From the NCBI RefSeq assembly GCF_000020505.1, contig NC_011027.1, positions 1 through 64,000 of the forward strand: a stretch of 64,000 nt of DNA, written 5' to 3'. Positions within the stretch are counted from its first letter, which is position 1, and every line of letters begins with the position of its first letter. The notes under the pieces are model-generated. The model saw only the letters and a list, made by a program, of their open reading frames with translations. It made no database searches and had not been told where the DNA came from. Source of the stretch: Chlorobaculum parvum NCIB 8327 (GTDB lineage: Bacteria; Bacteroidota; Chlorobiia; Chlorobiales; Chlorobiaceae). The translations under genes were made by a program, and so were the position numbers. Positions 1 to 64,000 of the stretch are shown here, piece by piece.

Positions 1-88
1 AACACCTAAAAAAACAACTTAGCCTGTTGAAAAACGCACCGTCGCGTCTCTTGAAACTTCCCCCCGATTTCGAAACTGGAATTGTTTT

Positions 89-129
89 TTATCCACTGAA
101 AACTGTAACTTGTGAACAGAAAATGTGGA
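89..129. promoter_or_regulatory. Candidate DnaA boxes upstream of dnaA
   Basis: Two 8-of-9 matches to the DnaA box TTATCCACA lie just before dnaA. TTATCCACT is at 89-97 on the plus strand, and TCATCCACA reads on the minus strand within about 122-130. They could mediate dnaA autoregulation or belong to a bipartite origin together with the dnaA-dnaN spacer. The matches are seen directly; function is inferred. Confidence 0.5.
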
Positions 130-166
130 TGAACCTCCTTAAAAACGCCTCTCCCGCACGACTCTC

Positions 167-1648
167 ATGCCCGAACTGATCCAGCAGGCTCCGACCGGTA
201 ACCTTCAAGCAACCCACTCCCAAAGCGGTTCATTTGCCGAAAAGGTCTGGAACGCCTGTCTTGAACTTATTCAGGAGAACATCAACAGCCTGGCCTTCAA
301 GACCTGGTTTCTGCCGATCCGCCCCTTGTCGTTTTCGGGAAGCGAGCTGACCATCGAGGTACCGAGCCAGTTTTTCTATGAGTGGATCGAAGAGAACTAC
401 TCGGTGCACGTCAAGCAGGCGTTGCGACAGGTCATCGGACCGGAAGCGAAGCTGATGTACTCGATTGTCATGGACAAGTCGCAAGGCCAGCCCGTGACCA
501 TCGAACTGCCCCACCAGAATGCTCACGCACCGACAGAATCTGATACCAAACCCGAGCGAGCCCAAGAGCCTGTTTCCGCGGAACGCGAGCGTTTCGAGCG
601 GAACAGGACAAAATTCGAGAGCAATCTCAACCCGAAATACACCTTTTCGACCCTGATCAGGGGCGATTGCAACTCCCTGGCGTTCGCTGCCGCCAAGTCC
701 ATCGCCCAGAATCCCGGCCAGAACGCTTTCAACCCGCTGGTCATTTACGGCGGCGTAGGGTTGGGGAAAACTCACATGATGCAGGCAATCGGCAACTCCG
801 TGCTGGAAAACCGGATCAGCGGAGCGGTGCTGTACGTGTCGAGCGAAAAGTTCGCCATCGACTTCGTCAATGCAATCCAGAACGGCAACATTCAGGAGTT
901 TTCGGCTTTCTACCGGAACATCGACGTGCTGATTATCGACGATATCCAGTTCTTTGCCGGCAAAGAGAAGACCCAGGAGGAGATCTTCCACATCTTCAAC
1001 ACCCTGCATCAGGCCAACAAGCAGATCATTCTGTCGGCTGACCGGCCGATCAAGGAGATCAAGGGGATCGAAGACCGCCTCATTTCGCGCTTCAACTGGG
1101 GGCTTTCGACCGACATCCAGGCGCCCGATTACGAAACCCGCAAGGCGATCATCCAGAGCAAGCTCAAGCAGAACGGCGTCAATCTCGATCCGGCGGTGAT
1201 CGAATTCATTGCGACCAACGTCACCAACAACGTCCGCGAGCTCGAAGGGTGCATCGTCAAGCTGCTCGCCGCCCATTCGCTCGACAATCAGGAGATAGAC
1301 CTCCAGTTCACCAAATCGACGCTCAAGGATATCATCCGCTACAACACCAAGCAGCTTACCCTTGAAACCATCGAAAAAGCGGTCTGCTCCTTCTTCTCGA
1401 TCACACCGAACGACCTGAAAGGCAAGTCGAAGAAAAAAGAGATCGCCGTCGGGCGGCAGATCGCCATGTACCTCTCAAAGGATATGACCGACTCTTCGCT
1501 CAAAACGATCGGCCTGCATTTCGGCGGACGCGACCACTCAACGGTCATTCACGCACTGAACACCATCGAGAAAAAAATCACCTCCTCGAACGAAGAGCGG
1601 AAAAAAATCGAAGAGCTGAAGAAGAGAATCGAAATCATGTCGATGTAA
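167..1648 (+). CDS. dnaA: Chromosomal replication initiator DnaA
   Basis: This is the AAA+ ATPase that binds DnaA boxes, melts oriC and loads the replicative helicase. The 493-residue product has the usual layout: an N-terminal DnaB-interaction domain, a variable linker around residues 115-150, an ATPase with Walker A GVGLGKTH near residue 196 and Walker [10 protein letters not shown] near 256, and a C-terminal DNA-binding domain with the signature [11 protein letters not shown] near 453-463. It begins 167 bases into the window, matching the convention of numbering a chromosome from dnaA, and is followed by dnaN and recF. Length and motifs are normal for the family. Confidence 0.98.
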
Positions 1649-1933
1649 CGAGCGGATATGTGTACAACCTGTTTATATCCTGTTGGCGGATTCTTGATGA
1701 ACGCGCACTTGTCAACATCTGACTGAATGAGCGAAAATGCACCAACAAAGCGCCAACACGAACACCGGCAGGAAATACACATACTATCCACACCGAACAG
1801 TACCTGAAAGAGAAAGTTAAAACACTCTATTAAAAGAAGATAAAAGCAGTCTTCGTGGATCAGTCAAGAATTCCACACGCTCAACAACAACAACAATCTT
1901 TTTATTTAAATAAAGAAATAAGAGTTGTAAGAA
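1649..1933. other. dnaA-dnaN spacer, candidate oriC
   Basis: This 285-bp gene-free spacer holds DnaA box-like sites: TTGTACACA on the minus strand near 1659-1667 and CTATCCACA at 1784-1792, plus weaker matches. A very A/T-rich tract at about 1895-1925 lies just before dnaN and could be an unwinding element. The dnaA-dnaN spacer is a common oriC site in bacteria. That it is the active origin here is inference; a GC-skew switch or marker-frequency data would decide. Confidence 0.5.
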
Positions 1934-3058
1934 ATGAAATTCAACACGACAATCAAACGCCTGCAGGAAGCGGTGAGTAAAGTCATCCTTGCTGTGCCTA
2001 CCAAATCACTCGATGCCCGGTTCGATAACATCAACATGACCCTGGAGAACGGGACACTGACGATGTTTGCCACCGATGGAGAGCTTTCGATTACCGCCAA
2101 GTGTGATGTGGCCTCCAGCGACAAGGGAACCATCGCCATCAGGGCAAGAACCTTGCAGGATTTTCTGCGCAGCATGTACGATACCGAAGTCACCTTCGAA
2201 ATCGAGCGCCAGTCGATCGGAGATCTTGGCACGGTTCATATCGCTACCGACAAGGGCCGGTATCGTATTCCCTGCACCTTCATCTCGAAACCTGAAAGTC
2301 TCGAACGGAATTTCGACCTCACCATCGGACTTCAACCTTCCGAATTGCAGGATATCATCCAGAAAACCCTGTTTGCCTGCAGCGTCGATGGCATGCGCCC
2401 GGCCATGATGGGGGTGCTGTTTGAATTCGAGGGAACGGTCATTACCGCTGTTGCAACCGATGGCCATCGTCTGGTCCGGTGCCGCAAGCAAACCACAAAC
2501 GAAATTGCCGAAAAGCAGAAAATCGTAGTCCCTGCACGGGTTCTTTCCATTATCCAGCGTCTTTTGCAGAACGATGAGGTCAGCATGACCGTCGATGAAG
2601 AGCGCCGGAATGTGAAGTTTAAATCGGAAAATGTCGAGCTTGAATCGGCTTTGATTGTCGAGCCATATCCCAATTATGAAGCGGTTATTCCGGTTGAAAA
2701 CGAGAAAAAACTGGTGGTTGATCGCGGTTTGATTCACGATTCGGTCAAAAGGGTTGGCCGTTTCTCAAGTATCGGTGATCTGAAGATCAGCGCCGAAGGA
2801 GAGCTCATGAAGGTCATGGCCGAAAATGCCAGCGAGGGTGAATCCGCACAGGAAGAGCTGCCGTGTACGTTCACCGGTGAAGAGATCACGATCGGTTTTA
2901 ATGCAAAGTTTGTCGAAGCCGCCCTGTCCCATATCGAAACCGAGCAGGTCTCCATGGAAATGAGCAGCCCGACAACGGCCGTGTTGTTCAAACCGAAATA
3001 CGAGGAGCGCCAGGACGATCTGATCATTCTGGTGATGCCGGTCAGAATCAACAATTGA
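1934..3058 (+). CDS. dnaN: DNA polymerase III beta sliding clamp
   Basis: DnaN is the ring-shaped clamp that tethers the replicative polymerase to DNA. The 374-residue protein starts MKFNTTIKRLQEAVSKV and ends with MPVRIN, close to the typical C-terminal MPMRI. The three clamp folds fit the usual length of about 370 residues. The ATG at 1934 follows an A-rich stretch with no strong Shine-Dalgarno. It sits between dnaA and recF on the same strand, only 15 bp before recF, so dnaN-recF are probably cotranscribed. Confidence 0.97.
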   Translation: MKFNTTIKRLQEAVSKVILAVPTKSLDARFDNINMTLENGTLTMFATDGELSITAKCDVASSDKGTIAIRARTLQDFLRSMYDTEVTFEIERQSIGDLGTVHIATDKGRYRIPCTFISKPESLERNFDLTIGLQPSELQDIIQKTLFACSVDGMRPAMMGVLFEFEGTVITAVATDGHRLVRCRKQTTNEIAEKQKIVVPARVLSIIQRLLQNDEVSMTVDEERRNVKFKSENVELESALIVEPYPNYEAVIPVENEKKLVVDRGLIHDSVKRVGRFSSIGDLKISAEGELMKVMAENASEGESAQEELPCTFTGEEITIGFNAKFVEAALSHIETEQVSMEMSSPTTAVLFKPKYEERQDDLIILVMPVRINN

Positions 3059-3073
3059 CGGAACAGGAGAGGC

Positions 3074-4180
3074 TTGCGACTCGACTCCATCAGTATCGCC
3101 AATTTCAGGAATCACACGCTTCTTGAATTCGAGCCAGGCCACTCCGTTACCAATATTTATGGCAGAAATGGTTCGGGAAAAACCTCGATTCTTGAGGCGA
3201 TCCATTACTGCGCTCTGACAAGAGGCTTTTCTGGAAATAACGATCGGGAGTATCTCAAGTTCGGGGAGGAGCTGTTTACCATCCGCTCCTCATTTACGAG
3301 TGGTCAGGGAATTGCTACCAAAGTTTCGGTCGCCTATTCACCGAAGAGGGAGAAGAGAATCCTGGTTAATGAACAGGAGCTTCAAACCTTTTCCAGCCAT
3401 ATCGGAACCATTCCGTGCGTGACCTTTACGCCACGTGAGATGGTAATCATCAACGGCGCACCGGCGGAGCGTCGTCGATTCATCGATACGGCAATCTGTC
3501 AGTATGATCGGAAGTACTTATCCGATTTATTGCTGTATCGGCGTATTTTACAGCAACGTAATGCCCTGCTTTCTTCGGAGCAGGATCCGCGTTTTATTGA
3601 TTCAGCTCTCGATGTTCTAACCGATCAACTCGTTGCTACAGCAACGGAAATTGTTCTGGTCAGAAAGCGATTTATCGAGCATTTTACTTCCATGCTTGGT
3701 GATGTCTATCAATGGATCCCCGAAGGAGCTGAGCCATCAATTTTATATCAAAGTTCTCTTGGCCATCACGAAAATCTGTATGAAAAAGATAAAATACAGC
3801 AGGTTTTCAGAGAGCGTTTTGAAACGTTAAAGCAGCAGGAGTTACAACGAAGACAAACGCTTGCTGGACCACATCGAGACGATTTGCAATTCTATCTCAA
3901 TAAAAGAGAAATACGAAAATATGCCTCTCAGGGGCAACAGCGTGCATTTCTTGTCGCTATGAAAATGACCCTGCAAGGCTATCTTTATGAAGCATCGGGC
4001 GAGATACCGATTACCCTTCTTGACGATCTGTTCAGTGAGCTTGATGAGGTGGTTTCCGGTACCATGGTCGAGACGCTTGCAACCAAAGGACAGGTGATTA
4101 TCACCTCAACGGGGAAAAAAGAGGGGAAGGGGATAAGTTGTTTTTCTGTTGATGATTACAAGAGTAGTGAGGAGCCTTGA
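3074..4180 (+). CDS. recF: DNA replication and repair protein RecF
   Basis: RecF is an SMC-like ATPase that helps load RecA at single-strand gaps. The 368-residue product has Walker A GRNGSGKTS near residue 30 and the C-terminal ABC-type Walker B and D-loop LLDDLFSELD near 315-324. The start is a TTG at 3074, chosen because AGGAGA lies just upstream (3065-3070) and the N-terminus MRLDSISIANFRNH matches the family. The second half is visibly more A/T-rich than dnaA. Its end overlaps the upstream part of the following DUF721 reading frame. Confidence 0.96.
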   Translation: MRLDSISIANFRNHTLLEFEPGHSVTNIYGRNGSGKTSILEAIHYCALTRGFSGNNDREYLKFGEELFTIRSSFTSGQGIATKVSVAYSPKREKRILVNEQELQTFSSHIGTIPCVTFTPREMVIINGAPAERRRFIDTAICQYDRKYLSDLLLYRRILQQRNALLSSEQDPRFIDSALDVLTDQLVATATEIVLVRKRFIEHFTSMLGDVYQWIPEGAEPSILYQSSLGHHENLYEKDKIQQVFRERFETLKQQELQRRQTLAGPHRDDLQFYLNKREIRKYASQGQQRAFLVAMKMTLQGYLYEASGEIPITLLDDLFSELDEVVSGTMVETLATKGQVIITSTGKKEGKGISCFSVDDYKSSEEP

Positions 4181-4182
4181 TC

Positions 4183-4476
4183 ATGAGTAAAGCAAAACCA
4201 CCGAGAGAACTTGGCGGGATCATGGCCGATGTTTGCCGCAAGATCGGCATGACGGAAGCCTATGATGAATACAAGACACTTCACGCTTGGGAAAACGTGG
4301 TCGGAGAAACTATTGCGAAGGTGACATCAGTAGAGAAAATGAAGGATGGAAATCTCTATGTGAAGGTAAAGAGCCCTTCGTGGAGAATGGAACTCAACTT
4401 CAGAAAAAGAGATATAACGACACGACTCAATAAAGCTGTTGGATATGAAATGATACGAACGATTATCTTTAAATAA
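4183..4476 (+). CDS. DUF721 (DciA-like) protein
   Basis: This small basic protein of 97 residues belongs to the DUF721 family, whose member DciA helps load the replicative helicase in bacteria lacking DnaC or DnaI. It carries the family features of an N-terminal LGGIMADVCRKIGM-like helix and a central W-E-x-V-VG segment (HAWENVVGETIA). I chose the ATG at 4183, not the in-frame TTG at 4177, because GGAG at 4171-4174 is well spaced from it. It directly follows recF, which fits a role in replication. The helicase-loading role is inferred from the family. Confidence 0.8.
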   Translation: MSKAKPPRELGGIMADVCRKIGMTEAYDEYKTLHAWENVVGETIAKVTSVEKMKDGNLYVKVKSPSWRMELNFRKRDITTRLNKAVGYEMIRTIIFK

Positions 4477-4530
4477 GATAAAATAGTAATCTTGAGACAG
4501 AATTGAATAAAAGAATTATCAGAAAAGAAC

Positions 4531-4578
4531 AACCCGGAATACTGATCATTACTAGATAGTATTCCGGGTTGTTTTTTT
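4531..4578. terminator. Strong Rho-independent terminator
   Basis: A perfect 12-bp stem (4531-4542 with 4559-4570, AACCCGGAATAC and its complement) is followed by a seven-T run. It ends the dnaN-recF-DUF721 unit. The convergent flavodiiron gene ends at 4603, so the hairpin may also serve the minus strand, where the T-tract is weaker. Confidence 0.93.
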
Positions 4579-4602
4579 ACCTTCTATGCTATAAAAAAAG
4601 AA

Positions 4603-5829
4603 CTATTTAATATTGCATGTAAGGTTGTACATCTCGATCATCCTTTCCGCGAAAGCTTTTCCAAACTCTCGGCATTGCTCGAATTCCGGTTCGTGAGGCT
4701 GGAATTTGATCCTGAGGTTCTGATCAAAAACCTTCAGTTTCAGGTTTGCCAGATTGCCTTCGATGATATTGACCCCTTCACCGCTCCACCCATAAGAGCC
4801 AAATGCCGCCGCCAGTTTGCCACGGTCTCGTAACGGATTAAGAACAGCGAAGATACTGTAGATCTGATGAACAATATTCTGGTTGATGGTTGGTGAACCG
4901 ATGATGATGCCCATCGAATGCGCAATCTTCTCCTCGAGTTTCTCTGTCGACATGTTTTCGATATCACAAACATCAACGTTGAAATCGCAAGCCATCTTCA
5001 GGCCATCAGCAATCTTGTGTGCCAGCACAGAGGTGTTTTCATAAGCAGAGACATAGGCGATGAGAATGCTCTTCTCATTTGGCATGGCAATGGCGCTTTT
5101 AGCGTATCGCTCCGAAAGATCGACATATTTCTTCCAGTCCGAGCGCAGGATCGGTCCATGGCCGGGGCAGATGACTTTAATATCGAGCGGGCGTATTTTT
5201 TCGATCGCCTGAATCATGTACTTGCTGAACGGCCTCAGAATTGCGTCAAAATAGTACTTGAATGAGTCGTCGAAGTCGCCGCACAGGTCATCATACATCG
5301 CTTCGTTGCAGTAATGGCAGCCAAACGAGTCGCAGGTAAAGAGCACGCCGTCCTCTTCAAGCCATGAGTAGATCGTGTCGGGCCAGTGCAGGTTCGAAGC
5401 GCCGATGAAGTGAATGGTTTTGTTACCTAAGTCGAGCGTGTCACCATTCTTGACAACGATGTGCTTGAAATCGTGTCCGGTCTGGTCACGCAGGAACTTG
5501 ATAGCGTTGCCGCTGCCGACCACGGTTGCATTTGGGGCGACGGAAAGCAGATTGTGCACGTTTCCGGAGTGATCGGGCTCGGTGTGATCGACGATGATAT
5601 ACTCGATCTCCTCGGGATCGACCACCTGCTTCAGCTTTTCGAGGTAGGTCGGCCAGAACTTCACCTTGGTGGTTTCAACAACCGTCTTTTTCTCTGCATT
5701 GATGAAGTAAGAGTTATAGGTCGTACCGTATTTGGTCTCCATGACGATATCGAAGGTGATCAGACCCGGATCCAGAACGCCAATCCAGGACACATCGTCG
5801 GTAATTGGAAGAATTTTATTATCGGTCAT
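4603..5829 (-). CDS. Flavodiiron protein (FprA/ROO type)
   Basis: This is an A-type flavoprotein that reduces O2 to water (or NO to N2O) and protects anaerobes from oxygen. The 408-residue chain has an N-terminal metallo-beta-lactamase-like domain with the diiron motif H-T-E-P-D-H at about residues 82-87. Further ligands are seen in [15 protein letters not shown] and [10 protein letters not shown]-terminal flavodoxin domain begins near residue 255 ([12 protein letters not shown]). There is no rubredoxin extension, so electrons must come from a separate donor. It lies 75 bp downstream of polB on the same strand, after an A/T-rich spacer that may hold its own promoter. Confidence 0.93.
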
Positions 5830-5904
5830 AATTTATTTTTGTTTATGTTGTGAAAAGCCTGAATTTTAATGCTTTATGAGGATAAAAAGTTTAAAAAATA
5901 ATTT

Positions 5905-8298
5905 TTAAAAGGGTGAATCCTCACGATACAGATCACCGGTTTCATGATGTCGAATCTCTTTTACCACTTCGATTCCTTCAGGAGAAAACGCAAAAAGTGT
6001 ATCTGCTGAAAAGATTGAGCTGAAATCCTGAGGCTTGAAGAATGGGAGGAATTTCTGAGCGTATTCATCGAGCCTTTTCAGATAAAAACCGGTGTTCTCG
6101 TCTGGTTGTTCCTTGTTCCACTCTTCGGCGAGTCGCCCGTTATCAACGAATGATGCCGGATTGCCGGTTCCGGCAACATAATAGGTGATTCGATCACCTT
6201 TCGCAATTTCCAACCCTTGGCGAAGCGCAATCTCGTAGGTGATCGATTTGGAGCGCTTGCCGGCCCGTACATCGGTGGCATACTGATCGAGCGTGGTTTT
6301 CATCGATTCTGTTCTGGAAAAATCGCTGATATGAAGTCGATGATCCATCAGATCGTTGCGATACTTGACGTAGAGGTCGTGAAGGCCTTGAATATCATCA
6401 TTGAGCAGCAGGATAAATCCCTCTCTTACGAAGTCCCGGCCGAATTTCTCACCGCTTCTGCTCACGAATGCCGATCCTTTCAGCTTCAGTTTTTCGTTGT
6501 AATCGAGAAGGACGTAGTTCTTCTTCATGTAGGAAATCATTTTCTTGAAGCGGCCGTCAAAACCGATTCTTATTCCCTGCGGCATGGTGGATGAGACTTC
6601 ACTGACCAGCTGCCGCTCCTCCTCTTCGGTAACCACGTCGGGTGGGGGCACGAGAAAGATGCCATCGGTATCGACTTCGATCACTTTGGCGCCACGTGAT
6701 TCGAACTCGCGGATCATTTTTTTAGCGATCTCTTGTCCTTTGGTTGTGACGCGGTCAGCTTCCTCAAAATCGTTGAACATGCCGCTGCCGAAGCCGAGAT
6801 AGCCGTACATGGCATTGATGATGATCTTGAAGGAGGATTGCATGGCATCGAAATTGTACGACAGCGAGGTGTTGCCGCGTTCCTTTTCCTCTTCAGCGCG
6901 CTTTTTTGCTGCAAAGCGCAACTCTTTCAGATCCTTCAGGATAGTTGGAAAGGCTTTGAGCGAATCGGATTTTGGGCACACATCGAAGGTGAGCATGATC
7001 GAGGGATAGAGCGATTCGACGTCTGCATAAACGATTGGCCCGAGAATGCCTTTGACAAACACTTCGGTAAAGCCGCCAGTCTGCTGCTGCCCGATCGATG
7101 GACGAGGGATGGAAACTTTGCGCTTCAGATACTCCCGGATTATGAGGGCCTCGATCTTTGCTGCCGGTCCGAGCCTCGCTGTATTGGCGTAGCTGTATGG
7201 CACCATACTGGTCATGCTGAAGTTGCTGCCGGAAAGCAGCGCCGCCAGTTCACGGGTTTCTCGCACATCGTCGAGCGCGTAGGCCAGAAGGGTTTCGGGA
7301 TTGTCGTCCCAGGTGCTGGCGATGTCTTTGTAGTCGACATAGGTACGGTTGGGCGAGGCGAAACCGAAGAATTTGGCGACCGCTTTCAAACCGTAGCTCG
7401 GAAGCGTGCGTTTCGAGGTATCGTAATTCTGGGCAAGGAAGTAGGTGTCGATTACATGCCTTCCGGGAATGTCGCAGAACTGGAAATCGGCCGATCGCTC
7501 GGCAAAGCGGATCGTCGCAGGATAGGAGCGCGGCACCAGGCCGTTGCGGCCGATAGCGAATCGCACACCGTTCAGTTCACAGCGGCGCTGAAGGTAGGGG
7601 AGATCGAATCCGAAGATGTTGTGCCCCTCGATCACATCCGGATCTTTCTGACGGATGATGTGTACGAGCTCTTCGAGTAAATCCTTTTCAGCTCTGCCTT
7701 TAGAATGAATGACATGCTCCCAGGAACGGTTGTCGCTGAGCGAGACGATGATGATCGGGTCTTCGCCGATACCTTTTCCTTTTCGCTTCTTGTCGGGCTG
7801 ATAGTAGGTCTCGATATCGAGCTGCAGGCGATGAAGGTCGTCAAACAGCATTCCCTTGAACAACGTTTTACCGGTCTGGAGCAGGTATTGCGTGATCGCG
7901 TCACCTCTGCTGTACGTCAGGTGGCTGTTCTGCCCGGAAGTGTTTTGGTAATCATTTTCAGACGCGCCGTCCGGTAAGCTGCTGTTGACATGGTCAAGCG
8001 CCGCGCGATAATTCTTCCAGCTTCTGAAGATGCCAAGATGCCGGTAATAGTTGGCGCCCTCCAGCTGAATCAGCCAATATTTCTCTTTGTTGAATGGCGT
8101 GAAGCCATCCAGAAGCTCTCCGTCGGAAAGAAAAAAGAACGGAAAGAATGGATCGTCACGCTGAACGACGCCATCAGGCGTTCGGAAAAACAGGCGAATC
8201 TGCGAGTCGTTGAGCTGATAACAGCCCACGATGTTCTCTTCAGGGTCTTTTCCGAAAAGCAGATCGTTACCGTGTGAGAAATCGACAAGATGATTCAT
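5905..8298 (-). CDS. polB: Family B DNA polymerase (Pol II-like)
   Basis: This 797-residue DNA polymerase has a 3'-5' proofreading exonuclease. The exonuclease motifs are [18 protein letters not shown] and YALDDVRET. The polymerase motifs are A ([10 protein letters not shown], near residue 420), B ([13 protein letters not shown]) and C (EVDTDGIF, near 540). The family is used for replication restart and translesion synthesis in bacteria such as E. coli; the role here is inferred. The ATG at 8298 gives the N-terminus [10 protein letters not shown]. It lies 51 bp downstream of mnmG on the same strand, with a parS palindrome in the gap. Confidence 0.93.
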
Positions 8299-8330
8299 GA
8301 GGACTGCGAGAGCATGCGTATTGAGAAAAA

Positions 8331-8346
8331 TGTTTCACGTGAAACA
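8331..8346. promoter_or_regulatory. parS: parS centromere site 1
   Basis: The 16-bp palindrome TGTTTCACGTGAAACA matches the bacterial ParB-binding parS consensus exactly. It lies between the mnmG stop and the polB start. ParB would nucleate here to segregate the origin region; parA and parB themselves are not in the window. Confidence 0.93.
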
Positions 8347-8349
8347 TGG

Positions 8350-10215
8350 TTATCGGCCGAGCCTGATCATGAGGATGGACACGTCCGAAGGGGAGACGCC
8401 AAGAATCCTTGAGGCCTGCCCAATCGTTGACGGGCGATGTTTTATAAGTTTTTCCCGTCCTTCGTTTGATAGCGAGTTCAGCGATTCGTACTTGAAATTG
8501 TCGGGAATGTGCAAGGCATCGAGGCGCGCAATTCTTTCAGCAACAAGCTTTTCACGCTTGATGTACCCTTCATACTTGATTTCGATCTGAACCTGCTCAG
8601 CAACACGAACGTCTTCGCACGTCTCTCCGATTGCGGCTTGAACAGCGGCGGAGTGGCGTAACAGATCGGCCAGCTCGATACCGGGTCTTTTCAGGACACT
8701 CAACGCACTGGCGGGGGATTTGAGTTCCTGCGCGCCTTTATTTGCAAGAAGTTGGTTGATCTCATCTGGTTTCAGCTTGAGTGATTTTAGACGCTCGATA
8801 CACTCTCCAGCAAGATCAGTGATCGCTTTTGTTTTTTCAAGCTGATGTTCTGAAACGAGCCCGCATTCATAACCTACCGTGCTGAGGCGAAGATCGGCAT
8901 TGTCATGGCGCAGAATCAGACGATGTTCAGCCGATGAGGTGAACATGCGGTAGGGCTCGTTGGTCTCCTTGGTGATCAGATCGTCGATCAGCACGCCGAT
9001 ATAGGCCTGATCGCGGCCGAGTACAATCGGCTCTTTGCCAAGAATCTTGCGAACGGCATTGATGCCTGCCATCAGACCTTGCCCGGCGGCCTCTTCGTAC
9101 CCTGATGTGCCGTTGATCTGGCCTGCAAAGTAGAGGTTCTCGACGGGCCGGGTTTCCATGGTTGATCTGATTTGCCAGGGATGGAAGTAATCGTACTCGA
9201 TTGCGTAGCCAGGTCGAATCATTTTAGCCTCTTCCAGCCCTGGAATGGAGCGAAGCCCGGCAAGCTGGATGTCTTCTGGGAGTGAGGTGGAAAAGCCGTT
9301 TACGTACATTTCGATGGTATCGGCTCCCTCCGGTTCGAGGAAGATATGCTGGCTCAGCTTCTCCGGAAAGCGATAGATCTTGTCTTCGATCGATGGGCAA
9401 TAGCGCGGCCCGACGCCTTGCACCTTGCCGGTAAAGAGCGGAGAGCGGTCGAAGCCGGAGCGGAGAATCTCGTGCGTCTTTTCGGTCGTTTTGGTGAGGT
9501 GGCAGCACACAAGGTTTCTGTGCGCAACGCTTTCCGTTGAGAATGAAAACGCGACCGGATCGTCGTCCCCGGGCTGTTCCGTGACCAGGTCGTAGTTCAC
9601 ACTTCTTGAGTCGATGCGAGGCGGGGTGCCGGTTTTCAGCCTTCCGAATGAAAAGCCAAGGGCCGCTAGCGACTCGGTAAGCCCGGTCACAGGTGGTTCA
9701 GCGACGCTACGGCCTCCTGGATAGTGATCCATACCGATGTGGATCAACCCATTCAGAAAGGTGCCGCAGGCAAGGATTGCCGCCTTTGCCTTGATCGCTC
9801 TGCCTGACATGACCGTGACAGATTTGAACGTCCCTTTTGGCGCAGAGACTCCGATGACCGTGTCCTGCAGAATATCGATATTTGGTTCATGTTCGATGAC
9901 CGAGCGCATGTAAAGGCTGTACAGTGTCTTGTCTGCCTGAGCGCGTGGCGAATGCAGGGCTGCGCCTTTGCTGCGGTTAAGCAGGCGGAACTGGATGCCA
10001 GTGGCGTCAATGGCTTTGGCCATTTCGCCACCGAGCGCATCGATTTCGCGGGTCATCTGCCCCTTGGCAACGCCTCCGATGGCCGGATTACACGACATGC
10101 GCGCAACGGCAGAGAGATCAGAGGTGATGAGAAGGCACTCAAGCCCGCTTCGAGCAACAGCCAGCGCAGCTTCACAGCCGGCGTGGCCAGCGCCGACAAC
10201 TATAACATCGTACAT
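8350..10215 (-). CDS. mnmG: tRNA U34 carboxymethylaminomethyl enzyme MnmG
   Basis: MnmG (GidA) is an FAD protein that, with MnmE, adds the carboxymethylaminomethyl group to U34 of certain tRNAs. The 621-residue product starts [17 protein letters not shown] with the FAD-binding GxGxxG, carries the family patch [13 protein letters not shown], and has the C-terminal helical domain ending [17 protein letters not shown]. Length is standard. The gene is bracketed by two perfect parS sites, one only 11 bp upstream of its ATG, so ParB occupancy could affect its expression. GidA genes often lie near the origin and parAB. Confidence 0.97.
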
Positions 10216-10226
10216 GAATGAGAAAT

Positions 10227-10242
10227 TGTTTCACGTGAAACA
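10227..10242. promoter_or_regulatory. parS: parS centromere site 2
   Basis: A second exact copy of TGTTTCACGTGAAACA lies 11 bp upstream of the mnmG start codon, where the ribosome-binding and leader region would be. It is about 1.9 kb from the first copy. Confidence 0.93.
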
Positions 10243-10582
10243 TTGCTGCTTCACTAAAGGATTTCATGGTCTCCGGTATCGCTATCGATCATTCGACAGG
10301 AGACACATAATAGCTAAAAATGGTGGAAGAGGCCAGCGGTGATCTTGCGTACTCTGGCGGAAATGGGGGGGCGCTATGATAGTGCGGCTCTGAATAACGT
10401 TTTCTTGAATTGAACTCAGAAGTGCATGGCCGGAGGGGCATGACGGCGCTCTGTCAGAAAGTTGAATGCTGTCTTCTTGCTCTTATGGGGAAGTAACGTC
10501 TTGCTGTTCGTGTTACTGCTTTTGAGGTTCTCAGCCGCATTATTCCCAACTTGGAAGTGAGCATTAGCAGGCATTGCCCTTA
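10243..10582. other. Gene-free spacer
   Basis: This 340-bp stretch between mnmG and the arsenate reductase-like gene has no convincing reading frame, tRNA or terminator that I can see. It may hold the mnmG promoter near its left end. Confidence 0.5.
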
Positions 10583-11026
10583 TTAAGGGTTCGTGGCGAG
10601 CCAGGCTTCGAGTTTTTCCTTTATTTCATTTCTGGCTTTTCTGAAGGCGGCAAGCTTTTCCTTATCACTTCCTGTCGCTTCTGCAGGATCATCAACGGGC
10701 CAGTAAAGGCGATTGTTTTGATTGGCAAGTCCTGGCCAGACCCGCGGGCAGCTGTCGTTGGCTTTACTGCAGACGATGATAAGATAATTGATGAAGATTT
10801 GCCCAAGATAGAGTGATAGGTCTTTAGGGCACTGCGTAGAAATGTCGATACCGATCTCGTTCATGGCCTCAATCGCGTAAGGATTGATGGTTGACGCTGG
10901 TTCTGTCCCTGCGCTCATGACCTTAAAACGATCCCCTGCCAAGTGGCGAAGGAAGGCTTCAGCCATCTGGCTTCGAGCTGAATTTCCCGAGCAGAGTATC
11001 AGTACCTTCAGTTTTCTTGTATCCAT
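10583..11026 (-). CDS. Arsenate reductase / low-Mr protein phosphatase
   Basis: This 147-residue member of the low molecular weight tyrosine phosphatase fold is of the ArsC (thioredoxin-coupled) subgroup, which reduces arsenate to arsenite. The phosphate-binding loop CSGNSARS lies at residues 12-19 with the essential Cys and Arg in C-x5-R. Later cysteines (STQCPKD and IVCSKANDSCP) fit the relay cysteines of the thioredoxin-linked class. I start it at the ATG at 11026, since the longer upstream frame adds a non-homologous lysine-rich tail. No arsenite pump or ArsR gene is adjacent, so a phosphatase role remains possible. Confidence 0.82.
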   Translation of the reverse strand: MDTRKLKVLILCSGNSARSQMAEAFLRHLAGDRFKVMSAGTEPASTINPYAIEAMNEIGIDISTQCPKDLSLYLGQIFINYLIIVCSKANDSCPRVWPGLANQNNRLYWPVDDPAEATGSDKEKLAAFRKARNEIKEKLEAWLATNP

Positions 11027-11806
11027 GATGACGAGGTTTTGTGGGGGCGCAATGCTTAAATGACGAAGATAGCTTTTGCCTTTATTCTTCAGAATTGAGT
11101 TTTTTATGTTGTAACATTTTTGCTTGAGGTTTTTTGTCCGCTCTTCTCGGGTTGTTTGGGTTTCTGGCCGCTCGCACACTTTGTCGCGGGATTGTGAGGG
11201 GCGTCCTGTTACCTTTCATCGCTTTTGGGCGTCGTTTTTTGCTCTGTGTGGCTTCAGCCGGGTTGTGTTGGCGCAGAATGCGCGCGTGTTCCCGATGCTA
11301 GCTTTTTCCTGAATTTGTTTTTTCTGCCGTCTGCGTTGGCGATCATGTGAAATTTTGCTTGTTCAATTATTTCTTTTCTTGTATATTAACAATTGTTACA
11401 TATAGTTCTGTTTGTGGTTTGGTGTCAGCAATCAGTCACTTTTTGTGATGGGGCATTTGGGAGCACGGTCAGGCCGTTCTTTCTCTGAAAGTCGGTGACG
11501 GCGGAACGGAGCCTTTTTAATCTCCTTTTAAGGCGACATTTCATCAGTTTTCTGGCCTTTTTGAATGTCCCGATTGCTGAATTGACCCAACGAATGCTTG
11601 CGCGGCTTGCTTCAAGCGGTGCTCAAATGCTGATCTTTTCTCGCCGAGGTTTTGGCCCGGCGTTATCCTTAGCTTTTTTATCGCTGCTGTTGTTGGCTTG
11701 ACAAGCTGTATGCTTCAGCTCGTATTTTTTTCTTACGCTATTTCCTATGGAATAGCTGATAAACCCGTCCCTCATTTTTTGCCCATGTAAACACGGAGGA
11801 TCCATT
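11027..11806. other. Long gene-free region upstream of fccAB
   Basis: These 780 bp between the divergent arsC-like gene and fccA hold no credible gene. They contain a perfect 12-bp palindrome TAACAATTGTTA at 11387-11398 that runs into GTTACATATAGTT (11395-11407), resembling the repeat arrays near dsr. The distance from there to fccA (about 400 bp) suggests a long leader or a distal control region. Confidence 0.45.
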
Positions 11807-12151
11807 ATGAGGCTTACATCGAAAGGCGTAGTGATTGCGGCGCTTGCCGTATTGCCATTGTTGCCTGCCGGAATGGCGCGGGCTCAGGCTCCTGAGCAGT
11901 CAAAGAGCATTCCGCGTGGTGAGATCTTGTCGCTCTCCTGCGCCGGATGTCATGGCACCGATGGTAAAAGCGAAAGCATCATTCCGACGATCTACGGCAG
12001 GTCGGCTGAGTACATCGAATCCGCGCTGCTCGATTTCAAGTCTGGCGCTCGCCCGTCTACCGTGATGGGGCGTCATGCCAAAGGGTATTCCGACGAGGAG
12101 ATTCACCAGATCGCCGAGTACTTTGGATCGCTTTCAACCATGAACAATTAA
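11807..12151 (+). CDS. fccA: Flavocytochrome c sulfide dehydrogenase, heme subunit
   Basis: This small periplasmic c-type cytochrome takes electrons from the FccB flavin during sulfide oxidation. The 114-residue precursor has a Sec signal peptide of about 26 residues ending ARAQA, one heme-binding CAGCH at 45-49 and a likely Met ligand in STVMGRH near residue 82. The start is supported by GGAGGA at 11795-11800. The stop is 15 bp before fccB, so the pair is an operon. The length suits the monoheme FccA of green sulfur bacteria. Confidence 0.92.
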
Positions 12152-12166
12152 TCCGGGGAGGCAGCT

Positions 12167-13453
12167 ATGAGTATTTCACGACGCGATTTCAATAAACTGC
12201 TTCTTTCCGGTGCGGCCGGTTCCATGTTTGGCCTGTTGGGTGCCAGTGGCAAGGCGTTTGCCGGCACGAAACGGGTTGTGGTGGTCGGCGGCGGTTTCGG
12301 TGGCGCCTCCACAGCCAAATATCTCCGAAAACTCGATCCTTCGATTTCAGTCACGCTGGTCGAGCCGAAGGCGGCTTTCGTTACCTGCCCCTTCAGCAAC
12401 TGGGTGCTGGGCGGCTTGAGGACGATGGCCGATATTACCCATAACTTCAATGCGCTTCAAAACACCTACGGCGTTACGGTGATTGCCGACAAGGTTGTGT
12501 CGATCAATCCGGGCAAGCACGAAATCATGCTCGGCAGTGGCAAGCGGTTAGGGTATGACCGGCTTGTCGTTTCACCCGGTATCGATTTCAAGTGGGAAGC
12601 CATTCCGGGCTACAGTCAGCAAATTGCTGAATCGTCTATGCCGCACGCATGGCAGGCCGGCGCTCAGACTGTTCTTCTCCACAAGCAGCTTCAGGCGATG
12701 AAAAACGGCGGCACCGTGCTGCTCTGTCCGCCCGGAAATCCGTTCCGCTGCCCTCCCGGCCCTTACGAGCGCGCAAGCCTTATTGCCCATTACCTGAAAC
12801 AGCACAAGCCGAAGTCGAAGGTCGTGATCCTCGATGCCAAGGACAAGTTCTCAAAGCAGGGCCTGTTCACGAAGGGCTGGGAGCGGCTCTATCCGGGCAT
12901 GATCGAGTGGCACGCAGCATCGAGCGGTGGCAAGGTGCTCGGTGTTGATGCCAAGGCAATGACTGTCGAGACCGATTTCGGGCCGGTTAAGGGTGATGTG
13001 ATCAACGTCATCCCGCCACAGAAGGCCGGAAAACTGGCCTTTGACGCAGGGCTGACCAACGAAAGCGGCTGGTGTCCGGTTGATCCCTCTTCGTTCGAAT
13101 CCACGATTCATCCCGGCATTCACGTCATCGGCGACTCCTGTATTGCCGGCGCGATGCCCAAGTCCGGATTTGCAGCCAGCAGCCAGGGCAAGGTTGCTGC
13201 GGCGGCGATTATCAACCTGCTGAACGGTCACAAGCCGGTGCCTCCATCGCTGGTGAATACCTGCTACAGCCTCATCGGAACGAATTACGGCGTCTCGGTC
13301 GCCGCGGTGTATGAGCTGTCCGACAAGGGAATCGTCAGCATTCCGGGTTCCGGAGGTCTCACTCCTGCCGACGCCAGCGACGATCAGCTAGCACAGGAGG
13401 CGATGTTCGCTGAAGGGTGGTACACCAATATCAGCAAAGATATCTGGGGGTGA
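12167..13453 (+). CDS. fccB: Flavocytochrome c sulfide dehydrogenase, FAD subunit
   Basis: FccB is the periplasmic flavoprotein that oxidises sulfide to sulfur or polysulfide and passes electrons to FccA. The 428-residue precursor begins [15 protein letters not shown], a twin-arginine signal consistent with export of a folded FAD protein, followed by the FAD-binding [10 protein letters not shown] near residue 42. Cysteines in [10 protein letters not shown] and VNTCYSLI are candidates for the redox disulfide near the flavin. GGGAGG lies before the ATG. A strong hairpin terminator follows, so fccAB forms a two-gene unit. Confidence 0.95.
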
Positions 13454-13498
13454 CCCGGAAAACATTGAGGCGTGATCGTCACGCTTCGCCGTCACTGC

Positions 13499-13537
13499 AA
13501 ATGCCGCGATGACCATCATCATCGCGGCATTTGTTTT
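13499..13537 (+). terminator. Terminator after fccAB
   Basis: A perfect 14-bp stem (13499-13512 with 13519-13532), loop CCATCA, is followed by GTTTT. It ends the fccAB transcript. Confidence 0.85.
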
Positions 13538-13664
13538 GATGGTTTTTCACCCATTGCGCCCTCTTTTCCAACCTCTGTTATGGCCTTGCGTGCTCAATTG
13601 TTAATCCAGAGCCGGTTCTTTATATTGGCTTTTCTTTATCAATCGTGCGTAACGGCTTTTTTTC

Positions 13665-15464
13665 ATGAAAAACAACACCTTTAAACTCATCCTGATTGCC
13701 GTGGTCGCGCTGGTTTCGGTATGGTCGATCTGGCCTACGTACCGGGATTATGCTCTGACAAAAAAGCTCAACAGCTTTGATTCCCGTGCCGATAGCCTGA
13801 AGTTTGCTCTCGACCATCGTCAAGAAATCGAGCAGGCTCACGACAAAAGTCTGAAACTCGGCCTCGATCTGAAGGGCGGTATGCACCTGGTGATGGAGGT
13901 TGATATTCTTGATCTGATCGAGCAGAAAGCCTGGAACAAGGATGACAAGTTCAACCGCATTATGGACAACGTTCGCCGACAGGCTGGCGAGTCCAACGAC
14001 AATGTGGTCAATATTCTGGCTGCCGAGTTCAGAAAGGAGAATATCAAGCTCAGCCGTTACTTCTATGACCTTCGTGACTCGGATCAGGAGGTTATTTCCA
14101 AGCTGAATGCCGAGGCGCAGGACGCACTGATTAGGGCCAAGGAGATTATCCGTAACCGTATCGACCAGTACGGTGTGGCCGAGCCGGTGATCCAGACCCA
14201 GGGTTCGCGTCGCCTGATTATCGAGCTTTCGGGCGTGACCGATGAGGCTCGCGTGCGCAGACTTCTGATGGGTACGGCAAAGCTTGAGTTCAAGCTGGTC
14301 AAAGAGCCGCAGCAACTGCTTCGTGCGGTTGAACGCGCTGGAACGGTGTCGCTGCAGGCGCCGTCAAGGCCTGTGCAGGCAGATTCAGCTCAGGTCTCTG
14401 CTGGCGGGGTTGTCGCCAAAAAGCTCTCCGAGGTGATTGGCGTGATGCCGAATGGCCAGGTGTTTACGCCGGCTTATGCCCATGACCTGGTTGCCGCAGC
14501 CCTGAAGCGCGATGATGTGAATGCATTGCTTCCGCAGGATACCCAGTTGCTGCTCTCGGCCAAGCCCGAGCAGACGGCAAAGGGCGAGAAGTATTACCTG
14601 CTCTATCTGGTTCAGAAAACCCCCGAACTGACCGGCGGCGTGATTACCGAGGCGAAGGCGACTTTCAGTTCGCAGGACTCCCAGCCGGAGGTGCTCATGT
14701 CGATGAACGACGAGGGCACGTCGAAATGGGCCCGCATCACTGGCGCCAATATCGGCAAGCAGATTGCCATCGTGCTTGACGGTTCGGTCTATAGCGCACC
14801 GGTTGTGCAGTCGCGAATTCCGAGCGGCAATTCGGTGATCAACGGCATCGGCAGTCTTGATGAGGCCAAGGATCTCGAAATCATCCTGAAAGCCGGCTCG
14901 TTGCCCGCTCCTGTCCGGATTCTCGAAGAGCGTACCGTCGGTCCATCGCTGGGTTCGGACTACATCCGCGACGGTCTTCTGTCGGTGACCTGGGGTTTCA
15001 CGGCCGTGGCTCTGTTCATGATCTTCTACTATCACAAGGCCGGCATCGCCGCTGATCTTGCGCTGGTGCTCAATATCCTGATTGTCATTTCGGTGCTTGC
15101 CGGATTCAGCGCAGCCCTGACCCTGCCCGGTATCGCCGGTATCGTGCTGACGATGGGTATGGCTGTTGACGCCAACGTGCTGATTTACGAGCGCATCCGG
15201 GAGGAGCTTGCCGATGGCAAAAGCCTTCGGATGGCTATCGACACCGGTTACAACAAGGCTTTCTCTTCGATTCTCGACTCTCACGTGACCACGCTTGCGG
15301 CGGCCTTCCTGCTGTACGTCTATGGTGTCGGTCCGGTGCAGGGTTTCGCTGTTACCCTGATGATCGGTACGGCGGCAAGTCTCTTTACGGCGATCGTGGT
15401 GACCAAGGTGCTCTTCGACCTGTTCTTCGAGAGCAAGCTCATGAATGAAAAAAGTTTCGGATAA
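13665..15464 (+). CDS. secD: Protein translocase subunit SecD
   Basis: SecD, with SecF, uses the proton motive force to complete protein export through SecYEG. The 599-residue protein has an N-terminal membrane segment (residues 5-25), the D1 motif [11 protein letters not shown] near 65, a large periplasmic region, and a C-terminal bundle of membrane helices with [17 protein letters not shown], the conserved motif of the SecD/SecF family. A Q/P/S-rich insert around 225-250 follows the first periplasmic domain. It is 18 bp upstream of secF. Confidence 0.95.
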
Positions 15465-15482
15465 TTACAATACTCTGCTGAA

Positions 15483-16409
15483 ATGCGGCTTTTTCAGAAA
15501 TCCAATATCAATTTCATGGGCCATCGCAAGATCGCCTATGTAATCTCAACTGTCCTGCTTGTTGCTGGTCTGGTCTCCCTTTTCGTCAGAGGCCTGAACT
15601 ACGGTATCGATTTCAAGGGTGGTTCGGAAGTGGTCATCCGCTTCGAAAAACCGGTGGATGTCGCTACGGTGCGTTCTATCATGCGTCAGGCTAACGTGAG
15701 CGGTATGGTCAAGCAGTACGGCATGGATCGTTCGCTGTTGCTCAAGACCGATTTTCAGGGCAATACCGCTACCCTCAAATCGCTGATTTCCAACTCGCTG
15801 GCTACCAACCTGGCCTCGAATCCTGCCGAAATCCTGAGCATTCAGGCCGTTGGGCCAAGCATCGCTTCCGACATGAAGATGTCGGCCCTCAAGGCGCTGG
15901 CGGCCGCACTGATCGGCATTCTGCTCTATGTGAGCATCCGGTTCGAGTTCAAGTTCGCTGTGGCGGGCGTGGTGGCCATTTTCCACGACGTGCTGACCGT
16001 ACTGGGCCTGTTCAGTCTGCTCGGCGGCCTGTTCGACTATATGCCACTCGAAGTTGACCAGAGCATTATTGCGGCGTTCCTGACTATTGCCGGTTACTCG
16101 ATCACCGATACGGTCGTGGTCTATGACCGTATCCGCGAGCGCCTGCGCGGCCAGAAGCCTTCGGATTACGAGCGGATTTTCAACGAGAGCCTGAACCAGA
16201 CGCTCTCAAGAACCGTCATCACCTCGGGCACGACCATGCTCACGGTGTTGGTGCTCTTCTTCTTCGCTGGTCCGGCAATCCGTGGCTTCGCGTTCGCCAT
16301 GTTCGCTGGCATTCTGATCGGTACCTACTCCTCGATTTTCGTCGCTGCTCCGATTGTGTTCGACTGGCAGCGCCGATCAAAAAATCCCATCAAACTCAAA
16401 GGCGCATAA
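15483..16409 (+). CDS. secF: Protein translocase subunit SecF
   Basis: This is the partner of SecD in the inner-membrane export motor. The 308-residue product has an N-terminal membrane segment, the short periplasmic motif NYGIDFKGGSEV near residue 40, and a C-terminal RND-type six-helix core with GYSITDTVVVYDRIRERLR. Size and motifs match SecF. Start is at 15483, close behind secD, so the two are cotranscribed. Confidence 0.95.
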   Translation: MRLFQKSNINFMGHRKIAYVISTVLLVAGLVSLFVRGLNYGIDFKGGSEVVIRFEKPVDVATVRSIMRQANVSGMVKQYGMDRSLLLKTDFQGNTATLKSLISNSLATNLASNPAEILSIQAVGPSIASDMKMSALKALAAALIGILLYVSIRFEFKFAVAGVVAIFHDVLTVLGLFSLLGGLFDYMPLEVDQSIIAAFLTIAGYSITDTVVVYDRIRERLRGQKPSDYERIFNESLNQTLSRTVITSGTTMLTVLVLFFFAGPAIRGFAFAMFAGILIGTYSSIFVAAPIVFDWQRRSKNPIKLKGA

Positions 16410-16653
16410 TCTCCCCTGCCTTGCTGCCGGAGCCTTTGCAAAAGGCTTCGGCAGCCAACCTTTTTTCTTCCATTCTCAACTCCTTTTCAGCCCTCTTGTC
16501 CGTGACAGAGATTCTCTGTATGTTGCAACTCGGATGTCCGGGCGCAAGAGGCTTTTGCTGAACAGGTTGTGGCCCCGCTTGCCGATGTATCGGGATGGAG
16601 GAGTGCCGCTTCGGAGCCCCATAGTCCGCTCACCACAAGAAAATTTCGATGTT

Positions 16654-19926
<3,273 letters not shown>

Positions 19927-19979
19927 TCAGTAAAATGTTTGACTTTAAAGATAATAAAAAACCGCTGATATACTACCTG

Positions 19980-20369
19980 TCAGCCCTCGTCGGCGACTAT
20001 GAATGCGGCCTTGAGGTGCTCGATTTCGTACTCCCGGATGGAGCGCTCGTCGAGGCTTCCGGCGAGCACGGCGATGACGTCGAAACGGCAGGTGACCCAA
20101 GGGTCGTCGAGGCCTGCCAGATAACCGGTTGCGGCTCGTATGATCTCCTTCTGCTTGCGCGGCGTGACCGATTCTGCAGGGTGCCCTTTGCCGATGGAGG
20201 TTCTGGTCTTCACCTCGATGAAACAGAGTACACCGCCATCGAGGGCGATAATGTCGATTTCGTTGCGGTGGAAGCGGTAATTGCGGTCCAAGATTCGATA
20301 ACCCTGTGCGGCGAGATACTTCGCGGCGATGGTTTCTCCTTCGGCGCCGAGCCATTGTGGTGCGTGCAT
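19980..20369 (-). CDS. UPF0102 (YraN-like) protein
   Basis: This 129-residue protein belongs to the UPF0102/YraN family, which has a restriction endonuclease-like fold. It shows the expected core: GEGETIAAKYL-like helix, NYRFHRNEIDIIA and VLCFIEVKTR (the E-x-K pair). The exact role is unknown; a nuclease activity is only inferred. I use the ATG at 20369 (MHAPQWLGAEG), which places it 10 bp after rnhB. The rnhB-yraN pairing is frequent in bacteria. Confidence 0.82.
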   Translation of the reverse strand: MHAPQWLGAEGETIAAKYLAAQGYRILDRNYRFHRNEIDIIALDGGVLCFIEVKTRTSIGKGHPAESVTPRKQKEIIRAATGYLAGLDDPWVTCRFDVIAVLAGSLDERSIREYEIEHLKAAFIVADEG

Positions 20370-20379
20370 GGCTAAGGGA

Positions 20380-20997
20380 CTATTTTTCACCCAGTTTCCG
20401 TAACTTAAAGCTTTTTCGGTGGATGGCGCATCGCCCGTGCCGAGCGATCGCTTCGACGTGCCGGGCGGTCGGGTAGCCGAAATGCAGGTCGAAGCCATAT
20501 GCCGGGTATTCTGCAGCGTAGGCGACCATCAGTTCGTCCCGGCGGGTTTTTGCCAGCACCGAAGCCGCGGCGATGGAAAAGACCTTCGAGTCTCCCTTGA
20601 CGATGGTCTGGTACGGAATTGGCAGCACGGGGCGGAAGCGATTTCCATCAACGAGCAGCAGTTCGGGCGTTGCAGCGAGCGACTCGACCGCCTGGTTCAT
20701 TGCCAGCATCGTCGCCTGGAGGATGTTGATCCGGTCGATGATCTCGGCGTCCACCACCGCAACCGCCCACGCTTCAGCGCTTTCGCGAATGGCCGGGGCG
20801 AGCTCTTCGCGCAGTTCGGCGGTCAGCTTTTTCGAGTCGTCGAGCTTTTCAAGAATGCCTGTCGGTTTGAAATGGCGGGGAAAGGCCACCGCAGCGGCCA
20901 CGACCGGCCCGGCCAGCGGCCCCCTGCCGGCTTCATCGATGCCGCAGACTCGCGACAGGTTCTCCCAGAGGGGTGTTTCAAATTCAGTTGACAGCAT
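20380..20997 (-). CDS. rnhB: Ribonuclease HII
   Basis: RNase HII removes ribonucleotides embedded in DNA and RNA of RNA-DNA hybrids. The 205-residue product has the signature [19 protein letters not shown] with the catalytic Asp-Glu pair near residues 20-22, [14 protein letters not shown] and the later [16 protein letters not shown]. The ATG at 20997 is preferred over the 93-base upstream extension, which has no family similarity. It heads a minus-strand group rnhB-yraN-gyrB, divergent from the RNase E/G gene. Confidence 0.93.
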
Positions 20998-21279
20998 GGC
21001 GGCGGTAGCGATTGGCGAAGCTCTTTCCTTCTCAAGGTGCGAAAATCGGGGAACCTCACAAAAATGTTCGATGAATCGGGCACCGTGCACCGGCTTGAAG
21101 TGTTAGTAGCGTCAGAAGTGTTATATTTAAAGTCAAATCTTAATGCAAGAACGGCGTGCTGCCGTGCGCAGCGGGCCGGAAGAAATTTATCAGAGGGCAT
21201 CTTTTCCGGCAATGAGGTCGTAGCCGCAAGGCTGGCCACTTTGCCGTAGAATGAGCGGCCCATAACCTTGAATTTTTTA

Positions 21280-22962
21280 ATGAAGAAAAATGTGAAAAAG
21301 CAGCTCCTGATGAACAAGACCGGAGATGAGATCCAGGTCGCGCTTGTCGAGGAGGGGCGGCTTGCCGAGTTGATCATAGAGCGCCCGGAGAGCATGAGAA
21401 GCATCGGCGATATCTACCTTGGCCGGGTGCACAAGGTGGTAGAGGGGCTCAAAGCGGCCTTTGTTGATATTGGCCAGAAGTCTGACGGATTCCTCCACTT
21501 CTCCGACGTCGGAACGACCAGCGAGGATTACCGTGCGCTTGTCGAGGATGACGACGATGACGAGAACGGCGGCGAGGACGAAGAGGATGAAGGCGAAGCC
21601 GAAGCCTCATCCGAAGCATCGGCGCCGTCGCGAGAGGCTTCGAGACCCGGTAATCAGCAGAAGAGTGATGGGCGCCAGGAGTCTGCTGCCGATGCCCGCG
21701 AGCGCCGCCAATCCTACACCCAGATGATTGCCCAGAAGCTCAAGCCCAACGATTCTATTCTGGTGCAGGTCATCAAGGAGCCGATCGGTACCAAGGGCTC
21801 GCGTCTGACCTCTGACATCACCATTGCAGGCCGCTTCATGGTGCTGCTGCCTTTCGGCGGCGGCCAGATCGCCGTGTCGCGCCGCGTGGTTTCGCGCAAG
21901 GAGCGTGGTCGTCTCAAAAAGCTCGTGCGCTCGATGCTGCCCGAAGGGTTCGGCGCCATCATCCGCACGGTGGCCGAAATGCAGGACGAGACGCTCTTGA
22001 AGCAGGATCTCGAAAAGCTGCTGGTCAAGTGGAAGCAGATCGAGGAGAAGCTGCAGGACGCCAAGCCTCCGCAGCTCATCTTCAAGGAGGACACCATCAT
22101 TTCGAGCGTGCTGCGCGATTCGCTCACTACTGACGTGACCGAAATCGTGGCCAACTCGAACTCGATCTACACCGAGACGCTCAACTACATCCAGTGGGCC
22201 GCGCCCGATATGGTCAAGAACGTCTCGCTTCACGAGGGCAAGTTGCCGCTTTTCGAGGGGTACGGCATCGCCAAGGATGTGGAGTCGATCTTTTCGCGCA
22301 AGGTGTGGCTCAAGTCCGGCGGCTACATCATCATCGAGCACACCGAGGCGATGGTGGTGGTCGACGTCAACAGCGGTCGCTACGCCGCCAAGCGCGAGCA
22401 GGAGGAGAACTCGCTCAAGACCAACCTCGAAGCGGCCCGTGAAATCGTCCGCCAGCTCAGGCTGCGCGACATCGGCGGCATCATCGTGGTGGACTTCATC
22501 GACATGATCGACGCGAAGAACTCCAAGAAGGTGTACGACGCTATGAAGACCGAGCTGCGCAACGACCGCGCCAAGTCGAACATCCTGCCGCTCTCGGACT
22601 TCGGCATCATGCAGATCACCCGCGAGCGCATCCGCCCGAGCCTCATGCAGCGCATGGGCGACCAGTGCCCCGCGTGCGGCGGCACCGGCGTGGTGCAGGC
22701 GCGCTTCACCACCATCAACCAGGTCGAGCGCTGGCTGCGCAAATTTGCGCTTCAGCAGAAGATGCCTTTCCAGCAGCTCGACCTGCACGTCAGCCCGACC
22801 GTGCTCGAACCGATGCGCGAAAGTGATATGAAAACCGAAATGAAGTGGTTCCTGCAACACATGGTGTTCGTCAGGATCAAGTCTGACGAAAGCCTGCGCA
22901 GCGATGATTTCCGCTTCTACAATCGCAAGACTGGGGCTGACATCACTTCCGAGTACAATTGA
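21280..22962 (+). CDS. Ribonuclease E/G family endonuclease
   Basis: This single-strand RNA endonuclease acts in rRNA maturation or mRNA decay. The product (560 residues from ATG 21280; a TTG at 21268 is an alternative) has an S1 domain interrupted at about residues 85-150 by an acidic, low-complexity stretch. Catalytic metal-binding aspartates lie in [10 protein letters not shown] and [11 protein letters not shown], and the zinc-link CPACGG follows near 465. It lacks the long RNase E scaffold tail, so it is RNase G-sized. dapD follows 25 bp downstream. Confidence 0.92.
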
Positions 22963-22987
22963 AACCGTAAAACGATCAACCGACCCA

Positions 22988-23857
22988 ATGGAACAGTATC
23001 AAGAGATCAGGAATCAGATTGCCACATATTCTTCACTGAGCGTCGACCAGCTCAAAGCCGATCCGGAGTCGAGAGCCGTCTTTGCAAAGTTCAAGAAGCT
23101 GCTCAACGACGGGCGGATCCGCGCCGCCGAACCCGATGCATCATCGGCTAACGGATGGACGGTCAACCAGTGGGTCAAGCAGGGTATTCTGGTCGGTATG
23201 AAGCTCGGTGTGCTGATCGAGAGCCACGTTGATCTTGCTGGCCTCGGCAGCATTTCGTTCATCGATAAAGACACCTACCCGCTTCGCGAGTTTACCGTCG
23301 CAGATGGCGTCCGTATTGTGCCTGGCGGCTCTTCGGTGCGCGACGGCGCGTACCTGGCTCCGTCGGTGGTGATGATGCCGCCCGCCTACGTCAACGTCGG
23401 CGGCTACGTTGATGAAGGTTCGATGATCGACTCGCACGCGCTGGTGGGCAGCTGCGCGCAGATCGGCAAGAAGGTGCATCTCTCCGCCGCCGTGCAGATC
23501 GGCGGTGTGCTCGAACCGATCGGTGCGATGCCGGTGATCGTCGAGGACGAAGTGATGGTCGGCGGCAATTGCGGCATTTACGAAGGCACCATCGTCAAAA
23601 AGCGCGCCGTGATCGGCACCGGCGTCATCCTGAACGGCTCCACGCCGGTCTATGACCTGGTCAACGGCACCGTCCTGCGCAAGAGCGCCGACGGGCCGCT
23701 CGTCATTCCGGAAGGCGCGGTCGTGGTGGCCGGCTCCCGCCAGGTTAAGGGCGAGTTCGCCGCCGAACATGGCCTGTCGATCTACACGCCGCTCATCGTC
23801 AAATACCGCGACGAGCGTACCGACAGCGCCACCGCCCTCGAAAGCGCTCTCAGGTGA
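22988..23857 (+). CDS. dapD: Tetrahydrodipicolinate N-succinyltransferase
   Basis: DapD transfers succinyl from succinyl-CoA to tetrahydrodipicolinate in lysine and diaminopimelate synthesis. The 289-residue product has a helical N-terminus followed by left-handed beta-helix hexapeptide repeats ([36 protein letters not shown]) and the C-terminal lobe [12 protein letters not shown] begin at ATG 22988 ([11 protein letters not shown]); the longer frame overlaps the previous gene. Its stop overlaps the GTG start of the following protease. Confidence 0.94.
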
Positions 23858-25596
23858 GGTTTTCCGTGAGCCTTTTACGCACCGCTCTCTTCAGGCGTGT
23901 CGCCCGCTGGCCGCGGTTTGTCGCCGTCGCTTCGGTTGCTGCCATGTCGGTCGTACTGACCACCGAGCCTGTACTGGCGAAGACCGAGGCCTCCTCGAAC
24001 TTCTTTGAAGTCAACAAAAGCATCGAGCTGCTCGGCGATGTCTATCAAGAGGTGTCGCAGAATTATGTCGAGCCCATCGATGTCAGCGAGTTCATGTACT
24101 CGGGCATCGATGGCATGCTCGGCCAGCTCGATCCGTACACCGTTCTTCTCGACAAGGAGCAGTCCGGCGAGCTCGACGAGCTGACCAGCGGCCAGTATGC
24201 GGGCATCGGCGTTACTATCGGCACCATTGCCGGTGATCTGTACGTGACCTCGATTTTTGAAGGGCAGGCCGCCGCGAAGGCTGGATTGCAGGTGGGCGAC
24301 AAGATTGTGGCCGTGAACGGTGTCCGGGTTGGTGACCGGCCGATCGAAGAAATTCGGGAATCCATCAAGGGCCGAGCCGGCACGACCGTCAGGCTCACCG
24401 TGCGCAAGGATGGATGGGGCGCCCGGAAGCAGTACCGCATTGCAAGGGGCGAAGTCCGGGTCAGCACGGTTTCCTATTCCGGGCTGTTCGGCTCGGTGGC
24501 GTACATCCGCATGACCAGCTTTGCCCGGCACTCGCGCGCTGAAATGGTTGACGCGATCCGTGCCTTGCAGCAACAGGCTGCCAGGGAGAATCGCACCATG
24601 AGCGGCCTCGTGTTCGATCTGCGCGGCAATCCGGGCGGCCTCCTGAACTCGGCGGTTGACGTTGCCGCGCTGTTCGTCGAAAAGGGCAGTCGCGTGGTCT
24701 CCACCAAAGGGCGGGCTGCCGACAGCGAACAGCGCTATGTGACCAACATCGATCCGCTGTTGCCTTCGCTGCCGCTGGTTGTACTGATCGATGGCCAGAG
24801 CGCATCGGCTGCGGAAATCGTGGCCGGGGCCATTCAGGAGCTTGACCGTGGCCTTATCGTCGGTGAAAATTCGTTCGGCAAGGGGCTGGTGCAGTCGGTC
24901 ATTGAGCTGCCCTACGACCACTCGCTCAAGATCACGACGGCCAAATACTACACCCCTTCAGGGCGACTGATCCAGAAGCCGCTGGTTCATGGCGGCGCCT
25001 CTTGTCAGAACCCTCAGCGCAAGGTGCTTCTCTCTCCGGAGACGTATGATTCCACGAAAGTCTATTACACCCTCAACCATCGCAAAGTGTATGGCGGTGG
25101 CGGTATCAAGCCGGACTTTTCGGTCAGCGCTGCGGAGCCGTCGGAGTACGAAAAGGCGCAGGACAAGGAGGGACTCCTGTTCACCTATGCCACGAATTTT
25201 CACCGGAAGCATCGCGATATCTCCTTGCCGAAGATAGCTGCCACGCCGGTGCTCAAAGAGTTCAGGGAGTTTGTTGACGATAAGACGTTTGTCTATCGTT
25301 CAGCACCACAGCGGCAGCTCGACAGCCTGAAAACGATGATCGGTAAGGATGGCGGCGAAAAGGACAGTCTGCTTTCGGTCAGGCTTCAGGCATTCGACGA
25401 GGCGCTCGCCAGCTGGACAAAGCAAGGCATCCAGCGCGATTCACTTCGCATCACAACCGCCGTTCAGCGTGAAATCATTCGCCATTACGATGAGAAGGCG
25501 GCCTGGAGAAAAGGCATCGAGCTCGATCCGGTCGCTGCAAAAGCTTTTGCGCTGCTCGCTGATCCGGTGAGTTATCAGAAGCTGCTCAAGCCGTAG
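23854..25596 (+). CDS. Carboxy-terminal processing protease (S41)
   Basis: This exported Ser-Lys protease of the CtpA/Prc family trims proteins at their C-termini. The 580-residue precursor begins with a basic, hydrophobic signal region, then a PDZ domain ([24 protein letters not shown] near residues 130-160) and the S41 core with the nucleophile in [14 protein letters not shown] and the Lys in NSFGKGLVQ. The start is a GTG at 23854 overlapping the dapD stop; a second GTG at 23866 is possible. The C-terminal helical extension of about 150 residues is longer than in minimal CtpA. Confidence 0.9.
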
Positions 25597-25625
25597 GCGC
25601 GAAGCCCAAGCTGCAAGCGCGATAC

Positions 25626-26324
25626 TCAACCCCTGAGCCGCTGTTCGGCGAGCTTGCGCTGTTTGTGGATACCGATGACGATCATCAGGTTGCTGACGCT
25701 CAACAGGCTCTCGGCAAAGCCGTGCAGAAAATCATCGTGTGAAAGCGACTGATATCCGAGCACGTGCATGGCGATGTACATGCAGACGACCGTCACCGAA
25801 ATGAAGACCAGCACGAACCAGAATCCCGCCACGGTAAGCCCCGAGAACACCTCGGGGTCTTTTTTTCGCACCTTCAGCAGCAGCACCAGAAAGGTCAGAT
25901 AGACGATGCTCGACACCTGCAAAACGGCGTCGAACCAGGAGCTGCCCATCATGAACGAGTAGGGTGTCGAACCTCCAGCCACCAGCATCACGCCGCCGAA
26001 GAGCGAGCCCATCCAGGCTTTTGCCGGTTTGGCCGCCCGTTTTTCATCCCCCTTCAGAATCTTTATCGTCGCGTAGAGCAGCGCGATGCTGCCTACCAGG
26101 TTGATCACTTCGGACATTTCAAGGAACCGCATGATGGCGTCACCCGAAATGTGGTAGAGGAGTACGAACCAGCTCCCGATCCAGTGCGGCAGCATGAAGA
26201 GCGCAAAGCGTCGTACATCCTTCCGCCCGATGAATTGCCCGTAGCGGTAGAGCATGATGAGCGCCACGCCCCATTCGAGCGACGAGGAGAGATGAATCAG
26301 CCAGTTCAGCGGAGAGAGCAGCAT
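25626..26324 (-). CDS. Integral membrane protein, DUF2499/Ycf49-like
   Basis: This 232-residue protein has about six hydrophobic segments. Its N-terminus LLSPLNWLIHLSSSLEWGVALIM resembles the DUF2499 (Ycf49) pattern of cyanobacteria and plastids, and FALFMLPHWIGSWFVLLYH matches the second part of that family. Function is unknown. The ATG at 26324 overlaps the stop of bchP (TAATG), so translation is coupled. The pairing hints at a photosynthesis-linked role, which is inference. Family assignment is from memory of the motif and is only moderately sure. Confidence 0.65.
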   Translation of the reverse strand: MLLSPLNWLIHLSSSLEWGVALIMLYRYGQFIGRKDVRRFALFMLPHWIGSWFVLLYHISGDAIMRFLEMSEVINLVGSIALLYATIKILKGDEKRAAKPAKAWMGSLFGGVMLVAGGSTPYSFMMGSSWFDAVLQVSSIVYLTFLVLLLKVRKKDPEVFSGLTVAGFWFVLVFISVTVVCMYIAMHVLGYQSLSHDDFLHGFAESLLSVSNLMIVIGIHKQRKLAEQRLRG

Positions 26325-27475
26325 TACGAACCCTTGGCCAAATGATAGACGTTTTTGGCCATGATCTTCATCTGCACGCTCCACGGCGCGGGTACCATCT
26401 TTTTGTAGAGGTACGAGTCGAAGGTGATGCCCTGAACATCCTTGTCTCGGCAGATCGCTACGAAACTTTCGCGCAGGCGGTCGCTCTTGTAGTAGACCGA
26501 TTGCAGCACCTGCAAGCCGAAGAATATGGGCGAGTAGAGCTTGCGGAATTTCTTTTCGTAGCTCGAAAGCGGCGTGTTATTGCGGATGCGCTCGATCATC
26601 GCTTCCGCGCCGAGTTTGCCGGAGCGCATGGCGAAGAAGATCCCCTCGCCGTTGGCCGGGGTCACCAGCCCCGCAGCGTCGCCGACGAGAATAGCCCGCT
26701 CTTGCGTGAAGGAACGGCGCGGCTTCATCGGAATCTTGGCCGCCTCGTTGAGGTAAGGCTTTTCGGTGATGCCGATCTTCTCGACGAAGCGCTTTTGCAA
26801 TTCCTTGATGTCGCGGCGGTGCTCCTCGGTTCCCGTGCCGATGGCGATGTGGTCGGTTTTCGGGAAGATCCAGCCGTAGAAATCGGGCGAGACCTCGCCG
26901 TCGAACCAGATCTCAACCAGCTCTTCGTAGGGCTTCAGCTCGTCGCAGTAGTGGAAGCGCTGCTGCATGGCGATCACCTTGAGGTCGTTCGGCGGAAAGC
27001 CCAGCTCTTCGGCGGTTTTCGAGTTCGCGCCATCCGCGCCAATGACGTACGAAGCCTCGACTGGCGGCAGCGCCTCGCCCTCCTTGTTGAAGAGGTGGAT
27101 CGTGAAGCGGTCTGACGCGCGGTCGATTTTCTTCACCAAGGCCTCGACCAGCTCCGCGCCAGCCTTTTGAGCCTTCTCGCGAAGGTAGCTGTCGAACCGC
27201 TCGCGGCGCACCATGCCGACGTAGCCGTTCGGCATGTGCATGAAGATGGTTTCGCCCTTTGGCGAGCGCACGCTCATGCGGGTCAGCTTCTTCTCGACCA
27301 GCTCGTCGGGAATATCGAACTCCTCGATCAGGCCAAGCGGAATCGCGCCTCCGCACGGCTTGACGTTGGCAAGATTGCGTTCGATGAGGATGGTCGAGTG
27401 ACCAGCCTTGGCCAGAATCTCCGCTGCGGCAGCGCCCGACGGGCCTCCTCCTATGATTGCGACATCGTAAAGCAT
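26324..27475 (-). CDS. bchP: Geranylgeranyl reductase (BchP/ChlP)
   Basis: This FAD enzyme saturates the geranylgeranyl chain to phytyl for chlorophyll and bacteriochlorophyll tails. The 383-residue chain starts [21 protein letters not shown] with an FAD-binding motif at 9-19, and has [38 protein letters not shown] and the C-terminal region typical of BchP. Related reductases reduce archaeal lipids or quinone tails, so the substrate is inferred from the green sulfur context. It lies between glyS (20 bp upstream) and the overlapping DUF2499-like gene. Confidence 0.88.
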
Positions 27476-27495
27476 TGTATCAATAGACGTTTTTC

Positions 27496-28965
27496 TTAAA
27501 CCAGCTTCGAGGCCAGGAACTCAGCGGCTTTCGACATCTCGATCCGCTCCTGCGCCGCCGTGTCGCGGTAGCGCACGGTGATGGTGCCGTTCTCCAGCGT
27601 ATCGTGATCGACCGTGAAGCAGAAGGGCGTGCCGATCTCGTCCTGGCGGCGGTAGCGCTTGCCGATCGAGGCCGCGTCGTCGTACTGCACCATGAAGCTC
27701 TCTGAAAGCGCCGCGCAGAGCTGGCGGGCTTTTTCAGCCATCTCGCCCTTCTTCATCAGCGGCAGCACGGCGGCCTTCACTGGAGCGACCTTCGGCGCGA
27801 GCTTCAGCATCACGCGTGGTTCGCCATCGACCACGTCCTCCTGATAGGCGTCCGACAGCAGCGCAAGAAAAGTACGGTCGCAGCCCGACGAGGTCTCGAC
27901 GACGTAGGGGATGTAGCGCTCGTTGGTGGTCTGGTCGATGTACTCCATGCTCTTGCCGGAGTACTCCTGATGCTGGGTCAGGTCGAAATCGGTGCGCGAG
28001 TGGATGCCCTCGATCTCCTCGGTGCCAAACGGGAACTCGAACTTGATGTCGTAGGCCAGGTCGGCGTAGTGGGCCAGCTTGTCGTGCTTGTACCAGTGCA
28101 GCTTTTCCTTGGTCATGCCGAGCGTCTCGGAGTACCAGCGGAAGCGCTCCTCGCGCCACGCCTCGAACGCTTCAAGCTGCGTGCCGGGCTTGACGAAATA
28201 CTGCATCTCCATCTGCTCGAACTCCACCATGCGGAAGATGAAGTTGCCCTTCACGATTTCGTTGCGGAACGCCTTGCCGATCTGCGCGATGCCGAACGGC
28301 ACCTTCATGCGCGACGCTTCGCGGACGTTGTGGAAGTTCACGAAGATGCCCTGCGCTGTTTCGGGACGAAGATAGACCACGCCGCCCGAACCGGCGATCG
28401 CGCCCATGTTGCACTGGAACATCAGGTTGAACTGACGAACCTCCGTCCAGTCCGCCGAACCGGTGTCGGGGGCCTTGATGCCCGATTCGATAATGATATT
28501 GTACAGTGTGCGGTTCGGGTCTTCGGTGCCCTCAGCGGCCTCGTACGCCACCTTGACGGCAGCCGCCTCGGCCTCCTTGCCTTCGCGATGGAGCTTCTCG
28601 ATATGGTTCTCGATCAGGTGATCGGCGCGGTAGCGGCGCTTGGTGGTCTTGTCGTCGATCAGCGGATCGTTGAAGCTCGCCACATGACCCGAAGCCTCCC
28701 ACACGGTCGGGTTCATCATGATCGACGCATCGAGGCCCACGATGTTCTGATGGCGGCGCGTCATTGCGTTCCACCACAAATCCTTGATATTTTTCTTCAT
28801 CTCGCTGCCGAGCGGGCCGTAATCGAAGCACGACGACAGGCCGCCGTAAATCTCCGACGACGGGAAAATGAAGCCTCGCCGCTTGGCCAGCGAAACCAGT
28901 TTGTTCATCACTTTATCAGGCGACAGACTCTGCGTCTGCACCCGCGACTGATCGGAATTGCTCAT
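27496..28965 (-). CDS. glyS: Glycyl-tRNA synthetase (dimeric type)
   Basis: This class II synthetase charges tRNA-Gly. The 489-residue single-chain form belongs to the alpha2 (eukaryal/archaeal-like) type, not the bacterial alpha2beta2 type. It shows motif 1 ([24 protein letters not shown]), motif 2 ([25 protein letters not shown]), motif 3 elements and a C-terminal anticodon-binding domain. I choose ATG 28965 (MSNSDQSRV); the upstream 57 bases add an unrelated tail. Downstream lies bchP. Confidence 0.95.
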
Positions 28966-29102
28966 CGTTTGATCTGACAGTTTGAAAATTTCAGAGGCCG
29001 CCACCTGCCGGGCGGGGCACAAACCTCGAATATAACAAACAAGGAGGATTTAACGTGCCGGGGGTTTGGGGGGCGTCGGGAGGGCTGCTTTTGTAAAATG
29101 AT

Positions 29103-29915
29103 CTATCGTAACCCTCGGTTCTTGGCTTCAAGGTGTGTGAGATATCCGATCTCAGTAAAGTCAACTTTGAATTCGGATTTACTCCGTTCACCACGGAATA
29201 GCTTGACGTGTGGATTCTGGCCGCGAAGAATCAGGGCAATGATTTCAAGTGCCTCATTGGGTATTTCGGGGCCAAAGTAAACGCCTGTTAACGCGTTGGG
29301 CTCATAGTGATAGCGTGTACCAACATCCTTGTGAACGATGCGCCATTCCTTCTCATAATACCACGATTTCGACTTGATGAGATAAAGGTCTTTGGCTGCA
29401 TTGTCGAGCTCTAACTCGGAGCCCGTTAGAAAAGGAATTACAGAGGCTTCGGGCACACGATCGACGTATTTGACTTGATGAGCCTGAGAGAAAGGATTGT
29501 GTTCTGTTGAAAATTCCAGGCAAAAGCCTTTATACTTTCCACCATAGTGGCCCCACATCAGAAGATCGTCGTTGATCTCTGAAAAACACGATACTCCTCG
29601 CTCTTTGCCAAAGCGCTCAACATTTGACGATATTGCTTCAGTGCCAATACGATAAAGCATTTCTTGCAAATCATTAACTGGCATCTGCTCGAATTTCAAC
29701 TTTGCCTCCTGTGGTGTTGTCTTGTCGGAGAGGTAATGCTGTCGGGCAGACTCAGCCTCTTGAGCTGACGGTTTCAACACGACTGGGTTGGTCGCGCAGT
29801 CGTATGGATTGTTGAAGCCCAGTGGTGAGCCAAAGTAGATGGCTTGTGCTTTAAGGTTCTCAAGCGATTGCGTGCTGAATGGCTCGTATTTGTAGAGCTT
29901 TGCCGGAAGCTTCAT
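29103..29915 (-). CDS. DUF2971 protein
   Basis: This 270-residue protein of unknown function matches the DUF2971 pattern: LYKYEPFSTQSLENLKAQAIYFGSP, NNPYDC, GVSCFSEINDDLLMWGHYGGKYKGFCLEF and KSKSWYYEKEWRIV. DUF2971 genes are scattered in accessory DNA and sometimes lie near defence genes. The gene is less G/C-rich than its neighbours, consistent with recent acquisition. The ATG at 29915 (MKLPAKLYKYEP) is preferred; 29948 is an in-frame alternative. Confidence 0.8.
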   Translation of the reverse strand: MKLPAKLYKYEPFSTQSLENLKAQAIYFGSPLGFNNPYDCATNPVVLKPSAQEAESARQHYLSDKTTPQEAKLKFEQMPVNDLQEMLYRIGTEAISSNVERFGKERGVSCFSEINDDLLMWGHYGGKYKGFCLEFSTEHNPFSQAHQVKYVDRVPEASVIPFLTGSELELDNAAKDLYLIKSKSWYYEKEWRIVHKDVGTRYHYEPNALTGVYFGPEIPNEALEIIALILRGQNPHVKLFRGERSKSEFKVDFTEIGYLTHLEAKNRGLR

Positions 29916-30033
29916 TTTTTGATGAACCTGAAATGATCGAATGGTCACGTTAGCGAGAATTGTGAGTGTTTACTTATGATAATGTATTTTATCCGTTCTA
30001 AAGCATTCAGGGATAAGAGCATCCAAGGTTCTC

Positions 30034-30318
30034 ATGTCCCCATCGATACATTCATTGGATTTCAATCAGCATGTGTCGGAAATCAGGCAGACGCATTCTG
30101 AGCTGGCTGCTCATGCTTGTCGTGCGGTTAATGTCAGTTTGACTCTGCGTAACTGGTTGATTGGTTGTCATATTGCTGAATATGAGCTTAACGGTGCTGA
30201 TCGGGCGACGTATGGCGACAGGGTGCTTAAGGAATTGCAGGCAGGAAGTGGCAGGCGGCCCGCAGTGCTCTGTTTCCCAGCGTTATTGACGATTACCGAA
30301 CAACAACTGCTGCTTTAA
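30034..30318 (+). pseudogene. Truncated DUF1016/YhcG nuclease N-terminus
   Basis: Only the N-terminal part of a YhcG-type (DUF1016) PDDEXK nuclease remains. SEIRQTHSELAAHACRAVNVSLTLRNWLIGCHIAEYELNG and DRATYGDRVLKEL match the family start, but similarity stops near residue 72 and the frame ends at 94 residues, while full members are about 330-370. The C-terminal nuclease domain is missing. It sits beside the DUF2971 gene and an unusual repeat array, marking a decayed accessory patch. Confidence 0.72.
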
Positions 30319-30331
30319 ATAGCAGTTGCTG

Positions 30332-30425
30332 TTGTGTATTGTTTGGCATTCTCAAATTCTTTTGTGTATCGTGAATGCGTCTTTTCGATACACAAAAGTT
30401 GTTGTGTATTTCCTGCGATACACAA
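30332..30425. repeat. Five-copy GATACACAA / TTGTGTAT array
   Basis: TTGTGTAT occurs at 30332-30339, 30362-30369 and 30402-30409, and inverted at 30388-30395 and 30418-30425. Two pairs form perfect inverted repeats: 13 bp (30359-30371 with 30386-30398) and 8 bp (30402-30409 with 30418-30425). No known family is recognised; it could be an operator cluster or the relic of a mobile or toxin-antitoxin locus. Confidence 0.75.
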
Positions 30426-30509
30426 GGCTTTTCACTTGACGGTTTTTGCTCCCCTCGCATTTTCCCAACCCTCAATTGCATTCTCCATCCTTATTTTTAT
30501 ATTACTGAA

Positions 30510-30525
30510 TAGTTATATAATTGAT
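30510..30525 (+). promoter_or_regulatory. TAGTTATA direct-repeat site A (rhodanese-dsrN)
   Basis: TAGTTATA (30510-30517) is followed immediately by TAATTGAT (30518-30525), about 80 bp before the rhodanese ATG. It is one of five related 8-bp-period sites in this window. Confidence 0.6.
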
Positions 30526-30604
30526 TTTTGCGGCTTTGGGCTGCGTTTGTCCGTCCGCGTTCACGGATGGTAATAAAATCTGTAACCTGTTGATTTTCAT
30601 AAAG

Positions 30605-31072
30605 ATGAGCCGTTTGAACGACTTGCTGGAGAAGACTCTTTCCGAGATTCGGGAGATTATGCCGTGGAATCTGGTTGACCGGATGGCGGAGAATCCAGAG
30701 CTGATTATCCTTGATGTTCGCGAGCCAAAGGAGTTCGAGACGTTGCACATCGAGGGCTCGATCCATGTGCCGCGTGGCGTGCTGGAGTCGGCGTGCGAGT
30801 GGGATTACGACGATACCGTTCCTGCGCTGGTGACGGGCCGCGACAAGGAGATTGTGGTGGTGTGCCGCTCTGGCCGCCGGAGCGCGTTTGCCGCCAAAAC
30901 CATGCAGGAGTTGGGCTTCACAAACGTGGTGTCGCTGAAGACGGGGCTTCGTGGCTGGAACGATTACGAGGAGCCACTGGTGAACAGCGCGGGCGAGACG
31001 GTGGGCGAGGAGTTCGCGGACGACTTTTTCACCTCGAAGGTTCGGCCTGATCAGCTGAAACCGAAGCCCTGA
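30605..31072 (+). CDS. Rhodanese-like sulfurtransferase
   Basis: This single-domain rhodanese of 155 residues probably carries sulfane sulfur on its active cysteine. The catalytic loop is CRSGRRS at about residues 87-93, and the entry motif IILDVREPKEFETLHIEGSIHVP precedes it. A helical N-terminal extension (MSRLNDLLEKTLSEIREI) comes before the fold. I start at ATG 30605 since the longer frame runs through the promoter-like region. It lies 22 bp upstream of dsrN and likely heads that unit, suggesting a job in sulfur transfer for the Dsr pathway (inference). Confidence 0.85.
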   Translation: MSRLNDLLEKTLSEIREIMPWNLVDRMAENPELIILDVREPKEFETLHIEGSIHVPRGVLESACEWDYDDTVPALVTGRDKEIVVVCRSGRRSAFAAKTMQELGFTNVVSLKTGLRGWNDYEEPLVNSAGETVGEEFADDFFTSKVRPDQLKPKP

Positions 31073-31094
31073 GCGCTTTTCCGGAGGTATCGAG

Positions 31095-32480
31095 TTGAGT
31101 GCTATCACCATTCCGAGGCTGATGATTTCGGCTTCTTGGAAGAGCGCCGGGAAGACCACGGTGGCGCTGGGGCTGCTGCGTCTGCTCGGGCGCGAGGGCC
31201 CGGTGGTGAGCTTCAAGAAGGGGCCCGATTACATCGATCCGATGTGGCATCGCGTGGCCAGCGGCGGGGAGTGCTACAACCTCGATCCGTGGATGATGGG
31301 CGCGGAGATCTGCCGCGAGTCGTTCGTCCGCGCTTCGTTGAAATATCCCGGTGGGCTGGCGCTGATCGAGGGGAACCACGGACTGCACGACGGCCTCGAC
31401 ATGGCTGGTTCGGACAGCAGCGCAGGGCTGGCGGCCCTGCTCGATACGCCGGTGGTGCTGGTAATCGACGGCCGCCGGGTCAATCGTGGCGTGGCGGCGC
31501 AGGTGCTCGGGCTGATGGCGATGCCACCGAAGGTGAACATCGCTGGCGTCATCTTGAACCATGTCGCCAGCGCCCGGCAAGAGGCAAAGCAGCGGGAGGC
31601 GATCGAGACCTATTGTAAGGTGCCGGTGCTTGGCGCGGTTCCGTCGAGCGCCTCGCTAGTGCTGCCCGAGCGGCATCTCGGTCTCGTGACGGTTGGCGAG
31701 TCCCCGGATGCCGAGGCTTTCATCGATGCCGCCGCCGAGCAGGTCTCGAAGCATTGCGATATCGATGCGATCAAGGTGCTCTTCGATTCCGCGCCACCGT
31801 TCGACGCGCCGGAGCCGATCACGATCCCGACGCCAGAAACGAGCGCAAAAGCGCGAATCGGCGTGTTCCGCGACGACGCCTTCTGTTTTTACTACCCCGA
31901 CAATCTGGAGGCTCTTCGGGCGAGCGGCGCGGAGCTAGTCTTCATCGACACCTTCAAGACCACATCGCTACCGGAGATTGACGGCCTCTATCTTGGCGGC
32001 GGATTTCCGGAATCGTTCTTCGAGCAGTTGAGCGCGAACACCGGGCTCATGCGCGACGTGCGAGAGCGGATCGAGGCGGGGATGCCCGCATGGGCGGAGT
32101 GCGGCGGCCTTATCTATCTGTGCCGCAGCGCCACCTGGCAGGGGCAGACATGGCCGCTGTGCGGCGTGCTGCCGATCGACATTGGCTACCAGCGCAAGCC
32201 CGCCGGGTGTGGCTATCTCGAACTCGAAAGCCGCGCCGGATCGGCGTGGTTCGGTGATGGCGAACGCATCCGCGCCCATGAATTCCACTACTCCAAGCCT
32301 GCCGAAGGCTCGCCTGAGCTGGCCTGTCAGTTCGATGTGGCGAGGGGGTTCGGTCTGACCGGCCATGAGGACGGCATTCTCCACAAGAACCTTTTCGCCT
32401 CCTACGCGCACCTTCACGCAGCCGCAAACCCGCACTGGGCAAAGCGCTTTGTCGAGCTTGCTGTAAGCTTCAAGTCCTAA
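31095..32480 (+). CDS. dsrN: DsrN, cobyrinate a,c-diamide synthase-like amidase
   Basis: DsrN is thought to amidate siroheme to the siroamide form used by Dsr-type sulfite reductases. The 461-residue protein has the CbiA layout: an N-terminal ATP-binding domain with SWKSAGKTTVALGLL near residue 15, and a C-terminal glutamine amidotransferase domain with ECGGLIYLC (nucleophile Cys near 335) and the His in AHEFHYSK. Start is TTG 31095, supported by GGAGG at 31083-31087. Paralogy to CbiA/CobB means substrate is inferred from dsr context. Confidence 0.88.
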   Translation: MSAITIPRLMISASWKSAGKTTVALGLLRLLGREGPVVSFKKGPDYIDPMWHRVASGGECYNLDPWMMGAEICRESFVRASLKYPGGLALIEGNHGLHDGLDMAGSDSSAGLAALLDTPVVLVIDGRRVNRGVAAQVLGLMAMPPKVNIAGVILNHVASARQEAKQREAIETYCKVPVLGAVPSSASLVLPERHLGLVTVGESPDAEAFIDAAAEQVSKHCDIDAIKVLFDSAPPFDAPEPITIPTPETSAKARIGVFRDDAFCFYYPDNLEALRASGAELVFIDTFKTTSLPEIDGLYLGGGFPESFFEQLSANTGLMRDVRERIEAGMPAWAECGGLIYLCRSATWQGQTWPLCGVLPIDIGYQRKPAGCGYLELESRAGSAWFGDGERIRAHEFHYSKPAEGSPELACQFDVARGFGLTGHEDGILHKNLFASYAHLHAAANPHWAKRFVELAVSFKS

Positions 32481-32493
32481 TCCCGGCCTAAAA

Positions 32494-32517
32494 AAGACTA
32501 AAAAGGTCTTGTTTTTC
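32494..32517 (+). terminator. Weak terminator after dsrN
   Basis: AAGAC (32494-32498) pairs with GTCTT (32506-32510) and is followed by GTTTTT. The stem is short, so termination may be partial. Confidence 0.45.
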
Positions 32518-32563
32518 CCGCTGATTTTTTTATCACAAGCTCTTGTTCGATTAAAAATATTTT

Positions 32564-32579
32564 GCTAACTATATAACTA
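32564..32579 (-). promoter_or_regulatory. TAGTTATA direct-repeat site B (dsrC distal)
   Basis: Read on the minus strand this is TAGTTATA followed by TAGTTAGC, two adjacent 8-bp units, about 230 bp before dsrC. Confidence 0.65.
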
Positions 32580-32671
32580 TGTGGTTGAATTGTTTTATGT
32601 TCATTCATAAATGATGCCCATTCAGCAATTCCGGTTCGTCAGGGGCGAGCCATCGTTAAGAGAAAAAGTTT

Positions 32672-32681
32672 CACAATTGTT
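32672..32681. promoter_or_regulatory. CACAATTGTT element upstream of dsrC
   Basis: The 10-mer CACAATTGTT lies 21 nt before repeat site C. The identical 10-mer lies 20 nt before the repeat site upstream of the FadL-type gene. Confidence 0.45.
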
Positions 32682-32702
32682 TTGAAAAATTGAAATCAAT
32701 TT

Positions 32703-32734
32703 CTTAACTATATAACCATATAACGATATTAATT
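32703..32734 (-). promoter_or_regulatory. TAGTTATA direct-repeat site C (dsrC proximal)
   Basis: Four consecutive 8-bp units read on the minus strand as AATTAATA, TCGTTATA, TGGTTATA and TAGTTAAG. It ends about 75 bp before the dsrC ATG, and is the longest of the arrays. Confidence 0.68.
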
Positions 32735-32809
32735 GTCAGCTGCAGGGCTTTGCCAGAACGGCGAGCGCCTGCCGACAACCTCAACACCACACCAAAAAGG
32801 AGAACTATC

Positions 32810-33145
32810 ATGGCAATTGAAGTCAACGGCATGAGCTACGAGACCGACGAGAACGGCTACCTTGTAAACCTCGAAGACTGGAACGAGGATGTAGCGGTAA
32901 AGCTCGCTGAAGGCGAGGAGATCTCGATGGAAGAGGGGCACTGGGACCTCGTGAAGTTCCTGAGGAACTACTACCAGGAGTACCAGATCGCTCCGGCCGT
33001 GAAGGTGCTTACCAAGGCTGTCGCTTCCGAGAAGGGCCTGGACAAGAAAGAGGCTTCGGAGTTCCTGTACGGTCTTTTCCCCAAAGGCCCGGCTCTGCAG
33101 GCTTGCAAAATTGCCGGACTCCCCAAACCGACCGGCTGCGTTTAA
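32810..33145 (+). CDS. dsrC: DsrC sulfur carrier protein
   Basis: DsrC is the small carrier that presents sulfur to, or takes it from, DsrAB and links it to the membrane complex as a trisulfide or heterodisulfide. The 111-residue product ends CKIAGLPKPTGCV, with the two redox cysteines ten residues apart and the second penultimate, the hallmark of true DsrC as opposed to TusE. AAGGAGAA precedes the ATG at 32810. A stable hairpin follows, which may allow DsrC to be made in excess over DsrAB. Confidence 0.96.
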   Translation: MAIEVNGMSYETDENGYLVNLEDWNEDVAVKLAEGEEISMEEGHWDLVKFLRNYYQEYQIAPAVKVLTKAVASEKGLDKKEASEFLYGLFPKGPALQACKIAGLPKPTGCV

Positions 33146-33168
33146 GACGACGGCTACCCACAGAAACC

Positions 33169-33188
33169 AGGCCGGCGCAAGCCGGCCT
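33169..33188 (+). other. GNRA-capped hairpin between dsrC and dsrA
   Basis: AGGCCGGC (33169-33176) pairs perfectly with GCCGGCCT (33181-33188) around the tetraloop GCAA. There is no T-run, so it is more likely an mRNA stabiliser or processing signal than a terminator. Confidence 0.7.
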
Positions 33189-33217
33189 CCAAAGTATCGA
33201 GAACCAAAGGAGGCAAC

Positions 33218-34474
33218 ATGAGTGGTGCTAACGACAGCGCTATGAACGGCGGGTGTCATTGCGGCGGGTGCGGCAGCTCGGATGGCAACGGCAAATTTCT
33301 GCACGAAACCCCTATGCTCGACCAGCTGGAAAGCGGTCCCTGGCCAAGCTTTATTACCGGCTTCAAGGAGCTGGCTGAAAGAACGAAAAAGCCGATGCTG
33401 CGCGGTGTGCTCGACCAGCTCGAGTATTCTTACAAGACCCGCATGGGGTACTGGAAGGGCGGTCTGGTGACGGTCGATGGCTACGGCGCCGGCATCATCA
33501 CCCGCTACTCGATGATCAAGGACAAGTTCCCCGAGGCAGCCGAATTCCACACCATGCGCATTCAGCCCGCGCCGGGCCTGCATTACAACACCGACATGCT
33601 CCGCGAGCTGTGCGACATCTGGGAAAAACACGGCAGCGGCATCATCGCCCTGCACGGCCAGACCGGTGACATCATGCTTCAGGGTATCGAGCAGGACAAG
33701 GTTCAGGAGTGTTTCGACGAGCTGAACCAGGCGGGATGGGACCTCGGCGGCGCTGGCGCCGGTATGCGTACCGGTGTATCCTGCATCGGCCCCGGCCGTT
33801 GCGAAAACGCCTGCTACGACAACCTCAAGTTGCACCTTACGGCACTCAAACACTTCTCCGGCCAGGTTCACCGTCCGGAATGGAACTACAAGCTCAAGTT
33901 CAAATTCTCGGGTTGCCCCAACGACTGCACCAACTCGATCATGCGCTCCGACCTTGCCGTTGTCGGTACCTGGAAGGATGCGATCCAGATCGATCAGGAC
34001 GAGGTCAAGGCGTGGATCGAGGAGCGTGGCATGGATGCGCTGGTCAACAACGTCATCAGCCGCTGCCCCACCAAGGCGATCACGCTCAAGGATGGCGGCA
34101 TCGACATCGCCACCCGCGACTGCGTGCGCTGCATGCACTGCATCAACGCCATGCCGAAGGCGCTCTCGCCCGGCAAGGAACGTGGCATCTCGCTGCTCAT
34201 GGGCGGCAAGAACACCCTCAAGGTTGGCGTCAACATGGGTTCGCTCATCATCCCCTTCATGAAAATGGAGACCGACGAGGATCGCGAGGCCTTCATCGAG
34301 CAGATCGAGGAGATCATCGACTGGTGGGATGACGCCGGACTCGACCACGAGCGCATCGGTGAAACCATCGAACGCGTCGGCCTGAAGCAGTTCCTCGAAG
34401 GCGTCGGCATCGAGCATGACATCAACCAGGTGACGCGCCCGCGCGATAACCCCTACTTCAAGGCAAAGTATTGA
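33218..34474 (+). CDS. dsrA: Reverse dissimilatory sulfite reductase alpha
   Basis: DsrA is one of the two homologous subunits of the siroheme sulfite reductase that in sulfur oxidisers forms sulfite from sulfane sulfur. The 418-residue protein carries siroheme-[4Fe-4S] ligands in C-x5-C (CIGPGRC) and C-x3-C (GCPNDC) and an inserted ferredoxin-like cluster (CVRCMHCINAMPKAL). AAAGGAGG precedes the ATG. The oxidative direction is inferred from co-occurrence with dsrL, fccAB and phototrophic genes. Confidence 0.95.
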   Translation: MSGANDSAMNGGCHCGGCGSSDGNGKFLHETPMLDQLESGPWPSFITGFKELAERTKKPMLRGVLDQLEYSYKTRMGYWKGGLVTVDGYGAGIITRYSMIKDKFPEAAEFHTMRIQPAPGLHYNTDMLRELCDIWEKHGSGIIALHGQTGDIMLQGIEQDKVQECFDELNQAGWDLGGAGAGMRTGVSCIGPGRCENACYDNLKLHLTALKHFSGQVHRPEWNYKLKFKFSGCPNDCTNSIMRSDLAVVGTWKDAIQIDQDEVKAWIEERGMDALVNNVISRCPTKAITLKDGGIDIATRDCVRCMHCINAMPKALSPGKERGISLLMGGKNTLKVGVNMGSLIIPFMKMETDEDREAFIEQIEEIIDWWDDAGLDHERIGETIERVGLKQFLEGVGIEHDINQVTRPRDNPYFKAKY

Positions 34475-34582
34475 TAGATATCTCATTCTGCGGAATCGAG
34501 AGTCAGATAAGATCAACAGAACATTCACTGTCGCGCCAGTCCTGTCAAAAAGGCTGGTGCGTCCCAACCTACAGGAAAGAGC

Positions 34583-35662
34583 ATGAGCAGTCAGGAAAGA
34601 ACCTGGAAGACCATAGAGTCCGGTCCTCATACCTACGAGGAGGCGCTGCATCCCGTGGTCAGGAAGAATTACGGAAAGTGGAAATATCACGAGATCCCCA
34701 AGCCGGGCGTGCTCAAGCACGTGGCCGAGAGCGGTGACACCATCTGGACGGTCAGGGCCGGTACGCAGCGGCAGGATACCGTTGACATGCTTCGCAGCCT
34801 GTGCGACGTGGCCGACAAGTACTGTGACGGCTTCCTTCGCTTTACGGTGCGCAACAACGTCGAGTTCCTGACGCCGAACGCCGAAAACGTCGAGCCGATG
34901 ATCGCCGAGCTCGAATCGATGGGCTTCCCGGTCGGCGGCACCGGCATGTGTGTCTCGTCGGTTTCGCACACCCAGGGCTGGCTGCACTGCGACATTCCGG
35001 CTACCGACGCTTCGGGCGTGGTGAAGTCGATGATGGACTCGCTCTACAACGAGTTCAAGGATATGCAGATGCCCAACAAGGTGCGTCTTTCGACCTCCTG
35101 CTGCGCTATCAACTGTGGTGGCCAGGCCGACATCGCCGTGGTGGTCAAGCACACCCGTCCGCCGCGCATCAACCACGATCATCTGGTCACCACCTGCGAG
35201 CTGCCGAAAGCCGTGGCGCGCTGCCCGGTTGCGGCTATCCGCCCGACGGTGGTCGATGGCAAGAAGACGCTCATGGTCGATGAGGCCAAGTGCATCTGCT
35301 GCGGCGCCTGCTTCGGCGCCTGCCCCGCCATGGAGATCAACCATCCCGAGCACTCGAAATTCGCCATCTGGGTTGGCGGCAAAAACAGCAACGCCCGCGT
35401 GAAGCCTTCGACCATGAGCCTCGTGGCGCACAACCTCCCGAACAACCCGCCGCGCTGGCCGGAAGTGACCGAGGTGGTTGGCCGCATCCTGAAGGCCTAC
35501 AAGGCTGGCGGACGCCCGTGGGAGCGCGTCGGCGAGTGGATCGACCGCATCGGCTGGAAGCGCTTCTTCGAGGAGACCGGCCTGACCTTTGACGAGAACA
35601 TGATCGACAGCTATCGTCACGCCCGCACGACCTTCAACCAGTCGGCACACGTCCGTTTCTAA
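34583..35662 (+). CDS. dsrB: Reverse dissimilatory sulfite reductase beta
   Basis: DsrB is the second subunit of the alpha2beta2 sulfite reductase. The 359-residue product shows the DsrB siroheme-site pattern SCCAINCGGQAD near residue 170, the conserved HTQGWLHCDIPA stretch and a ferredoxin insert CICCGACFGACPAM. In DsrAB only one siroheme per pair is usually catalytic. It follows dsrA by 108 bp, a little wider than other gaps in the cluster. Confidence 0.95.
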   Translation: MSSQERTWKTIESGPHTYEEALHPVVRKNYGKWKYHEIPKPGVLKHVAESGDTIWTVRAGTQRQDTVDMLRSLCDVADKYCDGFLRFTVRNNVEFLTPNAENVEPMIAELESMGFPVGGTGMCVSSVSHTQGWLHCDIPATDASGVVKSMMDSLYNEFKDMQMPNKVRLSTSCCAINCGGQADIAVVVKHTRPPRINHDHLVTTCELPKAVARCPVAAIRPTVVDGKKTLMVDEAKCICCGACFGACPAMEINHPEHSKFAIWVGGKNSNARVKPSTMSLVAHNLPNNPPRWPEVTEVVGRILKAYKAGGRPWERVGEWIDRIGWKRFFEETGLTFDENMIDSYRHARTTFNQSAHVRF

Positions 35663-35689
35663 GCTGAATTGTGCGTCACTGTTGATCTG

Positions 35690-35757
35690 TTGCGAAGCCC
35701 GATGACTGCGTTGGGTGGTGCTCGAAATCCTCACGCTCCCCGGCTTGAAAGCCGGGG
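35690..35757. repeat. Dispersed repeat copy 1 with hairpin
   Basis: TTGCGAAGCCCGATGACTGC and the following bases to 35736 align with 45782-45826 with few changes. A perfect 8-bp stem (35738-35745 with 35750-35757, CCCCGGCT, loop TGAA) follows it. The hairpin next to a conserved flank resembles ends of IS200/IS605-type elements or derived repeats; no transposase is present. Confidence 0.6.
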
Positions 35758-35870
35758 CAATGTGAATGGAAGAGTTCTGGAAGAACTCCGGTTTCTGCGC
35801 TCCAGCCGCCTTGTCCCCGGACTTCTCACGACGATCAACAGCGGCGCAACATTAACCTATGGAGAATCTC

Positions 35871-37607
35871 ATGAATGCAGAATCAAATCCGATTCTCGAT
35901 TTTGCGACCGAGTATGTCTTCCCGGAATTCAGCGAATTGACGGGAACCGACAAGATTGTCGCCTTCGGGGATCAAAGTCATAAATGTCCGGTCTATGTCC
36001 GGCAGACCCCGCCCTGCTCGGCGGAGTGCCCGGCCGGGGAGGACATCCGCGCCATCAACCGCTACATCAGCGGCATCGATCAGTCCGACGATCCGCTGAA
36101 AGCGGCCTGGGAGACGGCGGTGAACACCAACCCCTTCCCGGCAGTGATGGGCCGCATCTGCCCGCATCCGTGCCAGGGTGGCTGCAACCGCGGCAAGCAC
36201 GACGAGAGCGTGGCTATCAACGCGGTCGAGCAGGTGATCGGCAACTACGGTATCGAGAACGGGCTCAAATTGCCCGCCCCCGGCCCTGACACGGGCAAGA
36301 AAGTTGCGGTGATCGGCGGTGGCCCGGCTGGCCTTTCGGCAGCTTATCAGCTTCGCCGCAAGGGGCACGCGGTCACGATTTACGACGCCAACGAGAAGCT
36401 CGGCGGCATGGTGCTCTACGGCATCATGGGCTACCGCGTGGATCGCAAGGTGCTCGAAGCTGAAATCGGCCGCATCATCGACCTCGGCGTCGAAACGAAA
36501 ATGGGCGTTCGCGTCGGTGAAGATGTTACCCTCGAACAGCTCGAACAGGAGTACGACGCGGTTTTCCTCGGCGTCGGCGCGCAGAAAGGGCGCGGCCTGC
36601 CGGTTCCCGGTTTCGAGGGAACGCCGGGCGCGACCAACGCCATCGAGTTTCTCAGGAATTACGAGGTTATGGGCGACGATGTGCCCGTAGGTAAAAATGT
36701 CGTCATCATCGGAGACGGCAACGTGGCTATGGACGTGGCGCGCCTCGCTCTTCGCCTCGGATCCAAGGCAACCGTCATTTCGGGCGTTCCGCGCGAGGAG
36801 ATGGCCTGCTTCGACAATGAATTTGACGACGCGGCCAACGAAGGCACGACCATGTACTTCCAGACCGGCACGGCGGAGATTCTCGGCGGCGCTTCGGGCG
36901 TCACCGGCCTGCGCTGCACCAAAATGGTCAAAAAAGAGAAGGGCGAAGAGGGCTGGAACTCTCCGATTCCTTTCCTGCGCTACAAACCGAGCGGCGAGAC
37001 TTTCGAGATCGAAGCCGACATGGTGGTTGCGGCTATCGGCCAGGCGACCGACTTTGCAGGCCTCGGCGACGCAGGCACCAAAGGCCCCTGGATGAAGGTT
37101 GATCGCAACTTCCGCATTCCGGGCCACGACAAGCTCTTCAGCGGCGGCGACGCTCTGAAGGTCGATCTTATCACTACGGCGGTCGGCCACGGTCGCAAGG
37201 CCGCAGCATCGATCGACGCTTTCCTGAAAGGCGAGCCGATGCCCGAAACGCCCTACAGCGAAATCACCAAGGCGCACAAGCAGGATCTGCTCTACTTTCT
37301 GCACACCCCGCAGGCAAAGCGCACCACCATCGAGCCGGAAGAGGTTGTGGGCAATCACGACGAGCTGCTCGAAGCGCTGACGCACGAAGAGGCCAAGTCC
37401 GAGTCGGAGCGCTGCATGAGCTGCGGCTTCTGTTTCGACTGCAAGCAGTGCGTCTCGTTCTGTCCGCAGGAGGCCATCACGCGCTTCCGCGACAATCCGG
37501 CAGGTGAAAAAGTCTATACCAACTATGCGAAGTGCGTCGGCTGTCATCTCTGCTCCCTGGTCTGCCCCTGCGGGTACATCCAGATGGGCATGGGCGACGG
37601 GCTCTGA
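35871..37607 (+). CDS. dsrL: DsrL iron-sulfur flavoprotein
   Basis: DsrL is an NAD(P)H oxidoreductase homologous to glutamate synthase small subunit that acts as electron partner of reverse DsrAB. The 578-residue protein has an N-terminal cysteine-rich cluster domain (CPVYVRQTPPCSAECPAGEDI and CPHPCQGGCNRG), a FAD site VAVIGGGPAGLSAAYQL near 145, an NAD(P) site VVIIGDGNVAMD near 280 and two C-terminal [4Fe-4S] motifs (CMSCGFCFDCKQCVSFCP, CVGCHLCSLVCPCG). ATG 35871 is chosen because GGAG at 35861-35864 precedes it. Confidence 0.93.
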   Translation: MNAESNPILDFATEYVFPEFSELTGTDKIVAFGDQSHKCPVYVRQTPPCSAECPAGEDIRAINRYISGIDQSDDPLKAAWETAVNTNPFPAVMGRICPHPCQGGCNRGKHDESVAINAVEQVIGNYGIENGLKLPAPGPDTGKKVAVIGGGPAGLSAAYQLRRKGHAVTIYDANEKLGGMVLYGIMGYRVDRKVLEAEIGRIIDLGVETKMGVRVGEDVTLEQLEQEYDAVFLGVGAQKGRGLPVPGFEGTPGATNAIEFLRNYEVMGDDVPVGKNVVIIGDGNVAMDVARLALRLGSKATVISGVPREEMACFDNEFDDAANEGTTMYFQTGTAEILGGASGVTGLRCTKMVKKEKGEEGWNSPIPFLRYKPSGETFEIEADMVVAAIGQATDFAGLGDAGTKGPWMKVDRNFRIPGHDKLFSGGDALKVDLITTAVGHGRKAAASIDAFLKGEPMPETPYSEITKAHKQDLLYFLHTPQAKRTTIEPEEVVGNHDELLEALTHEEAKSESERCMSCGFCFDCKQCVSFCPQEAITRFRDNPAGEKVYTNYAKCVGCHLCSLVCPCGYIQMGMGDGL

Positions 37608-37652
37608 GCCTCCAGCCGAAGCTTTTCGTCAACCGAAACGGTCGCAACGAAT

Positions 37653-38015
37653 ATGATGGAAGATGTGATCAAAATGGTCGAACAGGCCATCGAAACCTCG
37701 TCGCACTGGCCGGATACCGGCTGGCCGGCGACCTTTGGCGTGCGCAATGTCGAGGTCAACAATCTCAAGGCGGCTGAGGCCCTGCCGCGCAACGCCGTCT
37801 ATCGCGAGGAGGCGATCAACTACTGGCGTCAGGCGCGCCTGACCGGTCACGATACTGCCGAAGCTGGAAAGAAGGCGCTCGAAGCGCTGAAAAATGGCGA
37901 CCTTGCGGGAGCGGATAATGCCCTGTATCTTTGCCAGTATCTCGAAATTCCGTTCGAGAAGGATGCCCATACATGGCATCCGGTGTACGAGGCCTTCCGG
38001 GCCAAATGCGCCTGA
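37653..38015 (+). CDS. dsrU: DsrU-like conserved protein of unknown function
   Basis: This small soluble protein of 120 residues has no signal peptide, membrane segment or metal motif that I recognise. Its position directly after dsrL fits dsrU in the Chlorobiaceae order dsrNCABLU(EFH)TMKJOPVW. Visible features are a Trp/Pro-rich N-terminal part (SSHWPDTGWPATFGVRNVEV) and a helical stretch EAGKKALEALKNGDLAGADNALYLC. A second Met (37656) is an equally good start. The symbol rests on position. Confidence 0.6.
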   Translation: MMEDVIKMVEQAIETSSHWPDTGWPATFGVRNVEVNNLKAAEALPRNAVYREEAINYWRQARLTGHDTAEAGKKALEALKNGDLAGADNALYLCQYLEIPFEKDAHTWHPVYEAFRAKCA

Positions 38016-38016
38016 A

Positions 38017-38042
38017 CCCGTCCCGAAAGCTTTCGGGACGGG
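38017..38042. repeat. 26-bp perfect palindrome
   Basis: Positions 38017-38028 (CCCGTCCCGAAA) are exactly complementary to 38031-38042, centred on AAAGCTTT. It lies 2 bp after the dsrU stop, where dsrEFH would be expected to begin. Confidence 0.85.
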
Positions 38043-38070
38043 GCAACATGGATGTAAGAGGTTTGAATGT

Positions 38071-38092
38071 CAGGAGGGTTAAAACCCTCCTG
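38071..38092. repeat. 22-bp inverted repeat
   Basis: CAGGAGGGTT (38071-38080) and AACCCTCCTG (38083-38092) are perfect complements around AA. With the 26-bp palindrome it forms a double-hairpin spacer between dsrU and dsrT. No T-run follows. Confidence 0.85.
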
Positions 38093-38240
38093 AATGTAAA
38101 ATCAATTTTTGTGCCTCTTTCGCCCTGCACTCGAATTGCTCATGACAGTTTTTCATGCTGTCTTGAGAACGACGCTCTACCGCCGGTCCACAAAGTCCGG
38201 CGGTTTGCGGCTCTGCTAAAACTCTTTATTCAGCACTCTT

Positions 38241-38681
38241 ATGACCAGAGCGTGGGAACAGAAAGTTAACGAAAACCGGGAGGTCGTGCTCGATCGGTGG
38301 GTGTCGTCCATCGTGGCGATGCTGCCCGGATCGAAGAGCGGTGGTTCGCTTGTTGCTTCGGCCATTGCGGCCGAGCTTGGCGGGCTGCTGGATGCCGTCA
38401 CCGATCACTCCGCTTCGGCGGCAGAATCGATCGTGCGCATCACCCGTATCCTTGCCGTGCAGGAGATTCCTCCATCGAAAGCCCTTTCGATTCTTTTCCA
38501 GCTTCGTGGATTGATCGAAGCGTTGCCGGTCGAATGCGATCACCCGTGCCGCGACCGCCTCGAAGAGCTGACGCTGCAAGCGTTCGACAGCTACATGAAG
38601 CATCGCGAAACCATCTATCAGCTCAAATTCGATGAGGGCCGTCGCAAAATGCACATGGCGCTCAGGAGGGCCGAGGCATGA
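38241..38681 (+). CDS. dsrT: DsrT, RsbRD N-terminal-like protein
   Basis: This 146-residue all-helical protein resembles the RsbRD N-terminal domain (a non-heme globin-like sensor module) seen next to dsrM in sulfur bacteria and called DsrT. It starts MTRAWEQKVNENREVVLDRWV and has a second helix pair AESIVRITRILAVQEIPPSKALSILFQLR. Its role is unknown; a sensory or assembly function for DsrMK is inferred from gene order. The stop overlaps the dsrM start (ATGA). Confidence 0.75.
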   Translation: MTRAWEQKVNENREVVLDRWVSSIVAMLPGSKSGGSLVASAIAAELGGLLDAVTDHSASAAESIVRITRILAVQEIPPSKALSILFQLRGLIEALPVECDHPCRDRLEELTLQAFDSYMKHRETIYQLKFDEGRRKMHMALRRAEA

Positions 38682-39673
38682 GAAAAGTGCTGCAACCGCT
38701 GCTGCTGGTGCTCGTGCTCGCCCTGATTCCGTATGTCGGCGTCACCTACGGCAAGCTCGACTACCTGTTCGGTATCATTATTCCCTACACGGCCGTCGCC
38801 ATTCTGGTGCTCGGTATGCTTTGGCGGTTGATTGATTGGGTTCGCCGCCCGGTGCCGTTCCGCATCCCGACCACCTGCGGTCAGGAGAAGTCGCTGGACT
38901 GGGTCAAAACCAATCCGCTCGAAAGCCCCTCGAACCCCTTCATGGCGGCTATGCGGGTGCTCTCCGAGGTGTTCCTGTTCCGCTCGCTCTTCCGCAACAC
39001 CAAGGCTGAACTGCACGGTGGGCCGAAGCTCGCATACGGTTCGCACAAGTGGCTGTGGCTGGGTGGCCTTGCGTTCCACTGGTCGCTGCTGATCATTGTT
39101 CTGCGTCATGCGCGCTTTTTCTTTATGACCACGCCCGCGCCTATCGAGATGATCGAAACCTTCGACCGCTTCCTCGATGTGACCGTGCCTGCGTTCTTCA
39201 TCACCGATGCCATCGTGCTTGCCGCCATCACCTTCCTGGTGCTGCGCCGTTTTTCGGACGAGAAGATGCGGCTGCTGTCGCTCTCGACCGACTACTTCCC
39301 GCTCTTTCTGATCGGGGGGATCGTGACCGCCGGAATCAGTATGCGCTACGTGACCAAGGTGAATGTCATGCCGGTCAAAGGACTGGGGATGACGCTCGCA
39401 AGCTTCGGTTTCACTGCGCCTGAGCCGATCGGCGCGCTGTTCTACGTCCACCTGTTCCTCGTCTGCGTGCTGCTGGCTTACATCCCGTTCAGCAAGCTGG
39501 TGCACATGGGCGGCATCTTCATGAGCCCGACGCGCAACCTGCCCAACGATAGCCGCGCAAAGCGCCACAAGAATCCGTGGAATCCCGACATCAAGTTCCG
39601 CTCCTATGCCGAATACGAGGATGAGTTCCGCGAGAAAATGAAAAAAGCTGGCATTCCGGTCGATAAGCAATAA
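38678..39673 (+). CDS. dsrM: DsrM heme b membrane subunit
   Basis: DsrM is the NarI-like diheme b integral membrane subunit of the DsrMKJOP complex that exchanges electrons with the quinone pool. The 331-residue chain has about six membrane helices, beginning with LQPLLLVLVLALIPYVGVTYG, and histidines in helices (GLAFHWSLLIIVLRHARFF) suitable for heme ligation. ATGA overlap with dsrT and a 4-bp gap to dsrK show tight coupling. Confidence 0.92.
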   Translation: MRKVLQPLLLVLVLALIPYVGVTYGKLDYLFGIIIPYTAVAILVLGMLWRLIDWVRRPVPFRIPTTCGQEKSLDWVKTNPLESPSNPFMAAMRVLSEVFLFRSLFRNTKAELHGGPKLAYGSHKWLWLGGLAFHWSLLIIVLRHARFFFMTTPAPIEMIETFDRFLDVTVPAFFITDAIVLAAITFLVLRRFSDEKMRLLSLSTDYFPLFLIGGIVTAGISMRYVTKVNVMPVKGLGMTLASFGFTAPEPIGALFYVHLFLVCVLLAYIPFSKLVHMGGIFMSPTRNLPNDSRAKRHKNPWNPDIKFRSYAEYEDEFREKMKKAGIPVDKQ

Positions 39674-39677
39674 CGAT

Positions 39678-41324
39678 ATGTCCAAATACGCTCCAAAAAC
39701 CGAAGAGCTCAAAAAAGAGTTCGAAGAGAAGAAGCCGCGGCTCCTGAAAGGGAAATTCGACGGCATGGACTGGTGGGATATTCCGGTCGAGTTCCGCGAC
39801 GGCAACTGGTGCTTCCCGGCCAAGCCGGAGGTGCTCGAAGATCTCCACTTTCCCAATCCGAGGAAGTGGGCCGCCACCGACAAGGACTGGCAGCTTCCCG
39901 CCAACTGGGAAAAGACCATCCGCGACGGCATGAAGGATCGCCTTAAGCGGTTCCGCTCGTTCAAAGTGTTCATGGACAGCTGCGTGCGCTGCGGCGCTTG
40001 CGCCGACAAGTGCCACTTCTTTCTCGGCACCGGTGACCCCAAGAACATGCCGGTGATGCGTGCCGAACTCGTCCGCTCGATCTACCGCCAGGATGTGAAC
40101 GCTTTTGCCCGTGTGCTGACCAAGTTCTCGGGATCGCGCAAGCTCACGCCGGAGGTGATCAAAGAGTGGCACATGTACTTCAACCAGTGCACCGAGTGCC
40201 GCCGCTGTTCGGTCTTCTGCCCGATGGGCATCGACACCGCCGAAATCACCATGATGGCCCGCGAGCTGCTCAATCTGATCGGCGTGAACAACAACTGGAT
40301 TCTTGCGCCGGTGGCCAACTGCAACCGCACGGGCAACCACCTCGGTATCGAGCCTCACACTTTCAAGCAGAACATCATGTCGCTGGTCGATGACATCGAG
40401 GATGTCACCGGCGTGAAGGTGAACCCGACCTTCAATCGCAAGGGGGCCGAAATCCTCTTCATTACGCCATCGGGCGACGTGTTCGGCGACCCCGGTGTCT
40501 ATACGATGATGGGCTACCTGTTGTTGTTCCACCACATCGGCTTGGACTACACCATCAGCACCTACGCTTCCGAGGGAGGCAACTTCGGTACCTTCACCTC
40601 GAACGAGATGATGAAGAAGCTGAACGCCAAGATGTACCACGAAGCCAAGCGGCTCGGGGTGAAATGGATTCTCGGCGGCGAGTGCGGGCACATGTGGCGC
40701 GTGGTGCATCAGTACATGAGCACGATGAACGGCCCGGCGGATTTCCTGCAGGAGCCGGTTTCGCCGATCACCGGCACGAAGTTCACCAACGCCAAAGAGA
40801 CCAAAATGGTGCACATCGCCGAGTTTACGGCCGATCTCATCAAGCACAACAAGCTGAAGCTCGATCCGAAGCGCAACGACCACCTGCGTACGACGTTCCA
40901 CGATTCGTGCAACGTGGCGCGCGGCATGGGTATGTTCGAGGAGCCGCGTTACATCCTGAACAAGGTGTGCAACACCTTCCACGAAATGCCCGAAAACACC
41001 ATCCGCGAGCAGACCTTCTGCTGCGGCTCTGGCAGCGGTCTGAACGCCGAGGAGTTCATGGACATCCGGATGCGCGGCGGCTTCCCGAGAGCCAACGCCG
41101 TAGCGCACGTCAAGGAGAAGCACAAGGTCGATTCGCTGGTTACCATCTGCGCCATCGACCGCGCCAGCCTGACGCCGCTGATGCGCTACTGGAATCCCGG
41201 TGTGTCGGTCTACGGCCTGCACGAGCTGGTGGGCAACGCGCTCATCATGGAGGGAGAGAAGAAACGAACCGAAGACCTGAGGGAGGATGACATGGTTGGA
41301 TTCGAGGAGGACGACGATGAATAA
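39678..41324 (+). CDS. dsrK: DsrK HdrD-like iron-sulfur subunit
   Basis: DsrK is the cytoplasmic iron-sulfur subunit related to heterodisulfide reductase HdrD; it is thought to act on the DsrC di- or trisulfide. The 548-residue protein has two [4Fe-4S] ferredoxin motifs ([13 protein letters not shown] near residue 100 and [14 protein letters not shown] near 175) and CCG-domain cysteines including [11 protein letters not shown] and [12 protein letters not shown]. The C-terminus is acidic (EEDDDE). It overlaps dsrJ by 8 bp. Confidence 0.94.
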
Positions 41325-41739
41325 AATCAGTCATATCCTCGGTGCTTTCGCTGCGGGCCTCGTCGTGTTCATCGCGGCCTGGTTCTTCATCCACGCTGGC
41401 CACGGAGGCTCCATCCCGGCTCACGCCGAAGACCCCGCCGTCGCTGCCGCAACCGTCCAGCCGGGCGGCGCGCCCATCGACAGCTCGAAGTGCATCCTGC
41501 CGACCGAGTACATGCGGGCGCACCACATGCAGATTCTCAACAAGTGGCGTCACGATTCGGTGCGCGAAGGCAACCGCGTCTATGTCAATCCCGAAGGCGA
41601 GCACTTTGAAAAGAGCCTGAACACCTGCCTCGGCTGCCACAACAACAATCCGATGTTCTGCTTTATGTGCCATCAGTACGCCGACGTCAAGCCGACCTGC
41701 TGGGACTGCCATCTGTCGCCTATGGAGGTGCCGCAATGA
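41317..41739 (+). CDS. dsrJ: DsrJ triheme cytochrome c
   Basis: DsrJ is the periplasmic, membrane-anchored triheme c cytochrome of DsrMKJOP. The 140-residue product has an N-terminal membrane anchor or signal ([21 protein letters not shown]) and exactly three CXXCH sites clustered near the end: CLGCH, CFMCH and CWDCH. GAGGAGG at 41304-41310 supports the ATG at 41317 inside the end of dsrK. Its stop overlaps the dsrO start. Confidence 0.93.
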
Positions 41740-42518
41740 CCATGAACCAAAACCGTAGAGAGTTCCTGAAAAAGGCCGGACTCGGCGCGCTTGCCGGTCT
41801 CGGTGCGGCGGCGGGGTTGTTCCCGGCGTTCGCCCTCGAACCGACCGATACCTCTAATTTCACCAAAAAGCCGACGCCCGGCAAGGTGCGCTGGGGGATG
41901 CTGGTCGATACCCGCAAGTGCCTCGGCAACTGCACCGAGTGCGTTGTCCGCTGCCATCACGACCACAACGTGCCCGATCTGAGCGGCACCAAGAACGAGG
42001 TCAAGTGGATATGGAAGAGCGGGTATGAAGAGGCCTTACCGACGGCGAGCCAGCAGTTCCAGACCGACGAGGTCAAGCACCGCAAGGTGCTCACGCTCTG
42101 CAACCACTGCGAGGAGCCGCCCTGCACACGGGCCTGCCCGACCGAGGCGACCTTCAAGCGCTGGGACGGCATCGTGTCGATGGACTACCACCGCTGCATC
42201 GGCTGCCGCTTCTGCATGGCCGCCTGCCCGTACGGTTCGCGCAGCTTCAACTGGGTGGATCCGCGCCCGCATGTCGCCGAGCTGAGCAATACCTATCCGA
42301 CGCGAATGCGCGGCGTGGTGGAGAAGTGCAACTTCTGCTCCGAGCGCCTGGTCAAGGGCGAGCTTCCGGCGTGCGTCGACAGCTGTCCGCAGAAAGCGCT
42401 CATCTTCGGCGACCTGAACGATCCGAACTCGGAGATCCGCCGGATGATCGCCGCCAACGAAACCATGCAGCGCAAGCCGGAACTGGGCACGCTGCCGTCA
42501 GTCTTTTACATCATCTAA
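41736..42518 (+). CDS. dsrO: DsrO periplasmic ferredoxin subunit
   Basis: DsrO is the exported iron-sulfur subunit of DsrMKJOP. The 260-residue precursor has a twin-arginine signal ([10 protein letters not shown]), then cysteine groups for several [4Fe-4S] clusters: [40 protein letters not shown] and [26 protein letters not shown] at 41724-41728 supports ATG 41736, overlapping the dsrJ stop. It is 9 bp before dsrP. Confidence 0.93.
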
Positions 42519-42527
42519 CCTGAAACC

Positions 42528-43682
42528 ATGATCGAGAAAGCGCTCAAAGGGGGTCGCGGCTACTGGACATGGGTAGCCATCCTGCTCGCTGTCATCGGCC
42601 TCGGCGTCACGGCGTACGCCCGCCAGATGACCCTCGGCCTCGGCGTCACCGGCATGGGCCGTGACATAAGCTGGGGCGTCTATATCGCCCAGTTCACCTT
42701 TCTGGTCGGCGTGGCGGCTTCAGCCGTGATGCTGGTGCTGCCCTACTACTTGCACAACCAGAAGGCCTTTTCCAAAATCGTTATCGTCGGTGAGTTTCTG
42801 GCCGTCTCAGCGGCGCTCATGTGCATGCTGTTCATTCTGGCCGACATGGGCCGACCCGACCGCGTGCTGAACGTGCTGCTGCACCCCTCGCCTCACTCGA
42901 TGGTGTTCTGGGATGTGCTGGTGCTGAACGGCTACCTCTTCCTGAACCTCATCAGCGGCTGGGCGGTGCTCGGCGCTGAGCGCAAGGGTGTGAAGCCTGC
43001 GTCGTGGGTCAAGGCACTGATCTACATTTCGATTCCGTGGGCCTTCAGCATTCACACCGTCACGGCGTTCCTGTTCGCCGGACTGCCGGGCCGCCACCTC
43101 TGGTTGACCGCCGTGCTCGCCCCGCGCTTCCTGGCCTCGGCGTTCGCCGCCGGTACGGCCATCCTGATTCTGCTCACCTTCATTCTGAAGCGTGTTGCGA
43201 AGTTCGACGCAGGCCCGGAGGCGCGCACCAAGCTCGCCGTGCTGAGCGCCTATGCTGGCGTGGCGAACCTCTTCTTCCTCGGTACGGAGTTTTTTACGGC
43301 CTTTTACAGCAACGTGCCCGCGCACATGCACAGCTTGCAGTACCTCTACTTCGGCCTTGACGGCCACGGCCCGCTCGTGCCGTACATGTGGTTCTCGCTG
43401 ATCGCCGGAATCATCTCGGTTGGCGTGCTGCTCTCTCCGCCGCTGCGCCGCCAGAACGGCTGGTTGATCGCCGCCTGTATCGGTCTGGTTGTCTCTATCT
43501 GGATCGACAAGGGCGTCGGCCTCATCATCGGCGGCTTCAACCCCACGCCGCTCGAAGCGATTGTCGATTACATCCCGACCTTCACCGAAATTTCGGTCAC
43601 GCTCGGCATCTGGGCCATCGGTTTGCTGGTGCTCACCATGCTGCTCAAGGTCGCCATCGCGGTCAAGACGCAGGAGGCGTAA
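42528..43682 (+). CDS. dsrP: DsrP NrfD-like membrane subunit
   Basis: DsrP is an integral membrane protein of the NrfD/PsrC type and the second quinone-interacting subunit of DsrMKJOP. The 384-residue chain has about ten hydrophobic segments, including [19 protein letters not shown] and [21 protein letters not shown]. It closes the dsrMKJOP block; a G/C-rich hairpin follows 31 bp after its stop. Confidence 0.92.
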
Positions 43683-43713
43683 CCCACCTGAAAGGGTTTT
43701 TCCTTCCATCCAG

Positions 43714-43743
43714 AGGCCGCGGCATGAAACCGCGGCCTTTGTG
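43714..43743 (+). terminator. Hairpin after dsrP
   Basis: AGGCCGCGG (43714-43722) pairs with CCGCGGCCT (43730-43738), loop CATGAAA, followed by TTGTG. The T-run is poor, so partial termination before the siroheme genes is likely. Confidence 0.55.
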
Positions 43744-43835
43744 CTTATTTACGCCTGATCTTCATTATCTTCTTCATCCTGCGGAACGGCATTGCTCTTC
43801 CGCGGGTTGATTTTCATGACCAAACCACACGTTCC

Positions 43836-44297
43836 ATGAAAGTATTTCTGCCGCTCAACGTCCGGGTGGACAACAAGAAAATCCTCTTTGTCGGCGGGGG
43901 CAAGATTGCTCTGCACAAGATTCAGACCATCGAGAAGTACACCCGCAACATCACGATCGTTTCGCCGGAGATTATCGACGAGCTGAAGGGCAAGGGATTC
44001 ACCGAAATCTATAAAACCTATGAGCCGAGCGATCTGGACGGGGCGTTTCTCGTCTATGCGAGCACGAACATCGAGGAGGTGAACCGGCAGGTGCGCGACG
44101 ACGCCGAGGCGCGGGGGATCATCGTCAATGTGGTGGACAATCGCGAGCTTTCGGACTTCATCTCCCCGGCGATCATCAAGAAGGGCGAGATGACCGTCGC
44201 GGTCTCATCAAACGGCCAGAACGTCAAGAAGTCCGTCGCGTGGCGCAACCGGCTCCGCGAGATGATCGACGAGGAGTGGCCGGAGACCAATCAGTAA
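43836..44297 (+). CDS. dsrV: DsrV, precorrin-2 dehydrogenase
   Basis: This NAD-dependent enzyme converts precorrin-2 to sirohydrochlorin on the way to siroheme. The 153-residue product has the Rossmann start [25 protein letters not shown] and [11 protein letters not shown], as in Bacillus YlnF/SirC and the CysG N-terminus. It lacks most of the C-terminal helical region found in Met8p and CysG, so iron insertion may need a separate chelatase. dsrW follows 16 bp on. Confidence 0.86.
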
Positions 44298-44313
44298 TTT
44301 CACTATTCCGATC

Positions 44314-45693
44314 ATGACCGATAGAACTCCAGCGGAGCAGGCTCCGCGAAAAGGCTACGTTTATATCGCTGGCGCGGGGCCGGGCGATCCCGAGCTGATG
44401 ACCATCAAGGCCGACCGGGCGCTTCGCGAGGCGGACGTGATTCTGTTCGACGATCTGGTGCTTCCGCAGATGCTCGAAGCCTACAAGGCCGAGAAGATCT
44501 ATACCGGCAAGCGCAAGGATGCGCACCACTTCGCGCAGGACGAAATCAACCAGGAGATCGTGCGCCACGCGCTGCTCGGCAAGACGGTGGTGCGGCTCAA
44601 GGGCGGCGATCCGTTCATCTTCGGGCGCGGCGGCGAGGAGATCGAGACGCTCCGGCAGCACGGCATCGACTACGAAATCATCCCCGGCATCACTGCCGCG
44701 CACGGGGCGAGCGCGTACAGCGAAATTCCGCTCACCATGCGCAAGGTCTCCTCGTCGGTGGCCTTCTGTACCGGCCATCCGGTCAACAAGATTCAGGTGC
44801 CCGATACAGATACGATCGTCTATTACATGGTGGCCTCGAACGTGCACGACGTGCTCGACAAGGTGGCCGCGTCAGGCCGCAGCGGTGAGACGATGGTGGC
44901 TGTGGTGCAGAACGCCACCCGCTACAACCAGCGCGTCTTCACCGGTACGCTCGACGAGTTCCGCAAGCGCGAGCGGGCGGTCTATTCACCGGCGCTGCTC
45001 ATCATCGGCCAGAACATCAACCAGTACATCGAACAGACCTGGTATTCGCGCAAGAAGAAGGTGCTGATGACCGGCGGCGACGTCAAAAAGTACGACCCGG
45101 CAAACTGGATCACGGTGCACTTCCCGTGCCGTCAGGTGGCTGGGGCCGACCTCGACGCGGTGAAGCGCTGCATGGGCAAGATCGACGACTTCTCGATGCT
45201 CTTTTTCCAGAACCGTTTCGCCGTCACCTACTTTTTCAAGTACCTCTTCGAGCACGGCAAGGATGTGCGCCACCTGGCTCACATGACCATCTGTACCTCC
45301 AGCCGCACGGCGGCCAGCGAGCTGCTCGAATACGGTATCATTCCCGATTGCTGCCTCGAATCGGAGGGGTCATCGACCATTTCCGGACTACTTGGCAAGG
45401 AGGGGCTCACCGGCCAGAACATTCTCCTGCCCGGTGCAGAGAACGTCGATGAGGCCGTTTCTGCCGAACTGAAGTCTGCGGGCAACAGCGTCACGCCGCT
45501 GACCGTCTATGTGCACGGTGCGCAGGACAAGGGTGATGCGATCGACCTCGATTTCATCGACGAAATCTATTTCGCCTCCCCGGCTTGCGTCCGGAAATTC
45601 CGCGAACTGTACGGCGAGATTCCGGCCCGTATCACGGTCGCTCCTGCCGATGCCAACACGAGAGAGGAGTATTCCAGACTGTTCGGCGCCTGA
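44314..45693 (+). CDS. dsrW: DsrW, uroporphyrinogen-III methyltransferase/synthase fusion
   Basis: Residues 1-250 are an S-adenosylmethionine uroporphyrinogen-III C-methyltransferase (CobA/SUMT): [39 protein letters not shown] and [19 protein letters not shown]. Residues 250-459 resemble uroporphyrinogen-III synthase HemD ([48 protein letters not shown]). The fusion would make the siroheme precursor in two steps and supplies the DsrAB cofactor. It is the last gene of the dsr cluster. Confidence 0.9.
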
Positions 45694-45727
45694 TTTGGCG
45701 GCCCGGCCAGGACGATGATGGGGAAAA

Positions 45728-45753
45728 AGCCTGAATCTGCTTATATTCAGGCT
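45728..45753. terminator. Hairpin downstream of dsrW
   Basis: AGCCTGAAT (45728-45736) pairs with ATTCAGGCT (45745-45753), loop of 8. No T-run follows, so it is only a candidate end for the dsr transcript. Confidence 0.4.
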
Positions 45754-45781
45754 GTCCCCTAAAAGACACCTCTAAAAATTA

Positions 45782-45826
45782 TTGCGTGCCCCGATTGCCG
45801 CGCTGAGTAGTGGCAAATCCTCATTC
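45782..45826. repeat. Dispersed repeat copy 2
   Basis: This 45-bp segment aligns with 35690-35736: both share TTGCG, CCCGAT, a GCG-TG-GT-GTGG core and AAATCCTCA. The hairpin that follows copy 1 is not preserved here. Confidence 0.55.
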
Positions 45827-45941
45827 TAACCAGTCGGGACTTTGATTTTGGAGCTTTCCGCCCGCCGTTTACCCGGATGGCTCATCAGGCTTTTTGTGGG
45901 TGTCTAAGAGAAGAAATAGCCTGCCGGTTTAGCGCTTTCCG

Positions 45942-46676
45942 ATGCGGCTGGCCGGAGGTGCAACATCGTTTCGTATGCTCAATGATGTCCTCCTGATCCG
46001 GCAAGAGCACATTTCCGCAGCTGCGGTTATTTGCGAAAGAATCCTTTCAGATATGACGGTTCTTCGCAGAACCCGCCCCGGTCACAAGTTCATTGTGGCC
46101 ATTTCGGGTGAATCGGGAAGTGGAAAATCAGAGCTCGCCCATGCCATTGCCCAGGATCTGAAGAAAGCGGCGGTTCAGCCCAAGATACTCCACACCGACA
46201 ACTACTACCGGGTCTGCCCGGCCGAGCGGCTCGCGGCAAGAATTGCCGACAATTTCGAGCATGTCGGTGCCGCCGAATACGACTGGGATCTCCTCAAAAG
46301 CAACATCAACGATTTCCGCTCCGGACGCATGTCGCTTATGCCCTGCATCGACGTCGTCAACGGCCAGCTTGACCGGCTCATCAGCGACTTCTCAAAGGTC
46401 GACGTACTTGTCGTCGACGGCCTTTATGCGCTCGGCATCAGGGAGGCTGACCTCAGCGTCTATATCGATCTCAGCTGGCGAGAGACTCGCAAAAACCAGA
46501 CGCTGCGAGGTAAAGAGGAAGACGACGACTATCGCCTCAAAGTGCTCGAAAAGGAGAGCGAGGATGTGAAAGCGTTTCGTTACCGAGCCGATCTGATCAT
46601 TGACCACGATTACTGCGTGCATAAAGTCGCCGCCCCGGATGATGTGCCTGCCGGGCAGGGTTATTACAGGGACTGA
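45942..46676 (+). CDS. Uridine kinase-like P-loop kinase
   Basis: This 244-residue phosphotransferase-like protein has Walker A GESGSGKSELAHA near residue 55 followed by ILHTDNYYRV, as in uridine kinase and phosphoribulokinase. VDVLVVDGLYALGI and the lid-like region SWRETRKNQTLRGKEEDD follow. The substrate is uncertain; the family also includes phosphoribulokinases and pantothenate kinases. The start may instead be ATG 45975. It follows the dsr cluster after about 250 bp and no functional link is evident. Confidence 0.72.
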   Translation: MRLAGGATSFRMLNDVLLIRQEHISAAAVICERILSDMTVLRRTRPGHKFIVAISGESGSGKSELAHAIAQDLKKAAVQPKILHTDNYYRVCPAERLAARIADNFEHVGAAEYDWDLLKSNINDFRSGRMSLMPCIDVVNGQLDRLISDFSKVDVLVVDGLYALGIREADLSVYIDLSWRETRKNQTLRGKEEDDDYRLKVLEKESEDVKAFRYRADLIIDHDYCVHKVAAPDDVPAGQGYYRD

Positions 46677-46915
46677 GGTTGCTTTTTTCGTTGATCTGTG
46701 CCCTAAAAAACCGGTTGTTCTCAATCGCCCCCTCTTCAGCATAGTCCCGTTGATGGCATTTTACTTGCACGAGTGTTATGTTGAACCGTATAACACCATG
46801 CAATAAAAAGCTTTAAGGTTTTTATTTCGCTTAAATTATATTCAGGAAAAAAATCAAGAATCAGGCGTTTATACGGAAACCCTGTAATCATCAAGATTGA
46901 GTAAAAGAATGGGTC

Positions 46916-47620
46916 ATGGCTGAGGGATACGATACACAGATCAGTGGGAGGTTGAGATCATTCCAGGAGCAGCAAGAGGAGCTTCAGATCATCTTTGATT
47001 CTATTCCCGCATGGATATTTTACAAAGACAAGGAGAATCGATTTCTGAAAGTCAATAAGGCTTTTTGCGATGGTATGGCTGTTTCCAGAGAAGAATTGGA
47101 AGGCCGTTCCATGTCTGAGTTATACCCCAGGGAACAGGCGGAAGCATTTTGGAAAGACGACAAGGAGGTGATGGCGTCAGGCCAGCCGAAGCGTAATATT
47201 CTTGAGCCTGTGACGCTCCCCAATAAGGAGACGCTATGGCTTCGGACAGACAAGATCCCTTATCGCGATGCGCATGGGGATGTGATCGGGATTATAGGTT
47301 TTTCTATTGATGTCACTGCTCGAAAACAAGCGGAGGATGCGTTGCGTGCGGCCTATGCGGAAGAGAAGCGACTTTGCTACGTTAACGAACAAATAGTTGT
47401 CCAACTAAGAGACGCGCTTGCACAAATACGGACACTGAATTCGCTTCTTCCTGTCTGTGCGCAATGCAAGAAGATTTGTGACGAAAACGGCCAGTGGCAT
47501 TATATGGAGACCTATATTAGTACGCGTACAAACACGCAGTTTACCCATGGACTGTGCCCTGATTGCGCTAAAGCAGCAATGCGGGACGCCGGCATGAATT
47601 ACGATGGCACTGAACTATAA
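46916..47620 (+). CDS. PAS-domain protein with C-terminal Cys4 motif
   Basis: This 234-residue cytoplasmic sensor-like protein has one PAS domain at roughly residues 20-140 (IIFDSIPAWIFYKDKENRFLKVNKAFCD and the PAC-like LWLRTDKIPYRDAHGDVIGIIGFSIDVT). A short coiled stretch follows, then a terminal module CAQCKKICDENGQWHYMETYIS...HGLCPDCAK with four cysteines likely to bind zinc. There is no kinase, cyclase or DNA-binding domain. Ligand and output are unknown. It stands alone between the kinase-like gene and a terminator. Confidence 0.78.
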   Translation: MAEGYDTQISGRLRSFQEQQEELQIIFDSIPAWIFYKDKENRFLKVNKAFCDGMAVSREELEGRSMSELYPREQAEAFWKDDKEVMASGQPKRNILEPVTLPNKETLWLRTDKIPYRDAHGDVIGIIGFSIDVTARKQAEDALRAAYAEEKRLCYVNEQIVVQLRDALAQIRTLNSLLPVCAQCKKICDENGQWHYMETYISTRTNTQFTHGLCPDCAKAAMRDAGMNYDGTEL

Positions 47621-47933
47621 TAGGCCCAAGAGCTGAAGAGTTTGCGCGCCGCTCAGGCTGGTTGTTTGGTGTAAATACAGAGGTGATTTCGGAACGCTGT
47701 CCCGTTGATGAAATCCCTTTTTAGCATGTACTCAGCTTCGAGCTTAAGGGGCAGGAGTTTGAAGCTGTCTCGAAAGCGATTTCGAGACAGCTTTTTTTGT
47801 TCACAGTGTTTCGCTCACGTGGGTTCTGCAGGTTCTGTCGAAAAGGGTTTCGATGGTGAACGCAAAAGTTGTGTTTGCGGAGACTTAGAATGCTGGACTT
47901 GAGGCGGTGGTGCAGAATAGGCCCCGGGGTCGT
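47621..47933. other. Spacer with terminator between PAS gene and clpS
   Basis: These 313 bp hold no credible gene. Apart from the strong hairpin at 47762-47793 I see nothing in them. Confidence 0.5.
47762..47799 (+). terminator. Strong Rho-independent terminator
   Basis: A perfect 14-bp stem (47762-47775 with 47780-47793) with loop GCGA runs into a T-tract. It probably ends the PAS-gene transcript about 140 bp after its stop. Confidence 0.9.
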
Positions 47934-48269
47934 TCACCCTGTCTGAATCTCGGTTCTGAGGGCGATCTCTTCCAGCACGGCGCTGACCTGGATGCAGTTG
48001 GACATAGGGCCTGCATAGACGATGGAGCGGCCTTTGGTGTGGACTTCCCAGGTCTTTTTTTCGGCGATGGCTCGCGGGCAGCGCACGGCTTTGATGATCT
48101 GGAAGATCACTTCGTCGAAGGTGTGCTCGTCATCATTGAAAAGCACCACCCGCCAGGCGTCGAGGGTATCGATGTCGGCAACAAGCTCTTCGGTTCGGGT
48201 ATCGGGGGTGTTGCCTGCGTCAAGACGGATCATATCCATAGGGCTCGCGTTCAGAGAATAATCTTTCAT
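47934..48269 (-). CDS. clpS: Clp protease adaptor ClpS
   Basis: ClpS delivers N-degron substrates to ClpAP or ClpCP. The 111-residue product has a disordered N-terminus, then the family core [26 protein letters not shown], with NDDEHT in the usual place, and a C-terminal AVLEEIAL helix. It follows the LD-carboxypeptidase gene by 39 bp on the same strand. Confidence 0.87.
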
Positions 48270-48308
48270 GAAATGTATGGAGCTGAACGCTTTCAGGCAA
48301 ATCGTGCC

Positions 48309-49256
48309 TCAGCGGGAAACGACCTGCTCGGCAACGCCGAAGGCGTAGTGATCCGGCGTGATCTCCAGTCGGCATCGAGCGCCGACCGGCAGAGTCATCA
48401 GCTCTTTGATGTGCCCGTACGACAGGCCAGTCATCACCGGCGAACTTTCGTGCATCCGGTTCGCGTAGTAGGCGAACATCTTGTCGAAACGATACTCCCG
48501 GTGTTCGTCGGCAGGATTTTTACTGAACTGCCCGAACATCAGGCCGCGGCACTTCCTGACGAGCCCGGCATTGAACAGGTGCGAGAGCATCCTGTCGATG
48601 CGGTAGGCCGGTTCGTTGACGTCCTCGGTGAAAAGAATGCTGCCGCTGAGCGAGGGCAGGTAGGGGGTGCCGACCAGCGAGGAGAGTACCGAGAGGTTGC
48701 CGCCAATCAGTCGGCCGGTAACCGAACCCGATTTGATGCAACTGATCGGATGTTCCTGAAAATTGCGGAGCGCTGCCGGGTACTCCGGATCGGTCAGGAT
48801 GCCCCAGAAGTGCTCTTCGGTGTAGCTGCTGGGGGCATACAGCTCCGTGGCGGCCATCGGTCCGGAGAAGTTGACGAGCCCGCTTTTCCGGAAAACAGCC
48901 AGTGACAGGGCCGTGATGTCCGAATAGCCGACGAGAATTTTAGGGTTGGCCGCGATCAGGCCGTAGTCGATCCGGTCGAGAATCCGCGTGGCTCCCGCAC
49001 CGCCGCGCAGGCAGAACACAGCGCTGACAAGCTGGTCGGCGAACATCTCGTGAAGGTCGTGGAGCTTGTAACGGTCGGTATGCTCGGGGTCGTGTTCCGA
49101 GCGGTTCAGGTAATGGGATGTCTTGACCCTGTAGCCGTTGTGCTCAAGGTAGGTGACGGCCTGCTCGATCTTTTCAGGCTCAGCGCAGGTTGACGAGGGA
49201 GAGATCAGGCCGATCACATCTCCCCTGCGGAGGGCCTTCGGGATCAGAATCTTCAT
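48309..49256 (-). CDS. LD-carboxypeptidase (LdcA family)
   Basis: This serine peptidase of family S66 removes the terminal D-Ala from tetrapeptides during murein recycling. The 315-residue protein contains CLRGGAGATRILDRI, the nucleophile loop GYSDITAL (Ser near residue 105), a Glu-containing LFTEDVNEPAYRIDRML and the late His in GLSYGHIKE, matching the Ser-Glu-His arrangement. I start at ATG 49256 (MKILIPKALRRGD); the longer frame overlaps the terminator behind atpC. Confidence 0.88.
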   Translation of the reverse strand: MKILIPKALRRGDVIGLISPSSTCAEPEKIEQAVTYLEHNGYRVKTSHYLNRSEHDPEHTDRYKLHDLHEMFADQLVSAVFCLRGGAGATRILDRIDYGLIAANPKILVGYSDITALSLAVFRKSGLVNFSGPMAATELYAPSSYTEEHFWGILTDPEYPAALRNFQEHPISCIKSGSVTGRLIGGNLSVLSSLVGTPYLPSLSGSILFTEDVNEPAYRIDRMLSHLFNAGLVRKCRGLMFGQFSKNPADEHREYRFDKMFAYYANRMHESSPVMTGLSYGHIKELMTLPVGARCRLEITPDHYAFGVAEQVVSR

Positions 49257-49262
49257 GAATGC

Positions 49263-49303
49263 AAAAACCATCAGCACTACACGGGGCACTGCTGATGGTT
49301 TTT
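49263..49303 (-). terminator. Terminator after atpDC
   Basis: AAAAACCATCAGCA (49263-49276) is perfectly complementary to 49290-49303, giving a 14-bp stem ending in a T-run on the minus strand, 22 bp after the atpC stop. Confidence 0.88.
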
Positions 49304-49325
49304 AACGGTGTTATGCCGCCGGGAA

Positions 49326-49589
49326 TCAGGAAACGTCCTCGGTCAGCAGGATTGCCTTGTTGTTGCTCACTTCAAAGAAGCCGTCCGAAATCTGGAACGT
49401 ATTCTCTGACCTGTCAGGCAGGGACAGGCGCACTTTACCGTTTTTCAGGGCTGCGACCAAAGGCGCGTGGCCTTTGAGCACCTGAAACAGGCCGTCCAGT
49501 CCGGGAGCAATGACGCTGTTAACCTCGCCGGAAAAGAACAACTTCTGCGGCGTGACGATATCGAGCGTAAAGTTTTCGGAACTTGCCAT
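49326..49589 (-). CDS. atpC: ATP synthase F1 epsilon subunit
   Basis: This is a small central-stalk subunit of F1. The 87-residue product covers only the N-terminal beta-sandwich domain ([27 protein letters not shown] and [19 protein letters not shown]); the C-terminal two-helix domain that inhibits the enzyme in E. coli is absent. Short epsilon subunits are known in green sulfur bacteria. It lies 6 bp behind atpD. Confidence 0.93.
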
Positions 49590-49595
49590 GTTAGT

Positions 49596-51005
<1,410 letters not shown>

Positions 51006-51098
51006 TTAGTTGCAATCAAACGTTTGGAGCAGGAGTCGCTTGACTCCGCATTCAGGCTCTGTTCCGGTTACCCGGCTCGGGTTCACGGGGGTAAGCGA

Positions 51099-51170
51099 GC
51101 CACCTGAGGGACTTGAACCCACGACCTACTATTTACGAAACAGTTGCTCTACCAACTGAGCTAAGGTGGC
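51099..51170 (-). tRNA. tRNA-Thr (anticodon CGU)
   Basis: The minus strand folds as a full cloverleaf. The acceptor is GCCACCT/AGGTGGC, the D arm GCTCAGTTGGTAGAGC, the anticodon stem ACTGT/ATAGT with loop TTCGTAA (anticodon CGU, reading ACG), and the T loop TTCAAGT. The CCA end is not encoded. Confidence 0.95.
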
Positions 51171-51377
51171 TTGAACAGCCTTTCCATGCCTACAGGCTGG
51201 AAAATTCAAGCCGAAATATAGTTTATTTGTTTTCAAAACACAAAGCAATTATCCGGGCCCTTTCTGAGGGGAAAAAATCGAGGTTTCCTATATTTACAAT
51301 TCCGCGGATCGGTTTATGCGGAATAGCCGTTTATGATCATTCATCCAGCAGTATTATTCGTTATCAAAATGATTGTT

Positions 51378-51911
51378 ATGAAAAAATTCACCCCATCGTT
51401 TGCCGCCATCTGTCTGGCGCTTGTGCTTTTTGCCGTTCAAGCCACGGTTTCCGGAACCGCCCGCGCCGCATCGGTAGCGGCTCCCTCTTTTTCAGGGAAA
51501 ACCGTTGACGGCAAGCCCTTCTCCTCTTCGTCCCTGAAGGGCAAAGGCTATATCGTCAACTTTTTCGCTACCTGGTGCCCGCCCTGCCGTGCCGAGATTC
51601 CCGACATGGTCGAGGTTCAGAAAAAGTATGAGAAGAAAGGTTTTACCTTTGTGGGCATAGCGGTCAACGAGACTCTGCCAAAGGTTCAGAATTTCATGAA
51701 GAGCAGCGGCATCACCTATCCGGTGCTCATGGCAACACCTGAACTGATCCGGACGTTCAGCGGCTACGCTGCCGGGGGCATTTCCGGCATCCCAACCTCG
51801 TTCGTTGTTGATTCCTCGGGTCAGCTGATCGGCGTGGTCGTCGGAGGACGGAGCCAGGAGGCGTTCGAGCAGATGGTCAACCAGGCTCTTAAGCCGAAAG
51901 CTGGCAAGTGA
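51378..51911 (+). CDS. Exported TlpA/ResA-type thioredoxin
   Basis: This periplasmic thiol-disulfide protein of 177 residues has a clear signal peptide (MKKFTPSFAAICLALVLF onward, cleavage after ARA-A) and a thioredoxin fold with FFATWCPPCRAEIPDM carrying the redox CPPC, and GISGIPTSFVVDSSGQ with the cis-Pro. Such proteins reduce apocytochrome c or other exported thiols, which suits the abundant c cytochromes here. ATG 51378 gives the best signal; 51369 and 51333 are in-frame alternatives. Confidence 0.86.
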   Translation: MKKFTPSFAAICLALVLFAVQATVSGTARAASVAAPSFSGKTVDGKPFSSSSLKGKGYIVNFFATWCPPCRAEIPDMVEVQKKYEKKGFTFVGIAVNETLPKVQNFMKSSGITYPVLMATPELIRTFSGYAAGGISGIPTSFVVDSSGQLIGVVVGGRSQEAFEQMVNQALKPKAGK

Positions 51912-52061
51912 TGCCCGGATTCGACACCGTGCTGCGAGGCCAGGGGGTTCGCCCTGCTTCTTGAGATTTTTCACCGCGCCAGCCCCGGAGGAGTGTTCCT
52001 GCCGGGGCGCGCTGTTTTACAGGATTTTATCTACACTTTTTTCAATTGATCATCAGTCATT

Positions 52062-53927
52062 ATGGAACCTATCCCAATCAATGCGCCGGAGTACGTCAAA
52101 AACCTGAAACTTCTCCAATGGGTCAAAGAGACCGTCGAGCTGTGCCAGCCCGATTCGGTTTACTGGTGTGACGGTTCCACCGAAGAGTACGACCGCCTTT
52201 GCAATGAAATGGTCGAGAGCGGCACTTTTATCAGACTCTCTGAAGAGAAGCGGCCGAACAGCTTCCTCTGCCGCTCCGACCCCAGCGACGTGGCCCGCGT
52301 CGAGGATCGAACCTTTATTTGCAGCATTCGCCGCCAGGACGCCGGCCCGACCAACAACTGGGTCGCACCGAAGGAGATGAAGGCGACGCTGAACAAGCTT
52401 TTCGCAGGCTGCATGAAGGGGCGCACCATGTACGTCATTCCCTTCAGCATGGGGCCGCTCGGCTCGCATATCGCCCACATCGGCGTCGAAATCACCGACT
52501 CGCCCTACGTGGTGACCAACATGCGCATCATGACCCGCATGGGCCGCAAGGTGCTCGAACTGCTCAGCGAGGAGGATGAGTTCGTGCCGTGCCTGCACTC
52601 GGTCGGTGCGCCACTCGAACCGGGCCAGCAGGATGTGCCGTGGCCCTGCAACGATACCAAGTACATCGTCCACTTCCCGGAAGAGCGCGCCATCGTCTCC
52701 TTCGGCAGTGGCTATGGCGGCAACGCCTTGCTCGGCAAAAAATGCTTCGCCCTGCGCATCGCCTCCTCGATGGCGCGTGACGAGGGGTGGCTTGCCGAGC
52801 ACATGCTCATTCTCGGCGTCGAGTCGCCGGAGGGGGAAAAGGATTACGTCGGGGCTGCCTTCCCGAGCGCCTGCGGCAAGACCAACTTCGCCATGATGAT
52901 TCCGCCAGGCGAAATGGAGGGGTGGAAGATCACCACCGTTGGCGACGATATCGCCTGGATCAAACAGGGTAAGGATGGCAAGCTGCACGCCATCAACCCC
53001 GAGTACGGCTTTTTCGGCGTCGCACCGGGCACCTCGGAGAAGAGCAATCCGAACGCGATGGCGTCGTTGCACGCCAACTGCATCTTTACCAACGTGGCGA
53101 TGACCCCCGACGGTGATGTGTGGTGGGAGGGGATGACCGATACGCCACCCGATTACCTGACCGATTGGCAGGGCAAGCCCTGGGTACCGGGGTGCGACCG
53201 TCCTGCCGCCCATCCGAACGCCCGCTTCACGGCTCCGGCCCATCAGTGCCCGGTCATCGACGAGAACTGGGAAAACCCGGACGGCGTGCCGATTTCAGCC
53301 TTCATTTTCGGCGGACGGCGCGGCGATACCATTCCGCTGGTCTACCAGTCGGCCAACTGGTACTACGGCGTCTATCTTGCCGCCACGATGGGCTCGGAGA
53401 AGACCGCCGCCGCCGCCGGCAAGATCGGCGACGTGCGCCGCGACCCCTTCGCCATGCTGCCCTTCTGTGGCTACCACATGGGCGACTACTTCAACCACTG
53501 GCTGCACGTTGGCCGCACGCTCACCGATCCGCCGCGAATTTTCGGCGTCAACTGGTTCCGCAAGGATGAAAACGGCAAGTTCCTCTGGCCCGGATTCGGC
53601 GAGAACATGCGCGTGCTGAAGTGGATTATTGGTCGGGTGCATGGCCGCGCCGGTGGCGTCGAAAGCCCACTTGGCTGGATGCCTCGCTACGAATCGATCG
53701 ACTGGCGCGGGCTCGACGATTTCACCATCGAAAAGTTCACCAAACTCATGTCGGTTGACCGTGAAGCTTGGAAGCAGGAGCTCTTCTCGCACGAGGAGCT
53801 GCTTGAGAAGCTCTACGACAAGCTGCCGAAAGAGTTTACCCATATCCGCGAGCTGATGCTTTCAACGCTCTGGATGTCTCCCGAGCACTGGGAAATGGCT
53901 CCTGAGCGCTACGCCATCTATCACTGA
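52062..53927 (+). CDS. pckG: Phosphoenolpyruvate carboxykinase (GTP)
   Basis: The enzyme interconverts oxaloacetate and PEP using GTP/GDP, linking the reductive TCA cycle to sugar synthesis. The 621-residue protein has the GTP-class P-loop [15 protein letters not shown] near residues 265-275 with its reactive Cys, the kinase-2 region [15 protein letters not shown] and [14 protein letters not shown]. The length of about 620 residues separates it from the ATP-type (about 530). It is monocistronic, ending in a strong terminator. Confidence 0.96.
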
Positions 53928-53950
53928 GCGGCCAAGCGTTTCATACAATC

Positions 53951-53992
53951 AAAAAAGCTGCCCCGGTCTCGTTTCCGGGGCAGCTTTTTTTT
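53951..53992 (+). terminator. Terminator after pckG
   Basis: A 16-bp stem (53951-53966 with 53975-53990), including GCTGCCCCGG, loop TCTCGTTT, ends in a run of T. Confidence 0.94.
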
Positions 53993-54031
53993 GTGGCGTA
54001 TTTTCCTCAACTGTTTTTGTTTTTGCTGTTG

Positions 54032-54041
54032 CACAATTGTT
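54032..54041. promoter_or_regulatory. CACAATTGTT element upstream of the FadL-type gene
   Basis: This is the same 10-mer as at 32672-32681, again 20-21 nt from a TAGTTATA array. Confidence 0.45.
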
Positions 54042-54061
54042 AATGTTACCATATATTCAAT

Positions 54062-54077
54062 TAGTTATATAGTTGTA
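54062..54077 (+). promoter_or_regulatory. TAGTTATA direct-repeat site D (FadL-type gene)
   Basis: TAGTTATA (54062-54069) is followed directly by TAGTTGTA (54070-54077), about 350 bp before the FadL-type ATG. Confidence 0.65.
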
Positions 54078-54426
54078 TCGACGATTTTTGTCTGGTGGTT
54101 GGCAATGATATGAGTTGTATTGCAGCTTTTTGTGCCAACAGAATTTGATTGACGATTTCGCTCCCCTTTACCCCTTCTCTTATTTGAGCCGGTACTGATG
54201 CCGGAATAGATGTTGTACCTCTCTCTGCGGAGTTGCCTTTTTGGCGCCCGCTGGACAGAGCGCATAGTGTTTCCTGGAGGGGTTGAACTCTTCCGGATTA
54301 AATCGGTACCGGCTCTTTCCGTTTCCTTTCATGATCATGCAACGGTCGTCTGCCCCTGCAGGAGGCTGTTGCGTCAAGGGCACGGTGCGCCGTACGCATC
54401 AAGCTAACCTCAAGTTCAATAACATC

Positions 54427-55839
54427 ATGATTCGTAAATCCGCATGTTCGGTTGCGGCATTGCTCGCCCTTGCCGGAGCCACTCCCGCTTTTGCCACCAA
54501 CGGCATGAACCTCGAAGGCTATGGCGCCAAGTCGATGGCGCTGGGCGGTGCCGGCATGGCTTTCGATACGGGCAACTCAGCCGTCATGAACAATCCGGCC
54601 ACCCTCGGCTTCATGAAAGAGGGGGTTGAGGAGATCGGACTCGGCCTGCGGGGGCTGCATCCGCACATCGAAATCGAGAACGGCGGCATTTCCGACAAGT
54701 CTGATGCCACCTCCTTTTTCATGCCCTCTATTTCCTACATGCGCCGCGACGGGCGCATCACCTGGGGCGCGGCCATGCTTGCTCAGGGCGGTATGGGCAC
54801 CGAGTACGGGGACGATTCGCCAATGTTCGCTTTCGGCACCTCGATGATGGGCACTCCCGGCGTTGCCCTGAGTGGCAAGGACATCCGGAGCGAGGTCGGC
54901 GTCGGGCGCATCATGTTTCCGGTGGCCTACCATCTGACCGATGACACGACCATCGGCGCATCGTTCGACGTGGTGATCGCCAACATGGATTTGCAGATGG
55001 ACATGGACGGCGCGCATTTTGCGCAAATGATGGGCGGGGTCGGCGGCTCGGTTGGCGGATCGATGGCCGGGACGTTGCAGTCTATGATGCCCACCATGGT
55101 TTCCGACATCAATTACACCCGGTTTGATTTCTCCAACGACAACCCGTTCACCGGCAAGGCCAGGGGCTTTGGTACCGGCCTGAAATTCGGCATCACGCAC
55201 AAGTTCAGCAAACAGCTGACCTTTGGCGCGAGCTATCACACGCAGACGCGTCTTTCCGACCTCGAAACCAACCAGGCGAAGCTCTCGTTTGACGGTGAGG
55301 GTCCGGCATTTGCCGGCGGAGCTGTTTCGGTGAACGGCAAGATCAAGATTCACAATTTCGAGTGGCCTGCCACGATTGCCGCCGGTTTGGCGTTCCAGCC
55401 GAACGACCGCTGGCTGATCGTTGGTGATGTCAAATTCATCGACTGGTCTGCGGTGATGGATACCTTCTCGACCACCTTCACGGCGGATGCCTCCGATCCT
55501 TACTTCGGCGGGCAGACGCTCGATGTCAGTCTGGATCAGGACTGGCGCGACCAGACCGTCTGGTCGGTTGGCGTGCAGTACAAGGCGACCGAAAAGCTCG
55601 CGTTGCGCGCTGGCGCCAGCTTTGCCAACAATCCGGTGCCGGACCAGTTCCTCAATCCGCTCTTCCCGGCCATCACCACCAACCATTACACTTGCGGATT
55701 CGGTTACAAAGTCAACGATGCCACCAAGGTTGGCGTGGCGTTCAGCTGGGCTCCGAGAGTCGAGGAGACCAATGGCGATCAGACCGTGATTTCGCACAGC
55801 CAGACCAACTGGGCGCTGAATCTGGTGCATGAGCTTTAA
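54427..55839 (+). CDS. FadL/OmpP1-type outer membrane protein
   Basis: This 470-residue outer membrane beta-barrel belongs to the FadL family, which passes hydrophobic molecules. The signal peptide (MIRKSACSVAALLALAGATPAFA) is followed by the family N-terminus TNGMNLEGYGAKSMALGGAGMAF and the NPA motif in MNNPATLGF. Amphipathic strands continue to the end. The ATG at 54427 is chosen for the signal peptide. The substrate is unknown; the upstream repeat shared with dsrC suggests a sulfur-related cargo, which is inference. Confidence 0.87.
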   Translation: MIRKSACSVAALLALAGATPAFATNGMNLEGYGAKSMALGGAGMAFDTGNSAVMNNPATLGFMKEGVEEIGLGLRGLHPHIEIENGGISDKSDATSFFMPSISYMRRDGRITWGAAMLAQGGMGTEYGDDSPMFAFGTSMMGTPGVALSGKDIRSEVGVGRIMFPVAYHLTDDTTIGASFDVVIANMDLQMDMDGAHFAQMMGGVGGSVGGSMAGTLQSMMPTMVSDINYTRFDFSNDNPFTGKARGFGTGLKFGITHKFSKQLTFGASYHTQTRLSDLETNQAKLSFDGEGPAFAGGAVSVNGKIKIHNFEWPATIAAGLAFQPNDRWLIVGDVKFIDWSAVMDTFSTTFTADASDPYFGGQTLDVSLDQDWRDQTVWSVGVQYKATEKLALRAGASFANNPVPDQFLNPLFPAITTNHYTCGFGYKVNDATKVGVAFSWAPRVEETNGDQTVISHSQTNWALNLVHEL

Positions 55840-55886
55840 TCAGGTCTCGGACAGCGTAGGTTGAGCTGTTTGAGCAGAAACGCAAA

Positions 55887-55918
55887 AGGCTGCCCTGGCG
55901 TTGGAGCCCGAGCAGCCT
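55887..55918 (-). terminator. Terminator after dodecin gene
   Basis: AGGCTGC (55887-55893) pairs with GCAGCCT (55912-55918). On the minus strand the stem is followed by TTTG, placing it behind the dodecin gene. Confidence 0.5.
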
Positions 55919-55954
55919 CGTCGGTTGACGATGTGCGATTCTGCAGGAGTCAGA

Positions 55955-56167
55955 TCAGTTTTCGTCGAGCGTGAAACCGATTTTGCAGGTGACCTGCCAG
56001 TAGGCGATTTTCTGGTCTTCGACGTGGCAGCGGGTTTCAACCAGCTCAACCCAACGGATGTTCCTGATGCTTTCGGCGGCTTTGGCCATGGCGTTGTTCA
56101 CGGCCTCTTCGATGCTGCTGGTCGAGGAGCCTACAATTTCAATTTTTTTATAAACGTGTGCGCTCAT
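55955..56167 (-). CDS. Dodecin
   Basis: Dodecin is a 12-mer flavin- or coenzyme A-storing protein. The 70-residue product matches the family: VYKKIEIVGSSTSSIEEAVNNAMAKAAES, then IRWVELVETRCHVEDQKIAYWQVTCKIGFTLDE, including the Trp expected to stack on the flavin. It is convergent with the FadL-type gene and divergent from the TauE-type permease. Confidence 0.92.
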   Translation of the reverse strand: MSAHVYKKIEIVGSSTSSIEEAVNNAMAKAAESIRNIRWVELVETRCHVEDQKIAYWQVTCKIGFTLDEN

Positions 56168-56542
56168 AGCGGTGCGTGGTTATGAGGATTAAGAGATGCT
56201 AACGATTGACCTCCGAAGGTTTTGAAGGCAACCATACCTGAAAATAGGCTTCTCGGCACGAAAATAATTCCCCCTGACGCTTTTTTTGTGGAAAATGGGT
56301 TCGGAATAGCGCAACCGTCCAGTCGATGGGAGGGGGTGATCGGTTGTCGTGTCTGCAAAACTTATGCATCAGCGCAGGCTCCCTGATGCGTAAACGCTTC
56401 TTTCAGGAACGTTCGATTTTATTTGGGAGTTTGAATGCCACGCCTTATAATATAACTGATTAATTGTATCGTTATATAGTGTGCTTTTTGCGGTATTGTG
56501 GGATACCCAGGCATTAACCCTTCAACTACCGGATTTCGTGGT
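56168..56542. other. Divergent control region, dodecin/TauE-type permease
   Basis: 375 bp without a credible gene. It holds repeat site E (56451-56484) close to the permease start; otherwise nothing is recognised. Confidence 0.5.
56451..56484 (+). promoter_or_regulatory. TAGTTATA direct-repeat site E (TauE-type permease)
   Basis: Three adjacent 8-bp units TAATTGTA (56461-56468), TCGTTATA (56469-56476) and TAGTGTGC (56477-56484) are preceded by an inverted unit TATAACTG (56451-56458). The array ends 58 bp before the likely ATG. Confidence 0.65.
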
Positions 56543-57499
56543 ATGAAGCATAGCGCTTCCATTGTTCACCAGATGCTTCCAGCGTTGATTGTGCTTGGCA
56601 TGGTTACGCTCATGACGCCTGCAGAGGCGTTCTGCGCTGCCGCTCCTACGTCTGCGGGCGCTCCATGGTGGATATGGGTCGTTGGTCTGTTTGTGTTTTC
56701 GTTCATTCTCGGAATTGTCGCTGTGCTTGGCGGTGTCGGGGGCGGCGTCTTGTTCGTGCCGATCGTCAGCAGTTTTTTCCCGTTTCATCTCGATTATGTT
56801 CGCGGGGCGGGGCTTTTGGTGGCACTTGCCGGCTCTCTGGCTGCCGGGCCGCCGCTGCTGCGTAAAGGGCTGGCAGATCTGAAACTCGGCCTGCCGATGG
56901 CCCTGATCGGTTCGGTCAGCTCGATTGCGGGCGCGATCGTCGGCCTCCTGCTTCCGGCGCGTGAAATCCAGTTGATGCTCGGCATCGTGGTGCTTGGCGT
57001 TACGGTCATCATGATCACCTCCGGAAAATCGGGCTATCCTGCCGTTCGCAAGCAGGATCGCCTTTCCAGCATTCTGCAGCTTTCGGGCATCTATTACGAG
57101 GAGTTTTCCAGGCACGAAGTCTCATGGCAGGCGCATCGCACGCCGGTGGCCATGCTGCTCTTTTTTGCGATTGGCTTTATCGGCGGCATGTTCGGCCTCG
57201 GCGCCGGGTTCGCCAACGTGCCGGTCTATAACCTGCTCATGGGGGTGCCGCTCAAGGTTTCCGTTGCCACCAGCGGCCTGGTGCTCTCCATCAACGGCTC
57301 CGCGGCTGCGTGGGTCTATATCTTTAACGGCGCAGTGCTTCCGCTGATTACCGTACCCTCGATCGCCGGCATGATGATCGGCTCGAAAATCGGCGCGAAA
57401 CTGCTGCCGAAGGTCAATACGAAAACCATCAGGATGACGGTTATCGCCATTCTCGCGCTGTCCGGCATTCGATCACTGCTCAAAGGATTGGGAATATGA
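56543..57499 (+). CDS. TauE/SafE-family permease
   Basis: This inner-membrane protein of the TauE/SafE (DUF81) family is implicated in export or uptake of sulfite, sulfoacetate and related anions. The 318-residue chain has about eight hydrophobic helices with family repeats GVGGGVLFVPIVSSFFPFHLDYVRGAGLL and GFIGGMFGLGAGFANVPVYNLLMGVPLKVSVATSG. I use ATG 56543 (MKHSASIVHQM); a start at 56498 would run into the repeat region. The stop overlaps the next gene (ATGA). A sulfite-exporting role fits the dsr context but is inferred. Confidence 0.82.
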   Translation: MKHSASIVHQMLPALIVLGMVTLMTPAEAFCAAAPTSAGAPWWIWVVGLFVFSFILGIVAVLGGVGGGVLFVPIVSSFFPFHLDYVRGAGLLVALAGSLAAGPPLLRKGLADLKLGLPMALIGSVSSIAGAIVGLLLPAREIQLMLGIVVLGVTVIMITSGKSGYPAVRKQDRLSSILQLSGIYYEEFSRHEVSWQAHRTPVAMLLFFAIGFIGGMFGLGAGFANVPVYNLLMGVPLKVSVATSGLVLSINGSAAAWVYIFNGAVLPLITVPSIAGMMIGSKIGAKLLPKVNTKTIRMTVIAILALSGIRSLLKGLGI

Positions 57500-57969
57500 A
57501 TAACGCTACAGAGGCTCCAGCCAACAATCTCCAGCCGGGTGGCGCCAAAAAAGAGGGGAGCTATGCGGATCGGGTACACGTTCTCTATGCCAAAACCCTC
57601 GACCTGGTCTCTCATGCGGTGATCGTGACGATGAGCATCGGCTACGTGCTCTACCTGACCGAGTTGCTTCCGCTGGGGATTCCTATCGAGACGCTGGCCG
57701 CGAACTGGAATCTGAGTGCGGCCGACATGCAGGCCAGGTTGCATCAGCCGAGTGGTTGGAGCTTTCTGACCAATCCCGGCGGGTTGCTGCAGGGCGACAT
57801 CGTCAGCTACATGTCGGTCATTTTGCTTGCGCTGGCCACGCTGTTCTGCCTTGCTGTTGCCGTTACCGTCTATTTCAGGGAAAAGAAGCCGCTGTTTTTC
57901 ACCATCGCCCTCGGGCAGTTTCTCGTGCTTGTGGTTGCCGCCAGCGGTATCGTGGCAGCCGGTCGATAA
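57496..57969 (+). CDS. DUF1634 membrane protein
   Basis: This 157-residue protein has three hydrophobic segments (SHAVIVTMSIGYVLYLTELL, IVSYMSVILLALATLFCLAV and FFTIALGQFLVLVVAASGIV). It matches DUF1634, which is commonly encoded beside TauE/SafE permeases. Translation is coupled to that gene by an ATGA overlap, so the two probably act as a complex. Function is unknown. Confidence 0.78.
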   Translation: MNNATEAPANNLQPGGAKKEGSYADRVHVLYAKTLDLVSHAVIVTMSIGYVLYLTELLPLGIPIETLAANWNLSAADMQARLHQPSGWSFLTNPGGLLQGDIVSYMSVILLALATLFCLAVAVTVYFREKKPLFFTIALGQFLVLVVAASGIVAAGR

Positions 57970-58552
57970 ATGATGACTTAACCAAACGACTGAATCATGG
58001 AACCAGAGAACACTTCACCCTTTTTCTACCGATGCCGCGTCAAGGCGTCGCGCAATGAAGCGGATGTCGGCAATGAATCCACCCGCTCATCGGCATCCGT
58101 CAAGCGCGCATGTTCCGATGAAAGCGGAAGCGACTGCGACCGCGACCGTCACGAATCAGCCGACTTCCCCGAGCGCGGTTCAAGCGCCGGACGAGCCGAT
58201 AGCGAGTGAGCTCGTTTTCCGACATCGCTTGAACGCCCCCATTCTCCGTTGACCCGTCACGCCCCCTTTTGCGTGGCGAAGTGCTCTGTCGTCAGTTTTG
58301 ACGTCTCGTTCGATCATGCGACAAGTGCATTTTCTTTTTTGCCTCCATTGTGCCTCCGTTCGTTCATGAGCGGTTTGCTGATACTTCACGCCCCAGAGTC
58401 CGGTACTGTGGCTACGATGCAGCCATAATCATGAACGGCTGCAGAGATCATGCAGGATAATTTCCTTGCAGATTCAGCTGCTGATTGAAGTGACGGTTCT
58501 TTTTCCTACCTTTTGCCTCAGTTGATTTACGTGTACGAATGAATGTTATTCC
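57970..58552. other. Gene-free or hypothetical spacer
   Basis: Two short overlapping frames at 57997-58252 have biased composition and no recognisable features, so I do not call a gene. The rest of these 583 bp shows nothing beyond a probable promoter for the MFS gene. Confidence 0.45.
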
Positions 58553-59875
58553 ATGAGCGCTGTTGCTGAAGAGCCGTCTCCTGAACCAAACGTTGCCGAC
58601 GGTCCCGCCCGGCAAACCGAAGGGCTGAAGTCGAGGTTTCTCCAGGCGTTTCCGCCGTTTGCGGGCCGGAACTTCCGGCTCTATTTTGTTGGTCAGATCA
58701 TTTCCATGATCGGCACCTGGATCGAGATGGTGGCGCAGGGTTGGCTGGTGCTTGAAATGACCGGCTCGGCATTCTGGGTTGGCGTGGCCGCGGCGGCTTC
58801 GACCGTACCGACGTTGCTGTTGTCGCTTCTGGGGGGTATGATCGTTGACCGCTATCCCCGCAAAATGGTGCTGCTTCTGACCCAGGTGCTTCTGATGATG
58901 CTGTCGTTCGCTTTTGGCGCAATCATTCTTGCCGGTCTGGCGACCATCCCGGTCATTCTCTTCCTTGCTTTCCTGATCGGCAGCGTCAGCGCGGTGGCCA
59001 CGCCTGCCATTCAGGCTTTCATCAGCGAAATCGTGGAGCGAAAGCACCTTGCGTCGGCGGTGGCGCTGAACTCCTCGATCTTCAACGCCTCACGCGTGAT
59101 CGGGCCGGTGCTTGCCGGTATCCTGATCACCTGGATCGGTACGGGCGGCGCTTACTTGGTCAACGGCCTCAGCTTCATTGCCGTGATTGCCGCGCTGCTT
59201 GCCATCAAGCTCAGCGATGCGACCCCACGACCGAAAACTACCGAACATCCGATCCAGTCGATCCGGGACGGCATCGCTTATGCGTGGCGGCACCCGATTA
59301 TCCGGGCGATCGTGCTCTTTGTGGCGGTGGTCTCCGTGTTCGGATGGTCGTTCATGTCGATGTTGCCGGTGGTGGCCAAGCGAACCTTCGGCATCGGTGC
59401 TGACGGCATGGGCTACCTCTACTCGGCCTTTGGCTTCGGTTCGCTGTGCGGTACGGTGGTGGTGTCGGCTTCAAGTGGTAGAGTGCACAGCGGCAAGATG
59501 GTGATTGGCGGGATTCTCACCTTCGCTTCGGGGCTGCTGGCCTTCACCTTCACCACCGTGCTGCCGGTGGCGCTCTCGTTTCTCTTCATCTCCGGGCTCG
59601 GGATGCTGACCGCTTTCGCAACCATGACCGGCACCGTGCAGCGCCTCGTCGAAGACCGCTTTCGTGGTCGCGTCATGAGCATCTACCTGATGGTGCTGCT
59701 CGGCCTGATGCCGTTCGGCAACCTCTTGATGGGCTTTGTCTCGGAGCATCTCGGCACGGCGCTCGCGTTGCGGGGCGGCGCGCTGGTTTCGATGGTTGCT
59801 GCCGTTTCACTCTTTACCTACCGAAAAGAGATTTCAAAAGCCTGGGATGCGTATCGGGCTTCGAGCGGAACGTAA
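58553..59875 (+). CDS. MFS transporter (EntS-like)
   Basis: This major facilitator exporter of 440 residues has about 12 membrane helices. It opens with FPPFAGRNFRLYFVGQIISMIGTWIEMVAQGWLV, characteristic of the MFS_3/EntS group, and has GGMIVDRYPRKMVLLLTQ, the loop 2-3 motif. Substrate unknown; relatives export siderophores or drugs. It starts at ATG 58553 and is followed 37 bp later by msrB. Confidence 0.85.
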   Translation: MSAVAEEPSPEPNVADGPARQTEGLKSRFLQAFPPFAGRNFRLYFVGQIISMIGTWIEMVAQGWLVLEMTGSAFWVGVAAAASTVPTLLLSLLGGMIVDRYPRKMVLLLTQVLLMMLSFAFGAIILAGLATIPVILFLAFLIGSVSAVATPAIQAFISEIVERKHLASAVALNSSIFNASRVIGPVLAGILITWIGTGGAYLVNGLSFIAVIAALLAIKLSDATPRPKTTEHPIQSIRDGIAYAWRHPIIRAIVLFVAVVSVFGWSFMSMLPVVAKRTFGIGADGMGYLYSAFGFGSLCGTVVVSASSGRVHSGKMVIGGILTFASGLLAFTFTTVLPVALSFLFISGLGMLTAFATMTGTVQRLVEDRFRGRVMSIYLMVLLGLMPFGNLLMGFVSEHLGTALALRGGALVSMVAAVSLFTYRKEISKAWDAYRASSGT

Positions 59876-59912
59876 GGCTCTGTGGCTTCGTTATGGTGGG
59901 AAAGGCACCGCC

Positions 59913-60455
59913 ATGAAACGAATCATTTTACATGTTCCGCTGATCCTGTTTGCGCTTGCCGCTTGCCAGGCTGCGCCGCAAGGATCGACGGTAACCCAAT
60001 CCGGAGCCGCCATGAGCAGCAACCATTCGCAGAATCCCTACTACTCGCGTACCGACACTACCAAGCTCGATCTCCCGGACGAGGTTTGGAAAAAGGTGCT
60101 CTCGCCCGAACTGTACGCCGTGGCGCGCAAGGGCGAGACCGAGCGGGCATTCACCGGCAAGTATTGGAATTACGAGGGGCTCGGCACCTACTACTGCGCG
60201 GCCTGTGGGAACGCACTTTTCCGCTCCGACGCCAAGTTTGCCAGCACCTGCGGCTGGCCGAGCTTTTTCGAGACCGTGCGTCCCGGCAGCGTCGAATATC
60301 GGGAAGACAACTCCTACGGCATGATGCGCACCGAAGTGCTCTGCGGAAGGTGCGATGCCCATCTCGGCCACGTTTTTGACGATGGCCCGCCGCCCACTGG
60401 CAAACGCTTCTGCATGAACTCGGTCTCGCTGGACTTTGAGCCGGACAGCAATTGA
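59913..60455 (+). CDS. msrB: Lipoprotein methionine sulfoxide reductase MsrB
   Basis: MsrB reduces methionine-R-sulfoxide in oxidised proteins. The 180-residue product has a lipoprotein signal (IILHVPLILFALAAC, lipobox LAAC), placing it in the cell envelope. The domain then shows the zinc pairs CAAC and CGRC, the CGWPSFFE motif and the catalytic Cys in RFCMNSVSLDF. The start at ATG 59913 follows from the signal. It lies 37 bp behind the MFS gene and probably shares its transcript. Confidence 0.9.
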   Translation: MKRIILHVPLILFALAACQAAPQGSTVTQSGAAMSSNHSQNPYYSRTDTTKLDLPDEVWKKVLSPELYAVARKGETERAFTGKYWNYEGLGTYYCAACGNALFRSDAKFASTCGWPSFFETVRPGSVEYREDNSYGMMRTEVLCGRCDAHLGHVFDDGPPPTGKRFCMNSVSLDFEPDSN

Positions 60456-60549
60456 TCATTGACAGTTGATAATGGATAATTGAAAAGGCCGAGCACGGGT
60501 TTCGTCCGTTATCCAACTCGTCCGCGCTGTTCAACGACACTATTTGCAG

Positions 60550-60651
60550 GGGCGGGTTTCACGCCCGCCCTTATGGTGTGCCGGAATGTTACGGCGAGTT
60601 GTATAAAGCGGTCGGCTGATGCAATAGGGGCAGGCGCGAGCCCTGCCCCTA
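60550..60651. repeat. Two G/C-rich hairpin repeats
   Basis: GGGCGGG (60550-60556) pairs with CCCGCCC (60564-60570), and TAGGGGCAGG (60625-60634) pairs with CCTGCCCCTA (60642-60651), loop CGCGAGC. They lie between the convergent msrB and emrB genes and resemble dispersed intergenic repeats; the second could help terminate either transcript. Confidence 0.65.
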
Positions 60652-60680
60652 CGAAGAATGGAGGGAATGCTGCCCCAATC

Positions 60681-62282
60681 TCAGTGCGCCGACGAGATGT
60701 CGGCTTTCTGCTTTTTGTCAACCCTGATGAAGAGCAACAGTGGCAGGCATATTGCAAACAGGATGGCGATCATCTTGAAGGCGTCCATGTATGCCAGGTG
60801 GTAGCTCTGGCGGACGACGATGCCTTCGAGCGCAGCCATCGCGGCCTGTCCTGCTTCGACTGGCGAACTCATGTACTGGCCAAGCGCCTGCTTCATACCC
60901 TGCAATCGCTGGACGGCGGCGGGGTCGTAGGGCGAGAGGTGGCTGAGAATGTCAAGGCGGTGCGCAGCCACTCGCTGGGCGACGTAGGTGTTGGTGATGG
61001 CGATGCCGAACGAACCGCCGAGCTGCCGTACCATGTTGTTCAGGCCGGTCGCCTGCCCAATATCCTTGCCGTGCAGTCCCGTGACGGCGAGCAGGGTGAC
61101 CGGAATGAAGATGAATCCGAGCGAGAGCCCACGGAGGAGCAGTATCAGAAAGAAGTTTTCTGCACCCGACATGAGCGTCTGGTTGCCCAGTTCCCAGCAG
61201 AACAAAAAGAATGTGGCCATGCCAACCGTCATCATCAGCTTCGGCGATGCTCCTTTCTGCAAAGCTATGCCGAGCGGCATAGAAATGATGCCGGTGAGCA
61301 TGGCGCTGGGAAAGAGCACCAGGCCGGTCAGCATTGCCGTGAAGCCCAGCAGGCGTTGCACGAAGACCGGAAAGACGAACAGTGAACCGTACAGCCCGAA
61401 GCCGACGATGAAAGTCAGAACGGCGGCGATGGCCAGGTTTTTGCTTCGCGCCAGCACGGAGAGGTCAACCGCCGGATGGTCGGTGTGCAGCTCCTGCCAG
61501 ACAAAAGCTATCAGTGATACCACCGCGATGATGGTGAACCAGACGATATAATCGGTCTCGAACCAGTCTTTCTGTTCGCCCCGTTCGAGTACGAACTGGA
61601 GTGAGCCGATACCGATGGCAAGCAGTCCGATGCCCGACCAGTCGATCTTCTGCACGGCGTGCTTGACCTTCGGTTCGGTAACGAAGGTGAGCGCCGCCCA
61701 CGCCGCCGCGATGCCGATCGGGATGTTCACGAAGAAGCACCATTCCCAGGCGAAATAGTCCACGAGGTAACCGCCAAGCAGCGGCCCGATGGTCGGGCCG
61801 AGCACCAGCCCCATCGAAAAGATGCCTGTCGCCGCGCCGCGATCCTCCGGCCTGAAGGTTTCGTAAAGGATCGCCTGTGAGGTGGGCAGCAGTCCTCCTC
61901 CGCCTATGCCTTGGATGAAGCGGAAGAAGACCAGCATCCAGATGTTGGTCGAGATGCCGCACAAAAACGAGGCGACCGTGAAGAGCACGATCGAGGCCAC
62001 GAAGTAGTTGCGGCGTCCGAACAGGTTGCCGAGAAATCCCGACAGCGGAATGACAATCACGTTGGCGATGGCGTAGCTCGTGACCACGTAGGAGACATCC
62101 TCGATGCTCGCGCCGAGGTTGCCGCTGATGTGGTTGATGGCCACGTTGACGATGGTGGTGTCGATCAGTTCGAGCATCGCCGCCACGATAACCGTTACCG
62201 TGATGATCCATTTTCTGGCCCCGGTTTCGTAATGGTGCTCCGGCGCGCGCGCGCCCGGTATGGCTGTTGCGGTACTTGACAT
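60681..62282 (-). CDS. EmrB/QacA-type MFS multidrug exporter
   Basis: This 14-helix drug:proton antiporter of the DHA2 family is the inner-membrane pump of a tripartite efflux system. The 533-residue chain has DTTIVNVAINHISGNLG near the start and GFLGNLFGRRNYFVASIVLF (loop 2-3). IQGIGGGGLLPTSQAIL and GLVLGPTIGPLLGGYLVD (motif C) follow. The ATG at 62282 overlaps the emrA stop (TGATG). Confidence 0.93.
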   Translation of the reverse strand: MSSTATAIPGARAPEHHYETGARKWIITVTVIVAAMLELIDTTIVNVAINHISGNLGASIEDVSYVVTSYAIANVIVIPLSGFLGNLFGRRNYFVASIVLFTVASFLCGISTNIWMLVFFRFIQGIGGGGLLPTSQAILYETFRPEDRGAATGIFSMGLVLGPTIGPLLGGYLVDYFAWEWCFFVNIPIGIAAAWAALTFVTEPKVKHAVQKIDWSGIGLLAIGIGSLQFVLERGEQKDWFETDYIVWFTIIAVVSLIAFVWQELHTDHPAVDLSVLARSKNLAIAAVLTFIVGFGLYGSLFVFPVFVQRLLGFTAMLTGLVLFPSAMLTGIISMPLGIALQKGASPKLMMTVGMATFFLFCWELGNQTLMSGAENFFLILLLRGLSLGFIFIPVTLLAVTGLHGKDIGQATGLNNMVRQLGGSFGIAITNTYVAQRVAAHRLDILSHLSPYDPAAVQRLQGMKQALGQYMSSPVEAGQAAMAALEGIVVRQSYHLAYMDAFKMIAILFAICLPLLLFIRVDKKQKADISSAH

Positions 62283-63274
62283 CACTTCACCTTCACTTCT
62301 GCGATCACATTCATTCCGGCGGCAAGCGGCAGTTCGGGCTTTTCGTCGAAGACGATCTTGACCGGAACCCGCTGGGCCACTTTCACGAAGTTGCCGCTGG
62401 CGTTATCGGGCGGGAGCAGGGCGAACTGCGCGCCGGTTCCCGCAGAAATTGAGTCGATATGGCCTTTCAGCTCCTTGCCGGGGAAGGCATCGACTTTGAT
62501 GATCACCTTCTGGCCGGGGCGCATATGTTCGAGCTGGGTTTCCTTGAAGTTGGCCACCACCCAGAGTTCGTCGCTGCCGACAATGGCGATGAGCTGCTGG
62601 CCGGGCGAGACGAACTGGCCCGGTTGCACATTCTTTTTGGCGACCTGTCCGTCAGCCGGTGCGGTGACGGTTGTCCACGAAAGCATGAGCTCGGCGTTCT
62701 TCAGCTCGGCCTCGGCAAGCTTTTCCTGCGCAAGTGCGGCTTTGTACTGGTCTCCGGCTGCGGAGTGCTGGGCTGTCGAGGCTGTGGCGCCCGCCGTGAC
62801 AGCATCGAGTTCGGCGCGGGAGATCACATCCTGCTTCTGGAGGTTCCGGCTGCGGCGAAGGTCGGCATTGAGCTTGGTCTGGTTTGCGCCTGCAGCCACG
62901 ATTTCCGCCTTTGCCGCCGACACTGCGGCGCGCGCCCGGAGGAGCTGGGCCTGAGCCATGTCGCGCTTGACCAGATAGTCAGACTGGTCGATGGTCAGAA
63001 GCGTGTCGCCAGCCTTGACCATCTGGTTTGAATCAACCATCACGTCGAGCACGTTTCCGGGCACGCGGGGGCTGACCGGGTAGATGTCTCCGGTGATCTG
63101 GGCGTCGTCGGTCTCCTCATGGCTGAGCGAGTGAACGAATTCCATGCCGCCCCAGCCGAGGCCGATGGCGAGCAGGACACCGAAGATGGCCAGCCGAGGC
63201 CATGATTGCCCCTGCGGTCGTTTGTCGAGGGCATTCGCCGGTTTTTCGTGGTTTGATTGCTGCTGTTCTGACAT
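62282..63274 (-). CDS. EmrA-type membrane fusion protein
   Basis: This HlyD-family periplasmic adaptor bridges the EmrB pump and the TolC channel. The 330-residue protein has an N-terminal cytoplasmic stub, one membrane helix (LAIFGVLLAIGLGWGGMEFV), a biotinyl-lipoyl-like half motif VSPRVPGNVLDVMVDSNQMV, a long helical hairpin and the C-terminal barrel VTAPADGQVAKKNVQPGQFV. It follows the uspA gene by 6 bp. Confidence 0.93.
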   Translation of the reverse strand: MSEQQQSNHEKPANALDKRPQGQSWPRLAIFGVLLAIGLGWGGMEFVHSLSHEETDDAQITGDIYPVSPRVPGNVLDVMVDSNQMVKAGDTLLTIDQSDYLVKRDMAQAQLLRARAAVSAAKAEIVAAGANQTKLNADLRRSRNLQKQDVISRAELDAVTAGATASTAQHSAAGDQYKAALAQEKLAEAELKNAELMLSWTTVTAPADGQVAKKNVQPGQFVSPGQQLIAIVGSDELWVVANFKETQLEHMRPGQKVIIKVDAFPGKELKGHIDSISAGTGAQFALLPPDNASGNFVKVAQRVPVKIVFDEKPELPLAAGMNVIAEVKVK

Positions 63275-63280
63275 TGATGT

Positions 63281-63763
63281 TCAATCGTTGGAGTTGGTCA
63301 ATACTTCGGTTTGCTCTTTCTGATGCGAGGTTTTTTCTCCATCGCGCTTCGGCGACCTGAGCACGAGTACCGGGCGCGTTGCCTGGCGCATCACCGCTTC
63401 GGCCGTGCTGCCGACCAGGAGCCGTCGGAAATCGCTTGCGCCGTGCGAGCCCATCACGATGAGGTCGGCATCGGCTTTTTCGGCGTATTCGATGATGGCT
63501 GCGGACGGCGTGCCGTACTCGACGGCGAAACGTACGCGGCATCCGTAGCCCGAAAGCAGGTCGGAGTAGCCTGAGAAGTTATGGAGGTGCTCCTTGAGCA
63601 TTGTGCCGTGATCGCCTGAGCCGGAGGCTCCGATATGCAGCACGATCAGCTCCGCGTTGCCTCCGCACTGCCCTGCGGCATGAAGCAGGGCCTGTGTCGA
63701 GGCGACAGAGAAGTCGGTCGGGCAGAGAATGGTTCTGGATGATTTCGCAACGGTATTTGTCAT
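63281..63763 (-). CDS. Universal stress protein, ATP-binding type
   Basis: This 160-residue UspA-family protein starts with SSRTILCPTDFSVASTQALLHAA and carries the ATP-binding loop G-x2-G-x9-G-S in MGSHGASDFRRLLVGSTAEAV near residue 110. Its ATG overlaps the stop of the tolC-type gene and it ends 6 bp before emrA, so it is built into the efflux operon. Role unknown; it may sense energy or stress for the pump. Confidence 0.9.
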   Translation of the reverse strand: MTNTVAKSSRTILCPTDFSVASTQALLHAAGQCGGNAELIVLHIGASGSGDHGTMLKEHLHNFSGYSDLLSGYGCRVRFAVEYGTPSAAIIEYAEKADADLIVMGSHGASDFRRLLVGSTAEAVMRQATRPVLVLRSPKRDGEKTSHQKEQTEVLTNSND

Positions 63764-64000
63764 GATCCTTTCTCCTGTTTTTGGGCGATCAGATCGCCAG
63801 AGGCGCGCCTGACGTCATAGGCGTTCAGTACATATTCATAACGGGCCTGCAGGTGGGCCAGCTCGGCTTCGGCCAGTGCCGCTTCGGCATCGAGCAGGTC
63901 GAGCGTGGTGGCAAGGCCGTTGTCGTAGCGGATTCGCGCGTGTTGCGCAGCGAGGTCGGCCTGTGAAACCTGAAGGCAGGTCGTTTCGATTTTCTGTTCG
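63760..64000 (-). CDS. TolC-type outer membrane efflux protein (partial, 3' end)
   Basis: Only the last 80 or so codons are inside the window. The reading ends ARIRYDNGLATTLDLLDAEA, AELAHLQARYEYVLNAYDV and a short tail before TGA, a classic outer membrane efflux protein C-terminus with coiled alpha-barrel helices. The stop overlaps the uspA ATG. It would be the outer channel for EmrAB. The gene is cut by the window edge, not truncated in nature as far as can be seen. Confidence 0.88.
   Translation of the reverse strand, partial: EQKIETTCLQVSQADLAAQHARIRYDNGLATTLDLLDAEAALAEAELAHLQARYEYVLNAYDVRRASGDLIAQKQEKGS

Follow-up and report, generated by a model that had tools for sequence, protein, structure and literature searches.

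Green sulfur bacteria are model sulfur oxidisers, and C. tepidum has only ~20 predicted transcription regulators (PMC11269200). In the open-licence literature that we searched, from which subscription journals were largely missing, no transcription factor or operator is named for the dsr, sox, sqr or fcc genes of these bacteria. The closest described systems are the ArsR-family regulators SoxR, sHdrR, SqrR and BigR, which have been described as repressors (PMC10451225, PMC12423496), the ArsR/SmtB metalloregulators, whose operators have a 4-N6-4 spacing, for example CCTGAACA-GA-TGTTCAAG (PMC8790569), and MetJ, whose operators consist of met-boxes of the form AGACGTCT (PMC4239095). The C. parvum genome carries arrays of unspaced 8-bp boxes that recall MetJ, and the TAAC-N6-GTTA pairs found in some of them share the spacing of the ArsR/SmtB operator. 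We show below where the arrays occur, how far they are conserved and which genes they accompany; that they are operators of one sulfur-oxidation regulon, in most Chlorobiaceae and a sister family, is the explanation we find most likely. One conserved operator would then link much of the sulfur-oxidation pathway, including FadL porin and TauE transporter genes of unknown role.

Box arrays in the 64-kb window

The window, that is the whole stretch analysed, comprises bases 1-64000 of a single 2,289,249-bp contig; the genome containing it is G000, and other G and L numbers are the genome and locus labels used in the analysis. The initial annotation had claimed five sites with adjacent 8-bp units, all intergenic, upstream of rhodanese-dsrN, dsrC (twice), a FadL-type porin and a TauE-type permease. 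All five are present and intergenic, and Pfam agrees with the genes named downstream. The site spans held in part, the real arrays being slightly wider.

30493..30524, minus strand: array upstream of rhodanese-dsrN, reading TCAATTAT ATAACTAT TCAGTAAT ATAAAAAT on the minus strand; 32.6 bits
30605..31072, plus strand: rhodanese-domain gene (Pfam Rhodanese 6e-20)
31095..32480, plus strand: dsrN, CobB/CobQ-like amidotransferase (Pfam GATase_3 2e-37)
32543..32548, plus strand: -35-like TTGTTC of dsrC promoter P1, in the pattern TTG-N19-YTAACTAYAT
32565..32596, plus strand: dsrC P1 array, CTAACTAT ATAACTAT GTGGTTGA ATTGTTTT; 43.5 bits, E 7.8e-6 genome-wide
32682..32687, plus strand: -35-like TTGAAA of dsrC promoter P2, 16 bp upstream of the P2 array
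32704..32735, plus strand: dsrC P2 array, TTAACTAT ATAACCAT ATAACGAT ATTAATTG; 36.8 bits
32810..33145, plus strand: dsrC, first dsr-cluster gene downstream of both arrays (Pfam DsrC 3e-40)
54045..54076, minus strand: array upstream of the FadL-type porin, reading ACAACTAT ATAACTAA TTGAATAT ATGGTAAC on the minus strand; 27.5 bits
54427..55839, plus strand: FadL/Toluene_X outer-membrane porin gene (Pfam Toluene_X 1.6e-37)
56444..56483, plus strand: array upstream of the TauE-type permease, CTTATAAT ATAACTGA TTAATTGT ATCGTTAT ATAGTGTG; 28.2 bits
56543..57499, plus strand: TauE/SafE permease gene (Pfam TauE 2.9e-40)

Each array consists of in-register 8-bp boxes of the form ATARYTAT (ATAACTAT or its reverse complement ATAGTTAT); the central AC or GT defines the orientation of a box. 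The unit had previously been written as T-N-R-T-T-R-T-A; ATARYTAT describes it better, since ATAACTAT in some genomes is replaced by ATAGTTAT in others in the same register (e.g. L041, L047). Two to four of these near-palindromic boxes are joined without spacers, creating an inner palindrome ATAAC-N6-GTTAT, and the commonest four-box form is symmetric (AAC-AAC|GTT-GTT). Of 42 sites, only 4 have a strict TAAC-N6-GTTA pair at the junction of boxes 2 and 3, and direct repeats make up many of the sites. The suggestion of cooperative binding to the 8-bp repeats is still an inference, without binding data.

When the window was scanned with a 32-column profile trained without the sites of the C. parvum genome, the same five arrays ranked as the top five. 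The next independent site reached 11.3 bits and the best of 60 Markov shuffles 14.4 bits, and overlapping secondary matches fell at exact 8-bp offsets. The profile still contains close relatives of the two dsrC sites, so the three other sites are the fairer test. In the same scan no array above 9 bits was found at the fccAB genes inside the window (11807-13453). The consensus TNRTTRTATNRTTRTA, proposed as common to all five sites, held in part: three fit it exactly and the other two require 2 mismatches. Within the window it has 8 matches at up to 2 mismatches against 0.60 expected, and the window holds all three exact matches of the 2.29-Mb genome. Among the next best is position 70021 (1 mismatch), 6 kb beyond the window, where it precedes a second SQR-like gene. 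Genome-wide at the same tolerance there was no enrichment (77 matches vs 84 for the reversed pattern), and this loose consensus was rejected as a genome-wide test for being too degenerate.

The dsr cluster begins in the order rhodanese (30605), dsrN (31095), dsrC (32810) and dsrA (33218). DsrC is 97% identical to that of G040. Alignment of the dsrC upstream regions of 29 Chlorobiaceae revealed in most of them TTGAAA-N16-TTAACTAT-ATAACYAT-..., continuing in exact 8-bp register, with the N16 spacing from TTGAAA to the array retained in most orthologous promoters. The dsrC promoter and its array are thus kept in most dsr-bearing Chlorobiaceae, and conservation at orthologous promoters is confirmed. 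Two promoters with arrays (P1 and P2) precede many Chlorobaculum dsrC genes, and in 61 genomes the pattern TTG-N19-YTAACTAYAT gave 44 listed matches vs 7 for its reverse. Since the array starts 16 bp after TTGAAA, it covers the probable -10/start region, although start sites are predicted and have not been mapped. Arrays also occur at orthologous rhodanese-dsrN loci (G021, G012), upstream of FadL genes (G012, G018, G021, G041, G015) and at TauE/tusA loci (G003, G015, G041).

Several other features were observed near these sites. Between the FadL array and the start codon of FadL lies a leader of ~350 nt (54077-54426), which is unusually long for a target in the window. At 54033-54044 there is a second palindromic-looking string, (A)ACAATTGTTAA, which recurs near several arrays, being found upstream of FadL in G012 (L227), SQR in G015 (L237), fcc in G024 (L236) and a rhodanese gene in G000 (L029); it could be the site of a second factor or a -35 variant. 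Inverted copies of TTTTGTGTATCG / CGATACACAAAA (30355-30430), possibly a remnant of inserted DNA, separate the rhodanese promoter from a truncated DUF1016_N ORF (30034-30318). The dsr cluster also contains a 146-aa ORF (38241-38681), not assigned to any family, before a dsrM-like gene. In G046 (L353), G029 (L345), G011 (L346) and G013 (L058) the region upstream of dsrC is wholly different, with TAATATTGTATTAAC before the Shine-Dalgarno sequence and no arrays, which might represent replacement of the dsr promoter in one Chlorobium clade. A match to TTG-N19-CTAACTATAT at G000:C1:2018620-2018651 (L094; also L096 and L097), kept in three Chlorobaculum genomes (G000, G014 and G018), has a tRNA-like stretch on one side and a MarR-type gene on the other, and was dropped as a regulon site. 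Beside a MarR-FUSC gene pair, it is likely to be MarR's own operator.

Distribution of the arrays across genomes

A profile built from 43 dsrC-upstream sites only (R1) was run on ten whole genomes. Its better matches outside dsrC were mostly intergenic, and its targets there were SQR, fccAB, soxYZ-fccAB, Psr-like, FadL, tusA-dsrE2/TauE and rhodanese-dsrN genes; among the weakest matches (E above ~0.3) were some without a sulfur gene. A pattern match also stands upstream of sat. The array profile R2, run on 24 genomes, gave 49 distinct sites at E<=0.1 by manual count, almost all intergenic, whereas its reversed form (R3) gave 1. Some 40 of these 49 sites are next to sulfur genes: dsrC (14), SQR types (7), sox/fcc (5), TauE/tusA (4), FadL (3), Psr-like (3), rhodanese-dsrN (3) and a periplasmic rhodanese (1). 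The remainder adjoin FrhB-like, methyltransferase, NDH2-like or MOSC genes or a contig end. Further C. parvum members of the regulon are a rhodanese gene (391 kb), SQR (1184 kb) and an fccB paralogue (1191 kb). Representative genes were named from Pfam and the others by reading their translations, and E-values from such short profiles are rough.

Some of the 49 sites had served in building R2. No non-dsrC site of G041, G050, G010, G055 or G001 went into the profile, yet these genomes show FadL, TauE/tusA, Psr-like, soxYZ, SQR and fcc sites. Equal frequency of the arrays elsewhere can be rejected given the 49 sites against 1 and the proportion beside sulfur genes, and on the same grounds we conclude that the sulfur regulon is real. 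The proposal of a possible new sulfur regulon is therefore supported by comparative genomics, without expression or binding data. The sites precede functionally related orthologous genes and are absent where such genes are lost. Six genomes without dsrC and arsR had no R2 sites except three weak matches (E>=2.5); since these genomes also lack SqrD, this absence may only reflect missing targets. A search for the exact array string among 85,000 genomes returned 18 matches, 7 of them in records titled Chlorobi, Chlorobiaceae, Chlorobiales or Chlorobaculum, and the other 11 resemble chance.

In Chlorobium an array also adjoins a conserved FrhB/FdhB-like gene of the F420-hydrogenase beta type (L246 in G041, L232 in G003, L257 in G015), which may encode a new sulfur-linked oxidoreductase.

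An ArsR-family candidate regulator

The initial annotation had left the regulator unidentified. This has changed, as an ArsR-family protein encoded outside the window is a good candidate.

G000:692602-692991: gene for the ArsR-family protein, candidate regulator
G012:643423-643809: its orthologue in C. tepidum

The protein has an ArsR-type winged-helix domain (NCBIfam HTH_metalloreg, 81 bits vs a cut-off of 55), and its sequence matches in the PDB are BigR, CadC and SmtB. ATARCTAT-like boxes are found in the arsR promoter of most Chlorobiaceae; the forward profile outscored the reversed one at 29 of 30 arsR promoters (median 12.9 vs 3.4), and weak R1 matches lie upstream of arsR in G012 and G014 (E 2.5 and 3.4). 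In the sister family, an R2 site at G086:1477721-1477745 (E 0.026) immediately precedes the arsR orthologue at 1477836, with three boxes (ATTACTAT TTGATTAT ATAGTTAT), and three boxes are also present upstream of arsR in G087 (ATTGTTAT ATAACTAA ATAGCTAT). Other sister-family sites precede SQR-like genes.

The gene and the arrays also tend to occur together. In a search of 98 genomes with stricter filters, R2 sites were found in 58 of 78 genomes with ArsR vs 3 of 20 without it (Fisher 1.8e-6), and two of those three are only 77-80% complete. Likewise, arsR is present in 47 of 48 genomes with dsrC vs 7 of 13 without (1.9e-4). Neither value is corrected for shared ancestry. C47, C89 and C102 are all intact in the 27 dsr-bearing ArsR sequences first checked (27/27), and among genomes without dsrC, G020 has C47A, G010 has C102G and G054 has a stop codon in arsR. 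The wider ArsR set is less clean, with C89 missing in G029 and the last cysteine shifted by two in G009 and G058. In the clade of G011, G013 and G029, neither the dsrC array nor the arsR box is present.

There is also evidence against the candidate. G026 and G027 have kept arsR without dsrC and SqrD, and G047 and G059 retain part of the array at dsrC but show no clear box before arsR. Textbook ArsR sites are of 12-2-12 form, whereas the arrays are unspaced 8-bp direct repeats reminiscent of MetJ boxes. Furthermore, since the gene adjoins hsp20/dnaK and ECF/anti-sigma genes, ArsR may control something else. We favour by a modest margin the view that the ArsR-family protein reads the arrays; the support comes from comparative genomics only, there are no DNA-binding data, and another binder is possible.

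Proposed mechanism, rival explanations and known systems

We propose a model in which the arrays define one regulon, ArsR is its regulator and repression is relieved by sulfur. On balance we incline towards this model as a whole; the repression, the cooperativity and the sulfur signal are inferred. In the absence of reduced sulfur, ArsR would repress dsr, rhodanese-dsrN, SQR, fcc, sox, Psr-like, FadL and TauE/tusA genes, as well as its own gene. A protein bound to an array over the -10/start region would block RNA polymerase, repression over -10/+20 being suggested by analogy with SoxR, sHdrR, SqrR and BigR, and consecutive boxes could hold overlapping dimers. Sulfane sulfur would then modify the ArsR cysteines, leading to release from the DNA. 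A bolder reading, which we hold a little more doubtful than probable, is that one master repressor governs the oxidation of reduced sulfur in nearly all green sulfur bacteria. It would be an ArsR thiol switch with a cysteine geometry of its own, would have its gene apart from the targets, and would repress itself and polymerise along MetJ-like arrays. To our knowledge, no ArsR protein polymerises along arrays of 8-bp boxes.

The same regulon could have another reader, with one dimer of a MetJ-like ribbon-helix-helix or TrpR-like protein on each 8-bp palindromic box and arsR merely a target. The unspaced near-palindromic ATARYTAT boxes, in both orientations and two to four per site, resemble met-boxes, and since they equally recall MetJ this possibility is retained as a less likely alternative. 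Against it, the only protein above the RHH_1 cut-off in G000 and G012 is of NikR type, and G021 has none above the cut-off yet carries arrays; RHH_1 was the sole family searched. An RHH_1 protein as regulator was rejected, being NikR-type only and not universal.

If the sequence were no transcription-factor site and merely served highly expressed genes as a core promoter, with TTGAAA as the -35 and an AT-rich -10, this would agree with the fixed N16 between TTG and the array in most dsrC promoters and with the array covering the expected -10. However, the arrays are few genome-wide and mostly adjoin sulfur genes, the boxes continue for ~24 bp beyond the -10 in exact steps of 8 bp, box orientation flips while the register holds, and the six genomes without dsrC and arsR show just the three weak matches, so that we consider this explanation very unlikely. 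Activation of the same regulon, in which an array-bound factor recruits RNA polymerase when sulfide is present, is also unlikely, though less so. Visual inspection of the dsrC promoters shows no good TATAAT at the normal distance from TTGAAA, a lack that is frequent in activator-dependent promoters, whereas the position of the arrays from the -10 downstream fits repression and the related SoxR, sHdrR, SqrR and BigR are described as repressors.

Returning to the ArsR model, the putative operator is like that of MetJ in having two or more unspaced near-palindromic 8-bp boxes, and differs in the box itself (ATARYTAT vs AGACGTCT) and in that no universal RHH_1 protein was found. It is comparable to the ArsR/SmtB metalloregulators SmtB, CzrA and AzuR in inverted half-sites with 4-N6-4 spacing over the promoter, strictly paired in few sites, and in a presumed autoregulation; unlike them, it has the half-site TAAC rather than TGAA, a tandem extension in 8-bp steps, and sulfur rather than metal targets. 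Like SqrR, SoxR, sHdrR and BigR, the candidate is an ArsR-family protein with cysteines in the alpha-2 and alpha-5 regions and a role, here inferred, in the control of sulfur oxidation. It is no BigR orthologue (48.4 bits vs the family cut-off of 155), and its alpha-2 cysteine aligns three residues from that of BigR, in contrast to the C41/C107-type positions of SqrR, so that a thiol switch of other geometry is possible. Unlike the genes of these four regulators, arsR is unlinked to its putative targets, and the sites are arrays of 8-bp boxes. If the candidate is correct, ArsR-type control of sulfur oxidation would extend from Proteobacteria to green sulfur bacteria, with a cysteine layout and an operator form that differ from those of Proteobacteria.
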